A stretch of DNA of 42,069 nt, taken from positions 20,310 to 62,378 of the forward strand of contig NASX01000029.1 of the NCBI GenBank assembly GCA_002085155.1. The letters are read 5' to 3'. Origin of the DNA: Sorangiineae bacterium NIC37A_2 (lineage in GTDB: Bacteria > Myxococcota_A > Polyangia > Polyangiales > Polyangiaceae). How positions within the stretch are numbered: the first letter of the stretch is position 1; every line of letters starts with the position of its first letter. Below are positions 1 to 42,069 of this stretch, piece after piece. The position numbers and the translations under genes are program-made. Under the pieces are notes generated by a model. That model saw nothing but the letters and a program-made list of their open reading frames with translations. It searched no databases and was not told where the DNA came from.

Positions 1-2
1 CC

Positions 3-383
3 GCTTGGATCGAGCCGCCATTTTTCTGCGACTACGGCTCGAACATCGAGCTCGGCGAGCGGGTCTTCTTCAACTTCAACTGCGTGGTGCTGGACGTTTG
101 CCTCGTCGAAATCGGAAGCTTCACGCTGTTTGGCCCCGCCGTGCAGATCTACACCGCGACGCATCCCATGAGCGCCGCCGAACGCCGACGCGGTCTCGAG
201 AGCGGGCGGCCCGTGATCATTGGCAGCGACGTCTGGGTCGGCGGCGGCGCCATCATCCTGCCCGGTGTGACCATCGGCGATCGCGCCGTGATTGGCGCGG
301 GAAGCGTCGTCACGAAGGACATTCCCGCGGGCGTCTTCGCCGCCGGAAGCCCATGCCAAGTCCTTCGAACGATCGACGAGTGA
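3..383 (+). CDS. Hexapeptide-repeat O-acetyltransferase, 3' part (maltose acetyltransferase/NodL-like)
   Basis: This is the C-terminal part of a left-handed beta-helix acyltransferase; the 5' end lies outside the window. The visible frame opens with AWIEPPFFCDYGSNIELG, followed by the sugar-acetyltransferase stretch NFNCVVLD and the turn YTATHPM, where the His is the catalytic base in the Maa/NodL family. Hexapeptide repeats follow (VIIGSDVWVGGGAIILPGVT, then IGDRAVIGAGSVV) and the usual ending VTKDIPAGVFAAGSPCQVLR. The family moves an acetyl group from acetyl-CoA to a sugar or similar hydroxyl in the cytoplasm. The exact substrate cannot be read from this fragment. An internal ATG at 168 is not a credible start, because the fold clearly extends upstream of it. 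Confidence 0.9.
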   Translation, partial: AWIEPPFFCDYGSNIELGERVFFNFNCVVLDVCLVEIGSFTLFGPAVQIYTATHPMSAAERRRGLESGRPVIIGSDVWVGGGAIILPGVTIGDRAVIGAGSVVTKDIPAGVFAAGSPCQVLRTIDE

Positions 384-631
384 CGTGCGCTCCGCCGAAA
401 TGGACGGGATTTTCCCTCTGGGCGGCGCGGCGATGGTGCGGTCCCCCGAGGCGGCGCGTGGAGGTGAAGGCTCGGCTGGGCCCGAGGTGGAGGTGATGGG
501 CCGGGGCCAAAACCTCACGCTTTGGGAGGAGGCGGTTTCTACGCTGCCGCGCTCGCAGAAGGCGGGGAAATTTGGCTCGGGATCAAGGGCCCTCTGGTCC
601 GGTCGGACGGGCGTGCTATTCGGCTCGCCCC
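384..631. other. Gene-poor spacer between the acetyltransferase and aspS
   Basis: I find no convincing gene here. The spacer carries a reverse-oriented copy of the dispersed 50 bp repeat at 462-512. The start of aspS may reach back to 572 if the upstream TTG is used. Confidence 0.5.
462..512 (-). repeat. Dispersed 50-51 bp repeat, copy A
   Basis: On the minus strand it begins TTTTGGCCCCGGCCCATCAC and ends CCGAGCCTTCACCT, with a variable middle of about a dozen bases. The same two blocks at the same distance occur at 15565, 23631 and 29304 on the plus strand. This copy is one base longer in its middle. It lies between the acetyltransferase stop and aspS. Confidence 0.8.
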
Positions 632-2545
632 GTGGCCCGTTTTATCGACGAACTCAAGCGTACTCATTCCTGTGGCGCGCTCCGCGCTTCGCATGCCGAT
701 CAAGAGGTCGTGCTCTTTGGCTGGGTGGCGAATCGCCGCGATCACGGGAACCTCGTCTTCGTCGATCTCCGCGACCGCGAAGGCGTGACTCAGATCGTCT
801 TTGACCCCGAGGCTTCGAAAGAGGCCCACGCGCTGGCTCAGGCCCTGCGCAGTGAGTGGGTCATTGGTATCCGCGGCAAGGTCAAGCTGCGCGGCGAACA
901 GTTCAGCCAGAAGGAGGGCAAAATGGTCAGCGCGCGGAACCCGAACCTCCCGACAGGCGAGATCGAAGTCGAGGTGCTCGAGCTCGGTGTCTTCAACAAG
1001 TCGGAGACCCCGCCCTTCGAGATCACCGATCGCTGCGATACCGGCGAAGAGGTCCGCCTCACCTATCGCTACCTCGATCTGCGGCGCGGGCCGCTCCAGG
1101 CCGCGCTCAAGGCTCGCCACACCATCGCCCAAGCGACGCGCAACTTCCTCTCGGATAACGGCTGCCTCGAGGTCGAGACGCCTTTCCTCGTGAAGTACAC
1201 GCCCGGCGGCGCCCGAAACTTCCTCGTGCCAAGCCGCGTGCACTCGGGGAAATTCTACGCGCTCGCGGAGAGCCCCCAGCTCTTCAAGCAGCTCCTCATG
1301 TGCGCCGGTTACGAGCGTTATTTCCAGATCGTTCGCTGCTTCCGCGACGAGGACAGCCGCCTCGATCGACAGCCCGAGTTCACCCAGATCGATATCGAGA
1401 TGAGCTTCATCAACCAAGATGATCTCTTCACGGTCATCGAAGGGCTCGTCGGCGCCATCTGGAAGGCGACCCTCGGGATCGATCTCGCGGAGCAGTATCC
1501 GGGTGGTCCCGATCATCCCGCCGGCTTCCCGAAGTTCCCGCGCATGCGCTTCGAGGATTCGATGCGCTACTACGGAAACGACAAGCCCGACCTGCGCTTC
1601 GACATGAAGCACACGGACATCACCGAGCTCGTCGTCGAGCACAAGGGCGGCGGCGTCCCCTTCTGGGAGCCGATCGCTCAGAAGTTCGCAGACGGAACGT
1701 ATCGCGCTGATCTGCCGGCGGAGATCGTCAAGGTGCTCGTCGTTCCGGCGAGCGCGAACCTGAGCCGGAAGGACGGCGACGAGCTCGAGAAGCTGGCGAA
1801 GAGCATGGGCGCGGGCGGACTGGCTCGGGCGAAGGTCGGAGCGGGTGGCGAGTGGACCCAGTCGCCGCTCAACAAGATGATGACCGTGGAGCTCCGCGAC
1901 GCGATCAACCGCGCTTCAGGGGCCCAGGAAGGCGACCTCATCATCTTCCAGAGCGGGAAGGCGCAGCTCGTCCACACCGTAATGGCAAATTTGCGGGTTT
2001 ATCTCGGCAAGCGCCTCGGGCTCATCCCGGAGGTCGGCCACGGCGGCAACTTCAACTTCCTCTGGGTCGTCGATCCGCCCCTCTTCGAGTACGACGAGGA
2101 GACGAAGAGCTGGGCCGCGGCGCACCACGCCTTCACCCGGCCCCACGATGACTGCGTCGATCTGATCGACAAAGATCCAGGCAAGGTCCTCTGTTACCGT
2201 TACGATCTCGTGCTCAACGGCTTCGAGATCGGCGGCGGCTCGATCCGTCTCCACGATCCGGCTGTCCAGGCGAAGGTCTTCGCCGCGCTCGGAATCGACG
2301 GCGACGAGGCTCGTCAGAAGTTCGGGTTCTTGCTCGATGCTCTGAAGTTCGGTGCCCCGCCCCACGGCGGCATCGCCCTCGGCATGGATCGGCTCGTCAT
2401 GTTGCTCACCGGCCGCGAGAGCTTGCGCGACGTGATCGCCTTCCCGAAGACACAAAAGGCTGTGGACTTGATGAGTGACGCGCCGACCGCCGTCACCAAT
2501 CAACAGCTGCGCGACCTTCACATTCGCACCGTCGAAGAGAGCTGA
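632..2545 (+). CDS. aspS: Aspartyl-tRNA synthetase (bacterial type)
   Basis: A class II synthetase that charges tRNA-Asp, and possibly tRNA-Asn, in the cytoplasm. From the GTG start it is 637 residues, near the usual ~590-600. The N-terminal OB fold shows THSCGALRASH and VVLFGWVANRRDHGNLVFVD. The catalytic core has TYRYLDLRR, FLVPSRVHSGKFYAL, and motif 2 around FRDEDSRLDRQPEFTQIDIE. A GAD insertion follows (about residues 300-420), then motif 3 GIALGMDRLVMLLTG. GTG 632 was chosen because homologues begin just before the THxCG stretch; a TTG at 572 would add 20 unlikely residues. The flipping loop reads TPGGARNF rather than the E. coli-like TPEGARDY. A perfect hairpin follows the gene. Confidence 0.95.
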   Translation: MARFIDELKRTHSCGALRASHADQEVVLFGWVANRRDHGNLVFVDLRDREGVTQIVFDPEASKEAHALAQALRSEWVIGIRGKVKLRGEQFSQKEGKMVSARNPNLPTGEIEVEVLELGVFNKSETPPFEITDRCDTGEEVRLTYRYLDLRRGPLQAALKARHTIAQATRNFLSDNGCLEVETPFLVKYTPGGARNFLVPSRVHSGKFYALAESPQLFKQLLMCAGYERYFQIVRCFRDEDSRLDRQPEFTQIDIEMSFINQDDLFTVIEGLVGAIWKATLGIDLAEQYPGGPDHPAGFPKFPRMRFEDSMRYYGNDKPDLRFDMKHTDITELVVEHKGGGVPFWEPIAQKFADGTYRADLPAEIVKVLVVPASANLSRKDGDELEKLAKSMGAGGLARAKVGAGGEWTQSPLNKMMTVELRDAINRASGAQEGDLIIFQSGKAQLVHTVMANLRVYLGKRLGLIPEVGHGGNFNFLWVVDPPLFEYDEETKSWAAAHHAFTRPHDDCVDLIDKDPGKVLCYRYDLVLNGFEIGGGSIRLHDPAVQAKVFAALGIDGDEARQKFGFLLDALKFGAPPHGGIALGMDRLVMLLTGRESLRDVIAFPKTQKAVDLMSDAPTAVTNQQLRDLHIRTVEES

Positions 2546-2595
2546 GAGGCTCCCGGAAGTAATTTTCCGGCAGCTTTGGAAGAAAGGGCTTTCAG

Positions 2596-2626
2596 ACAAC
2601 CCATCGCAGCTTTTGCGATGGGTTGT
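2596..2626 (+). terminator. Perfect 13-bp hairpin after aspS
   Basis: The left arm ACAACCCATCGCA (2596-2608) pairs without mismatch with 2614-2626 across a 5-nt loop. It lies 50 nt after the aspS stop and 42 nt before the TPR gene start. No T-run follows, so it may be a weak or factor-assisted terminator, an attenuator or an RNA end protector. A smaller 6-bp inverted repeat (CCGGAA/TTCCGG) sits at 2553-2570. Confidence 0.55.
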
Positions 2627-2667
2627 GGTTCGCCTGGGCCAAGTCGTGAGTTAGGCTCGCGTGCAGT

Positions 2668-5600
2668 ATGGCTGAACCTAACAAGCCGACGCGCGGCGGG
2701 CGCGCGTCGCGCTCGAAGAACGCGAAGACGAAGCAAAACGCGGACAAGCGTCCCGAGACGACGTCCCTCGCTGATCTCGAGTCAGCTCCTCATCAAGGGG
2801 AGCTCCGCGGCGTTCCTAAGTCGAGCCCGCCCCCGCGCCTCGGCCCCGGCGCCCCGACGCGCGCTTCGTCTGCGCCGCCCCCTCCGCCTCACCGAGTCTC
2901 CCCGTCGAGCCCTCCGCCCGCCGAGTCCGTCGTGGCGCGGTCTTCGTCGAGCCCTCCGCCGCCGCCTCGCGCGAGTGAGAGCAGGGCGATCCAAGGTGGC
3001 GCTCCCGACAGTGAGCCTTCTGTGAACGGCGCGCCGAACCGGCCGGCCCCGATACAGGTCAAGCTGACCCCTCCGCCTCCGCCGACCCGCGTCTCGGCCG
3101 GCCCTCCCCCGCCCCCGAAGCGCCCGACGGCCGGCCCCTCCGCGCGCCCCTCGGCCCTCGTTCCTCCGCCCCCGCCCAGCGGAAAAGGCGGCCTTTCGGT
3201 GCCGGTTCCTCCGCCTGCTCGCGTTCCCCCGCCGCCGCCTCTGCCTTCGATGCAGGCGCGCGCCGCTTCCGATACCGAACCGGCGCCTGTGCCCCCCGCG
3301 CCGCCTGCACCTCCCGCGCCCCTCGCCGCGCGAGCGGAGCCGCCTGCACCTCCCGCGCCGCCCGCGCCCCCCGCCGCGCGAGCGGAGCCGCCTGCACCTC
3401 CCGCGCCGCCCGCCGCGGCACAGGCGCTCGCGCGCCCCGAGCCTCCGCCGCTCCCCTCGACCAGTGCGCCCGTCCCACGCTCCGAACCCCCTCCGTCCAA
3501 GAGCGGCTCGGCCTTCGTCCGCCCTTCAGCGCCCACACCACCGCCCGAAGGTGTGCAGGCCTTCGTGCGCCCCTCAGCGCCCACGCCCTCTCCGGCTGAC
3601 GTGCAGGAGTTCCTGCACTCGGCGACTCCGCCCCCCGCCGAAGCGCAGCCTCTCGCACGTCCCGCTCCGCCTCCACTGCCCGAGGTACAGAACGTCGCGC
3701 GACCGGAGCCCCTCGCGCGGCCCGCCGCCGCCCTCGACTCGGGAGGAGTCGCTCCCGGCGCGACGCCCTCAGTCACCGACATCGACCTCATCACCGCCGT
3801 CCAGAACCCGATTCCGGTTCCGCCTCCCGCGCCCCGAGGCGCCACTCTCGATGCCCCGCCGCCGCCGAAGGCCCGCGTCTCGACGCACCCGAGAGCTCCA
3901 GAGCTCGAACGAGCCGAGGCGGCCGCTCGCGATCTCCTCACGCACATCGAAGCCCAGGTCGCCGTGGAGAAAGATCCTTTGCGGCTCGGGCGACTGCACT
4001 TTGAGTGGGGCCGGCTCCTCGAGGTTCCGCTCTTCGATTTTGTCGGCGCGCGCTCTCACTATCAAAAAGCCTTCGAGCTCATTCCAGCCCACGACGGAGT
4101 CATCGAGGCACTCGTCCGCGTGGCCTCACTCGGGGGCGATCCCGCTCTCACCCTTCGCTACCTCGAAAGCGCCATCAAAAATACGAGGCTCCCGGCCGAG
4201 CGCGCCGCGAAGCTCCTCGAAAAGGGTCAGCTGCTCGAGGATCGGATGGGCAGGGCCGAGGAGGCGCGCCGCGCCTACGAGCTCGCAAGCGAGCTCGCGC
4301 CGCACGACGCCGGAGTCCTGCGCGCTCTCGCGCGCCGTTTGCGCTCTGAAAAGGCCTGGGAAGAGCTCGATGGGCTCCTCTCGAGTCAGGTCGAGCTCGC
4401 CGGAGCAGATCCGTTCCTGCGCGCCGCTCGGCTCGCGCGCCGCGCTCGCCTCGCTGAGGTGAAGCGACAGAACCGAAGCCTCGCTGCCGAGCTCTACGAG
4501 CTCTCCTTCCAAGCAGCGCCCGACGCCTCCGCCGCTCTCGCGCACCTCGAGCGGCTCCACGCGATCGAAGACCACCCCGCGGCCCTTGCTCAGACCCTGT
4601 CGCGCAAGACAGGCCTGATTGGCGATCCTGCGGCGCGCGCCGCCGCTCTCGAGTGGCGCGCGTCGATCGAAGGAGACGACCTCGGCGATCCGGAGGCCGC
4701 GCTGCAGAGCCTCGAGCTCGCGATCCAGGTCGCGCCCGGTGATCGGGAGCTCTTGCGCCGGCTCGCCGACCAGTATCTCCGCGCCGGCCGCGTCACTGAG
4801 GCTCTTTCGGCGCTCGAGCGTCTCGACGCTCTTCTTACGGATCCGAGGGAGCAGTGCGCGGTTCGGCTCCGCGCCGCGCGGCTCGTCGAACAAGAGCTCA
4901 AAGATCAGCGCCTCGCCGTCACCTGGTACGAACGCGCTCGCAGCGCGCAGCCCGAGAGCGCTGCAGCCAATCTTCCGCTCGTTCGTCTCTACAAGCAGGT
5001 CGGCGCTTATGGCCCCCTCGTCGAAGTCTTGCTCGGCGAAGAGAACGTCTCGACGGATCCGGCGCGGCGCGCCGCGCTCCTCCACGAAGTCGCCGAGATC
5101 TACGAGACGCGCCTCGGCTCCGCTCAAGAAGCGCGCACCTACCACGCGCGCGCTCTCGCGGTTCTTCCGGGCTACGCCCCGAGCGAACGCGCCCTCGCGC
5201 GGCTCTACGCCGACGCGCGCATGACACCTGAGCTCATCGAGCTCTACGAGCGCGCCGCCGAACAGACGAGCGACCAGGGCATCCGCCACCGCTATCTCTT
5301 CAAGATCGCCTCGCTCTACGAAGATTGGCTCGGCGAACATCAGAAGGCCCTGCTCACCTACAAGCGCATCTTGTCCGACGCGCCGACGAACTCCGGAGCT
5401 CTCTTCGGAGCCCAGACGGCGGCCGAGCGAGCAGGCGACTACCCCGCGCTCATTCTGCTGCTCCAAACGGAGGCAGAGCAGTCGGGCGAGCTCGCCCAGA
5501 AGACAGCCCTGCTCCTGCGCGCCGCTGACACGGCGCGGGACAAACTCGGCGACCTCGGTCAGGCTCAAGTCCTCTACGAGCGCGTGCTCGCGGTCGACTC

Positions 5601-8600
5601 GAGATCGCGTCCGGCCATCTCAGGTCTCGTGCGGGTGTTCGAGGCGGGCGGGCGAACGGAGGAGATGCTCGAAGCGCGCAGGCGCGAGGTCGAGCTCGTC
5701 ACGGATAGCGCCATCAAGGCTCAGATCCTGTTCGAGATCGCGGACGTCTTCGAAACTCAGGTCGGCTCGCTCGATCGCGCCGTCGCGCACCTCAAGCGCG
5801 CCGTCGCCGCCGATCGGAATCATTTCGCGGCCCGCGAGCGGCTCGCCGAGCTCTTGTCGCGCACCGGACAGTTCGAAGATCTCGCGAAACACCTCGCAGA
5901 CGACGCCGCGCGCGTCACCGAACCGGACCTCAAGGCGAGCCTCCTCTCGCGGCTCGGTCGACTCTACGAAAATGTCCTCAATCGCCCCGAGGAAGCGCTC
6001 GCTTCTTACACAGAAGCAGCTCGCCTCAAGCCCACCTTGCGCACGGCGGTCGACGGTGAGCTTCGGCTGCTCGCCAAACTCGGCAAGCTCAAGGAGTTCG
6101 CGGAAGGGCTCGCGCGCGACGCGAAACTGACCGTCGAGCCGCGCATCACCCTCTGGGAGTCGCTGATGGCCGGTGAGGTCTTGTGTGACGAGCTCGGGGA
6201 CGCTTCGAAGGCCGTCGAACCCGTCGAACAGCTGCTCGAGCGCTTCCCGCGTCATCCGCTCGCTCTCTTGATGCTCGAAGAGGCCTACGCCGAGCTCGGT
6301 CAGACGGACTCTTTGCGCCGCGTCCTCCACGAACAGATCGCTCAGTTCGGGCCTGCTGAACAAGTCGGCGCGCTCCGTGAGCTCCTGCGCCTCGCCCCCG
6401 AGGAGCAGAAGATGCACTACGTGAGCGCTCTGCTCGATCGTCAGCCCGCCGATCGCTCAGGGCTCCTCCACAAGGAGCGCGCGGCTCTGCTCGATCGCGA
6501 CCTGTCAGCCCTGGCTCAGGCGGACTCGGTTCTCGCTGACGGCAGCGGTCAGCCTCTCGCAGCCGCACAACATCGAGTCCGGCTCGGCGAGTTCCTCGAA
6601 CACCACGATCCGGCTCAAGCGCTCGCCGCCTTCCGCTCCGCTCTCGAGCTCGATCCGGAGAGCTTCGGTGCGGCGCGCGGTTACGGTCGCGTCGCGGAAA
6701 GACTCGGCGACGCCGGTCTCCTCACCGAGGCAGCCGACCTCGAAGCCCGGGTCACCGGTGACAAGAAGCGCGCCTCCTGGCTGCTCGTGCGAGCGGCGAA
6801 GGCGCTCGAGGAGCGCGGCCAGGTCACCCAAAGCGTCGCGTTGCTCGAGCGCGCCCTCGAACAGAACCCGAACGATCGGGACGCGGCGGATCATCTCGGC
6901 TATTTCCTCGCGCGCATCGGCGATCCGGGACGCCTCGTCACGAGCCTCTCCGCCGCGGCTCAGGCGGCGACGGACCCCGAGGCGATTGTCTCCCACTGGA
7001 TGACCGTCGCTCGCGTCTACGAGGAACATCACCAAAACCGCGGTGCAGCCATCGCGGCGCTCACTCGCATCGAGAAGCTCATGCCCGATCATCTGGGCGG
7101 AGTCATTGCGCTCGGTGAGCTCTACCTGCGCGATCGTCAGTTTGCGCCCGCCGCTCAAAAGCTCGAGCGGGCCATCGCGCTCACCACCGATCGCGAAGAT
7201 CGCATCCGCCTCGAGGTCGAGCTCGCTGGACTTTACCTCGAACACCTCGGAAGAAAGGCGGACGCACGCAGACTGCTCGACGCCGTCCTCAAGCGCGACC
7301 CGCACCATCGCGGAGCGCTGCAGCGCCTGCTGGCGCTCCAGATCGAGAGTCGCGATCCCGGGGCCTACGATACGGCGCAGAAATGGGTCGAAATCGCAGA
7401 AGGCAACGAGCGTGTGGTGGCGCTCACGCAGTTCGGTCGCCTCGAGCGCGACCGAGGTCGCCCCGCCGAAGCGCGCGACGTGTTCTTGTCGGCGCTCGCC
7501 CTCGCAGGCGCGAGCCCCGAAGGTCCTCTCGGCGATCTCTATGGCCTCATCACCAGCCGCGACGAAGGGGAACTCCGGCGTATGGCGAGCGCTCTCTCGG
7601 CGCACGCTCGTTCCCCCCAGTTCGCACCCAAAGACCGGGCGGAGAGCGCCTACCAGGCTGGCTTGATTTGGCTCGACCGCGTCGGCGACCTCGTGAGCGC
7701 GGAGCGGTCCTTCGAAGAGTGTCTCGCCCTCGATCGAGGACACGTCCTCGCCCGAGAGGCCCTCGTGACGACATCTGAACGAGCTCACAACCTCCCGAGC
7801 GCGACGCTCCGCTGCCAAGAACTCGTCCAAACGGACAGCTTGCGCAAAGAGAGCTGGCTCCTTTTGCGGAGGCTCTTTTTGGAGACCGGTCGCTCCTCCG
7901 AGAGTGTCCTCACCCAAGGCCCGCTCGCTCTCCTCGGAGCCGCAAGTGAGGCAGACATGGCCGAGTGGTCCCGGCGTATTGCCCGCCCCGCGCTCGTCGC
8001 GCCGGGCTCCGCTCGCGATGCTCTCACCACGGTCATGGATCCGATTGTCGAGCAGGGCGGCGAAGCCCTCTGGCTCCTCAATCAGCTCTCCGGACTCGGC
8101 CCGAAGGTGTTCCGCGGCGGACTCGAGGCCGCCGGTCTCTCGAGCCGCGACCGCATCGGACCGAAGACGGGTCATCCCCTGCGAGCGCCTCTCGACAAGG
8201 TGATGCGCGCGTTTGGTTTGACCGAGCTCGACCTCTACCCCGAACAGAGCAACTCGATCACGCCGCGCCTGGTACTGACCGATCCTCTCGGCATCATCGT
8301 TCCGATGGGACTATTGAACCTCCGCGACGCCGATCAGGTGTTTTTGCTCGGAGAGCTCGTCGCTGGCGTCTCTCTCGGCATCCCGCTCGCCTTTGCGCTC
8401 TCGGAGGACGAAGTGCTCCGGACCTTGGTCGCTGCGGCGCGCCAGCTCGATCCGTCCTATCTCCTGCCGGGCGTCACTCCAGGACCGGAGCTCGACGAAC
8501 TCACGCGGCGCGTGAAAAAAGCTCCCTCTTGGCTCTCCAAAGGACGCTTCGAGGATCGGGTGCGCTCCTTCTTGCGCGAGCCGGGTCCGGACGCGCGGCT

Positions 8601-8805
8601 CCTGCTGCGGTCGGTGAGGCGCAGCGCGCGCCTGGCGGCGCTCCTGCTCGCCGACGATCTCTCGCCGATTGAGTTGCTCCACCAGAGCGGCGGAGCAGCC
8701 CTCCGCGTAGCGAGCTCCGATGTCGAAGCTGTCACTCGGGACCTTCTCGCCGACTGGGTGAGCGCCCGCGCCAGTGACGCGCGTCGCCGCATGGGTCTCA
8801 TCTGA
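2668..8805 (+). CDS. Giant tetratricopeptide-repeat protein with proline-rich N-terminal region
   Basis: A 2045-residue protein with no signal peptide. Residues 1-45 are basic and polar. About residues 50-400 are low-complexity Pro/Ala/Ser, with runs such as PPPPP and the repeated block AEPPAPPAPPAPPAARAEPP. From about residue 410 to 1730 there is a long alpha-solenoid of TPR-like units, recognisable by repeated A..LY.....A...Y..AL..DP patterns (for example HRYLFKIASLYEDWLGEHQ and LGRLYENVLNRPEEALASY). The last ~300 residues (from about LALLGAASEADMAEW) lack the TPR periodicity and look like a separate globular domain. Such solenoids are protein-protein scaffolds; no catalytic motif was seen. 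The ATG at 2668 precedes MAEPNKPTRGGRASR. The true cargo or partner is unknown. Confidence 0.85.
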   Translation: MAEPNKPTRGGRASRSKNAKTKQNADKRPETTSLADLESAPHQGELRGVPKSSPPPRLGPGAPTRASSAPPPPPHRVSPSSPPPAESVVARSSSSPPPPPRASESRAIQGGAPDSEPSVNGAPNRPAPIQVKLTPPPPPTRVSAGPPPPPKRPTAGPSARPSALVPPPPPSGKGGLSVPVPPPARVPPPPPLPSMQARAASDTEPAPVPPAPPAPPAPLAARAEPPAPPAPPAPPAARAEPPAPPAPPAAAQALARPEPPPLPSTSAPVPRSEPPPSKSGSAFVRPSAPTPPPEGVQAFVRPSAPTPSPADVQEFLHSATPPPAEAQPLARPAPPPLPEVQNVARPEPLARPAAALDSGGVAPGATPSVTDIDLITAVQNPIPVPPPAPRGATLDAPPPPKARVSTHPRAPELERAEAAARDLLTHIEAQVAVEKDPLRLGRLHFEWGRLLEVPLFDFVGARSHYQKAFELIPAHDGVIEALVRVASLGGDPALTLRYLESAIKNTRLPAERAAKLLEKGQLLEDRMGRAEEARRAYELASELAPHDAGVLRALARRLRSEKAWEELDGLLSSQVELAGADPFLRAARLARRARLAEVKRQNRSLAAELYELSFQAAPDASAALAHLERLHAIEDHPAALAQTLSRKTGLIGDPAARAAALEWRASIEGDDLGDPEAALQSLELAIQVAPGDRELLRRLADQYLRAGRVTEALSALERLDALLTDPREQCAVRLRAARLVEQELKDQRLAVTWYERARSAQPESAAANLPLVRLYKQVGAYGPLVEVLLGEENVSTDPARRAALLHEVAEIYETRLGSAQEARTYHARALAVLPGYAPSERALARLYADARMTPELIELYERAAEQTSDQGIRHRYLFKIASLYEDWLGEHQKALLTYKRILSDAPTNSGALFGAQTAAERAGDYPALILLLQTEAEQSGELAQKTALLLRAADTARDKLGDLGQAQVLYERVLAVDSRSRPAISGLVRVFEAGGRTEEMLEARRREVELVTDSAIKAQILFEIADVFETQVGSLDRAVAHLKRAVAADRNHFAARERLAELLSRTGQFEDLAKHLADDAARVTEPDLKASLLSRLGRLYENVLNRPEEALASYTEAARLKPTLRTAVDGELRLLAKLGKLKEFAEGLARDAKLTVEPRITLWESLMAGEVLCDELGDASKAVEPVEQLLERFPRHPLALLMLEEAYAELGQTDSLRRVLHEQIAQFGPAEQVGALRELLRLAPEEQKMHYVSALLDRQPADRSGLLHKERAALLDRDLSALAQADSVLADGSGQPLAAAQHRVRLGEFLEHHDPAQALAAFRSALELDPESFGAARGYGRVAERLGDAGLLTEAADLEARVTGDKKRASWLLVRAAKALEERGQVTQSVALLERALEQNPNDRDAADHLGYFLARIGDPGRLVTSLSAAAQAATDPEAIVSHWMTVARVYEEHHQNRGAAIAALTRIEKLMPDHLGGVIALGELYLRDRQFAPAAQKLERAIALTTDREDRIRLEVELAGLYLEHLGRKADARRLLDAVLKRDPHHRGALQRLLALQIESRDPGAYDTAQKWVEIAEGNERVVALTQFGRLERDRGRPAEARDVFLSALALAGASPEGPLGDLYGLITSRDEGELRRMASALSAHARSPQFAPKDRAESAYQAGLIWLDRVGDLVSAERSFEECLALDRGHVLAREALVTTSERAHNLPSATLRCQELVQTDSLRKESWLLLRRLFLETGRSSESVLTQGPLALLGAASEADMAEWSRRIARPALVAPGSARDALTTVMDPIVEQGGEALWLLNQLSGLGPKVFRGGLEAAGLSSRDRIGPKTGHPLRAPLDKVMRAFGLTELDLYPEQSNSITPRLVLTDPLGIIVPMGLLNLRDADQVFLLGELVAGVSLGIPLAFALSEDEVLRTLVAAARQLDPSYLLPGVTPGPELDELTRRVKKAPSWLSKGRFEDRVRSFLREPGPDARLLLRSVRRSARLAALLLADDLSPIELLHQSGGAALRVASSDVEAVTRDLLADWVSARASDARRRMGLI

Positions 8806-8870
8806 TCGGGGGCGGGCACCGGGTACGCTCGGGAGCGCGCGCGTTCCCGAGCGGGAGCGGGCACGACCGG

Positions 8871-8963
8871 GAGCGGGGCGGGCGCGTTCGGGCGAGCGGC
8901 GGGCGCGTTCGGGAGTGGGGCGGGCGCGTTCGGGCGCGCGGCGGGCGCGTTCGGGCGAGCGCG
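8871..8963. repeat. 21-bp minisatellite between the TPR gene and arfB
   Basis: The 13-mer GGGCGCGTTCGGG occurs at 8880, 8901, 8922 and 8943, an exact 21-bp period, with degenerate flanking copies on both sides. It lies between the stop codons of two convergent genes. A 21-bp period equals seven codons, but no gene start or signal supports translation. Confidence 0.75.
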
Positions 8964-9003
8964 GCGGGCGAGCGCGGCGGCGAAACGATTGCGGCGCGTC
9001 CGA

Positions 9004-9429
9004 TCAGTCGGTCGGCGCGCGCCGCATCTTCTTGATCTCGCTTCGCCGATCTTTGGCCGCGAGGCGTCTCTCTCGAGAGGCGCGCGTCGGCTTCGTCTCT
9101 ACGCGCCGGCGAGGAGGAAAACGGATCTCGGCGAGGAGGGCGCCCAGCCGCACGAGGACGCGCTCGCGATTCATTTCCTGAGAGCGCGTCTCGTCCGCTG
9201 AGAGCACGAGCTCTCCGCTCTTCGTCACATAGCCGGAGAACTTCTCCCGGAGCCGGTTCTTCTGGCCCACGGTCAGAGCCTGACTCGTCTCGAACGCAAA
9301 GCGCAGGACAACCTTCGTCGAGACCTTGTTGACGTTCTGGCCGCCGGGACCGCTCGAGCGCACTGCGCTGAGCTCAATCTCCGACTCAGGGATCGAGATG
9401 CCTCCTAGCAAATAGCTCGCGCCGACCAT
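9004..9429 (-). CDS. arfB: Alternative ribosome-rescue factor B (GGQ peptidyl-tRNA hydrolase)
   Basis: A small class I release-factor-like protein that frees peptides from stalled ribosomes on truncated mRNA. The 141 residues match the family length (~140). The catalytic loop reads SSGPGGQNVNKVSTKV, with the GGQ that contacts the peptidyl-transferase centre. The C-terminus is the expected strongly basic tail (RRRVETKPTRASRERRL to the end) that enters the empty mRNA channel. The ATG at 9429 gives MVGASYLLGGISIPESEI, a normal start for the fold. It is convergent with the TPR gene and has a lipoprotein gene upstream on the same strand (24 bases between). Confidence 0.93.
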   Translation of the reverse strand: MVGASYLLGGISIPESEIELSAVRSSGPGGQNVNKVSTKVVLRFAFETSQALTVGQKNRLREKFSGYVTKSGELVLSADETRSQEMNRERVLVRLGALLAEIRFPPRRRVETKPTRASRERRLAAKDRRSEIKKMRRAPTD

Positions 9430-9452
9430 CGCGGGCGGAGGTCTAGCGCACC

Positions 9453-10232
9453 TTATTCCGAGACGCCCTCCGGCAGCATCACCTCGAGATGATCACCCGT
9501 TTTATCGGGAGCCATCTTCACGACAAACAGCCGACGCACCGGCAGGGTCTCGTCAGGGTCTTCCCCGAATCCCCAGAGCCCGATGCGGATCTCGAGCTGG
9601 TCTCCGGGGCGAAGCGGCTTGATCGAACCGGCGGGGAAACGGCGCTTGTAGATCTCGGTCTTGTGGGGCGTGAGCGTGATCACCTTGCTGTCACCGCGCT
9701 CATCGACGCGCAGCTCTTCCTCCGGCCGGCGCACCCGACCCGAAAGCGCCATCGGCCCGTTTTCTCCGGCGATGAGCACGTAGGGTTCAGGACTCTCGAC
9801 CTCGAGCTCGACCTCGACGACGCGCCCGCCGGGGACCTTGAGGACCTTCGCTGTGGGGCGAAACCTCGCCTTCAAGATCTCCACCCAAATCCCTTCAGGG
9901 CTCACATGGTAGACGAGATCGTGACTCTTCGGCGGAGGACCGAGGTCCGCTCCTGGAGCACTCGCGCTCGCTCCCGGCGCAGGCGGGGGGCGCACGGGCT
10001 GGGGAGCCGGACGCGGGCCGTCTTCTGCTTCTGGACGCGGCGCCTCGGCGACCGGCCGAGCTTCGCTCTGCGCATAGCTGTCCCCAGCGCTCGGAATCTT
10101 CGTCTCCTCAGAGGCGGAACCTTTTCCGCAGCCGAGAGCGACTAAAGAGAGACCAAACGCCAAGCCCGCGAGCGCTCTCGGTCCTCTGCTTGTCCGGAGA
10201 GAGACGGGCACGCGTTCTGAAGATTCTAACAT
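9453..10232 (-). CDS. Lipoprotein of unknown function
   Basis: From the ATG at 10232 the product is 259 residues and starts MLESSERVPVSLRTSRG. A hydrophobic segment then ends in the lipobox VALGC, so it should be lipid-anchored in the envelope. A linker rich in Pro, Ala and Glu (about residues 45-95) leads to a C-terminal beta-rich domain with HVSPEGIWVEILKARFRP, VVEVELEVESPEPYVLIAG and KTEIYKRRFPAGSIKPL. The open frame runs further upstream, but only through the minisatellite at 10300-10500, so the start before the signal peptide is preferred. I do not recognise the family. Confidence 0.75.
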   Translation of the reverse strand: MLESSERVPVSLRTSRGPRALAGLAFGLSLVALGCGKGSASEETKIPSAGDSYAQSEARPVAEAPRPEAEDGPRPAPQPVRPPPAPGASASAPGADLGPPPKSHDLVYHVSPEGIWVEILKARFRPTAKVLKVPGGRVVEVELEVESPEPYVLIAGENGPMALSGRVRRPEEELRVDERGDSKVITLTPHKTEIYKRRFPAGSIKPLRPGDQLEIRIGLWGFGEDPDETLPVRRLFVVKMAPDKTGDHLEVMLPEGVSE

Positions 10233-10645
10233 CGCAAGCGAGAGGGTACCGGATCTCTCGCCCCCAACGAAGATGGAGCGCTCCGTGATCGTGGGACCGG
10301 CCGCGCGCCCCAGGGAGAACGGCCGCGTGCCCCAGGGAGAACGGCCGCGTGCCCCAGGGAGAAGCGGCCGCACCGTGAAGCGGCCGCGGCCCAGGGAGAA
10401 CGGCCGCGCCCCAGAAACAGCGGCGGCCGCACGAAAGCGGCCGCCCGCCAGAACAAAAACGCCCACCGCTAGAACAAAAGCGCCAGCCCTAGAAAATGAA
10501 AGATGGGGACAATGTCACCCTCCCACGGTAACTCTGCGCCCCTGTGCTCCGCCTTCGGGAGCCAGTCGAGCGCTTCCTCTCCCCCCGCCTCCCGGGCTCA
10601 TCCTGTCGACTTGATGGCGGAATCGTTGGACGATGCCCAGCGCTC
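10233..10645. other. Divergent intergenic region with minisatellite
   Basis: This is the shared upstream region of the leftward lipoprotein gene and the rightward response regulator. It holds the 22-bp repeat tract described separately. No promoter could be assigned with confidence. Confidence 0.5.
10300..10500. repeat. 22-bp minisatellite rich in GCGGCCGC
   Basis: The block CCCCAGGGAGAACGGCCGCG starts at 10308 and 10330, with a third variant at 10352 (an exact 22-bp step) and a diverged copy near 10390. GCGGCCGC occurs several times from 10363 on. The tract decays into a second short repeat (AGAACAAAAACGCC and AGAACAAAAGCGCC, near 10450-10485). Confidence 0.75.
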
Positions 10646-11998
10646 ATGGGAGCCCGTATTTTGGTTGTCGATGACAGCCTGACCATCCGCAACATCGTCC
10701 GCGCGATCCTCGAACGAAATGGCTACGAGCCGGTACTCGCCGAGGATGGCGTCGATGCGCTCGAGAAGCTCGCAGAGGCCCCCGTCGAGCTCGCTCTCGT
10801 GGACTTCGTGATGCCCCGCATGAACGGGTATCAGTTCTGTATGTCGCTCCGAAAGGACGAGCGACTCAAAGATTTGCCCGTCGTCTTGATGAGCGCGAAG
10901 AGCGATCGCATCCGAGGCAAGTTCGTTCAGCAGACCGGCGCCCTCGACGCGATCACAAAACCCTTCGACGCGCGTGGTCTGCTGGCAGTGGTCCAGAGCG
11001 CGATCGAGAAGAAGGAACGCCGGGACGCGGGCCTCGAAGGACCGGAGCGCATCGAGGAGTTCGCCTCAGCTCCCGAGAGCATGAGCTCCGACCCGAACGC
11101 GAGTGTTTCCTCCGCTCGCGTCGCCGAACACCTGACGAAGATCTTCTTGCCTGGACTCTCCCGAGAGTTGGGAAACGTCGATCCAAACGCGCTGACCCAA
11201 GTCTTCACCCAGTCGCTCACGCCCGAAGCGGGCGCCGAGCTCCTCACGCTGCTCGAAGACACCGATTTCGCGCAGTCGCGTCGCCACGAGCTCCTCACCG
11301 GCGCCCTCGAGAGCGTCTCCTTCGCAGACGTTCTCCAGCTGCTCGATCTGCAGAGAAAAACCGGCGCGCTCACCGTCTCGCGGAGCCGCTCCCGCGTGAC
11401 CTTCTTTATGCACGGTGGGGCCCTCGATTTGGCCACCTACGCTGGGCTCCCCGAAGAGTTCCTGCTCGGGCGCTATCTCCTCAAGGCAGGAGTTGTTTCG
11501 CGTCCGGACCTCGAACGCGCGGTCGTGAGCGCTCGCGAGAAAGGCGAGCTGATCGGAGAGCACCTGGTCGCCCTCGAGCTGATCAGCGAGGCCGATCTGC
11601 GCGCTGCGCTCATCGCCCAAACTTCCGAGCTCGTCTACGAAGTGGTCCGCTGGACCGAAGGCCGCTTCCGCTTCGTCGCGCCGTTGAGTGATCCGCTCGC
11701 CGAACGGGCGCGCCTCGGGCTCCCGAGCGCGGGCCTGGTCATGGAAGGCTTCCGTCGCGTCGACGAGTGGCGCTTGATCGAAGGCACTTTCGACTTCGAC
11801 GATGTGCTTGCGGTCGATCCGCTCGCTCTCGAAAAACTCGGTCCCTCCGATCTCGAAGGCCACGAGCGAAACGTCTTGGCCGCTCTCGACGGGGTCCGCA
11901 CCATCGGTGAGGTGATCGATAGTCTCGAGTTTGGCTCCTTCGAGTCCTGTAAGATCTTGTACCGGCTCATGAACGCCCGCATCGTGAAGAGAAAATGA
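10646..11998 (+). CDS. Response regulator with receiver and DUF4388 domains
   Basis: The receiver domain begins at once (MGARILVVDDSLTIRNIV). It holds the acidic pair DD, the phospho-acceptor Asp in LALVDFVMPRMNGYQF, the Ser in VVLMSAKS and the Lys in ITKPFD. A linker follows from residue 125 to 220. Then comes a DUF4388 (PatA-like) domain: SFADVLQLLDLQRKTGALTV and VTFFMHGGALDLA, with EEFLLGRYLLKAGV and ISEADLRAALIAQ. There is no DNA-binding domain. In myxobacteria such proteins act in motility and polarity signalling, but this one's partner kinase is not in the window. The ATG at 10646 was chosen over an upstream in-frame start because the receiver core starts there. The stop overlaps the next start as ATGA. 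Confidence 0.9.
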   Translation: MGARILVVDDSLTIRNIVRAILERNGYEPVLAEDGVDALEKLAEAPVELALVDFVMPRMNGYQFCMSLRKDERLKDLPVVLMSAKSDRIRGKFVQQTGALDAITKPFDARGLLAVVQSAIEKKERRDAGLEGPERIEEFASAPESMSSDPNASVSSARVAEHLTKIFLPGLSRELGNVDPNALTQVFTQSLTPEAGAELLTLLEDTDFAQSRRHELLTGALESVSFADVLQLLDLQRKTGALTVSRSRSRVTFFMHGGALDLATYAGLPEEFLLGRYLLKAGVVSRPDLERAVVSAREKGELIGEHLVALELISEADLRAALIAQTSELVYEVVRWTEGRFRFVAPLSDPLAERARLGLPSAGLVMEGFRRVDEWRLIEGTFDFDDVLAVDPLALEKLGPSDLEGHERNVLAALDGVRTIGEVIDSLEFGSFESCKILYRLMNARIVKRK

Positions 11999-12426
11999 CC
12001 AAGGTGCGCCCGGCCACCCCCGCCGACGCGCCCTGGGTCGATGCTCTCGCTCGCGCGGAGGGTCTCTCCGTTGAGCTCACCGCCGAGCTCGAAAGGCCTC
12101 AGGCTCGAGCCTGGGTCATCGATCCGGAGATCGGCTTCCTTACGGCGTGGCTCGTCGCCGATGAGCTTCAGATCCAGGACCTCTCGGTGCGCGCCTCCGA
12201 AAGGCGGAGAGGTCACGGGCGTCGTCTGCTCAGCGCCGCCGAGCTCTCCGCTCGCGCCGAAGGAGCCACCTCGATCACTCTCGAGCTCCGTGAGGGCAAT
12301 CACGGGGCCCTTGCCCTCTACCTCGCCGCCGGCTTTGAGCAGGTCGGCAGTCGCCCTCGCTATTACGACAACGGCGAGACGGCCCTGCTCTTGACGCGCG
12401 TCCTCAAAGGCGCGCCCGTTCCCTGA
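11995..12426 (+). CDS. GNAT family N-acetyltransferase (RimI-like)
   Basis: A 143-residue acetyl-CoA-dependent N-acyltransferase. The acetyl-CoA loop is RRRGHGRRLLSAAE, preceded by the beta-strand IQDLSVRASE. Later strands LELREGNHGALALYLAAGF and the end YYDNGETALLLTRVL resemble RimI, which acetylates the N-terminus of ribosomal protein S18. The fold fits but the substrate is not certain. Its ATG overlaps the stop of the response regulator by four bases, so the two are probably translationally coupled. A signalling protein coupled to an acetyltransferase may be functional or only a packing effect. Confidence 0.88.
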   Translation: MTKVRPATPADAPWVDALARAEGLSVELTAELERPQARAWVIDPEIGFLTAWLVADELQIQDLSVRASERRRGHGRRLLSAAELSARAEGATSITLELREGNHGALALYLAAGFEQVGSRPRYYDNGETALLLTRVLKGAPVP

Positions 12427-12581
12427 CCCGCCTCCTCAGAAGCGCGCCCGCTCTCTCCCGCGCACTCTCACAGCTTCGCTCTCATCCCCGAGGGGCTCGT
12501 CCGCTGCCTCACGCGCATTCTCTGCTCCCTCCTCGCAGGCGAGGCGCTCTGGGCCCGTTTGCGCTAAGACCCTGGGCCGAG

Positions 12582-13805
12582 ATGCGGCGCGCGCTCCTGC
12601 TCACGGCAATCCTCAGTGGTCTCGGCTGCGACGACGATCCGAGGCCGCCCGAGTCTCCCGAGCCGAGCCCGAACGCCGCGCTCCTGCCCGCTCCACTCAC
12701 CGGGAAGAGTCGCCCCGACAAGGACGAAGACGAAGGGCCCATTCCCGCGGTTCCCCTACCCCCCGACGAGGCGCTGCCCCTCGACACGACGACCCCGATC
12801 GTCGCGCTCCCGAGCTCGGGCGTCTCCTTCACTCTCCGCTTCTCTCCTCAGAACTGGCCGATCACGGCGCGTCTGCCGTCCGGTGAACATGAAAAACTCG
12901 ACCTCACCCTCGACTTTGAGGTCTTGAGCTTTCCGAGCGGACTCGAGCGCATGCGCGTGAAGTTTCCGAAGGGCGGCTGGCTGCTCCCCGAAGGAACGGA
13001 GCTGCGCGCTCGGAGCGATCGGCTCGGACACATCCTCGTTTGGCCCGACGACCGCAGCTATCGCGTGGTCCCCGTGGGTGGCCTTCTCACGCTCCTCGTC
13101 GAGCGTCGCGTCGATGTGATGCCGCGCTTCGCGGTGCCCGAGGGCAGCGAAATCACGCCCAAGTCAACGAGCAAGCGCAAGGGTGAGCTCACGACCCCCG
13201 TCGGACAGCTCCACCTCGAGCCGCGCCCCGCTCCGGGCGCCGGTGAGCCTTCCGGCGAGCTCGTCTGCCGCTTCATGGCGGAGCTCGTGCGCGCCCGTGT
13301 GAGCGACCTCTGCCTGAAAGCGCCGCTCCCGAGCGCCGGCTGGTTCCGCTTCGCTCAGGGCTCTCGGGTTGCGCTCTCCCTCGAACACTACAGCTCGCGC
13401 TCCGATCTCGCCGAGAAGCGCATGCTCTTACCCCCTGAGCTCCCGATCTGGAAACCCGGCGAATATCCGCCCGGGGGCTTTGGTCCCTTCACCTTCGCGG
13501 CAGAACAGGGGCTCGAGAAAGAGCTCGGCTTCAGTCCCGACGACGGCAAGTCCCCCGATCGCATCGCCTTCGACAATGCCTGGGACCTGCCGCTCCTGCT
13601 CGTGATCGGTGACCGACCTTTCAAGTACCTCGCCCCCGGTGAGCGCTTCGTGAGAAGGAGTCGTGGTTCTTTCAGTTACCGTGCGCTCGGTCTGCTCGGC
13701 ATCGCCGAAAACACGGGACAGCTCGCGCCGGGCTTCGAGGTGCGTCTTTCGGCGCAGCCGGAGACTTACGCGTTCGGTAAGGGCAAACCGGACGAAAGCG
13801 AGTAG
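12582..13805 (+). CDS. Lipoprotein of unknown function
   Basis: A 407-residue protein starting MRRALLLTAILSGLGCDDDP. It has a very short signal peptide with the lipid Cys at about residue 16, followed by Asp at the +2 and +3 positions. A Pro- and Asp/Glu-rich linker runs to about residue 75, and the rest looks beta-rich (VSFTLRFSPQNWPITARLP, WFRFAQGSRVALSLEHY). No catalytic motif was recognised. The 3' end overlaps the 3' end of the opposite-strand gene by 40 bases. Confidence 0.8.
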   Translation: MRRALLLTAILSGLGCDDDPRPPESPEPSPNAALLPAPLTGKSRPDKDEDEGPIPAVPLPPDEALPLDTTTPIVALPSSGVSFTLRFSPQNWPITARLPSGEHEKLDLTLDFEVLSFPSGLERMRVKFPKGGWLLPEGTELRARSDRLGHILVWPDDRSYRVVPVGGLLTLLVERRVDVMPRFAVPEGSEITPKSTSKRKGELTTPVGQLHLEPRPAPGAGEPSGELVCRFMAELVRARVSDLCLKAPLPSAGWFRFAQGSRVALSLEHYSSRSDLAEKRMLLPPELPIWKPGEYPPGGFGPFTFAAEQGLEKELGFSPDDGKSPDRIAFDNAWDLPLLLVIGDRPFKYLAPGERFVRRSRGSFSYRALGLLGIAENTGQLAPGFEVRLSAQPETYAFGKGKPDESE

Positions 13806-14368
13806 TAGTCCTCGAGATCGTAGACCATCTCTGAGTACCCGCGGGCCTCGGCCTGAGCGCGGATGCACTCGATCGCGATTTCTAAGGCCTCAAAGCGCGT
13901 TCCGAGGCTGTAATAAGACTCCTCACGCTCCGGCGGTAGCGATTCCAAGCGCGCCGCGACGAGCTCACGATCTTCCTTCGCCATCTTCAGCTCCGGGGAC
14001 GGCCCATCGTGGTTCCCGCGCGTGAGTAAATCGTAACCCACGCCGATCGGGTTGATCGCGAAGTAGGCCGCCTGGCCATAGAGCTGCCAGTCGTGGAAGT
14101 TCGGAGAGGGGACGCTCCACATGCCCGTGAAGTGCCGTCGCACAACCTCACCGAAGTACGCGCCGATCGCTTGGGCGGTCAGATCGAGGATGGCGGGTTT
14201 TGCTTCGACCTGACTCCGCGCGATCGCGAGGTAGTGATCGACGATGGGCAGAGTATCCGACGTGTAGTCGGGGCGAATGCCGATCGCGCGGTCCACAAAA
14301 TCGGTGAGCGACTGGCAAAGGTCGACAATCTGTTCGGGGACGCCGTCGAAAGGGTGGGACTCTGTCAC
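13766..14368 (-). CDS. Conserved-looking soluble protein of unknown function
   Basis: A 200-residue protein starting with GTG at 14368 (TESHPFDGVPEQIVDLCQSL after the start), preceded by an AAGGA ribosome site six bases upstream. The longer frame back to 14611 would run into the next gene and has no such site. It is mostly helical and rich in aromatic residues (FHDWQLYGQAAYFAINPIG, DLEDYYSLSSGLPLPNA), with no signal peptide or membrane segment. The family is not recognised. It overlaps the lipoprotein gene tail-to-tail and is divergent from the phosphoesterase gene. Confidence 0.75.
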   Translation of the reverse strand: MTESHPFDGVPEQIVDLCQSLTDFVDRAIGIRPDYTSDTLPIVDHYLAIARSQVEAKPAILDLTAQAIGAYFGEVVRRHFTGMWSVPSPNFHDWQLYGQAAYFAINPIGVGYDLLTRGNHDGPSPELKMAKEDRELVAARLESLPPEREESYYSLGTRFEALEIAIECIRAQAEARGYSEMVYDLEDYYSLSSGLPLPNA

Positions 14369-14576
14369 GCCGTCCTTATAGCGAAAGCTCCGGTCCGCGC
14401 CCCCGTGAGCCGCTCGTGACCGGGCCCGGGGGACTCGACCTCCTTTCTCCTTGGCCACGAAATGGCGCTTTTTGGAGTTTGAGCGAGCATAACTTGCGCT
14501 TCCGGGGGAGGAGCCGCACTCTACCCGTCCGTCCCCTTGCTGGCGCCCGGAGTGTACGGCCGCCGCCCGACCCTTC

Positions 14577-15314
14577 ATGCGTATCGCAGTCCTGAGCGAC
14601 ATCCACGCCAACTACGAGGCGCTGAGCGCCGTCCTCCAGGTCCTCGACGGGGAGGCGATCGATGTTTATTACTGTCTCGGGGACACGGTCGGCTACGGGG
14701 GCTCGCCGAACGAGTGCTGTGACATCATCCGCGGCCTCGCCAAACACACCATTCTCGGCAACCACGACGCCGCCGTCGCCGGGCGCATGGACTACTCGTA
14801 CTACTACGAGGCCGCGCGCAACGCCCTCGACACTCATGCGTCGATGATCTCGCCGACCAACATGGCCTGGCTGAAGAGCCTTCCCTACAAGATCGAGCTG
14901 AACGACCAAGGGCTCCACCTCTGCCACGGCAGCCCGATCCGCCTGGAGGAGTTCGAGTACATCTTCGCCCCCGAGCAGGCCCGGGAGTGTCTCTCGATTT
15001 ACAACGAGCTCGGCCATCTCACCCTGATCGGCCATTCGCACCTCTGTAAGGTTTTTGCCCTCACGCGCGACACCGTCGAGGAGCTCGCGCCGAACGACTT
15101 CACCCTGAGCCCCGACCGCAAGTACATCGTGAGCATCGGGTCCGTCGGTCAGCCCCGCGACTACGACAACCGCGCCAGCTTCGTCATCTTCGACTCCGAG
15201 TCGAAGCGCTTCGAGTTCCGCCGCGTCGAATACGACATCGAGACCGCCGCGGACAAAGTGCTCCGCATCCGGCTCGAGCGGAACTTCGCCCATCGCCTCT
15301 TCATCGGCGTCTAA
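14577..15314 (+). CDS. Calcineurin-like metallophosphoesterase
   Basis: A 245-residue dinuclear-metal phosphoesterase. Metal-binding motifs appear in order: DIHANYEAL, GDTVGYGGSPNE, GNHDAA, HGSP (LCHGSPIR) and GHSHLCKVF. The arrangement fits the small YfcE/MJ0936-like group, which hydrolyses phosphodiesters or phosphomonoesters in vitro. Here the gene may act on a phosphoprotein or nucleotide, but the substrate cannot be deduced. The ATG lies right before MRIAVLSDIHAN, the normal start of the fold. No operon partner is present; about 1 kb of non-coding DNA follows. Confidence 0.92.
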   Translation: MRIAVLSDIHANYEALSAVLQVLDGEAIDVYYCLGDTVGYGGSPNECCDIIRGLAKHTILGNHDAAVAGRMDYSYYYEAARNALDTHASMISPTNMAWLKSLPYKIELNDQGLHLCHGSPIRLEEFEYIFAPEQARECLSIYNELGHLTLIGHSHLCKVFALTRDTVEELAPNDFTLSPDRKYIVSIGSVGQPRDYDNRASFVIFDSESKRFEFRRVEYDIETAADKVLRIRLERNFAHRLFIGV

Positions 15315-15405
15315 TCTCATCGCGCAAGAGCGCGCCACCGAAGCGCCCTCCCACGAACACGTCCGCCGTGGGGTCCCGGCCCGTTGTCCCTCGCGGATGC
15401 CGGCA

Positions 15406-15448
15406 GACCAGCCGTTCAGCGGACCAGCCGTTCAGCGGACCAGCCGTG
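15406..15448. repeat. 16-bp tandem repeat
   Basis: GACCAGCCGTTCAGCG is repeated about 2.7 times head to tail. It lies in the gene-free stretch after the phosphoesterase gene. Confidence 0.75.
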
Positions 15449-15564
15449 CGCCCGCAGCTGTTCCCCCGCCGCCAAGCGCTCGAGAACACCAAAGACAAAC
15501 TGATTTCTACGGTCCACCGCCCCCAGAGCTTCCTTTCTTCGCCGCCTTTTGGTCCCCCTTTTTC

Positions 15565-15614
15565 TTTTGGCCCCGGCCCATCACATCCCCCTTCCACTCA
15601 GCCGAGCCTTCGCC
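15565..15614 (+). repeat. Dispersed 50-51 bp repeat, copy B
   Basis: It begins TTTTGGCCCCGGCCCATCAC and ends CCGAGCCTTCGCCT, exactly 50 bases. The middle is different from the other copies. Confidence 0.85.
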
Positions 15615-16327
15615 TGCCCTCACCTCCGCCACCTCGCGCGCGCCCCACCCCAGCCCCACCGCCCCCGCCCCTCCCAGAGGTTTGCCCCGCTGTCCGCGCC
15701 CCGCGCGCGCCCTCCGAGAGCTGGCTTTGCTCTCCGTGCCGCGCGCGCTCCGCGCCTCGCCTATCCCCGAGCGCACTACAAACTCCCGCTCCCGGACCCT
15801 CCGCGCGCCCCGAGTGACGCGCCTGTGACGAAACTGTGACCATCGCGCGCTCCCCGCGCGCGCTCCGCTGACGAAAGCTACACTCCCCCGCGCGCCCCAT
15901 GGACGACACCTGGCCCTCTCGGCGCGCTCATGCGCTCTCCGCGCTCCCCGCGCGCTCATGCGCGCCCCGCGCGCCCCCCACCAGAACCCTTCCGTCCCCC
16001 ACCAGAGACATCATGAGCTCTCCGTGAGCTCTGGCGCGCGCCTCCGGCCGCCGCCTTCAAGTAAAGTCCATCTTTCCCCCTGACCCGGCAGCATCCCTAC
16101 CAAATACGCACCGGCGCTCCCGCGCCCCCCGGGCAGCCTGCGGCTGCCCTCCTCGAACCCACCGTGCTAGAATCCCTCCGCATCAGGCGGCGGCCTCCCC
16201 CTCGCTCGTCCTTCCGGACGGGCGACCGAAGATTTCGTCCCCTGTTCGAGATCGGTTCGATGGTCCCCGTGTGTTACTTTGATGCGCAGCTCCTCGGCGA
16301 GATGCGCTTCGGGAGCCTCTCTCCTCG

Positions 16328-17653
16328 ATGAGGATCTTTGTCGCCCTTGGCGCCTTCTTGGGTTTGCTCGCCTCGACGCGCGTCGCGCAAGCGGGAAACC
16401 TCGACGCCTTCTATCTGTCCGGCGACGCGGCCCTGATCGGCGGCGCGATCACCGCCACGGCTCGCGGCGGCGGCTCCGCTTGGTACAACCCCGCTGGCCT
16501 CGGGCACCTCCGGGGCCTCCGGCTCGACGCTTCGGTGAACGGCTACACGCTGGATTTCGGCTCTTCGCCCGAGATCGTGAACTCCGACCCGAACGCGAAG
16601 CTCGAGAAGCTGAGCTCCCTCGACCTGACGGTCGTGCCGGCGGCCCTGACCTTGACGGGGCGCTTCGGGAACGTCGGCGTCGCGCTCGGCGTCTTCGTCC
16701 CGTCCCAGTCGACGACGATCCTGCGCTCGAAGGTGTCCGTCTCCGATGAAGATGGAGATCTGGCCTTCGCTTACGATCTCTACTCTCGCTACCAAGAGTA
16801 TCACGTCGGCCCTTCTTTCGGCTGGGCTCCCACGGACGACCTGACGCTCGGCGCGTCCGCCCTCGTCACCTATCGAACCCTGCAACACATCGAGGACGCC
16901 TTCGTCTCCCTCGAGCCGGGCAATATCGCGGTCCTGAGCCACTACACGCGCGACTGGATCCAGGTCGGCCTGGAGCTCATCGTCGGCATGCAGTGGCGGG
17001 TCTCGTCGCGTCTGCGGATGGGCGCGGTTGTCCGAACGCCGGCGATCCGCCTGGGCCAAGATCTGCAAGAAGTCGAGGCCGAGGTGACCGCCGTGCGCGG
17101 CCTCCTTGACTCCGCTGTGAACTTCTCCGGAAACCTCGGGATCGAGGCCGCGGTCGTCGCCCCCGCCCGTCTCCACGCGGGGTTCGCCTACGACCTCGAC
17201 AAATGGCGCTTCGCCATCGACGGCAGCCTGCAGGTGCCGATGAAAAACGACTCGCTGAGCCTCGATCTGCGCCCGGTCTTGAACATGAGGCTCGGAGCGA
17301 CTCGCCAAATCAATGACCGTTTCGGCGTCGGCGGCGGAATCTTCACCGATCGAAGCCCTTCTCGGACGCCGACGACCTTCGGTCAGTCCCAGCTCGACTT
17401 TTATGGGCTGACCGCCGGGGTCACGACGGGTAAACTCTACAAGGTCATTTCACGGGGCGCGGAGGACTTGAAAGAGCCCCATGGCCTTTTGTTCCAAACT
17501 ACGGTTGCGCTCAGTTATGCGCTCGGCGTCGGCACCATCGTGAGCGCCGAGGTCGCGGCAGGCCCAGGGGGGCTGCTGACCTATCGAGACGTCCCAGCCA
17601 ACATCGTGGCCCACGAGATCAGCGTGCATCTCGCGTCAACCATCGCAGAGTGA
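16328..17653 (+). CDS. FadL/TodX-like outer-membrane beta-barrel protein
   Basis: A 441-residue exported protein. The signal peptide MRIFVALGAFLGLLAS ends at an AQA/G cleavage site. The mature protein starts NLDAFYLSGDAALIGGAITATA and contains SAWYNPAGLGHLRGL, the NPAGL-type signature of the FadL/OmpP1 outer-membrane transporter group. Long alternating beta-strands follow (VRTPAIRLG, LHAGFAYDLDKWRFAIDGSL, MRLGATRQINDRFGVGGGIF). Such proteins carry fatty acids or other hydrophobic compounds across the outer membrane, but the cargo here is unknown. It ends 48 bases before rnr on the same strand. Confidence 0.75.
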   Translation: MRIFVALGAFLGLLASTRVAQAGNLDAFYLSGDAALIGGAITATARGGGSAWYNPAGLGHLRGLRLDASVNGYTLDFGSSPEIVNSDPNAKLEKLSSLDLTVVPAALTLTGRFGNVGVALGVFVPSQSTTILRSKVSVSDEDGDLAFAYDLYSRYQEYHVGPSFGWAPTDDLTLGASALVTYRTLQHIEDAFVSLEPGNIAVLSHYTRDWIQVGLELIVGMQWRVSSRLRMGAVVRTPAIRLGQDLQEVEAEVTAVRGLLDSAVNFSGNLGIEAAVVAPARLHAGFAYDLDKWRFAIDGSLQVPMKNDSLSLDLRPVLNMRLGATRQINDRFGVGGGIFTDRSPSRTPTTFGQSQLDFYGLTAGVTTGKLYKVISRGAEDLKEPHGLLFQTTVALSYALGVGTIVSAEVAAGPGGLLTYRDVPANIVAHEISVHLASTIAE

Positions 17654-17701
17654 CGTCCCAAGAGCGCGCCTCGATTCCTAATCAGTAAAGAAAACGAATT
17701 T

Positions 17702-20200
17702 ATGAGAAAAAAATGGGGTCCGAAGGATCCTTCGCCCAAAGACCAAATCCTCGAGGCGCTCGCGACGTTGAAGCGCCCCGCGCACCCGCGCGAGCTCGCT
17801 ACGCGCCTCGCGCTCGATGAAGAAGAGCTCCCTGGTTTCCTCGAGCTGATCGATACGCTCCTCGAAACCGACCATCTTGAAATGCTCCCGGGCGGCCGCG
17901 TCCGGCTCGGACGCCGCGTCCCCGACGCCCCTCCTGCCGACAAAAAGCGGAGCAGCAGCGACCGATCGTGGGAGGGCACGATCTCGGTGAACCCGCGTGG
18001 GTTCGCCTTCGTGACCGCTCCTGGCCAAGATGACGTGTTCATCCCGCCGGACGGAATCTACGAAGCTGTCCACGGCGACACGGTCCTCGTCCAGATCGTT
18101 CGACGCACCGACAAAGGCCTGGAAGGCCGCGTCGAGCGCGTCACTGAACGCAGGAACCGCCGCGTCGCCGGCACCGTGCGCCTGCAGCGCAAGGGCGCCT
18201 GGTTTGAGCCCGACGACGGGCGCATCCGCAGTCCCATTGTCGTGCGCGGCGATCTCCAAGGAGCCCGCGACGGCGACGCTGTGGTGCTCGAGATCACGCG
18301 CTTCCCGAAGTTCGCGGAGGAGCTCTGTGAAGGCCAGCTCATCGCCGTGCTCGGCCCTCAAGGCGACGTGCGCACCGAGGTCCAGAAAATCCTGCTCGGC
18401 GCCGAGGTGAACGAACAACACAGCCCGGCCACCCTGGCGAACGCCGAAGAGATGGCGACGCGCCTCGCCAAGATCTCCCTCCACGGGCGGCGCGACCTCC
18501 GCCATGTCCCCCTTCCGACCATCGATCCCGAAGACGCCCGCGACCACGACGACGCGATCTGGGTCGAACGAAACGGCAAGGGATACCGCGTCTACGTGGC
18601 GATCGCCGACGTGAGCGAATACGTACAGCCCGGCTCGCCCCTCGACGACGAAGCGCGCACCCGCGGCTGCACGATCTACCTCCCGGATCGCGCGATCCCG
18701 ATGCTGCCGCGGGCCCTCGCCGCTGACCTCTGTTCGCTCTTGCCCGCGGTGGATCGCTATTGTCTCGCCGTGATCGCCGAGCTCAATGAGCAGGGGCGCG
18801 TCGAGAGTTACGAGCTCACGGAAGCCGTGATGCGCTCCGCCGCGCGCCTGACCTATGACGGCGTCGCGCGCGCTCTCGGCTTCGACGATGAGTCGCCCTC
18901 CTCTCCCGTCGCCGAAGCGATGAAGTCGGACCTGATGGTGCTCGCGGAGCTCGCCACGAAGCTCCGCAAGCGCCGCATCGAGCGAGGAGCCCTCGATCTC
19001 GACCTCCCCGAACCCCGCGTCCGCCTCGACGACAAAACGGGAATGCCCGTGAGCGTCACGAAGCGCGCGACGCGCCCCGGCCTGAAGCGCGCCTATTCGC
19101 TCGTCGAAGAGATGATGCTCCTCGCGAACGATCTCGTCGCCGAGTGGCTCACGAAGCGTAAAGTCCCGACCATCTACCGCATCCACGCCGCGCCCGACCC
19201 CGCGAAGCTCGAGCGCCTCGCCGACGTAGGCGAAAAGCTCGGCATCAAGATCGACGTGAGCGCCCTCTCCGAGCCGAAGGCTCTCTCGGAGCTGCTCGCG
19301 AGCTTGAACGGCCACCCGCGCGCGGACGTGCTCTCGATGCTCCTTTTGCGCTCGCTCAAACAGGCCCAATACGACATCGACAACGTCGGACACTTCGGGC
19401 TCGCTTCGCCTTGTTATACGCACTTCACGAGCCCGATCCGCCGCTATCCCGATCTCTGCGTCCACCGCCAAGTGAAGGAGATCTTGCGCGGCGAGCCGAT
19501 CGATCGGAGCGGCCCGGCCATCGAGCTGCTCCGCGCATCCGCTCGCGAGTCGAGCACCCGCGAGCGGGCCGCGATGGAAGTCGAGCGGGAGGTCACCGAC
19601 CTCTACCGCGCGATGTACATGAAACAGTTCATCGGTGAGACCTTCGAGGGACGCGTGACGGGCGTCACGGGTTCGGGCGTCTACGTCCAGCTCGACGATC
19701 CTTTCGTTGATGTGCTCGTGAAGTTCGAACAGCTCGGACCGGACCGCTACGAGATCAGCGACGACGAGCTGTCTTTGGTCGGAGCTCGCTCGGGCGACAC
19801 CGTGACCCTCGGCGATCGGCTGCGGGTGACGATCGAAGAGTCGCTAGTGCTGCGTCGAACCGTCTACGGACGCCGCGAACTTCGACCCGAAGAGATCGCG
19901 GAGATCGAAGAGAAGACCGAAGCGCGCCCCGGCCGGCCCATCGGACGCAGCCGGCCCCGCGGTGAGCTCTCGCCGCGCACCCCCGCCGCCCCGACGAGCC
20001 GCAGGCCGCGCGCTCCCTCGGAGTCCCGCACCTTCAAGCCCAGCCGCGCCAAGACAGAACCGAAGGCGAAGACTCGCTCCAAGTCCGAGAAGCTCCTCGC
20101 CCGCGGCAAAACGACGCCCGGAACTCCCTCGGAGAAGACCCTCGGTCGACGCACGAAGAAGGCCGCGACCACCCGCAGCACCACCAAGCGCCGCAAGTGA
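17702..20200 (+). CDS. rnr: Ribonuclease R
   Basis: An 832-residue processive 3'-5' exoribonuclease of the RNB family that degrades structured RNA, rRNA and tmRNA-tagged messages. In order: an N-terminal winged-helix segment (DQILEALATLKRPAHPREL), cold-shock domains (GTISVNPRGFAFVTAPG), the RNB catalytic core with the metal-binding run DPEDARDHDDAI at residues 277-288, and RAIPMLPRALAADLCSLLP. The S1 domain is at about 645-720 (GETFEGRVTGVTGSGVYVQL). The last ~90 residues are a basic Ser/Pro/Lys/Arg tail, longer than needed and probably RNA-binding. The start region (17680-17715) is unusually A-rich for this genome, which may ease initiation since no clear ribosome site was seen. Confidence 0.95.
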   Translation: MRKKWGPKDPSPKDQILEALATLKRPAHPRELATRLALDEEELPGFLELIDTLLETDHLEMLPGGRVRLGRRVPDAPPADKKRSSSDRSWEGTISVNPRGFAFVTAPGQDDVFIPPDGIYEAVHGDTVLVQIVRRTDKGLEGRVERVTERRNRRVAGTVRLQRKGAWFEPDDGRIRSPIVVRGDLQGARDGDAVVLEITRFPKFAEELCEGQLIAVLGPQGDVRTEVQKILLGAEVNEQHSPATLANAEEMATRLAKISLHGRRDLRHVPLPTIDPEDARDHDDAIWVERNGKGYRVYVAIADVSEYVQPGSPLDDEARTRGCTIYLPDRAIPMLPRALAADLCSLLPAVDRYCLAVIAELNEQGRVESYELTEAVMRSAARLTYDGVARALGFDDESPSSPVAEAMKSDLMVLAELATKLRKRRIERGALDLDLPEPRVRLDDKTGMPVSVTKRATRPGLKRAYSLVEEMMLLANDLVAEWLTKRKVPTIYRIHAAPDPAKLERLADVGEKLGIKIDVSALSEPKALSELLASLNGHPRADVLSMLLLRSLKQAQYDIDNVGHFGLASPCYTHFTSPIRRYPDLCVHRQVKEILRGEPIDRSGPAIELLRASARESSTRERAAMEVEREVTDLYRAMYMKQFIGETFEGRVTGVTGSGVYVQLDDPFVDVLVKFEQLGPDRYEISDDELSLVGARSGDTVTLGDRLRVTIEESLVLRRTVYGRRELRPEEIAEIEEKTEARPGRPIGRSRPRGELSPRTPAAPTSRRPRAPSESRTFKPSRAKTEPKAKTRSKSEKLLARGKTTPGTPSEKTLGRRTKKAATTRSTTKRRK

Positions 20201-20275
20201 GACGCTTCTCTGAAGGCGCGGCCCGCCTCTCCCAGGTGGGCCACGCTGAGCTCGCGCGAGTTGGAGCTCCGCTCC

Positions 20276-20902
20276 TCAGAGCTTCAGGGCGCGCGCCGCG
20301 AGCACCCAGCCGAGCGAAATCTTGTCGATCTTGAGCTCGGCTGCGCCCGCTTCGGAGAGCACCGAGCGGAGGCGCGCGGGCGTCATCTTGTTCGGGTGGA
20401 TGTGCTTGCGACTGAAGCCCTGAAGACGCGCCACCACCTCGAGCGCGGTCGCTTCCAGCACGCGGAGGCTTGTGGAATCGTAGTTCGGCGTCGTGAGGAA
20501 GAGCGCGCCCCCGGGACGGATCACCCGGAGGACTTCCTGGGTCCACGCGACCGGGTCCGAGGTGTGCTCGATGACTTCCATCGACACCACGAGATCGAAC
20601 TCTCCGTCACCGTAGGGAAGCGGCCCCTCTGGCTCGACCACGTCGGCCCGCTCGATGCGCGCACCGTGGAGCTCCCGAGCGAGGGCGATGGCCCTCGGCT
20701 CGATGTCACAGATCGTGATCGCGCGGCCCTCCGTTGTGATGGAGCTGAGCTCAAAAAACGGACCCGAGCCGACGTTCAGGATGCGAGGACCGGGGCTCGC
20801 CTGAAGAGATGCCTCGAGCTCTCGCACGATCGGGCCGTGATAGAGGCTCCAGGGGAAGCGCATCTTCAGCGCGTGATTCGAGAAATAGTCCGAGTCCTCC
20901 AC
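20276..20902 (-). CDS. SAM-dependent class I methyltransferase
   Basis: A 208-residue Rossmann-fold methyltransferase. The SAM-binding motif I is ILNVGSGPFFELS, followed by acidic ICDIEPRAIALA, then FDLVVSMEVIEHTSDP and LRVIRPGGALFLTTPN, matching the Methyltransf_11 pattern. The substrate is not known. It starts at a GTG (EDSDYFSNHALKMRF follows) and is divergent from the DNA glycosylase gene across about 150 bases. It converges with rnr. Confidence 0.88.
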   Translation of the reverse strand: MEDSDYFSNHALKMRFPWSLYHGPIVRELEASLQASPGPRILNVGSGPFFELSSITTEGRAITICDIEPRAIALARELHGARIERADVVEPEGPLPYGDGEFDLVVSMEVIEHTSDPVAWTQEVLRVIRPGGALFLTTPNYDSTSLRVLEATALEVVARLQGFSRKHIHPNKMTPARLRSVLSEAGAAELKIDKISLGWVLAARALKL

Positions 20903-21052
20903 GTAGCAGAGCTCGAGTATGCGCTCGGGTCCTCCTTTTCACCATGAGCCGCTCAGGGAGCCTTCACCCGCGCGCCATTTCCTCGCGCTCGCCGTACAAT
21001 CAGACAGCGCGCACCGAGCTTCCACCTCAACCGCGCCCCGTTTCCGCCTCTC

Positions 21053-21631
21053 ATGTCGCGCAAGCTCAAACGTTCCTTCTACGCTCGAGACACCCTCGTC
21101 GTGGCGCGCGAGCTGATCGGTCATCACCTCGTCTACGTCCACGAAGGCCACAAGATGGTCGGGCGCATCGTCGAGACCGAAGCGTACCAGGGCCCTGAAG
21201 ATCTTGCCGCGCACTCCGCCGGGGGCCATCGCAGTCCCCGCAACGAGGTCATGTTTGGACCTCCTGGATACGCCTATGTCTACTTCATCTATGGCGTGTG
21301 GCATTGTTTGAACTTCGTGACCCGGGAGCACGGCGTCCCTCACGCCGTCCTGCTCCGCGCTCTCGAGCCGGTCACGGAGCTCCCAGGAAAGACGAACGGC
21401 CCCGGCCTCCTCTGTCGAACGCTCGGCCTCGACAGGCGCCACAACGGCCTCGATCTGACCGGAGATGTCCTCTACGTCGAAGCGCCGAAAAACAAGCCAC
21501 AGCCGCTGATCCAAACGAGCCCACGCGTCGGCATCGGCGACAAGGGCGAAGCGACCGTCCTCCCCTGGCGCTTCTTCGACACCCGCTCTCCTTTCGTCTC
21601 CGGCCGTCGCACGCGCCCGAGCGAACCCTGA
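21053..21631 (+). CDS. DNA-3-methyladenine glycosylase (AAG/MPG family)
   Basis: A 192-residue base-excision-repair enzyme that removes alkylated purines, hypoxanthine and ethenoadenine. Family signatures are ARELIGHHLVYVHEG, the catalytic stretch GRIVETEAYQGPEDLAAHS with the Glu that activates water, VMFGPPGYAYVYFIYGVWHC and the DNA-contacting KTNGPGLLCRTLGL. The length matches bacterial members. It starts with an ATG right before SRKLKRSFYARDTL. It is convergent with the small lipoprotein gene 34 bases away. Confidence 0.93.
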   Translation: MSRKLKRSFYARDTLVVARELIGHHLVYVHEGHKMVGRIVETEAYQGPEDLAAHSAGGHRSPRNEVMFGPPGYAYVYFIYGVWHCLNFVTREHGVPHAVLLRALEPVTELPGKTNGPGLLCRTLGLDRRHNGLDLTGDVLYVEAPKNKPQPLIQTSPRVGIGDKGEATVLPWRFFDTRSPFVSGRRTRPSEP

Positions 21632-21665
21632 GGAGACTCTTTTCGCGCCGACCGCGTTCACGCGC

Positions 21666-22085
21666 TCACAATTGAACGAATATGTCCGCGATCTCCGCCC
21701 GCGGAAAGCTCACCGGATCGGTGCCGTCCATCGTGATCGTCAGCGTTTCGCCCTCGAGCGAAACCTCGAACGGAGGATAGAACTGATGCACCTTCCCGCT
21801 CGCATCTTCGACGTAAACGACGGTGGTCGGTCGGACCTTGAGGACGCGGCCGTCCGTACGGGTCAGGAGAATCTCCTGACCGACGCTCGTGCTCGACTGG
21901 ATCCCGAGCCGCTGTCCGAGCCGCGCCGCGATCGCCGCGTCGTTGTACGCGAGGAGCGACGAAGGCTCGATGGGCTGGCGAGTCTTCCCACAGCCCACAA
22001 GCAAGAGCGCCCCCAAAAGCAGCGTCCAGCCTATCCTCCCGCGACGTCGACTCAAAAGAACTCCCGCTTCACGGCCCCGGCTCAT
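21666..22085 (-). CDS. Small lipoprotein of unknown function
   Basis: From the ATG at 22085 it is 139 residues, with a basic start (MSRGREAGVLLSRRRGR) and the signal core WTLLLGALLLVGC with lipobox LVGC. The longer frame upstream would add a non-signal segment. The mature part is short, beta-rich and acidic (LTRTDGRVLKVRPTTVVYVE, GETLTITMDGTDPVSFPRAE). The family is not recognised. Confidence 0.75.
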   Translation of the reverse strand: MSRGREAGVLLSRRRGRIGWTLLLGALLLVGCGKTRQPIEPSSLLAYNDAAIAARLGQRLGIQSSTSVGQEILLTRTDGRVLKVRPTTVVYVEDASGKVHQFYPPFEVSLEGETLTITMDGTDPVSFPRAEIADIFVQL

Positions 22086-22226
22086 CCTAAGTGAGCATCC
22101 TCTCCCAGCGCTCCAGCGTGGCCAAGAGATACATTCTAGCACCGCTCCTTCGGCGTCGCACGAAGCGAGCTCCGCCAAAGAAAAACGCCGACCAGCTCGC
22201 GCGGGGAGCGAAGCGGTCGGCGCCGG

Positions 22227-22256
22227 GTTCAGTCGAAGGCTCGGCCGGACTCAGCC
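22227..22256 (-). repeat. Dispersed repeat, right-half copy E
   Basis: On the minus strand it matches the right half of the dispersed element, with CCGAGCCTTCGACTGAAC. It begins within about 3 bases of the stop of the alpha/beta hydrolase gene. The left block TTTTGGCCCC is absent. Confidence 0.6.
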
Positions 22257-22258
22257 TC

Positions 22259-23413
22259 TCATTCGTTCCAGTTCTTGAACCCGTCCCAGTTCTTGAACTT
22301 CGTCTCCCAGATCCCGGTGTTGTTGAAGCGGCCGCCTTGTCCGAGGAAGTCGTTCTTTCGCGAGTTCTCGCCGCCGATATGCCAGCGCATCCAGGCGACG
22401 TTGGCGCTCGCGCCGTCCCAGGGTCCGGAACCGTGACCGCCGCCCTTCATCTTCGAGATCCAAACGGGCCCCTTATTGCCCGGGTTATTGTAGTCGCCCT
22501 CGGCGTTCGGAGCTTCTTGGCCCGTCTCACCGTAGATGATGCCGACGGGCATCGTGATGTTCACAAGCGCATCATGAGAGAACGACCCGCTGTTGTCCAA
22601 GAGCGCGGTCGTGACTCGCTTGTCGACGAGCGCCGTTGCCTCCGAGGAGAGCCCGCCCATGGAGTGACCAAACACGCCCACTCGATTCAGGATGAGGCGA
22701 TCGTACATGGGGCTGTTCGGATCTTCGTTCTGATCTTCGAGCCAATCGATCGCCGCGGACATCAGCACCGCATCGCCCGTCGACTCGCGAATACCGACGA
22801 TCACAAAGCCCTGCGAGGCCATGCGCGTGAGGAGCTGCAGATAATCGCGCGGAGGCGTACCGCCGCCCGGACCCCAGATCGCCACCGGATGTTTCGCGTT
22901 CGGCTCGTTCGTGATGTTGGTCGGGCGCACGAGAATGTGACCGCCGCCCGAGAAACTCAGGTCTTCCACCGTCGTGGCGAGGGGGCCGTTCTGGTCGATG
23001 TTGTCGCCAGCGAGCACGACCTTGATATCGCTCACACCGCCACCACTGCCGCCGCCGGAACCCGGCTCAGTCTCCGCACCACCAGCACCCGGCTGCGTCT
23101 CGCTTCCGCCGCTGCCGCCGCTCGCCTCTTCGCCGCCGCTCCCGGTGGGCTCACTGCCACCGGCACCCGGCTGTTCGATCGTCCCGCCCGCTCCCGGTGC
23201 ACCACCTTGAGCCGGCTGTCCGCCCGCGCTCGCAATGACACCGCCCGCTCCCGGCTGCCCGACGGTCCCGCCCGCGCTGACCGCACCTCCAGAACCTCCA
23301 CCGCCCGGCAGACCCGAAGTCTCAGCGCTCGAGCACGCGACCAGGAACGCCAAAATCAGAGATCCGCCGATGACTCGCTTCGCCCGCGCACGATGTGGTT
23401 TCGAGTCTTCCAT
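22259..23413 (-). CDS. Lipoprotein alpha/beta hydrolase with Gly-rich linker
   Basis: A 384-residue secreted or surface lipoprotein. The ATG at 23413 gives MEDSKPHRARAKRVIGG and a signal core ending at the lipobox LVAC. About 110 residues of Gly/Ala/Ser-rich repeat (GGAGGSEP-like) form a flexible tether. The catalytic domain starts near SDIKVVLAG. It has the nucleophile elbow GHSMGG, an acidic segment and a C-terminal GGGHGSGPWDG that likely holds the catalytic His. The fold resembles the PETase/cutinase-like and PAF-acetylhydrolase-like hydrolases, with an ester as the probable substrate. The C-terminus is rich in Asn/Trp (NWDGFKNWNE). Confidence 0.8.
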   Translation of the reverse strand: MEDSKPHRARAKRVIGGSLILAFLVACSSAETSGLPGGGGSGGAVSAGGTVGQPGAGGVIASAGGQPAQGGAPGAGGTIEQPGAGGSEPTGSGGEEASGGSGGSETQPGAGGAETEPGSGGGSGGGVSDIKVVLAGDNIDQNGPLATTVEDLSFSGGGHILVRPTNITNEPNAKHPVAIWGPGGGTPPRDYLQLLTRMASQGFVIVGIRESTGDAVLMSAAIDWLEDQNEDPNSPMYDRLILNRVGVFGHSMGGLSSEATALVDKRVTTALLDNSGSFSHDALVNITMPVGIIYGETGQEAPNAEGDYNNPGNKGPVWISKMKGGGHGSGPWDGASANVAWMRWHIGGENSRKNDFLGQGGRFNNTGIWETKFKNWDGFKNWNE

Positions 23414-23630
23414 GTCGCTGAGGGTAGCGTCGCGGGATTCAGCAACAGGAGGCGAAAAACCAACACTGGGCACCTGGATAAATCTGCCGAAAGCCGATTT
23501 TCGGCTGTCAAAGCGCTACCATTCCGCGAGGAACTGCTTCCACGCTCCCCTCGGAACGGAATCCAACTTCATCAGACTGCCCGAGCCCCCACTCATTTCG
23601 AGAGAGCCCCACCGGGCCTCTCCTTTGTTT

Positions 23631-23680
23631 TTTTGGCCCCGGCCCATCACATCCAGCTCAGCCCGACCGAGCCTTCACCT
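23631..23680 (+). repeat. Dispersed 50-51 bp repeat, copy C
   Basis: It begins TTTTGGCCCCGGCCCATCAC and ends CCGAGCCTTCACCT. It is exactly 50 bases. Confidence 0.85.
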
Positions 23681-23876
23681 CTGCCCGCCTCGACCGATGA
23701 GCCCAACGCTTCGCCCGCCTCACGTGCAACTCCTCTCACCGCACGCAAACGAGAGACTCATCCCTCAGACGCGCGGCGCTCGCTTCGCCCTCTGCTCACT
23801 CGAAGCACGTCCGCGCGCCCGCTCGGCCCCCCATTGTTCGCACACCCGCCGCGCGCGCGCTCGCATTCGCTGCCTG

Positions 23877-24014
23877 CCCGCTCTCCATTGTTCTCATATT
23901 CTGCTGACCACCTGGTGCTTCCACCTCAAGGCGCGCCCCATTTTCTCATATTCTGCTGACTGCGCGACGTTCTCTCCTGAGCCCCGCTCTCCATTGTTCT
24001 CATATTCTGCTGAC
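23877..24014. repeat. Three-copy spaced direct repeat
   Basis: The 18-mer TTCTCATATTCTGCTGAC occurs exactly at 23891, 23943 and 23997, so the spacing is 52 and 54 bases. The first and third copies share a longer 32-base identity (23877-23908 and 23983-24014). The middle copy is shorter. The core is AT-rich in a GC-rich region, and the last copy ends about 200 bases before the tRNA. Confidence 0.8.
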
Positions 24015-24218
24015 TCCCCGGCGCCGTTCGTCTCCGCTTCTCCCCGCGCGCTTCCTCCGAGCGGTCTCTGTCGTCGTCGCGCTCCTGAGCGCAACGCGAC
24101 AGCTCCCGCGGCGCTCAGCCGCCTCCAAGCTCCACGCGGGGGTTTCCCCGCCCAGCTCAAATCCCCCCGCCCCCGCCTCACCTTGACCTTCCCCCCAACT
24201 TCCGCCATTTCCGCGCGC

Positions 24219-24658
<440 letters not shown>

Positions 24659-24662
24659 TCCC

Positions 24663-24692
24663 CTCGAGGGAGCTCCCGCTCTTTTTTTTCGT
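24663..24692 (+). terminator. Possible terminator after the tRNA-associated repeats
   Basis: GC-rich palindromes (CCCTCGAGGG and GGGAGCTCCC) are followed directly by GCTC and a run of eight T. A stable stem is hard to draw because the palindromes lack a loop. It may end transcription from the tRNA region before the next gene. Confidence 0.4.
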
Positions 24693-24750
24693 GCGTGTTT
24701 CGTCGGGGCAGCTACCTTGGCGGCGATTCCCCTTTTTCGCGGGTACTTTT

Positions 24751-25194
24751 ATGGACGTAGGTTATCGGCATACTCAAGTTGGTTACGTAATCGTAGGCGC
24801 GTTTGTGGTCGCGATGGTCGGGCTCGTGGGGGTCTGGCTCTCGTCCCCCGCTCCTGCCTTAGCCCTCATCCCCATCGCGATTCTTGCCCTGTGCACGGCT
24901 CTGTTCCCGAGTCTCACGACCGAAGTGAAGGACGGACGAGTCCGCTGTTCCTTCGGCCCGGGGCTGATTCGCCGCACGATCCCGGTGAACGAAATCGTCA
25001 GCTCGAACGTCGTTCGAAATCCTTGGTACTACGGCTGGGGCCTGCACTGGATTCCCGGTGGCTCCCTGTGGAACGTCTCCGGCATGTCCGCCGTCGAGCT
25101 CAAGCTCAAGAACGGCAGAGTCTTCCGCATCGGCTCTGACGAGCCCGAGACCCTGAATCAGGCGATCCGAAGCGCTCTCCCGGCCGCTGCCTGA
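24751..25194 (+). CDS. Small membrane protein with PH-like domain
   Basis: A 147-residue protein starting MDVGYRHTQVGYVIVG. Two closely spaced hydrophobic segments span about residues 9-31 and 35-54. The C-terminal half is a beta-rich, PH-like (bPH/YdbT-type) stretch, TTEVKDGRVRCSFGPGLIRR, followed by VNEIVSSNVVRNPWYYGWG, with NVSGMSAVELKLKNGRVFRI. No function is known for this group beyond membrane association. The ATG at 24751 was chosen as the one directly before the first membrane segment; an upstream in-frame start at 24691 falls in the T-run. It is followed by a strong terminator. Confidence 0.75.
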   Translation: MDVGYRHTQVGYVIVGAFVVAMVGLVGVWLSSPAPALALIPIAILALCTALFPSLTTEVKDGRVRCSFGPGLIRRTIPVNEIVSSNVVRNPWYYGWGLHWIPGGSLWNVSGMSAVELKLKNGRVFRIGSDEPETLNQAIRSALPAAA

Positions 25195-25215
25195 CCTCTT
25201 TCCTTCATCGCCCGT

Positions 25216-25266
25216 GAAGCCCTCGCGCCGCTCCTGCTGAGCGCCCCGCGAGGGCTTCGCTTTTTT
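25216..25266 (+). terminator. Rho-independent terminator, convergent genes
   Basis: The stem GAAGCCCTCGCG (25216-25227) pairs perfectly over 12 bases with 25247-25258 across a 19-base loop, followed by GC and six T. It ends the PH-like membrane gene. Its T-run touches the last codon of the opposite-strand SDR gene, so it sits at a tail-to-tail junction. Confidence 0.9.
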
Positions 25267-26009
25267 CACTTCCCACCCGAGACGTCGATGAACGCGCCCG
25301 TCGTAAACGACGCCTCGTCCGATAGGAGAAAGAGGATGGCCCGCGCGACTTCCTCGGGGCGTCCGCCTCTCTGCATCGGAATCTTCGACTTGAGTCGCTC
25401 GACGCGTCTGGGCTCGCCACCGGCGGCGTGAATCTCGGTGTCGATGATGCCCGGGCGCACCGCGTTCACCCGGATCCCTTCGTCGGCGACCTCCTGCGCC
25501 AGACCCACCGTGAAAGTGTCGATCGCTCCCTTCGCCGCGGCGTAGTCGACGTACTCGCCCGGCGAGCCCCAACGCGAAGCCGCCGACGATACGTTCACGA
25601 TCGCACCCCCTTGTCCGCCGCGCTTCGTCGACATGCGCCGCACAGCCTCCCGCGCACAAAGAAACGACCCGATCACGTTCGTCCGAAGAATCCTCTCGAG
25701 GCGCGCCGCGTCCACCGACTCGACGCGCATCTGCTTCTCGAGAATGCCCGCGTTGTTGACGAGCCCGACAATCGTTCCAAACGATTCCGCTGCGCGAAAG
25801 AGCTCTGCGACCTCTCCCTCTTCCGCCACGTCCGCCTGCACGGCGATCGCCCTCCGACCGAGGGCTTCGATCGTGCGCACCACCTTCTCCGCGGCTTCCT
25901 TGTTCTTCCGATAATTGACGCACACGCCGTAGCCGCGCTCCGCGGCGAGCACCGCCGTCGCCGCCCCAATACCCCGGCTTCCGCCCGTCACGATCACAAC
26001 TCGACTCAT
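25266..26009 (-). CDS. Short-chain dehydrogenase/reductase
   Basis: A 247-residue NAD(P)-dependent oxidoreductase of the classical SDR group. Cofactor motif TGGSRGIG is at residues 8-15, with NNAG in the middle. The catalytic Ser is in IVNVSSAAS, and the Tyr/Lys pair in YVDYAAAKGA. The later NAVRPGIIDTEIHAAGG and the C-terminal LSDEASFTTGAFIDVSGG are typical of FabG-like members. The true substrate is unknown, and the best hits would likely be annotated glucose-1-dehydrogenase or 3-oxoacyl-ACP reductase. It starts MSRVVIVTGGS. It is convergent with the membrane protein. Confidence 0.93.
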   Translation of the reverse strand: MSRVVIVTGGSRGIGAATAVLAAERGYGVCVNYRKNKEAAEKVVRTIEALGRRAIAVQADVAEEGEVAELFRAAESFGTIVGLVNNAGILEKQMRVESVDAARLERILRTNVIGSFLCAREAVRRMSTKRGGQGGAIVNVSSAASRWGSPGEYVDYAAAKGAIDTFTVGLAQEVADEGIRVNAVRPGIIDTEIHAAGGEPRRVERLKSKIPMQRGGRPEEVARAILFLLSDEASFTTGAFIDVSGGK

Positions 26010-26422
26010 CTGCGCCGATTCTGCGCTTCGCTCTCACGCGCGTCCACGCGTCTCTTGCTCGGCCGCGCGATTCACCGCCTTGCAGGGCGACACTGCGTCA
26101 CCGCATCGTCAAAGTCTCAAGCTCGACAGCGACCACTTCGACGCTCGAGCGAATCGGCCACGCACACTTCTCCCGCATAACGTGCGCGCTCGCCTAAGCC
26201 GTGCCGACGTGGCACGGTCCGCTCCCCTTTCGAGAAGCCTAGCGGAGCTGAGTTCAGGCGAAGGCTCGTTTCATCCGCCGCGGAATCTTCCCTCTCCCGC
26301 AGGGCGACAAATGATCGCCCGAGATCCGATTCTCTGTAATGTCGCTGCCGCTCGACACCTGACTCTTCATGGGGCCTCGCGCAAAGCCCACCTGGCTCCC
26401 GCTCCCCTTCGAAGAATCAGAC
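26010..26422. other. Divergent intergenic region
   Basis: No gene is supported. It contains a right-half copy of the dispersed repeat at 26245-26268 and a 7-bp hairpin, CCGTGCC (26199-26205) with GGCACGG (26211-26217). Either could belong to the leader of the RclC-like gene. Confidence 0.5.
26245..26268 (-). repeat. Dispersed repeat, right-half copy F
   Basis: On the minus strand it reads CGAGCCTTCGCCTGAACTCA, the right end of the dispersed element and its flank. No left block is present. Confidence 0.55.
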
Positions 26423-27076
26423 ATGTTACGTTTCAACACTCTCCTCCGTCAGGCTGCCCGCGCGGAGCGCGCCGGCTTCACCATGCTGCGCCTCGGACTC
26501 GTCATTGTCCTCGTTTGGATCGGCGCCCTCAAAGCCGCGCCTTATGAGGCCGACGGAATTGTTCCCTTCGTCGCCAACAGCCCCGTGATGAGCTTTTTTT
26601 ACGTCGAAGACGCACCTGCCTATCGCTCGTACATGAACCCGGAGGGCGTGCTCAACCCCGAAAACCGCGCCTGGCAGGAGGCGAACGGGACCTACACGTT
26701 CTCCTACCTCCTGGGCGCGGTGATCGTGACTCTCGGGCTGCTCGTGGCGGCGCACTTTGTCTGGCCCGTCGTCGGCGCCGTGGGGAGCTTTTTGGTGGTG
26801 GGCATGTCGCTCGTCACTCTCTCATTTCTCATCACGACTCCCGAGGTCTGGGTGCCCCCGCTCGGCGACGCGCATCACGGCTTCCCCTATCTCAGCGGAC
26901 GCGGTCGTCTGGTCGTGAAGGATGTCATCATGTTGGGCGCCGCACTCCTGACCATGGCCGATTCCGCGCGCCTCGCCCTCACTCGAAGCGATCAGGCGCG
27001 CATCGCTCGCGGCTCTCAGCTTTCCATGCACTCGCGCAGCGCCCGCTTCGCTCGATGTAAGAGCACCGCCACATGA
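26423..27076 (+). CDS. DUF417 (RclC/YkgB-like) membrane protein
   Basis: A 217-residue inner-membrane protein with four hydrophobic segments. The family signature is RLGLVIVLVWIGALKAAPYEADGIVPFVANSPVM, shown here in parts: LVWIGALKAAPYEADGI and VPFVANSP. E. coli RclC belongs to the reactive chlorine response. The start MLRFNTLLRQAAR is the ATG at 26423, right before the first membrane segment. The C-terminal ~20 residues (SQLSMHSRSARFARCKSTAT) are Ser/Arg-rich and unlike the core. They overlap the opposite-strand sigma gene by 61 bases. Confidence 0.85.
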   Translation: MLRFNTLLRQAARAERAGFTMLRLGLVIVLVWIGALKAAPYEADGIVPFVANSPVMSFFYVEDAPAYRSYMNPEGVLNPENRAWQEANGTYTFSYLLGAVIVTLGLLVAAHFVWPVVGAVGSFLVVGMSLVTLSFLITTPEVWVPPLGDAHHGFPYLSGRGRLVVKDVIMLGAALLTMADSARLALTRSDQARIARGSQLSMHSRSARFARCKSTAT

Positions 27077-27546
27077 CCAGGACTCATTCCCAAGAGATCG
27101 GCCACGTGTTCGCCCGCGTGGTCTTCGACCAAGCGGAGTTCGACCACCCGTCGCTGCAGCTCACCGAGGCGGTCGATACACCCGAGGGCCTGCACGTGCT
27201 CTTCAGCGAGGGCGACGAGCTCGTCCGCTCCACATTCTTCGCTCTCCAGCTCGTCCAATAGCTCGGCGTCGCTCAGGTGAGGTCGAGCCCGATCGTGCCT
27301 GCGTCGCCGATTGCGAGCTTCGTTCCGCACCAAGACCGTCAGAAGCCTCCGGCTGTCTTCGAGTTCGCGAGAAAGCGCTCGTGAGTGGGGAAGCACGAGG
27401 AAAGTCGTAAAAGCTTCCTGGACTACATCGAGTGCATCCTCCGCCAAGAGGCCCTCATAGCGAGCGACGGCCACGAGCGCCCCCCTCTGCTCTCGCACCA
27501 GGCGTGTCACCCACGACAGAAACCCAGCCTCGACAGCCTCGCTCAT
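27016..27546 (-). CDS. ECF-type RNA polymerase sigma factor
   Basis: A 176-residue extracytoplasmic-function sigma factor. Region 2 reads DVVQEAFTTFLVLPHSR, followed by RRLLTVLVRNEARNRRRR. Region 4 is VVELRLVEDHAGEHVADLLG followed by MSPGHVAVLLHRAKRALREC, a helix-turn-helix. No anti-sigma gene sits next to it. It is transcribed toward the RclC-like gene and overlaps it tail to tail, so that gene is a candidate target but this is only inferred from position. Confidence 0.85.
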   Translation of the reverse strand: MSEAVEAGFLSWVTRLVREQRGALVAVARYEGLLAEDALDVVQEAFTTFLVLPHSRALSRELEDSRRLLTVLVRNEARNRRRRHDRARPHLSDAELLDELESEECGADELVALAEEHVQALGCIDRLGELQRRVVELRLVEDHAGEHVADLLGMSPGHVAVLLHRAKRALRECMES

Positions 27547-28184
27547 ACCGCGACCATAACACCTGACGCCGGGGTCGCTACGCGTCCCCTGAGGTCCAGG
27601 GATAGTCCATCTGCCGCGCCGTCATCTTCGCCAGCTCTTCTCCCGCGAGACGCCCGACGCCGCCCCGCGCGACGACGGGCGCCGTCTTTGCGATCGTGAG
27701 AACCCGAAATGCTCTCGGATTCTCCGCCCGCTCGTTCAAACGCGACGCGGTCGAGAACACGCTTCCCCACCTGCTTGAGCTGCTTCGAGCGCCCACCCGA
27801 CTACGAAAACGTACCGTGGGACCACTCTAGCTCATCGTTCAGTGTCGTAGGAGGAGTCATCGATCGGAACAGCCAATGACCCGACGAGACGAAATCCCCA
27901 TTTGTCGCGAGACGCGTGGCGAAGGAGCCGTCACCCTCCCCAGGGGGGCCAGCTTGGAGCGCGCCGGGCCGCAAGAACGGACGCGCGAGAGCCTGACCCA
28001 AGCGTCGGGCTAAACCGACAATCTCTCTTTCCGCTCACGGAATTTCGAGAACTCGTCACGGAATGCCTCCTGTGGAAGCGATAACAGCCAAGAGGCGCAC
28101 TCCATCTCGCCCTTTCGAGCCACTTTCCGCTCGGCGCGCTTGCGCGCGCTTTGGTCGCGCGGCATGGAGAACCTCGAGACCGTC
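27547..28184. other. Intergenic region with possible decayed coding
   Basis: No intact gene is supported. On the minus strand, 27578-27796 encodes a 72-residue peptide that reads protein-like (ENPRAFRVLTIAKTAPVVAR, AGEELAKMTARQMDYPW), while an upstream piece in another frame (LKQVGKRVLDRVAFERAGG) also looks protein-like. Together they may be the frameshifted end of a former gene. A 31-residue minus-strand frame at 28010-28105 (MECASWLLSLPQEAFRDEF) has an AGGG ribosome-site-like sequence. Confidence 0.4.
28010..28105 (-). CDS. Possible small protein, 31 residues
   Basis: Starts at ATG 28105 with AAAGGGCGAG upstream, and reads MECASWLLSLPQEAFRDEF to SKFRERKERLSV. It is amphipathic and charged. 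It is divergent from the SnoaL lipoprotein gene. The evidence is thin and a chance open frame is possible. Confidence 0.25.
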   Translation of the reverse strand: MECASWLLSLPQEAFRDEFSKFRERKERLSV

Positions 28185-29303
28185 ATGAAGCGCCTTCCTT
28201 TCCTCTCCTCGGCCCTCTTCCTTCTCCTCGGTTTCGGCCCCCTCGCTTGTGGATCCGAGGGCGGACCTTCGGACCAGGCGGGCTCGGGCGGGGACGCAAG
28301 CCCTGGAGTCGGCGGAGACGTTGCGACGGGAGGTGTGAGCGAAAACACAGGAGGCGCTCCGGCGGGCAGCGGTGGCCTAACCTCGAGCGGCGGAAGCGCG
28401 GCGGGAGGAGCTTCGAGCGGCGACGGCGGAACCTCGACGGGCGGCGCTCTCACTCCATCAGGGGGCGCGCCGGGCACGGGCGGCGGCGACACAGCCGCGG
28501 GCGGTGGCGACACAGCCGCGGGCGGTGGCGACACAGCCGCGGGCGGCGACGGCCCCGTCGACACCTGTGATCCGAACCTTCGTAAGGCGAACCGCGACGC
28601 GACACGGAGCGCGATCACCGGCCTCTTCATCGACAAGAACCCCGCCGCGATCGACCAATATTGGGCAGACCCCTACCTGCAGCACAACCCCATCGCTCAG
28701 AGCGGCGTCGCGACGTTCAAGAGCCTGATGAGCTCCCTCGTCACCTCACAATCCTTCTCCTACACGCTCCACAGGACTCTCGCGGATTGTGAGCTGAGCG
28801 TTGTTCTCGGCACCTACTCACAAACGGGCGTCATCTTCGACATGTTCCGCGTCGAAGACGGAAAGCTCATCGAGCACTGGGACTCGGACTCGGGCCAAGC
28901 CTCCGGCGTGATGCCCATGCCGAGCGGAGACGTTCCTCATGATGAGACGGCGAACTCCGCCGAGAGCGAGCTCGTCGTCCGCGGCTTCATTGAAACCGTT
29001 CTCATCGGCGGCGACCGCGATGCCGCGGCTGACTACCTCGGCTCCGGGTACTTCGACCACCGCTCCGGCGCCGCCGTCGGCCCCGACTCCATCTTCCCGC
29101 ACCTCGAAAGCATCACCTACGAGAAGATTCACCACCTGATCGCCGACGGGAACTACGTCTTCGTCCTCTCCGAAGGGAAACGCTCCGGCGCCGGTTATGG
29201 CTTCTACGACCTGTTCCGGATCGAAGATGGAAAGATCGTCGAACGCTGGGACTCGCGCCGTCAGGTTCCGAACTCCACGACGAGCGGGTTGCCCATCTTC
29301 TGA
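28185..29303 (+). CDS. Lipoprotein with two SnoaL-like domains
   Basis: A 372-residue lipoprotein. The signal MKRLPFLSSALFLLLGFG ends at the lipobox PLAC, with a Gly/Ser-rich linker of about 100 residues. The linker includes a 7-residue repeat, GGGDTAA, encoded by three near-identical 21-base units at 28489-28550. Two SnoaL/NTF2-like domains follow. Each has the paired ends of the fold: DPYLQHNPIAQSG with FDMFRVEDGKLIEHWDSDS, then SGYFDHRSG with YDLFRIEDGKIVERWDSR. SnoaL folds bind small hydrophobic molecules and some are isomerases; the function here is unknown. The ATG at 28185 is chosen over 28140/28164 because the signal peptide starts there. The dispersed repeat copy D begins at the very next base after the stop. 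Confidence 0.82.
   Translation: MKRLPFLSSALFLLLGFGPLACGSEGGPSDQAGSGGDASPGVGGDVATGGVSENTGGAPAGSGGLTSSGGSAAGGASSGDGGTSTGGALTPSGGAPGTGGGDTAAGGGDTAAGGGDTAAGGDGPVDTCDPNLRKANRDATRSAITGLFIDKNPAAIDQYWADPYLQHNPIAQSGVATFKSLMSSLVTSQSFSYTLHRTLADCELSVVLGTYSQTGVIFDMFRVEDGKLIEHWDSDSGQASGVMPMPSGDVPHDETANSAESELVVRGFIETVLIGGDRDAAADYLGSGYFDHRSGAAVGPDSIFPHLESITYEKIHHLIADGNYVFVLSEGKRSGAGYGFYDLFRIEDGKIVERWDSRRQVPNSTTSGLPIF
28489..28550. repeat. 21-bp in-gene tandem repeat
   Basis: Three copies of GGCGGTGGCGACACAGCCGC lie inside the linker of the SnoaL lipoprotein and encode GGGDTAA units. Confidence 0.8.
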
Positions 29304-29353
29304 TTTTGGCCCCGGTCCATCACATCCGCCGGGCCGGGGCCGAGCCTTCGTCT
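29304..29353 (+). repeat. Dispersed 50-51 bp repeat, copy D
   Basis: It begins TTTTGGCCCCGGTCCATCAC and ends CCGAGCCTTCGTCT, exactly 50 bases. It starts right after the TGA of the SnoaL lipoprotein gene. Confidence 0.85.
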
Positions 29354-29443
29354 GAGCTCACCGCCTCCCGCTCGCTGCGCTCGCTCCCAAAGCAGAAACG
29401 CAGACCCGCGCGCGCCTCCCGCTCACCTCGAGCCAATGGCCCC

Positions 29444-29914
29444 TCAGCTCACCGACAGAGATCCGAGGAGCTCATCCAGCTGCGAGAAGGTCTCGCTCAT
29501 CGCATCCTCCGCGCCGTGCTCCGCTTCGAGAGCTTCCTTCGAAGGATAGAGCTCGTGGACGACGACCAGCGTCTTGCCATCGCGCTCCTCGAAGGTCACC
29601 GTCGTGACCTGCGCATTTTCACTCTCCTCATTCGTCCAAACGAGCCGCGAAGGCGGAGTCACCTCGAGATAACGGCCGAAGAAGGCCGGGCCGTCCTTCT
29701 CCCCGAACACCAAGCGATATCCGCCACCGGCCCGCACATCGAGCTCACAGGAGTAGAGCTTCATGCCGAAAGACTTCGGCACCCACCACTTCTCGAAGAG
29801 CTCTGCCTTCGTCCACGCCTCGAAGACGAGCCGGGCCGGCGCATCAAAGGTCCGCCGCACCACGAACTCTCGCTCGCTCGTCCGCTCGATCGTCGTCTCG
29901 TTCTTTTTTGACAT
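29444..29914 (-). CDS. SRPBCC/AHSA1-domain protein
   Basis: A 156-residue START-like protein starting MSKKNETTIERTSEREFVV. It has the AHSA1 pattern: VRRTFDAPARLVFEAWTKAE, WWVPKSFGMKL, GGGYRLVFGEKDG and the end FSQLDELLGSLS. Such proteins bind small hydrophobic ligands, and many are partnered with ArsR regulators. A GGAG ribosome site lies about eight bases before the ATG at 29914. The ArsR gene precedes it 17 bases upstream in the same direction, so the pair is an operon. Confidence 0.9.
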   Translation of the reverse strand: MSKKNETTIERTSEREFVVRRTFDAPARLVFEAWTKAELFEKWWVPKSFGMKLYSCELDVRAGGGYRLVFGEKDGPAFFGRYLEVTPPSRLVWTNEESENAQVTTVTFEERDGKTLVVVHELYPSKEALEAEHGAEDAMSETFSQLDELLGSLSVS

Positions 29915-29931
29915 CGCTCGCTCTCCTTCAG

Positions 29932-30276
29932 TTATCGTTCCCTCTCCCTCCGCTTCATCTCTCCGATCACACAATCAAGCTCGTCGAAGCGCGCCGCCCA
30001 GAGCCGGCGATACCTCTCGATCCACTCCACCTCGTCCTCGAGCCGCCCCGGGCCGAGCCGACAGGTCCGCACCCGCCCGACCTTCTCCGTCGTCACGAGC
30101 CCAGCCCGCTCGAGGACCCCGACGTGCTTTTTCATGCCCGTCAGGGTCATCTGAAACCTCTCTGCGAGGTCCGTGATCGAGGCGTCCCCGCGGCCCAGCT
30201 GCTCCAAAACCCCGCGCCGGGTCGCGTCGGACAGCGCCGAAAACGAGACATCGAGCCGCTCTGCATCCTGAACCAT
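29932..30276 (-). CDS. ArsR-family transcriptional regulator
   Basis: A 114-residue winged-helix regulator. The helix-turn-helix is in SITDLAERFQMTLTGMKKHV, preceded by FSALSDATRRGVLEQLGRG. The GVLERAGLVTTEKVGRVRTC wing and the C-terminal RYRRLWAARFDELD region fit the AHSA1-linked subgroup. No metal-binding Cys cluster is visible, so it is not an arsenic sensor in the classical sense. It is the upstream gene of the ArsR-AHSA1 pair and probably self-regulated. Confidence 0.92.
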   Translation of the reverse strand: MVQDAERLDVSFSALSDATRRGVLEQLGRGDASITDLAERFQMTLTGMKKHVGVLERAGLVTTEKVGRVRTCRLGPGRLEDEVEWIERYRRLWAARFDELDCVIGEMKRRERER

Positions 30277-30344
30277 TCGGTTCAGTGTTTATCCCAGTCT
30301 CGGACGGCGCGCAAGCGGCGCCTCCCAAGGTGCGCTTCTTCCCC

Positions 30345-31388
30345 TTATGCCGAGCGCTTCCAGCGCATTTCCTCCGCGCCCCGCGCGATGACGTCGTCGA
30401 GCGGCCGCCGGAGCGAGTGAGCCACCGCGGGACCGTAGCCGATGCGCACGACGAGGTCAGGACGACGACTCCCGAGACCCATCTCCGCAGCGAACTTCTT
30501 GCGGAGCAGAGGGACCTCGACCGGCTGGTTGATGAACGCTGTTGAAAGCCCGAGGCTCGTGGCGCGGAGCGCGAACCTCTCATAACAACGTCCCACCTCT
30601 ACCTGAAAGCTGCGGCCTTCTCGAGCGCTCGAGAACACAATGATCCCGGCTGAGCTTCGGATCTGCTCCGCGTCTCGCTGGTTCTGACGCTCCGCGGTCG
30701 CCACCACGGGCATCATCGCTCGCCCGAGCCAGGCCGGAATGCTCGGGATTCCGAAGAGGCGACCGTAGAGACCATCACCCGTCCGAAGCGCGTCCCGATC
30801 GTTGAACCGGAGCCAATGACGCATCTCCCGCGCCCAAGGTGTGCTCGAGAACTGGGCTTCGTTCCCTGCGGCGACGAACTCGACGATCCTCTCGATCTCT
30901 TGGCGCGCGGTGAGGACATGGATGTCCACGCCGAAGCCCCGCGCCACACGCTCGAGCTCGACCCATTGCCCGGGCGTGAGCCCTTGTTTCGCGAAGCGCG
31001 CCCGCGTGCAGCGGCGCTCCGGGATCGCGAGAAAGAGATCCGAGGCCGCCGCCGAGACTCGCTCGAGGTCAACGCGGATGGACTCGGTCCTACTGTCGTA
31101 GTGCGCGTGGGCCTGAAGTCCCGCGGCGCGCGCCGCTTGTGCCAAGTTCTCCACCGCGCAGCCGAGACTCACGAAGAGATGATGGTCATCGGGATCCACC
31201 TCCTGACAGCGCCGCGCGAAATCGGGCCGGACTTTGATCTCTCGAGTGCCGAGCTCGAAGATCCAAGGTTGTGTGTTGTGGCTCGAAGCCGCCAGCGTCG
31301 CGTAGTGAACCAAAGGCGCGAAATCCGAGCGCGCTCCTTCTAGGTCGCGATGCCTCCAGATGTCGCGAACCGCCGTTGAATAGCTCAT
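30345..31388 (-). CDS. Nitroreductase-family protein (Acg-like)
   Basis: A 347-residue FMN-fold protein. The Acg/nitroreductase signature is ATLAASSHNTQPWIFEL, with EVDPDDHHLFVSLGCAVENL, then ERRCTRARF and SAGIIVFSSAREG. The ends GLSTAFINQPVEVPLLR and GLGSRRPDLVVRIGYGP match the long form of the family typified by M. tuberculosis Acg, in which a lid covers the flavin and the usual reductase activity is lost. It starts MSYSTAVRDIWRH with GGGAGGG nine bases upstream. The gene stands alone, with the ArsR/AHSA1 pair downstream on the same strand. Confidence 0.85.
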   Translation of the reverse strand: MSYSTAVRDIWRHRDLEGARSDFAPLVHYATLAASSHNTQPWIFELGTREIKVRPDFARRCQEVDPDDHHLFVSLGCAVENLAQAARAAGLQAHAHYDSRTESIRVDLERVSAAASDLFLAIPERRCTRARFAKQGLTPGQWVELERVARGFGVDIHVLTARQEIERIVEFVAAGNEAQFSSTPWAREMRHWLRFNDRDALRTGDGLYGRLFGIPSIPAWLGRAMMPVVATAERQNQRDAEQIRSSAGIIVFSSAREGRSFQVEVGRCYERFALRATSLGLSTAFINQPVEVPLLRKKFAAEMGLGSRRPDLVVRIGYGPAVAHSLRRPLDDVIARGAEEMRWKRSA

Positions 31389-31657
31389 TGTCGTTCCCTC
31401 CCCTTCTCAGGAATGCCACTTTCAAGCGGAGCAACAAGCGTGCCCTGCACCCGCGTCACAAACCCCCGAATATCCTTCGATATGCGTCCGCCCGCAGCGA
31501 ACCCTCCGCGCAGCGGCTGCGGCACCACTCTCCGAACACCGCAGAAGGTGCATTTCACGTCCTGTCAGGGATCAGAGTTGTTGCTCATTTGGCTCGGCGA
31601 CCAAACGTCAAGTGTATCGACGGAGCACGGAAGCGACCACTTCCCCGCACCCGCACC

Positions 31658-32401
31658 TCATCCGCAACTGACAACATCCGCATCCCAAACCACGACATCC
31701 ACTCGCGACGCGAAATGGAGGAGAGGGGGAACGCTCGGAAGTTGGATGTCGAAGGGCGCGAGCATCGAGTTCTCTTTGAGCTCAGCCGTCGCCGGTTGAA
31801 GAGGCCAGGGGACGTGGTGCACCTCGTTGCGAAGAAGTTTCCCGCTCGGACTCAGCGCATAGAGGCAGTACCTCTCGGTGAGCCAATGCTCGAGCGTTCC
31901 GAGCTTCGCCTCGTACTTGTCGCCGGTCGGACGATAAATGGCCTTGAAGGTGGAAGAGCCCTGAGCGCGGCGCGATTGATAGCGAAACTCGGGACCGACC
32001 CGCCGCAGCGAGATGTTCGCTTGGTGGTACGGCAGGTGAAAATAGCGGCGTGCCGCCCAGACAGCGACAGGATTGCTCGCGTCAAGGCTCAAGAACCAGA
32101 CCCCCGCTTTGCCCTCCGCCTCTACGTAGATTCTCACGTTCAGCTCCGGGAACGCCGAGAGCCACGGCATGTCCACGATGGGTCGGCGCATCACTCCCTC
32201 CATCCGAAAGGGAACGACTCCGATCCAAGAGGTCCCGTCGAACTCCTGCACCTTGAGCCCCGGCGGAACCATCGGCTGCAGCAGCTCCACCGGCACCGGC
32301 CAATGCATGAAGAGCAAATCACACCAAGACTGCCGCCAGGACCACGCTCGCTCCGGCAATGGCCAAGGGCGATGATCGATGCGCGAAAAGGCAGGGTGCA
32401 C
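31658..32401 (-). CDS. DUF2071 (YqjF-like) protein
   Basis: A 247-residue protein of the DUF2071 family, related to the acetoacetate decarboxylase fold. Family features are WCDLLFMHWPVPVELLQPMV, IGVVPFRMEGVMRRP and LNVRIYVEAEGKAGVWFLSL, then ARRYFHLPYHQANISL. The reaction is unknown. It starts with a GTG at 32401 (HPAFSRIDHRPWPLPE follows). An unoccupied 269-base stretch separates it from the nitroreductase gene. Confidence 0.85.
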   Translation of the reverse strand: MHPAFSRIDHRPWPLPERAWSWRQSWCDLLFMHWPVPVELLQPMVPPGLKVQEFDGTSWIGVVPFRMEGVMRRPIVDMPWLSAFPELNVRIYVEAEGKAGVWFLSLDASNPVAVWAARRYFHLPYHQANISLRRVGPEFRYQSRRAQGSSTFKAIYRPTGDKYEAKLGTLEHWLTERYCLYALSPSGKLLRNEVHHVPWPLQPATAELKENSMLAPFDIQLPSVPPLLHFASRVDVVVWDADVVSCG

Positions 32402-32582
32402 TCTAAGAAGCTAGCTACGCCTCGTGCTCGGGGAAACTCAGTCGAGATCCTTGGTGCGTGGCGGGATCGCCTCCGACCTCGGAGCACCTCCACGCCGCGC
32501 CTGCCACAAACTTCGATCTACGGCCGCTTCGCGGTCGTTCTTCCCTCTAGCCACGCCGAATGATTCCGATAGTTTGCAGGCG

Positions 32583-33329
32583 ATGAAATTCGCCGCTCTC
32601 TCCTCGACTCTTCTCCTTCTCTTTGGCGCAACCATCAGCGCCACCTCCCTCGTAGGCTGCGAAAGCGGCGATGACGGCGACGCAGGCCTCGGTGGCCTCG
32701 GCGGTAAGGGAGCGAGCCTCGGTGGCGATGGCAGCGGCGGCAAAGGGGACCCCAAGAACACGGGAGGCCTCGGCGGCGTGGGCTCCGGTTCGGGGGGCAA
32801 GTCGGGCTCCGGATCCGGTGGCAAAGCGAGCTCTTCGGGCGGCCAAAGTGCCTCGGGCGGCGGCTCCACGGATGAGACCGAAGAGTGCAACCTCCGCTAC
32901 AACGGCTGCGAAGTGCCCGCGAAGGTGCGCGAACTTGCCGGAACCTATTCGCTCACCGCCGACGTCGTCAACTCCTGCGGGGAGCTCGGCATCATCGTTC
33001 CTTCGGGGACCCTGACTGTCACCGGAACACTCACGATCGACGAAACCCCGATCGTACGTCTCGAGCTCGATGACCTCGATGGAACTCTCGCCATCTCTCC
33101 CGACGACGAGGGCTTCTTGCCCCGAGACTTCTCGGGCCCGAGCGCCAGCGGACGCTGGTACGCTTACGCCCGAGAAGGGGTAGAAAACGGGCTCGGCTAC
33201 GCGGAAGGATTCAATCTCCAGCTCAACGACGACCTCGAGTTCACAAACGTCGAGGACGGATCGTCTTCATACGCCGTCCGCGTCTATACGAAGCGCGGCT
33301 GCTCGATCGATTTTGCGCTCGTCGAGTGA
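32583..33329 (+). CDS. Lipoprotein with Gly/Ser linker and beta-rich domain
   Basis: A 248-residue lipoprotein starting MKFAALSSTLLLLFGATIS with lipobox LVGC. A Gly/Ser/Lys-rich tether (about residues 27-95) leads to a beta-rich C-terminal domain (VRELAGTYSLTADVVNSCGE, GTLTVTGTLTIDETPI) with four Cys. The upstream extension to 32424 has no signal-like start. The family is not recognised. A hairpin (GCGGCGGGG with CTCCGCCGC) follows at 33342-33367. Confidence 0.78.
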   Translation: MKFAALSSTLLLLFGATISATSLVGCESGDDGDAGLGGLGGKGASLGGDGSGGKGDPKNTGGLGGVGSGSGGKSGSGSGGKASSSGGQSASGGGSTDETEECNLRYNGCEVPAKVRELAGTYSLTADVVNSCGELGIIVPSGTLTVTGTLTIDETPIVRLELDDLDGTLAISPDDEGFLPRDFSGPSASGRWYAYAREGVENGLGYAEGFNLQLNDDLEFTNVEDGSSSYAVRVYTKRGCSIDFALVE

Positions 33330-33341
33330 TCTCTCCCGAGA

Positions 33342-33367
33342 GCGGCGGGGCGACAGGGCTCCGCCGC
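33342..33367. terminator. Hairpin between convergent genes
   Basis: The stem GCGGCGGGG/CTCCGCCGC has nine pairs with one G-U pair and a 8-base loop. It lies between the stops of two convergent genes. There is no T-run. Confidence 0.4.
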
Positions 33368-33401
33368 CTCGCGAACTCTCATTCAGATTCGTTCTCGCGC
33401 C

Positions 33402-34574
33402 TCAAAACCTCAATTTGAGTCCGAATTTCCACTGTTCGCTATGGGCGAGGCCTTTCTCCGGATCCGCGCCATTCGAGTAGTCGAAGCCGAGACCCGCCTC
33501 CTCGTCCTCAGTCTTGAGGAGATAATAATTCGCGCTGAGCCTCACGAGGGGGTGAAGCTCCTCGGAGGGATCGAGCTCGTCGTACAGATCGCCACGAAGC
33601 GCCAAGTCGCCGATCAGCTCGAAGCGATGTCCGAAGAACCGAGCCGCGGGATACAGCACCGCCTGCACCCGAGCGACACCTCGCGCTGTCGCACCCGTCG
33701 GCCCAGAGTCCTCCGCCGTAAGCACTTGCTCATATTCAGCTCCGATCCAGGGAAGGTACTGGAAGTCAGCGAACCAAAGATCGGTGAGACGATCCGGCTT
33801 CCAGACGGCCACGATATTCTTCCCAGGAGAGCCGCGAAAGATCGACATCAAGTTCAGAGAAGCCACGAGCCCATTGCCTCCCCTGACCCAATCTCGCTTG
33901 TACTGAGCCTTCCCAGCGACAACGAGACCCACGTAGGTTCTCTCGAGCGGAAATGGCAGCCATTCGAGCGCGAGACCCGCCTCGAGGACGCTCCGCTTCG
34001 CCGCGTCCGAGGTGTTCAGGTGGTATTCGACGGACGGCCCGAGGGCCATGCGATCCTGGAGGTCGAGTAACCCCGCCAAATCAATCATCAGCGCGGCATC
34101 GATGTGTCCGACGAGCGGCTCTCCTGACGTCTGTGAGAGTGAAGCGAAGGCGGGTTGAGGTGTGCGCCGGGTGTCCATCGAGTCCCTGAAGGTGAGCGCG
34201 TCGAAGAACGCCCTCAGAGAACTCTCGCGTCCTGCGTCGCTCTCCGCGGGCTCTGAGTCGCGCTCCGCGGCCTCCGGCTCGCTCGCTTCACTCGCCGTTT
34301 CGCTCCGAGGCTCCTTGGGCACCGTCGCCTCACTGTCCGACCCGCTCCCGTCCCGCTTCGCTGAGCTCTCCTCAGGCTCCTCGAGGCTTAATCGGCCTGG
34401 AGGCGTGCCCTCAAGATCTGCTGCGCTCCGTTCGCCACTCGACGTCTCCGAGGGCTCTGAGTCGCGCGCCTCACGCGCTCTCTCGCTCGGCGGCTCCGAA
34501 ATCGCTTCCGCTTGCGCCCTCCCAGACACCGCCAGAAAGGCCGCGATCGCTCCGAGACGACACCTCCAGGTCAC
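33402..34574 (-). CDS. Outer-membrane protein with acidic N-terminal segment
   Basis: A 390-residue exported protein starting with GTG at 34574 (TWRCRLGAIAAFLAVSGRAQA), a typical signal peptide. A segment of about 100 residues is rich in Ser and Glu (SEPSETSSGERSAADLEG, for example). The rest looks like a beta-barrel: SVEYHLNTSDAAKRSVLEAG, TYVGLVVAGKAQYKRDW, RFELIGDLALRG, and the C-terminal phenylalanine LKLRF typical of outer-membrane proteins. The GTG overlaps the stop of the upstream ACP-like gene as GTGA, so translation is likely coupled. Confidence 0.75.
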   Translation of the reverse strand: MTWRCRLGAIAAFLAVSGRAQAEAISEPPSERAREARDSEPSETSSGERSAADLEGTPPGRLSLEEPEESSAKRDGSGSDSEATVPKEPRSETASEASEPEAAERDSEPAESDAGRESSLRAFFDALTFRDSMDTRRTPQPAFASLSQTSGEPLVGHIDAALMIDLAGLLDLQDRMALGPSVEYHLNTSDAAKRSVLEAGLALEWLPFPLERTYVGLVVAGKAQYKRDWVRGGNGLVASLNLMSIFRGSPGKNIVAVWKPDRLTDLWFADFQYLPWIGAEYEQVLTAEDSGPTGATARGVARVQAVLYPAARFFGHRFELIGDLALRGDLYDELDPSEELHPLVRLSANYYLLKTEDEEAGLGFDYSNGADPEKGLAHSEQWKFGLKLRF

Positions 34575-34882
34575 TTTATCCCCGCCGCCTTCTTCACCAA
34601 GAAAACCGCATCGCCGACCTTCTTGAGCCGCTTGCATTCCCTCACGGAGATCTTCGCGTGCGGGTCATACTCCCGCGCGATCTTCTGTAGCCCGCGGGCG
34701 AGCGCCGCTTTCATGTAATCACCAAAGCCGAGCTCCTCTTTGAAGAGCTGGCTGTCGCGCACGCTCTCCTTCGGTAGGCCCCCAAGCGCCGCGATATGAG
34801 CGCGCACGTCATTCGCCAGCTGCTCTAGGTCTCTCCCACTCGCGACTTCCCCTCGTCGCCCTGCCGAACGCTCCCGAACCAT
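34571..34882 (-). CDS. Acyl-carrier-protein-like small protein, apparently without the phosphopantetheine serine
   Basis: A 103-residue protein. The helical layout resembles an ACP: LEQLANDVRAHIAALGG, then KESVRDSQLFKEELGFGDY, MKAALARGLQKIAREYD, and a C-terminal helix with Lys/Val. The LGxDSL site of true ACPs is replaced by LGFGDYMKA, so no Ser is available for the prosthetic group. A strong basic N-terminus (MVRERSAGRRGEV) precedes. Its stop overlaps the start of the outer-membrane protein. It might serve as a structural partner or an export-linked chaperone. Without a search the ACP relationship is uncertain. Confidence 0.6.
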   Translation of the reverse strand: MVRERSAGRRGEVASGRDLEQLANDVRAHIAALGGLPKESVRDSQLFKEELGFGDYMKAALARGLQKIAREYDPHAKISVRECKRLKKVGDAVFLVKKAAGIK

Positions 34883-35022
34883 CTCCCCTCCATTGTGCCT
34901 TCGGGATTCGCGCGCGATGGTCGGCTACGCGACGCATGCAACGCTCGTCCACTCATACCCAAATCGACTCCGACCACGAGACTACTCGAAAGATGATGCT
35001 AAGGTGCACCCCCAAGAGGGTC

Positions 35023-35406
35023 ATGAGAGGCAAGCTGATCGCGCTCGGGGCCGTTTTCATCTGGAGTTTCGTTGCGCCCGCCTGCGGCGGCAATGAGCCC
35101 TATTCGTCCGACAAGCCAGACCCCAAGACAGAGAGCGGAGGTACCTCCCCGCGGGGCCCCTGCCCCTCGCCTCTACCGGCCGAGCAATGCAGGTACCGAT
35201 GGGAATGCCGATCAGGTGCCTCCTGGGCGATGAAGAACCCCTTCGGCGAGAACTGTTATTGCAGGATGGAGCTGGTCGAAGAGTGCACATTCGGATGCAA
35301 TGAGGAGACAGGTCGATGCCTCGCGGGGGGCGCCGGAGGCGAGGCCGGCTCGACCGGCGTTGACGAAGGCCCCGGCGGAGAAGGCGGTGCGCCGGTAGGT
35401 TCATGA
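35023..35406 (+). CDS. Small Cys-rich lipoprotein
   Basis: A 127-residue lipoprotein starting MRGKLIALGAVFIWSFVA with the lipid Cys in APAC. The middle is Cys-rich (CPSPLPAEQCRYRWECRSG, CYCRMELVEECTFGC, GRC), which suggests a disulfide-stabilised domain. The end is Gly-rich. Upstream in-frame starts at 34936 and 34993 add residues without a signal and were not preferred. The family is not recognised. Confidence 0.65.
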   Translation: MRGKLIALGAVFIWSFVAPACGGNEPYSSDKPDPKTESGGTSPRGPCPSPLPAEQCRYRWECRSGASWAMKNPFGENCYCRMELVEECTFGCNEETGRCLAGGAGGEAGSTGVDEGPGGEGGAPVGS

Positions 35407-35408
35407 TC

Positions 35409-36026
35409 TCACGTCCCTCCGAACGTCTTCTTGTACTCGCTCGGGACGTCGAAGGGCGCGAATGCGCCTGCCATAGAGAGCGTGATGAGCAAAGCGAAGA
35501 GCGCACCTACCCCAAGCATCACGCTCAGCGCAGCTCGCGCGCCAAGGGGTTTCGAGCTCTCCAGCTGCCAATACAGCGCGCAGCCGAGGTGCGCGAAGAG
35601 AGAGACGACAGCCAGGAAGTAGTAAGGCGCGAAGAACCACTGGAACGGCGCAACGTGAAAGCCCGCCGCGGCGAAGTAGAAGTTCGTGTCGAGGCCGAAG
35701 ACAGCGCGCCCGAATAAGACCGCGCTCACGTGCACGACGAGAAAGAACGCTAGGTAGAGGCCCGAGGCCGCCTGCAGCCAGGCCACGCGACCCACGCGCT
35801 CCGACCAGCCGCGCACCGTGAGCCAGACGCCCGAGGTCGCCTGCAATGTGACGCAGGCGAGGAGCAGAGCTTCCACGACAGGCTGCCGATAGACGCGCCG
35901 CAGCGTGCTCATGACCACCATGTGCAGAGGCACGCCCCCGAGCGACGCGAGATGATTCGCGATGTGAAGGAGAGCGTAAACGGTGAGGACCAGAGCGGAA
36001 GCTCTGTGAAGCGCGCGGAGCTGCAT
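35409..36026 (-). CDS. Five-helix membrane protein, possibly cytochrome b-like
   Basis: A 205-residue integral membrane protein with five hydrophobic segments. A pair of His in the first helix (LLHIANH) and further His in VVHVSAVLFG and FAHLGCALYW suggest heme ligands, as in succinate dehydrogenase/fumarate reductase cytochrome b subunits. The length is also near that group. No catalytic subunit gene is adjacent, so a role in respiration is only inferred. Confidence 0.65.
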   Translation of the reverse strand: MQLRALHRASALVLTVYALLHIANHLASLGGVPLHMVVMSTLRRVYRQPVVEALLLACVTLQATSGVWLTVRGWSERVGRVAWLQAASGLYLAFFLVVHVSAVLFGRAVFGLDTNFYFAAAGFHVAPFQWFFAPYYFLAVVSLFAHLGCALYWQLESSKPLGARAALSVMLGVGALFALLITLSMAGAFAPFDVPSEYKKTFGGT

Positions 36027-36117
36027 GAGAACTCGTTTCGAAGGCGCCTATCTCATCCAGGCAAACCGCCCAAACGTGGCGCGGAAGCGGCCACCGCGGT
36101 CCGCTTTCACCGCAAGC

Positions 36118-36138
36118 GCCCCGCGGCGAGCGCGGGGC
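36118..36138. terminator. Hairpin downstream of the Cys-rich lipoprotein gene
   Basis: The stem GCCCCGCG (36118-36125) pairs with CGCGGGGC (36131-36138) across five bases. It is 25 bases past the stop of the minus-strand lipoprotein gene. There is no T-run, so this is weak. Confidence 0.4.
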
Positions 36139-36163
36139 ACTCGATTCCATTCCACAATTCGCC

Positions 36164-36727
36164 TCAGCGACAGCCCGTCTGCTGACAGCTCGGGGCGTTG
36201 AGCTCGGAGTTGATCGCTGTCCGCCGCGAGACCGTGAACTGAGAGCAGGTCACCGAGCGCAGATCGTCGAGGATATCGACTTGCTCCACGCCGCACGACT
36301 CAGCCAGCTCAACAGTCGTGTCACAGGTCGAATAGGCATACATCAGCGTGGCCGAGAGAGGATTGTCGCCATTGCACCCAGAGCGCATGGATTCCTTCTT
36401 GAGCCGATATTGCTGGTCTTTCGCCGCCAGGCACGCGGCCTCCGCGGAGGCACAGGTCGACTGCACCTCTGCGTCCGTGAGGCCGCCACCTGGTTCCGTG
36501 GTCTTGTTCTGAGCTTGCCAACGGCACCACTTCTCAGGCGTGTCGACGACGGAGAAGAAGTAGTCGACGAAGGCGTTGCACATCGCCTTCTTCTCACCGT
36601 GTCCGAGAGCAAGCGTGGATTTGCTCTGATCGACATTGGAGTGGCCGGTGGGGCCCTCGGATCCGCAGCCCAGAAAGGCGAGGGACAAGGTCACTTGAGC
36701 AGCAAAACGGCGCGAAAAACTCTTCAT
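36164..36727 (-). CDS. Cys-rich lipoprotein of unknown function
   Basis: A 187-residue lipoprotein starting MKSFSRRFAAQVTLSLAFL, with the lipid Cys at GC. Helical segments with many Cys follow (MCNAFVDYFFSVVDTPEKWC, TCASAEAACLAAKDQQYRL, SGCNGDN, TCDTT, SCGVEQ, TCSQF, SCQQTGCR). A purine-rich ribosome-site-like sequence (GAGAAGCTGAG) precedes the ATG. The family is not recognised. Confidence 0.75.
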   Translation of the reverse strand: MKSFSRRFAAQVTLSLAFLGCGSEGPTGHSNVDQSKSTLALGHGEKKAMCNAFVDYFFSVVDTPEKWCRWQAQNKTTEPGGGLTDAEVQSTCASAEAACLAAKDQQYRLKKESMRSGCNGDNPLSATLMYAYSTCDTTVELAESCGVEQVDILDDLRSVTCSQFTVSRRTAINSELNAPSCQQTGCR

Positions 36728-36848
36728 CTCAGCTTCTCTTTCTCTCAATTTTTTACCAGTTCCGCCGCTCGCCCTTGCTCAAAGGCGTCGCGGCGGGGGC
36801 ATCCAAGACTCTCGGAAAGGCAACGAGCCTTCGGCAAAAGATTTGTTC

Positions 36849-37034
36849 CTACTTCTCCACCGTGAGCCCAGTCAGACACATGGTTCCCGTTTGAGCGGCA
36901 CCGGACGCAATGATGTAGATGCCGACGTGATCGATCGTCGCCGCGGGGGGCAAGGCCTCCCCCAAGTCCCCCCAGCAGTCCGTTCTGAATGCTTCGTAGG
37001 ACAGCGCTTGACCCGAGGTCACCTCTCTCACGCA
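36849..37034 (-). pseudogene. 3' remainder of the Gly-rich lipoprotein gene after an in-frame TAA
   Basis: This segment continues the frame of the upstream lipoprotein gene after a single TAA at 37035-37037. It reads CVREVTSGQALSYEAFRTDCWGDL, shown here in parts: CVREVTSGQAL, YEAFRTDCWG, and the end AAQTGTMCLTGLTVEK. It has two further conserved-looking Cys. No frameshift is needed, since the frame is the same on both sides. A GTG at 37031 could restart translation but has no ribosome site of its own in view. Confidence 0.6.
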
Positions 37035-37880
37035 TTAGTCCGTGGATCCCGTCGATACGTAGGCGCGCATTTCACCGCCGAGTCCCGACGTAGTGAAGGT
37101 CGGCGTGATGGACTTGAAGCCGCCTGAATATCCGGTCTTCGTTCCATTCACTCTTTGCGCCACGTTAAAAGCAATGCCCGTCACTGGCTGAACGCCATTG
37201 TGAGGCTGCGTCGCGGGCATGGAGACGTCCATGCACAGCGATTCTTCAAAGCAGGGCCCGACTCCCTCGCCTATGCACGCAGGATCCACAGTGGCGTCGA
37301 AGTCTCGATTCCAGCCGTAGCCACAGAACATCCCGTTATCGACGTAGCCATCGGAGACAGTGAACTCCGACGCGGTGCAGAAATTCGTGCCGCCGGTCCC
37401 TCCACCGCCGCTCCCCGAGCCACCACCGCTACCGCCTTTTCCTCCACTGCCACTCCCAGAACCGCCGGATGGCGCCCCACCCGACGAAGTTCCGCCGGAT
37501 GGCGCCCCGCCCGACGAGGTTCCGCCGGTCTCCACCGCGCCGCCAGCGCCCTTCCCGCCGTCACCCTCGGGATCGCTACCTCCGGTCTCGCCAGGGTCCC
37601 CTCCCGTCTCCGAAGCGACCCCTCCTGACGAAGAGCCTCCAGCGTCCGCGCCGCCCGACGACTTTGCTCCACCTGTCGCCTTCGCGCCGCCCGTTCCTTT
37701 GGAGGACTTCTCCCCAGAAGCTGACTTTCCGCCGCTGCCTTCGGGGTCGTCTTCATCGACTTCATCGACTCCGCTCCCGCCCGTCCCATCGCGTCCGTCC
37801 GGAGCTAGGCCGGGGCTACACGATGACATGCTGATCAGAGCCGCTGGGACCCAGAGTCGGAGGACGCGACGCGTTTTCAA
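37035..37880 (-). CDS. Gly-rich lipoprotein, truncated by in-frame TAA
   Basis: A 281-residue product starting with TTG at 37880 (KTRRVLRLWVPAALISMSSC follows) and preceded by GAGGT. The lipid Cys follows MSS. A long Gly/Ser/Lys-rich linker (about residues 30-165) leads to a Cys-rich domain: NFCTASEF, GMFCGYGW, ACIGEGVGPC, SLCMDVS, and the strand FKSITPTFTTSGLGGEMRAYV. The stop comes at STGSTD, where the continuing frame reads C then VREVTSGQAL. The domain is thus cut in two, leaving an odd number of Cys before the stop and three after it. Confidence 0.7.
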   Translation of the reverse strand: MKTRRVLRLWVPAALISMSSCSPGLAPDGRDGTGGSGVDEVDEDDPEGSGGKSASGEKSSKGTGGAKATGGAKSSGGADAGGSSSGGVASETGGDPGETGGSDPEGDGGKGAGGAVETGGTSSGGAPSGGTSSGGAPSGGSGSGSGGKGGSGGGSGSGGGGTGGTNFCTASEFTVSDGYVDNGMFCGYGWNRDFDATVDPACIGEGVGPCFEESLCMDVSMPATQPHNGVQPVTGIAFNVAQRVNGTKTGYSGGFKSITPTFTTSGLGGEMRAYVSTGSTD

Positions 37881-37946
37881 AGCACCTCACATTACCAGCG
37901 GTCCGAGGGGCCCGGCAAACCCTCCTCAATGCAGGCCCGAACGGCC

Positions 37947-37977
37947 AAACGGGGCCGATCGATGACCGGCCCCGTTT
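37947..37977 (-). terminator. Strong hairpin after the diheme/FG-GAP lipoprotein gene
   Basis: The stem AAACGGGGCC (37947-37956) pairs perfectly with 37968-37977 across an 11-base loop. It lies 25 bases past the stop of the minus-strand gene, with a short T-stretch on either side. It can act as a terminator for that gene. Confidence 0.6.
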
Positions 37978-38001
37978 TCATGGTCACTTCCTGCGACGCC
38001 G

Positions 38002-40275
38002 TTACGGCTGCGCGAGACTCACGTAGACATCACCCGCGCTGCCCTTTGTGAAGAGGACAGCGTCTGCGCGGTGATCTGCGTTCACGTCACCGACGAGAGG
38101 CTTCTGACCGGAGGGGGAGAAGTTCGAGTGCCAGATGGTGCTGGCGGCGAACGAGCTACCCGTGGAGAGAGCCGCGTAAGCGGCGCCGCCCGGCACGAAC
38201 GTGATGATGTCGTCGAGGCCATCACCGTTGACGTCAGCGACGTCCACCTGCTCGCCCGGCAACCCGAACCACCCATTCCAGAGCGTCAGCGCACCAAAGC
38301 TCGAGCCATTCGAGAGCGCCACGTGCACATCCGCCGTCGAATCCATCGCGAAGACAACGACGTCATCGAAGCCATCCCCGTTGACATCACCGATCAGCGG
38401 GACCTTGCTCCCGGATGCGATATTTCCGTGCCAGAGCGCCGCGCCGCCGAACGAGGAGCCGTTCGAGAGCTGCACCAAAGCGTCATTCGTCGACCCCTTG
38501 GTGAAGATCACGATGTCGTCCTTCCTGTCGCCATTGAAGTCGCCGGTCAGGAAGATCTCGCCGCTCAGGACGTGCCCGTTCCAGTTCACCGCGTTCCCAA
38601 ACCCTGCGCCGCTCGAGAGCGCAACGTTCACTTGACCCGCGTTGTTCATGAGCGCCACCACGATGTCGTCCCTACCGTCGGCGTTGAAGTCGCCCACGCG
38701 AACCTGCTGCCCCGGGAGACCAAAGTTGCCGTGCCACACGCTCGACGCAGCGAAGGAGCTTCCGGTCGAGAGCGAAACCCAAACGTCCGCGCCGGCATCC
38801 ATGACGAAGGTGACGATGTCGACCCGACCGTCCGCGTTGAAGTCCCCAAGGAGAGGCGTCTCATTGTAGGGCGCGAACCAGTCATGCCACTTCGTCTTCG
38901 CGGACGCGAACTTCGAAGCCTTCGCCTTCGGGTTGCAATTCGAGGAGTTCGCAAAAACAGCGCGGTGCGCCGCGCTGAGCGGACTGATCGGCGGCATGCC
39001 TTGAGTCGGGAAGTTCGTCTTCGTCATGATATTGTCGTAAGACCAAAGAGCAACGCCACAATATCCGGCCGAATCCTCAAGGCGCGGGAAACGTCGTCCG
39101 GACGCCTTGTTATGGCATGCTGAGCACGGCTGGCCGCCCATCGTCGCCGAATAGGAGCCGAGACGATCGAGCTCCTTGCCAGGCCCCACGTTCTGAGGCC
39201 AGCTGGCCGCGACAATTGGTCGGACCCAGTTTTTGGCGGTGGTATTGGCCACGTCCAGCGCGGTGCGGGGATGAATGATGAAGGCGTTTTCGCCCGCGTG
39301 GCAGGAGGTGCAAACGCCTTGACCATTGGTCGCCAACGCGGCTCCGCCCACGATCTTGGCTGAAGTCGGGATGGTGACCTGCTCATTGATCCCGATCGCG
39401 GCGCCGCTCTTGTTGTCCCAGAAACACGAGCGGCTCGTCGTGGTGCCCTGACAAATAATCCCGTAAAGATAGAAGGTCTGCGAGGCCTTATTGGTCCGAC
39501 GCGGGAGCGCGATGCAAAGACCAGCCGGAGAAGCGCTCGTATATGTGAAGACCTCCGAGAGGCCGCCGACGTTATTCGGCGCAAGTGAGCACTTCCCGCT
39601 CACGCAGGCTCCACCGCCGTAGCATTGGTTGTCGTTAGCGCATGCGGCTCCCTGACGAACCCAGCTATTCGATGCGAGCGGCGGCGGATTCGGAACACCA
39701 GCTGCCGCACATTCGTTCCAGTAGGCTTGTCCTGAGTTGCTCGTTGCTAGCTTGAGCATGGGCGCGCCGTCGTCCGAGACCGCCGATGGACCTACACCCG
39801 TCTTATTGCGAAAGAACGCGCTCATGTCCTTGAGCACCGCGTTTTCTGGATCGACCGAACCGGCGATCAAGAAGTCGAGCTTGTCAGCCGCGTTGGAGAG
39901 GGCGACCTTCTCTGCTTCTACCGATCGAGCGGCGCCCTTTACCGGCGCTGCCGCTGCCTCCATCTCTTCGAAAACCGCCTGAACGTCAGGACCGGCGTCA
40001 AACAGGAGCTTCGCCGTGAGCTCCTTTTGGGCCTCGAGAACATTGGCGAGCGTCGCTTCTTTGCGCTGCCCGTCCGAGTAAAAGATCTGATCGTGTCCGA
40101 TAGCGATAGGATAAGCTTTCGGCGACGCTTTCACCGCCTCTTGAGAGGTCTCTCCTACGTCAATGCTCGAATCCTCGAGATCGAACTCCTCCGGCCCTTC
40201 AGAGCAGGCGATGACCGATGCGACGCCTATGCCCGCAATGAGCGCGCACAGACTCTTGTACTGTGATTTTTTCAT
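38002..40275 (-). CDS. Diheme cytochrome-like lipoprotein with FG-GAP repeats
   Basis: A 757-residue lipoprotein starting MKKSQYKSLCALIAGIGVAS, with lipobox VIAC. After an acidic region (residues 25-180) and a Cys cluster (CANDNQCYGGGACVSGKC, about 208-228), two c-type heme motifs appear: CTSCH near residue 322 and CSACH near 384. From about residue 475 six FG-GAP/VCBS-type repeats form a beta-propeller-like region: DFNADGRVDIV, DFNADGRDDIV, DFNGDRKDDIV, DVNGDGFDDVV, DVNGDGLDDII and DVNADHRADAV. Such repeats bind calcium in integrin-like folds. An AAGGGGAATC ribosome site precedes the ATG. The role is probably extracellular electron transfer or binding, which is inferred. Confidence 0.8.
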   Translation of the reverse strand: MKKSQYKSLCALIAGIGVASVIACSEGPEEFDLEDSSIDVGETSQEAVKASPKAYPIAIGHDQIFYSDGQRKEATLANVLEAQKELTAKLLFDAGPDVQAVFEEMEAAAAPVKGAARSVEAEKVALSNAADKLDFLIAGSVDPENAVLKDMSAFFRNKTGVGPSAVSDDGAPMLKLATSNSGQAYWNECAAAGVPNPPPLASNSWVRQGAACANDNQCYGGGACVSGKCSLAPNNVGGLSEVFTYTSASPAGLCIALPRRTNKASQTFYLYGIICQGTTTSRSCFWDNKSGAAIGINEQVTIPTSAKIVGGAALATNGQGVCTSCHAGENAFIIHPRTALDVANTTAKNWVRPIVAASWPQNVGPGKELDRLGSYSATMGGQPCSACHNKASGRRFPRLEDSAGYCGVALWSYDNIMTKTNFPTQGMPPISPLSAAHRAVFANSSNCNPKAKASKFASAKTKWHDWFAPYNETPLLGDFNADGRVDIVTFVMDAGADVWVSLSTGSSFAASSVWHGNFGLPGQQVRVGDFNADGRDDIVVALMNNAGQVNVALSSGAGFGNAVNWNGHVLSGEIFLTGDFNGDRKDDIVIFTKGSTNDALVQLSNGSSFGGAALWHGNIASGSKVPLIGDVNGDGFDDVVVFAMDSTADVHVALSNGSSFGALTLWNGWFGLPGEQVDVADVNGDGLDDIITFVPGGAAYAALSTGSSFAASTIWHSNFSPSGQKPLVGDVNADHRADAVLFTKGSAGDVYVSLAQP

Positions 40276-40573
40276 GATTCCCCTTTTCTCTTAGGCGCTG
40301 CTTCTCCCTTGGATCACCTCACGATTGTCATCGTGTGTGCTCCTCATGAGCGCCGGGCCACCGTCCCGTGCGCGCAACTTGGCGGTCAACTGGCTCAGGG
40401 GCCTGGCCGTTTTTAGCTCTCAGAAAGAGCTCGCATCAGTCTCAATCAGTCTTGAGAATCCCGCGTGACCCTGGAAGGCCCGACACGCAAACCTCAAGCG
40501 CCCTTGAGGTTCATGGACGTGACCCTAGTGACCTCACCCGCCGGGGGCCCGACCTTGAGCGCGCCATTTCGGC
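40276..40573. promoter_or_regulatory. Divergent promoter region with inverted repeats
   Basis: Short hairpins cluster here: TCTCAA with TTGAGA (40439-40456 area), and ACCTCAAG (40491-40498) with CTTGAGGT (40503-40510) around a four-base loop. CTTGAG recurs at about 40554, close to the start of the plus-strand lipoprotein gene. The pattern is compatible with an operator. Confidence 0.4.
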
Positions 40574-41689
40574 ATGACGAAATTCTCCCGGTCTCAATCC
40601 CTGTTAGCCACTCTATTTCTTCACGCGCTGCTCACCCCCGCCTGCTCTTCAGGCCCTGGCGAAAGCGATGGACCCGCCGAGCAAGACCCTGCCGCTTCCG
40701 TTTCCGACCCCCTCGAGAGTCCCGGCAACGACGCCAAACCGAACGACGCGGACCAGGCGAACCAGGCGGACCAAGCGGACCAAGCGGACCAAGCAGGCGC
40801 ACCGAAATCCCTCTGTCCCCAGCCCACCCGCGTGGAGGAAGACATTGAGGTACCGGGCTTCGTGTCGCCGTCCTTTCGCTACAAGGCGATTGACTACACC
40901 CTCGAAAGCGCCATCACGCACCGAACCACTGTCTGCAAAGATGAAAAGATTGATGTCACTGAGGTGCTCGTGCTCCATGGCACCGCGACCAATCGAATTG
41001 CGCAAACTCTCGAGCTCGATCTCGATCTGCGGCTGGCACTGTCGGATGGCGCGAGGCTCTCCGGCACCAAAGAAGCAATCAGGTCGTTACCTCCCGAAGG
41101 GACAGCCGACTTCACATTCCAATTCAAACTTCCGAGCGAAGTCAGCCTAGCGGGAGCGAAGATCGAACCCAAGAGCTCAAGCGACGCCGGTGAACATCAT
41201 CGCGTCTCGATCCCTCTCGACACAGTCTTCAATCCCCCGTATCCGATTGTGATCGAGGAGCTGGCAACGCTTGAGGCAAAGACGTTGAGTGAGGATTCCC
41301 GCGATCAATGGAGCATTAAAGTGCTCAGCGCGACCGTAACCTTGGACACAGACTACGACGGCGGAGAGCACGCGCCCTACGGAAAGAAGTACATCGAGCT
41401 GATCGTCGACGCACACTTGCTCGCTACGAGCGTCAACAGCCTATTTTCGTACAACACCTTTGAGCTGAACGTTGGTGGCTTCTCCGTCTACGCGTCCGTC
41501 GAAGGAGGTGTCTTGCAGAAGAACCAACGCGAGACGAATATCATCCTCTTCGAAGTCGATGAAGACGTCACCGAGTTCGACTTCATCTACGACTTGGATA
41601 GTATCTATTCAGCTAACGATTCTCCTGACTACGGGACGACTCAAAGGACGATCTCGGTTCGGCTACCGACGCCAGCAACAGGCGAGTAA
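40574..41689 (+). CDS. Lipoprotein with Gln/Asp repeat and beta-rich domains
   Basis: A 371-residue lipoprotein starting MTKFSRSQSLLATLFLHALL with the lipid Cys in TPAC. A linker with the 3-residue repeat QAD/QAN (40750-40797) follows, encoded by near-identical 9-base units. The rest is beta-rich: RYKAIDYTLESAITHRTTVC, LVLHGTATNRIAQTLELDLD, HRVSIPLDTVFNPPYPIVIE. The end NIILFEVDEDVTEFDFIYDL is acidic. The family is not recognised, although the alternation of strands would fit an immunoglobulin-like or adhesin-like domain. Confidence 0.75.
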   Translation: MTKFSRSQSLLATLFLHALLTPACSSGPGESDGPAEQDPAASVSDPLESPGNDAKPNDADQANQADQADQADQAGAPKSLCPQPTRVEEDIEVPGFVSPSFRYKAIDYTLESAITHRTTVCKDEKIDVTEVLVLHGTATNRIAQTLELDLDLRLALSDGARLSGTKEAIRSLPPEGTADFTFQFKLPSEVSLAGAKIEPKSSSDAGEHHRVSIPLDTVFNPPYPIVIEELATLEAKTLSEDSRDQWSIKVLSATVTLDTDYDGGEHAPYGKKYIELIVDAHLLATSVNSLFSYNTFELNVGGFSVYASVEGGVLQKNQRETNIILFEVDEDVTEFDFIYDLDSIYSANDSPDYGTTQRTISVRLPTPATGE

Positions 41690-42069
41690 CGGTAGCCCAA
41701 GGGGCAGACTGCCGGCGCTCATCTCCCGCAGGGAATGTGAGCGCCGCAGGACTATTCGGACGCGTTCACTGCCTGTCACGTTCGTCCGACGCACTAGCTG
41801 ACCGGCGGGGCACCCGAACCCCCTCCCAACTTACGCCCAAGGTCGCCTGAGCGCGCTGAGTGACTCCGTCGCGAGTGAGCTCTTACAAACAGTCCTGGAA
41901 GCGTCGCCGGCATCGACGGAATCATCGCTCTCGACCGGCTGGGCTTGGAGAAGGTTTACGCCGGTCGACTGGACCTGATCCGATTTTCCGGACAGGTTGT
42001 TAAGCACTATGCCGCAAGGCGCGGCTTCTCACAAGTTTCAAATGCCACTGGGCTCAGGTAGCCGAGCGC
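41690..42069 (+). other. Right-end stretch with possible frameshifted gene remnant
   Basis: No intact gene is seen. Two plus-strand frames read protein-like and would join at about 41895-41905: NPLPTYAQGRLSALSDSVAS with ELLQTVLEAS, and then VAGIDGIIALDRLGLEKVY followed by AGRLDLIRFSGQVVKHYAA, ending RRGFSQVSNATGLR before a TAG at 42059. This fits a decayed gene with one frameshift, whose identity I cannot name. Confidence 0.35.

Follow-up and report, generated by a model that had tools for sequence, protein, structure and literature searches.

Recent pseudogenes of bacteria, in which a gene has been inactivated by a nonsense change, present a single in-frame stop, an intact paralogue and homologues that are unbroken. 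In-frame stops amid purifying selection have also been argued to be widespread in prokaryotes, and many of them are thought by the same authors to be short-lived, according to the portion of that report available to us (Belinky et al., 2021; PMC7918605). In an E. coli reporter library, TAA was the least leaky stop: in rich medium, the mean signal at each of four temperatures was 0.01–0.05% of the wild-type level, and readthrough peptides were detected for 0.23% of TAA genes (PMC11126739, from the part of the text consulted).

Here we describe a stop of this kind in the window, by which we mean the whole 42,069-nucleotide stretch of DNA from Sorangiineae bacterium NIC37A_2 that was analysed; it lies within contig C148 of an assembly of 5,001,757 bases in 150 contigs. 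The interrupted gene shares the single in-frame stop, the intact paralogue and the unbroken homologues with recent pseudogenes and shows no difference in kind from them, its stop being known from the assembly consensus alone. With the stops of Belinky et al. (2021; PMC7918605) it shares an intact coding sequence flanking one internal stop; as far as the available part of that article goes, the published case rests on dN/dS over related genomes, whereas for the window gene no orthologue was found on which selection could be tested.

A lipoprotein-like gene interrupted by one in-frame TAA

The disrupted frame occupies positions 36849–37880 of the minus strand: it starts at a TTG (37878–37880), ends at a TAG (36849–36851) and spans 343 codons, with a TAA at 37035–37037 as its sole interruption. 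A preliminary description of this DNA had reported the same frame on both sides of the TAA, which we confirm and place on the minus strand, the strand having been absent from that account. The first 21 residues (37818–37880) comprise a hydrophobic start and a lipobox-like MSSC (residues 18–21), which by eye and from general knowledge we take to be a putative lipoprotein signal, with Cys-21 as the candidate lipid-bearing residue. A low-complexity linker rich in Gly, Ser, Thr and Pro follows (residues 22–165; 37386–37817), and beyond it lies a domain resembling carbohydrate-binding modules (CBMs). The first two thirds of this domain (116 residues; 37038–37385), delineated by homology, alignment and a fold model, precede the stop, and its last third (61 residues, three of them Cys; 36852–37034), recognized by homology, a profile test and the fold model, comes after it.

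Past the TAA, 61 codons run in the same frame to the TAG. The first of them is TGC, so that a cysteine stands directly after the stop, in agreement with the earlier reading STD-stop-CVREVTSGQAL. The count of 60 downstream codons that accompanied this reading holds for the frame in the ORF list that opens at a GTG one codon past the stop (36849–37031, minus strand; 60 amino acids), and not for the whole downstream piece. The cysteine tally stands as given: the candidate lipid cysteine is followed by five cysteines before the stop (168, 186, 202, 210 and 216) and three after it (283, 302 and 335). A scan of 36700–38100 for promoters and terminators returned nothing, and a Pfam scan of the read-through protein gave no match.

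Homologues carry an aromatic residue at the stop position

We searched for relatives using the domain with an X at the stop position, and within the organism's own genome this query matched the window copy and one other locus, L002 on contig C51. L002 is an intact paralogue that aligns across the stop at 43% identity; its sequence at this point is NTDYC, against STD-stop-C in the window, with TAT (Tyr) as the codon at the column. In three homologues from other genomes this column is occupied by Tyr (TAC), Trp (TGG) and Tyr (TAC), and the four homologues, all free of stops, align across the TAA at 24–43% identity. From their sequences, we consider that the homology through the stop is not a matter of chance. 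When duplicate sequences were removed, 34 distinct stretches from 34 loci, a subset of the 76 matches found across the order (see below), showed Trp at the column in 23 cases, Tyr in 10 and the stop in the window alone, and the next residue was Cys in all 34; these stretches are not all independent, because several derive from one multi-domain protein. The preliminary description had suggested a one-base change from a Tyr codon and an alignment with homologues to see which residue belongs here. Since that residue is Tyr or Trp, an origin from a sense codon is supported.

Profiles extended the family and showed how rare internal stops are within it. Up to 18 candidates per genome were scored in the order and up to 9 in the phylum, which makes the following counts lower bounds. 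A five-sequence profile run over 183 genomes of the order gave at least 76 matches in 21 genomes, and a 33-sequence profile run at E 1e-10 over a phylum-wide sample matched 7 of 377 genomes, at a minimum of 19 places. The organism's own genome holds further distant copies, with at least four matches to the order-wide and at least seven to the phylum-wide profile, the window copy included. Among the 76 order-wide matches listed, 74 are without an internal stop; the two exceptions are the window copy (TAA) and G002:C413 (TGA). Homologues ending at the same stop, an outcome that the preliminary description had named as one that would change the picture, do not appear among the listed order-wide matches: none of the other 75 has a TAA inside. 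In the phylum-wide matches listed, the window copy alone has an internal stop. G002:C413 (locus L023) comes from a genome of the same genus and is a second domain copy with Tyr at the column; it is apparently frameshifted, because the sequence preceding the match continues in a different frame; this preceding piece falls below significance alone and was judged by eye. The 33-row alignment used below (A2) consists of rows that we selected from the loci, and it left out L023 and those order-wide matches that have no locus.

Predicted fold and family of the domain

The domain family is a more useful observation than the stop codon itself. AlphaFold2, run on the 33-row alignment with the TAA of the window read as Tyr, predicted a beta-sandwich (pLDDT 92.5, pTM 0.87). 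In this model the stop falls at domain residue 117, within a strand formed by residues 116–120, and two more strands (153–159 and 165–177) follow. A domain boundary at the stop was considered and rejected, as the model shows one continuous fold. Together with the four homologues that align through the stop position, this bears out the earlier suggestion that the downstream codons are the rest of the same domain.

Comparison with known structures pointed to CBMs, with one conspicuous exception. The top rows of a Foldseek search included CBM11 (E about 2e-4), ranked after a complex I assembly factor (E 5e-5). VIA-align gave Z scores of 10.5 for the CBM of a mannanase (1wky), 9.3 for CBM27, 9.2 for CBM28 and 9.1 for CBM11, and 10.6 for 7zkq, a complex I assembly factor and thus a non-CBM chain. 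The fold matches to 7zkp and 7zkq, whose Z equals that of the best CBM chains, were not taken as support; because 7zkq scores as high, the fold alone is no proof of function. The likeness to the CBM structures (CBM27 1of3, CBM28 3acf, CBM11 1v0a and the 1wky CBM) extends over nearly the whole domain, with rmsd values of 2.6–3.4 Å, Z scores of 9.1–10.5 and 123–140 residues aligned, at a sequence identity of just 9–16%. Unlike these known CBMs, the domain has no Pfam match above chance and has four cysteines that recur in 30–32 of 32 homologues.

Pfam scans of ten relatives, which were picked for their long frames and not at random, found GH12 in five (L012, L013, L024, L025 and L028), GH45 in two (L015 and L032) and GH30 in one (L011), all as fusions; of the remaining two, one had Stig1-like repeats only and one nothing. 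A gene with a GH45 match (6e-26) is found close to the paralogue L002, in the same orientation; neither L002 nor L003 has a Pfam match itself. GH12 and GH45 are counted among the cellulase-specific families in a survey of myxobacterial CAZymes, in the part of it at hand (PMC12093494). The fold likeness, the glycoside hydrolase fusions, the GH45 neighbour and this survey together make a carbohydrate-binding role likely for the domain, and suggest polysaccharide as the probable ligand.

Whether these proteins make up a CBM family of their own is a more tentative matter, and we put it at somewhat under an even chance. Such a family would be found mainly in the order of the window, as stand-alone lipoproteins and with GH12, GH45 and GH30 partners, and its Trp/Tyr-Cys pair would lie in the fold core or on the binding face. 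We call it uncatalogued with reference to Pfam and NCBIfam, neither of which has a model dedicated to it. Across the 33 members, Pfam matches reached E values of 0.04–0.07 only, each in a single member, and NCBIfam gave one weak match to a lectin (E 1.2e-4), in one member. Sequence searches of the PDB with two profiles had best E values of 0.049 (a lectin) and 0.24, and a literature search found no paper in which the wording 'novel carbohydrate-binding module family' is combined with a mention of GH45 or of myxobacteria. If binding were shown, a CBM-like module with enzyme partners would allow better annotation of how these bacteria degrade polysaccharides.

No clear decay downstream of the stop

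To judge the state of the downstream piece, we compared it with the 32 homologues. Six columns past the stop are conserved in at least 85% of them, and the window keeps all six; before the stop, it departs at two of six such columns (G54 to V and G72 to A). Scored against leave-one-out profiles, the downstream part of the window copy reached 0.86 of its upstream score, within the range of 0.58–1.44 spanned by the 32 others. The absolute scores of the window are low in both parts, with just two of the 32 scoring lower in each, which marks this copy as divergent upstream and downstream of the stop alike. The sequence may thus have been diverging before the stop arose, or apart from it. Identity to L002 is 53/113 (47%) before the stop and 21/59 (36%) after it, a nominal difference pointing the way that decay would; overall, no clear decay is seen past the stop. 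This is what a recent event would leave behind, and it is expected equally of readthrough or of a base-call error.

A drift simulation with indels, a simple model of our own making in which a piece survives if it has no stop, keeps the six conserved residues and suffers no frameshift, left such a piece in 53%, 20% and 4% of runs at divergences of 2%, 5% and 10%, respectively. From these survival rates, a stop in a gene free of constraint would be fairly recent. Two other genomes of the genus gave no DNA match over 32424–42069, nor did the single protein match anything in them at E 0.001; profiles detected more distant family members there. A contig search that used the 116 residues upstream of the stop returned 43 pattern matches, with no relative among them, in a collection from which near-identical genomes may be left out. 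These comparisons yielded no second assembly of the species and no orthologue close enough for dating the event or for measuring selection.

Origin of the stop

We think it likely that a gene with a C-terminal CBM-like beta-sandwich was inactivated by a recent single nonsense change, to TAA, at a conserved aromatic position. The ancestral gene would have encoded a lipoprotein-like protein ending in this domain, and one recent change would have turned a sense codon at the aromatic position into TAA. Translation would then stop after residue 281, and the truncated product would lack the final strands of the sandwich along with three conserved cysteines. The stop removes the last 62 residues of the domain, including an FxTxCW stretch and three of the four cysteines found in 30–32 of the 32 homologues. 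Because these strands and cysteines are lost, the domain should not fold, and the truncated protein is, judging from the model, most likely non-functional. An in-frame stop inside a domain that is entire in homologues is a mark of a pseudogene, and it is found here. We infer that the organism itself carries this base and that the change happened recently.

Programmed or tolerated readthrough of the UAA, by which some full-length protein would be made, fits the intact coding sequence downstream, and the selected in-frame stops argued to be widespread in prokaryotes offer a precedent (PMC7918605, in the portion available). The translation machinery and the RNA nevertheless make it very improbable. 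Both RF1 and RF2 are encoded, each above its curated cut-off, and no anticodon for UAA, UAG or UGA occurs among 45 genomic tRNA matches read by ARAGORN, from an assembly that is about 98% complete; a stop-codon reassignment or a suppressor tRNA was rejected on these two grounds. The 100 bases past the stop fold no better than shuffled sequence (z 0.69, with 150 of 200 shuffles equalling or exceeding it in stability), and a readthrough-stimulating RNA structure was rejected as well. UAA is, moreover, the least leaky stop in the E. coli reporter (PMC11126739, in the part consulted), and this stop position is common to no other match listed, the comparison being with distant homologues only. The programmed readthrough put forward in the preliminary description thus goes unsupported by release factors, tRNAs, RNA folding or data on the leakiness of UAA.

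The main rival to recent inactivation is an error of assembly or consensus, or a minority strain variant that entered the consensus, with the gene intact in most cells. The genome is a draft (150 contigs, 97.99% complete, 3.12% contamination), the contig end that bounds the window shares 100–103 bases with three other contigs, and the sequence past the stop has decayed little, if at all, all of which would agree with such an error; isolated substitution errors in consensus sequences are uncommon, and we consider this rival unlikely, if well ahead of readthrough. Least probable of all is that the stop is a functional end and that the truncated lipoprotein works, alone or with a re-initiated 60-residue piece. 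The GTG one codon past the stop could open that piece, and an ATG overlapping the stop (TAATG) opens a 96-amino-acid frame out of register. Against this, the stop falls within a beta-strand of what is predicted to be one single domain and deprives the protein of invariant Cys, the re-initiated piece starts inside the domain and has no signal peptide by eye, which makes a functional role for it unlikely, and none of the 75 other matches listed ends here with a TAA. Of the three origins offered earlier, a nonsense mutation, an assembly error or programmed readthrough, we favour the recent nonsense mutation. The stop is most likely an ordinary loss-of-function mutation and not a departure from the usual reading of the genetic code. 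As such it is an everyday event, of interest mainly for annotation, where the locus should be entered as one disrupted gene and neither as two genes nor as a case of recoding.

Neighbouring genes and contig end

Upstream of the broken gene and on the same strand, positions 38002–40275 (minus strand) encode a 757-amino-acid protein that has FG-GAP repeats in the part towards the C-terminus and whose middle gives weak cytochrome/CXXCH matches. It was tried as a synteny anchor and set aside, as its matches lie in the repeat part only. Two small, Cys-rich, lipoprotein-like frames lie near the broken gene, at 34936–35406 (plus strand) and 36164–36748 (minus strand), and neither has a Pfam match above the cut-off. 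At the far end of the window, the last 100–103 bases of C148 (41967–42069) recur at 99–100% identity in contigs C79, C62 and C37, forming the first bases of C79; because these bases recur in three other contigs, C148 seems to end at a repeat. Elsewhere in the window, a 141-amino-acid protein encoded at 9004–9429 (minus strand) has an RF-1 domain (Pfam 5.6e-20) with a GGQ motif, and is similar in size to the ribosome-rescue hydrolase ArfB.
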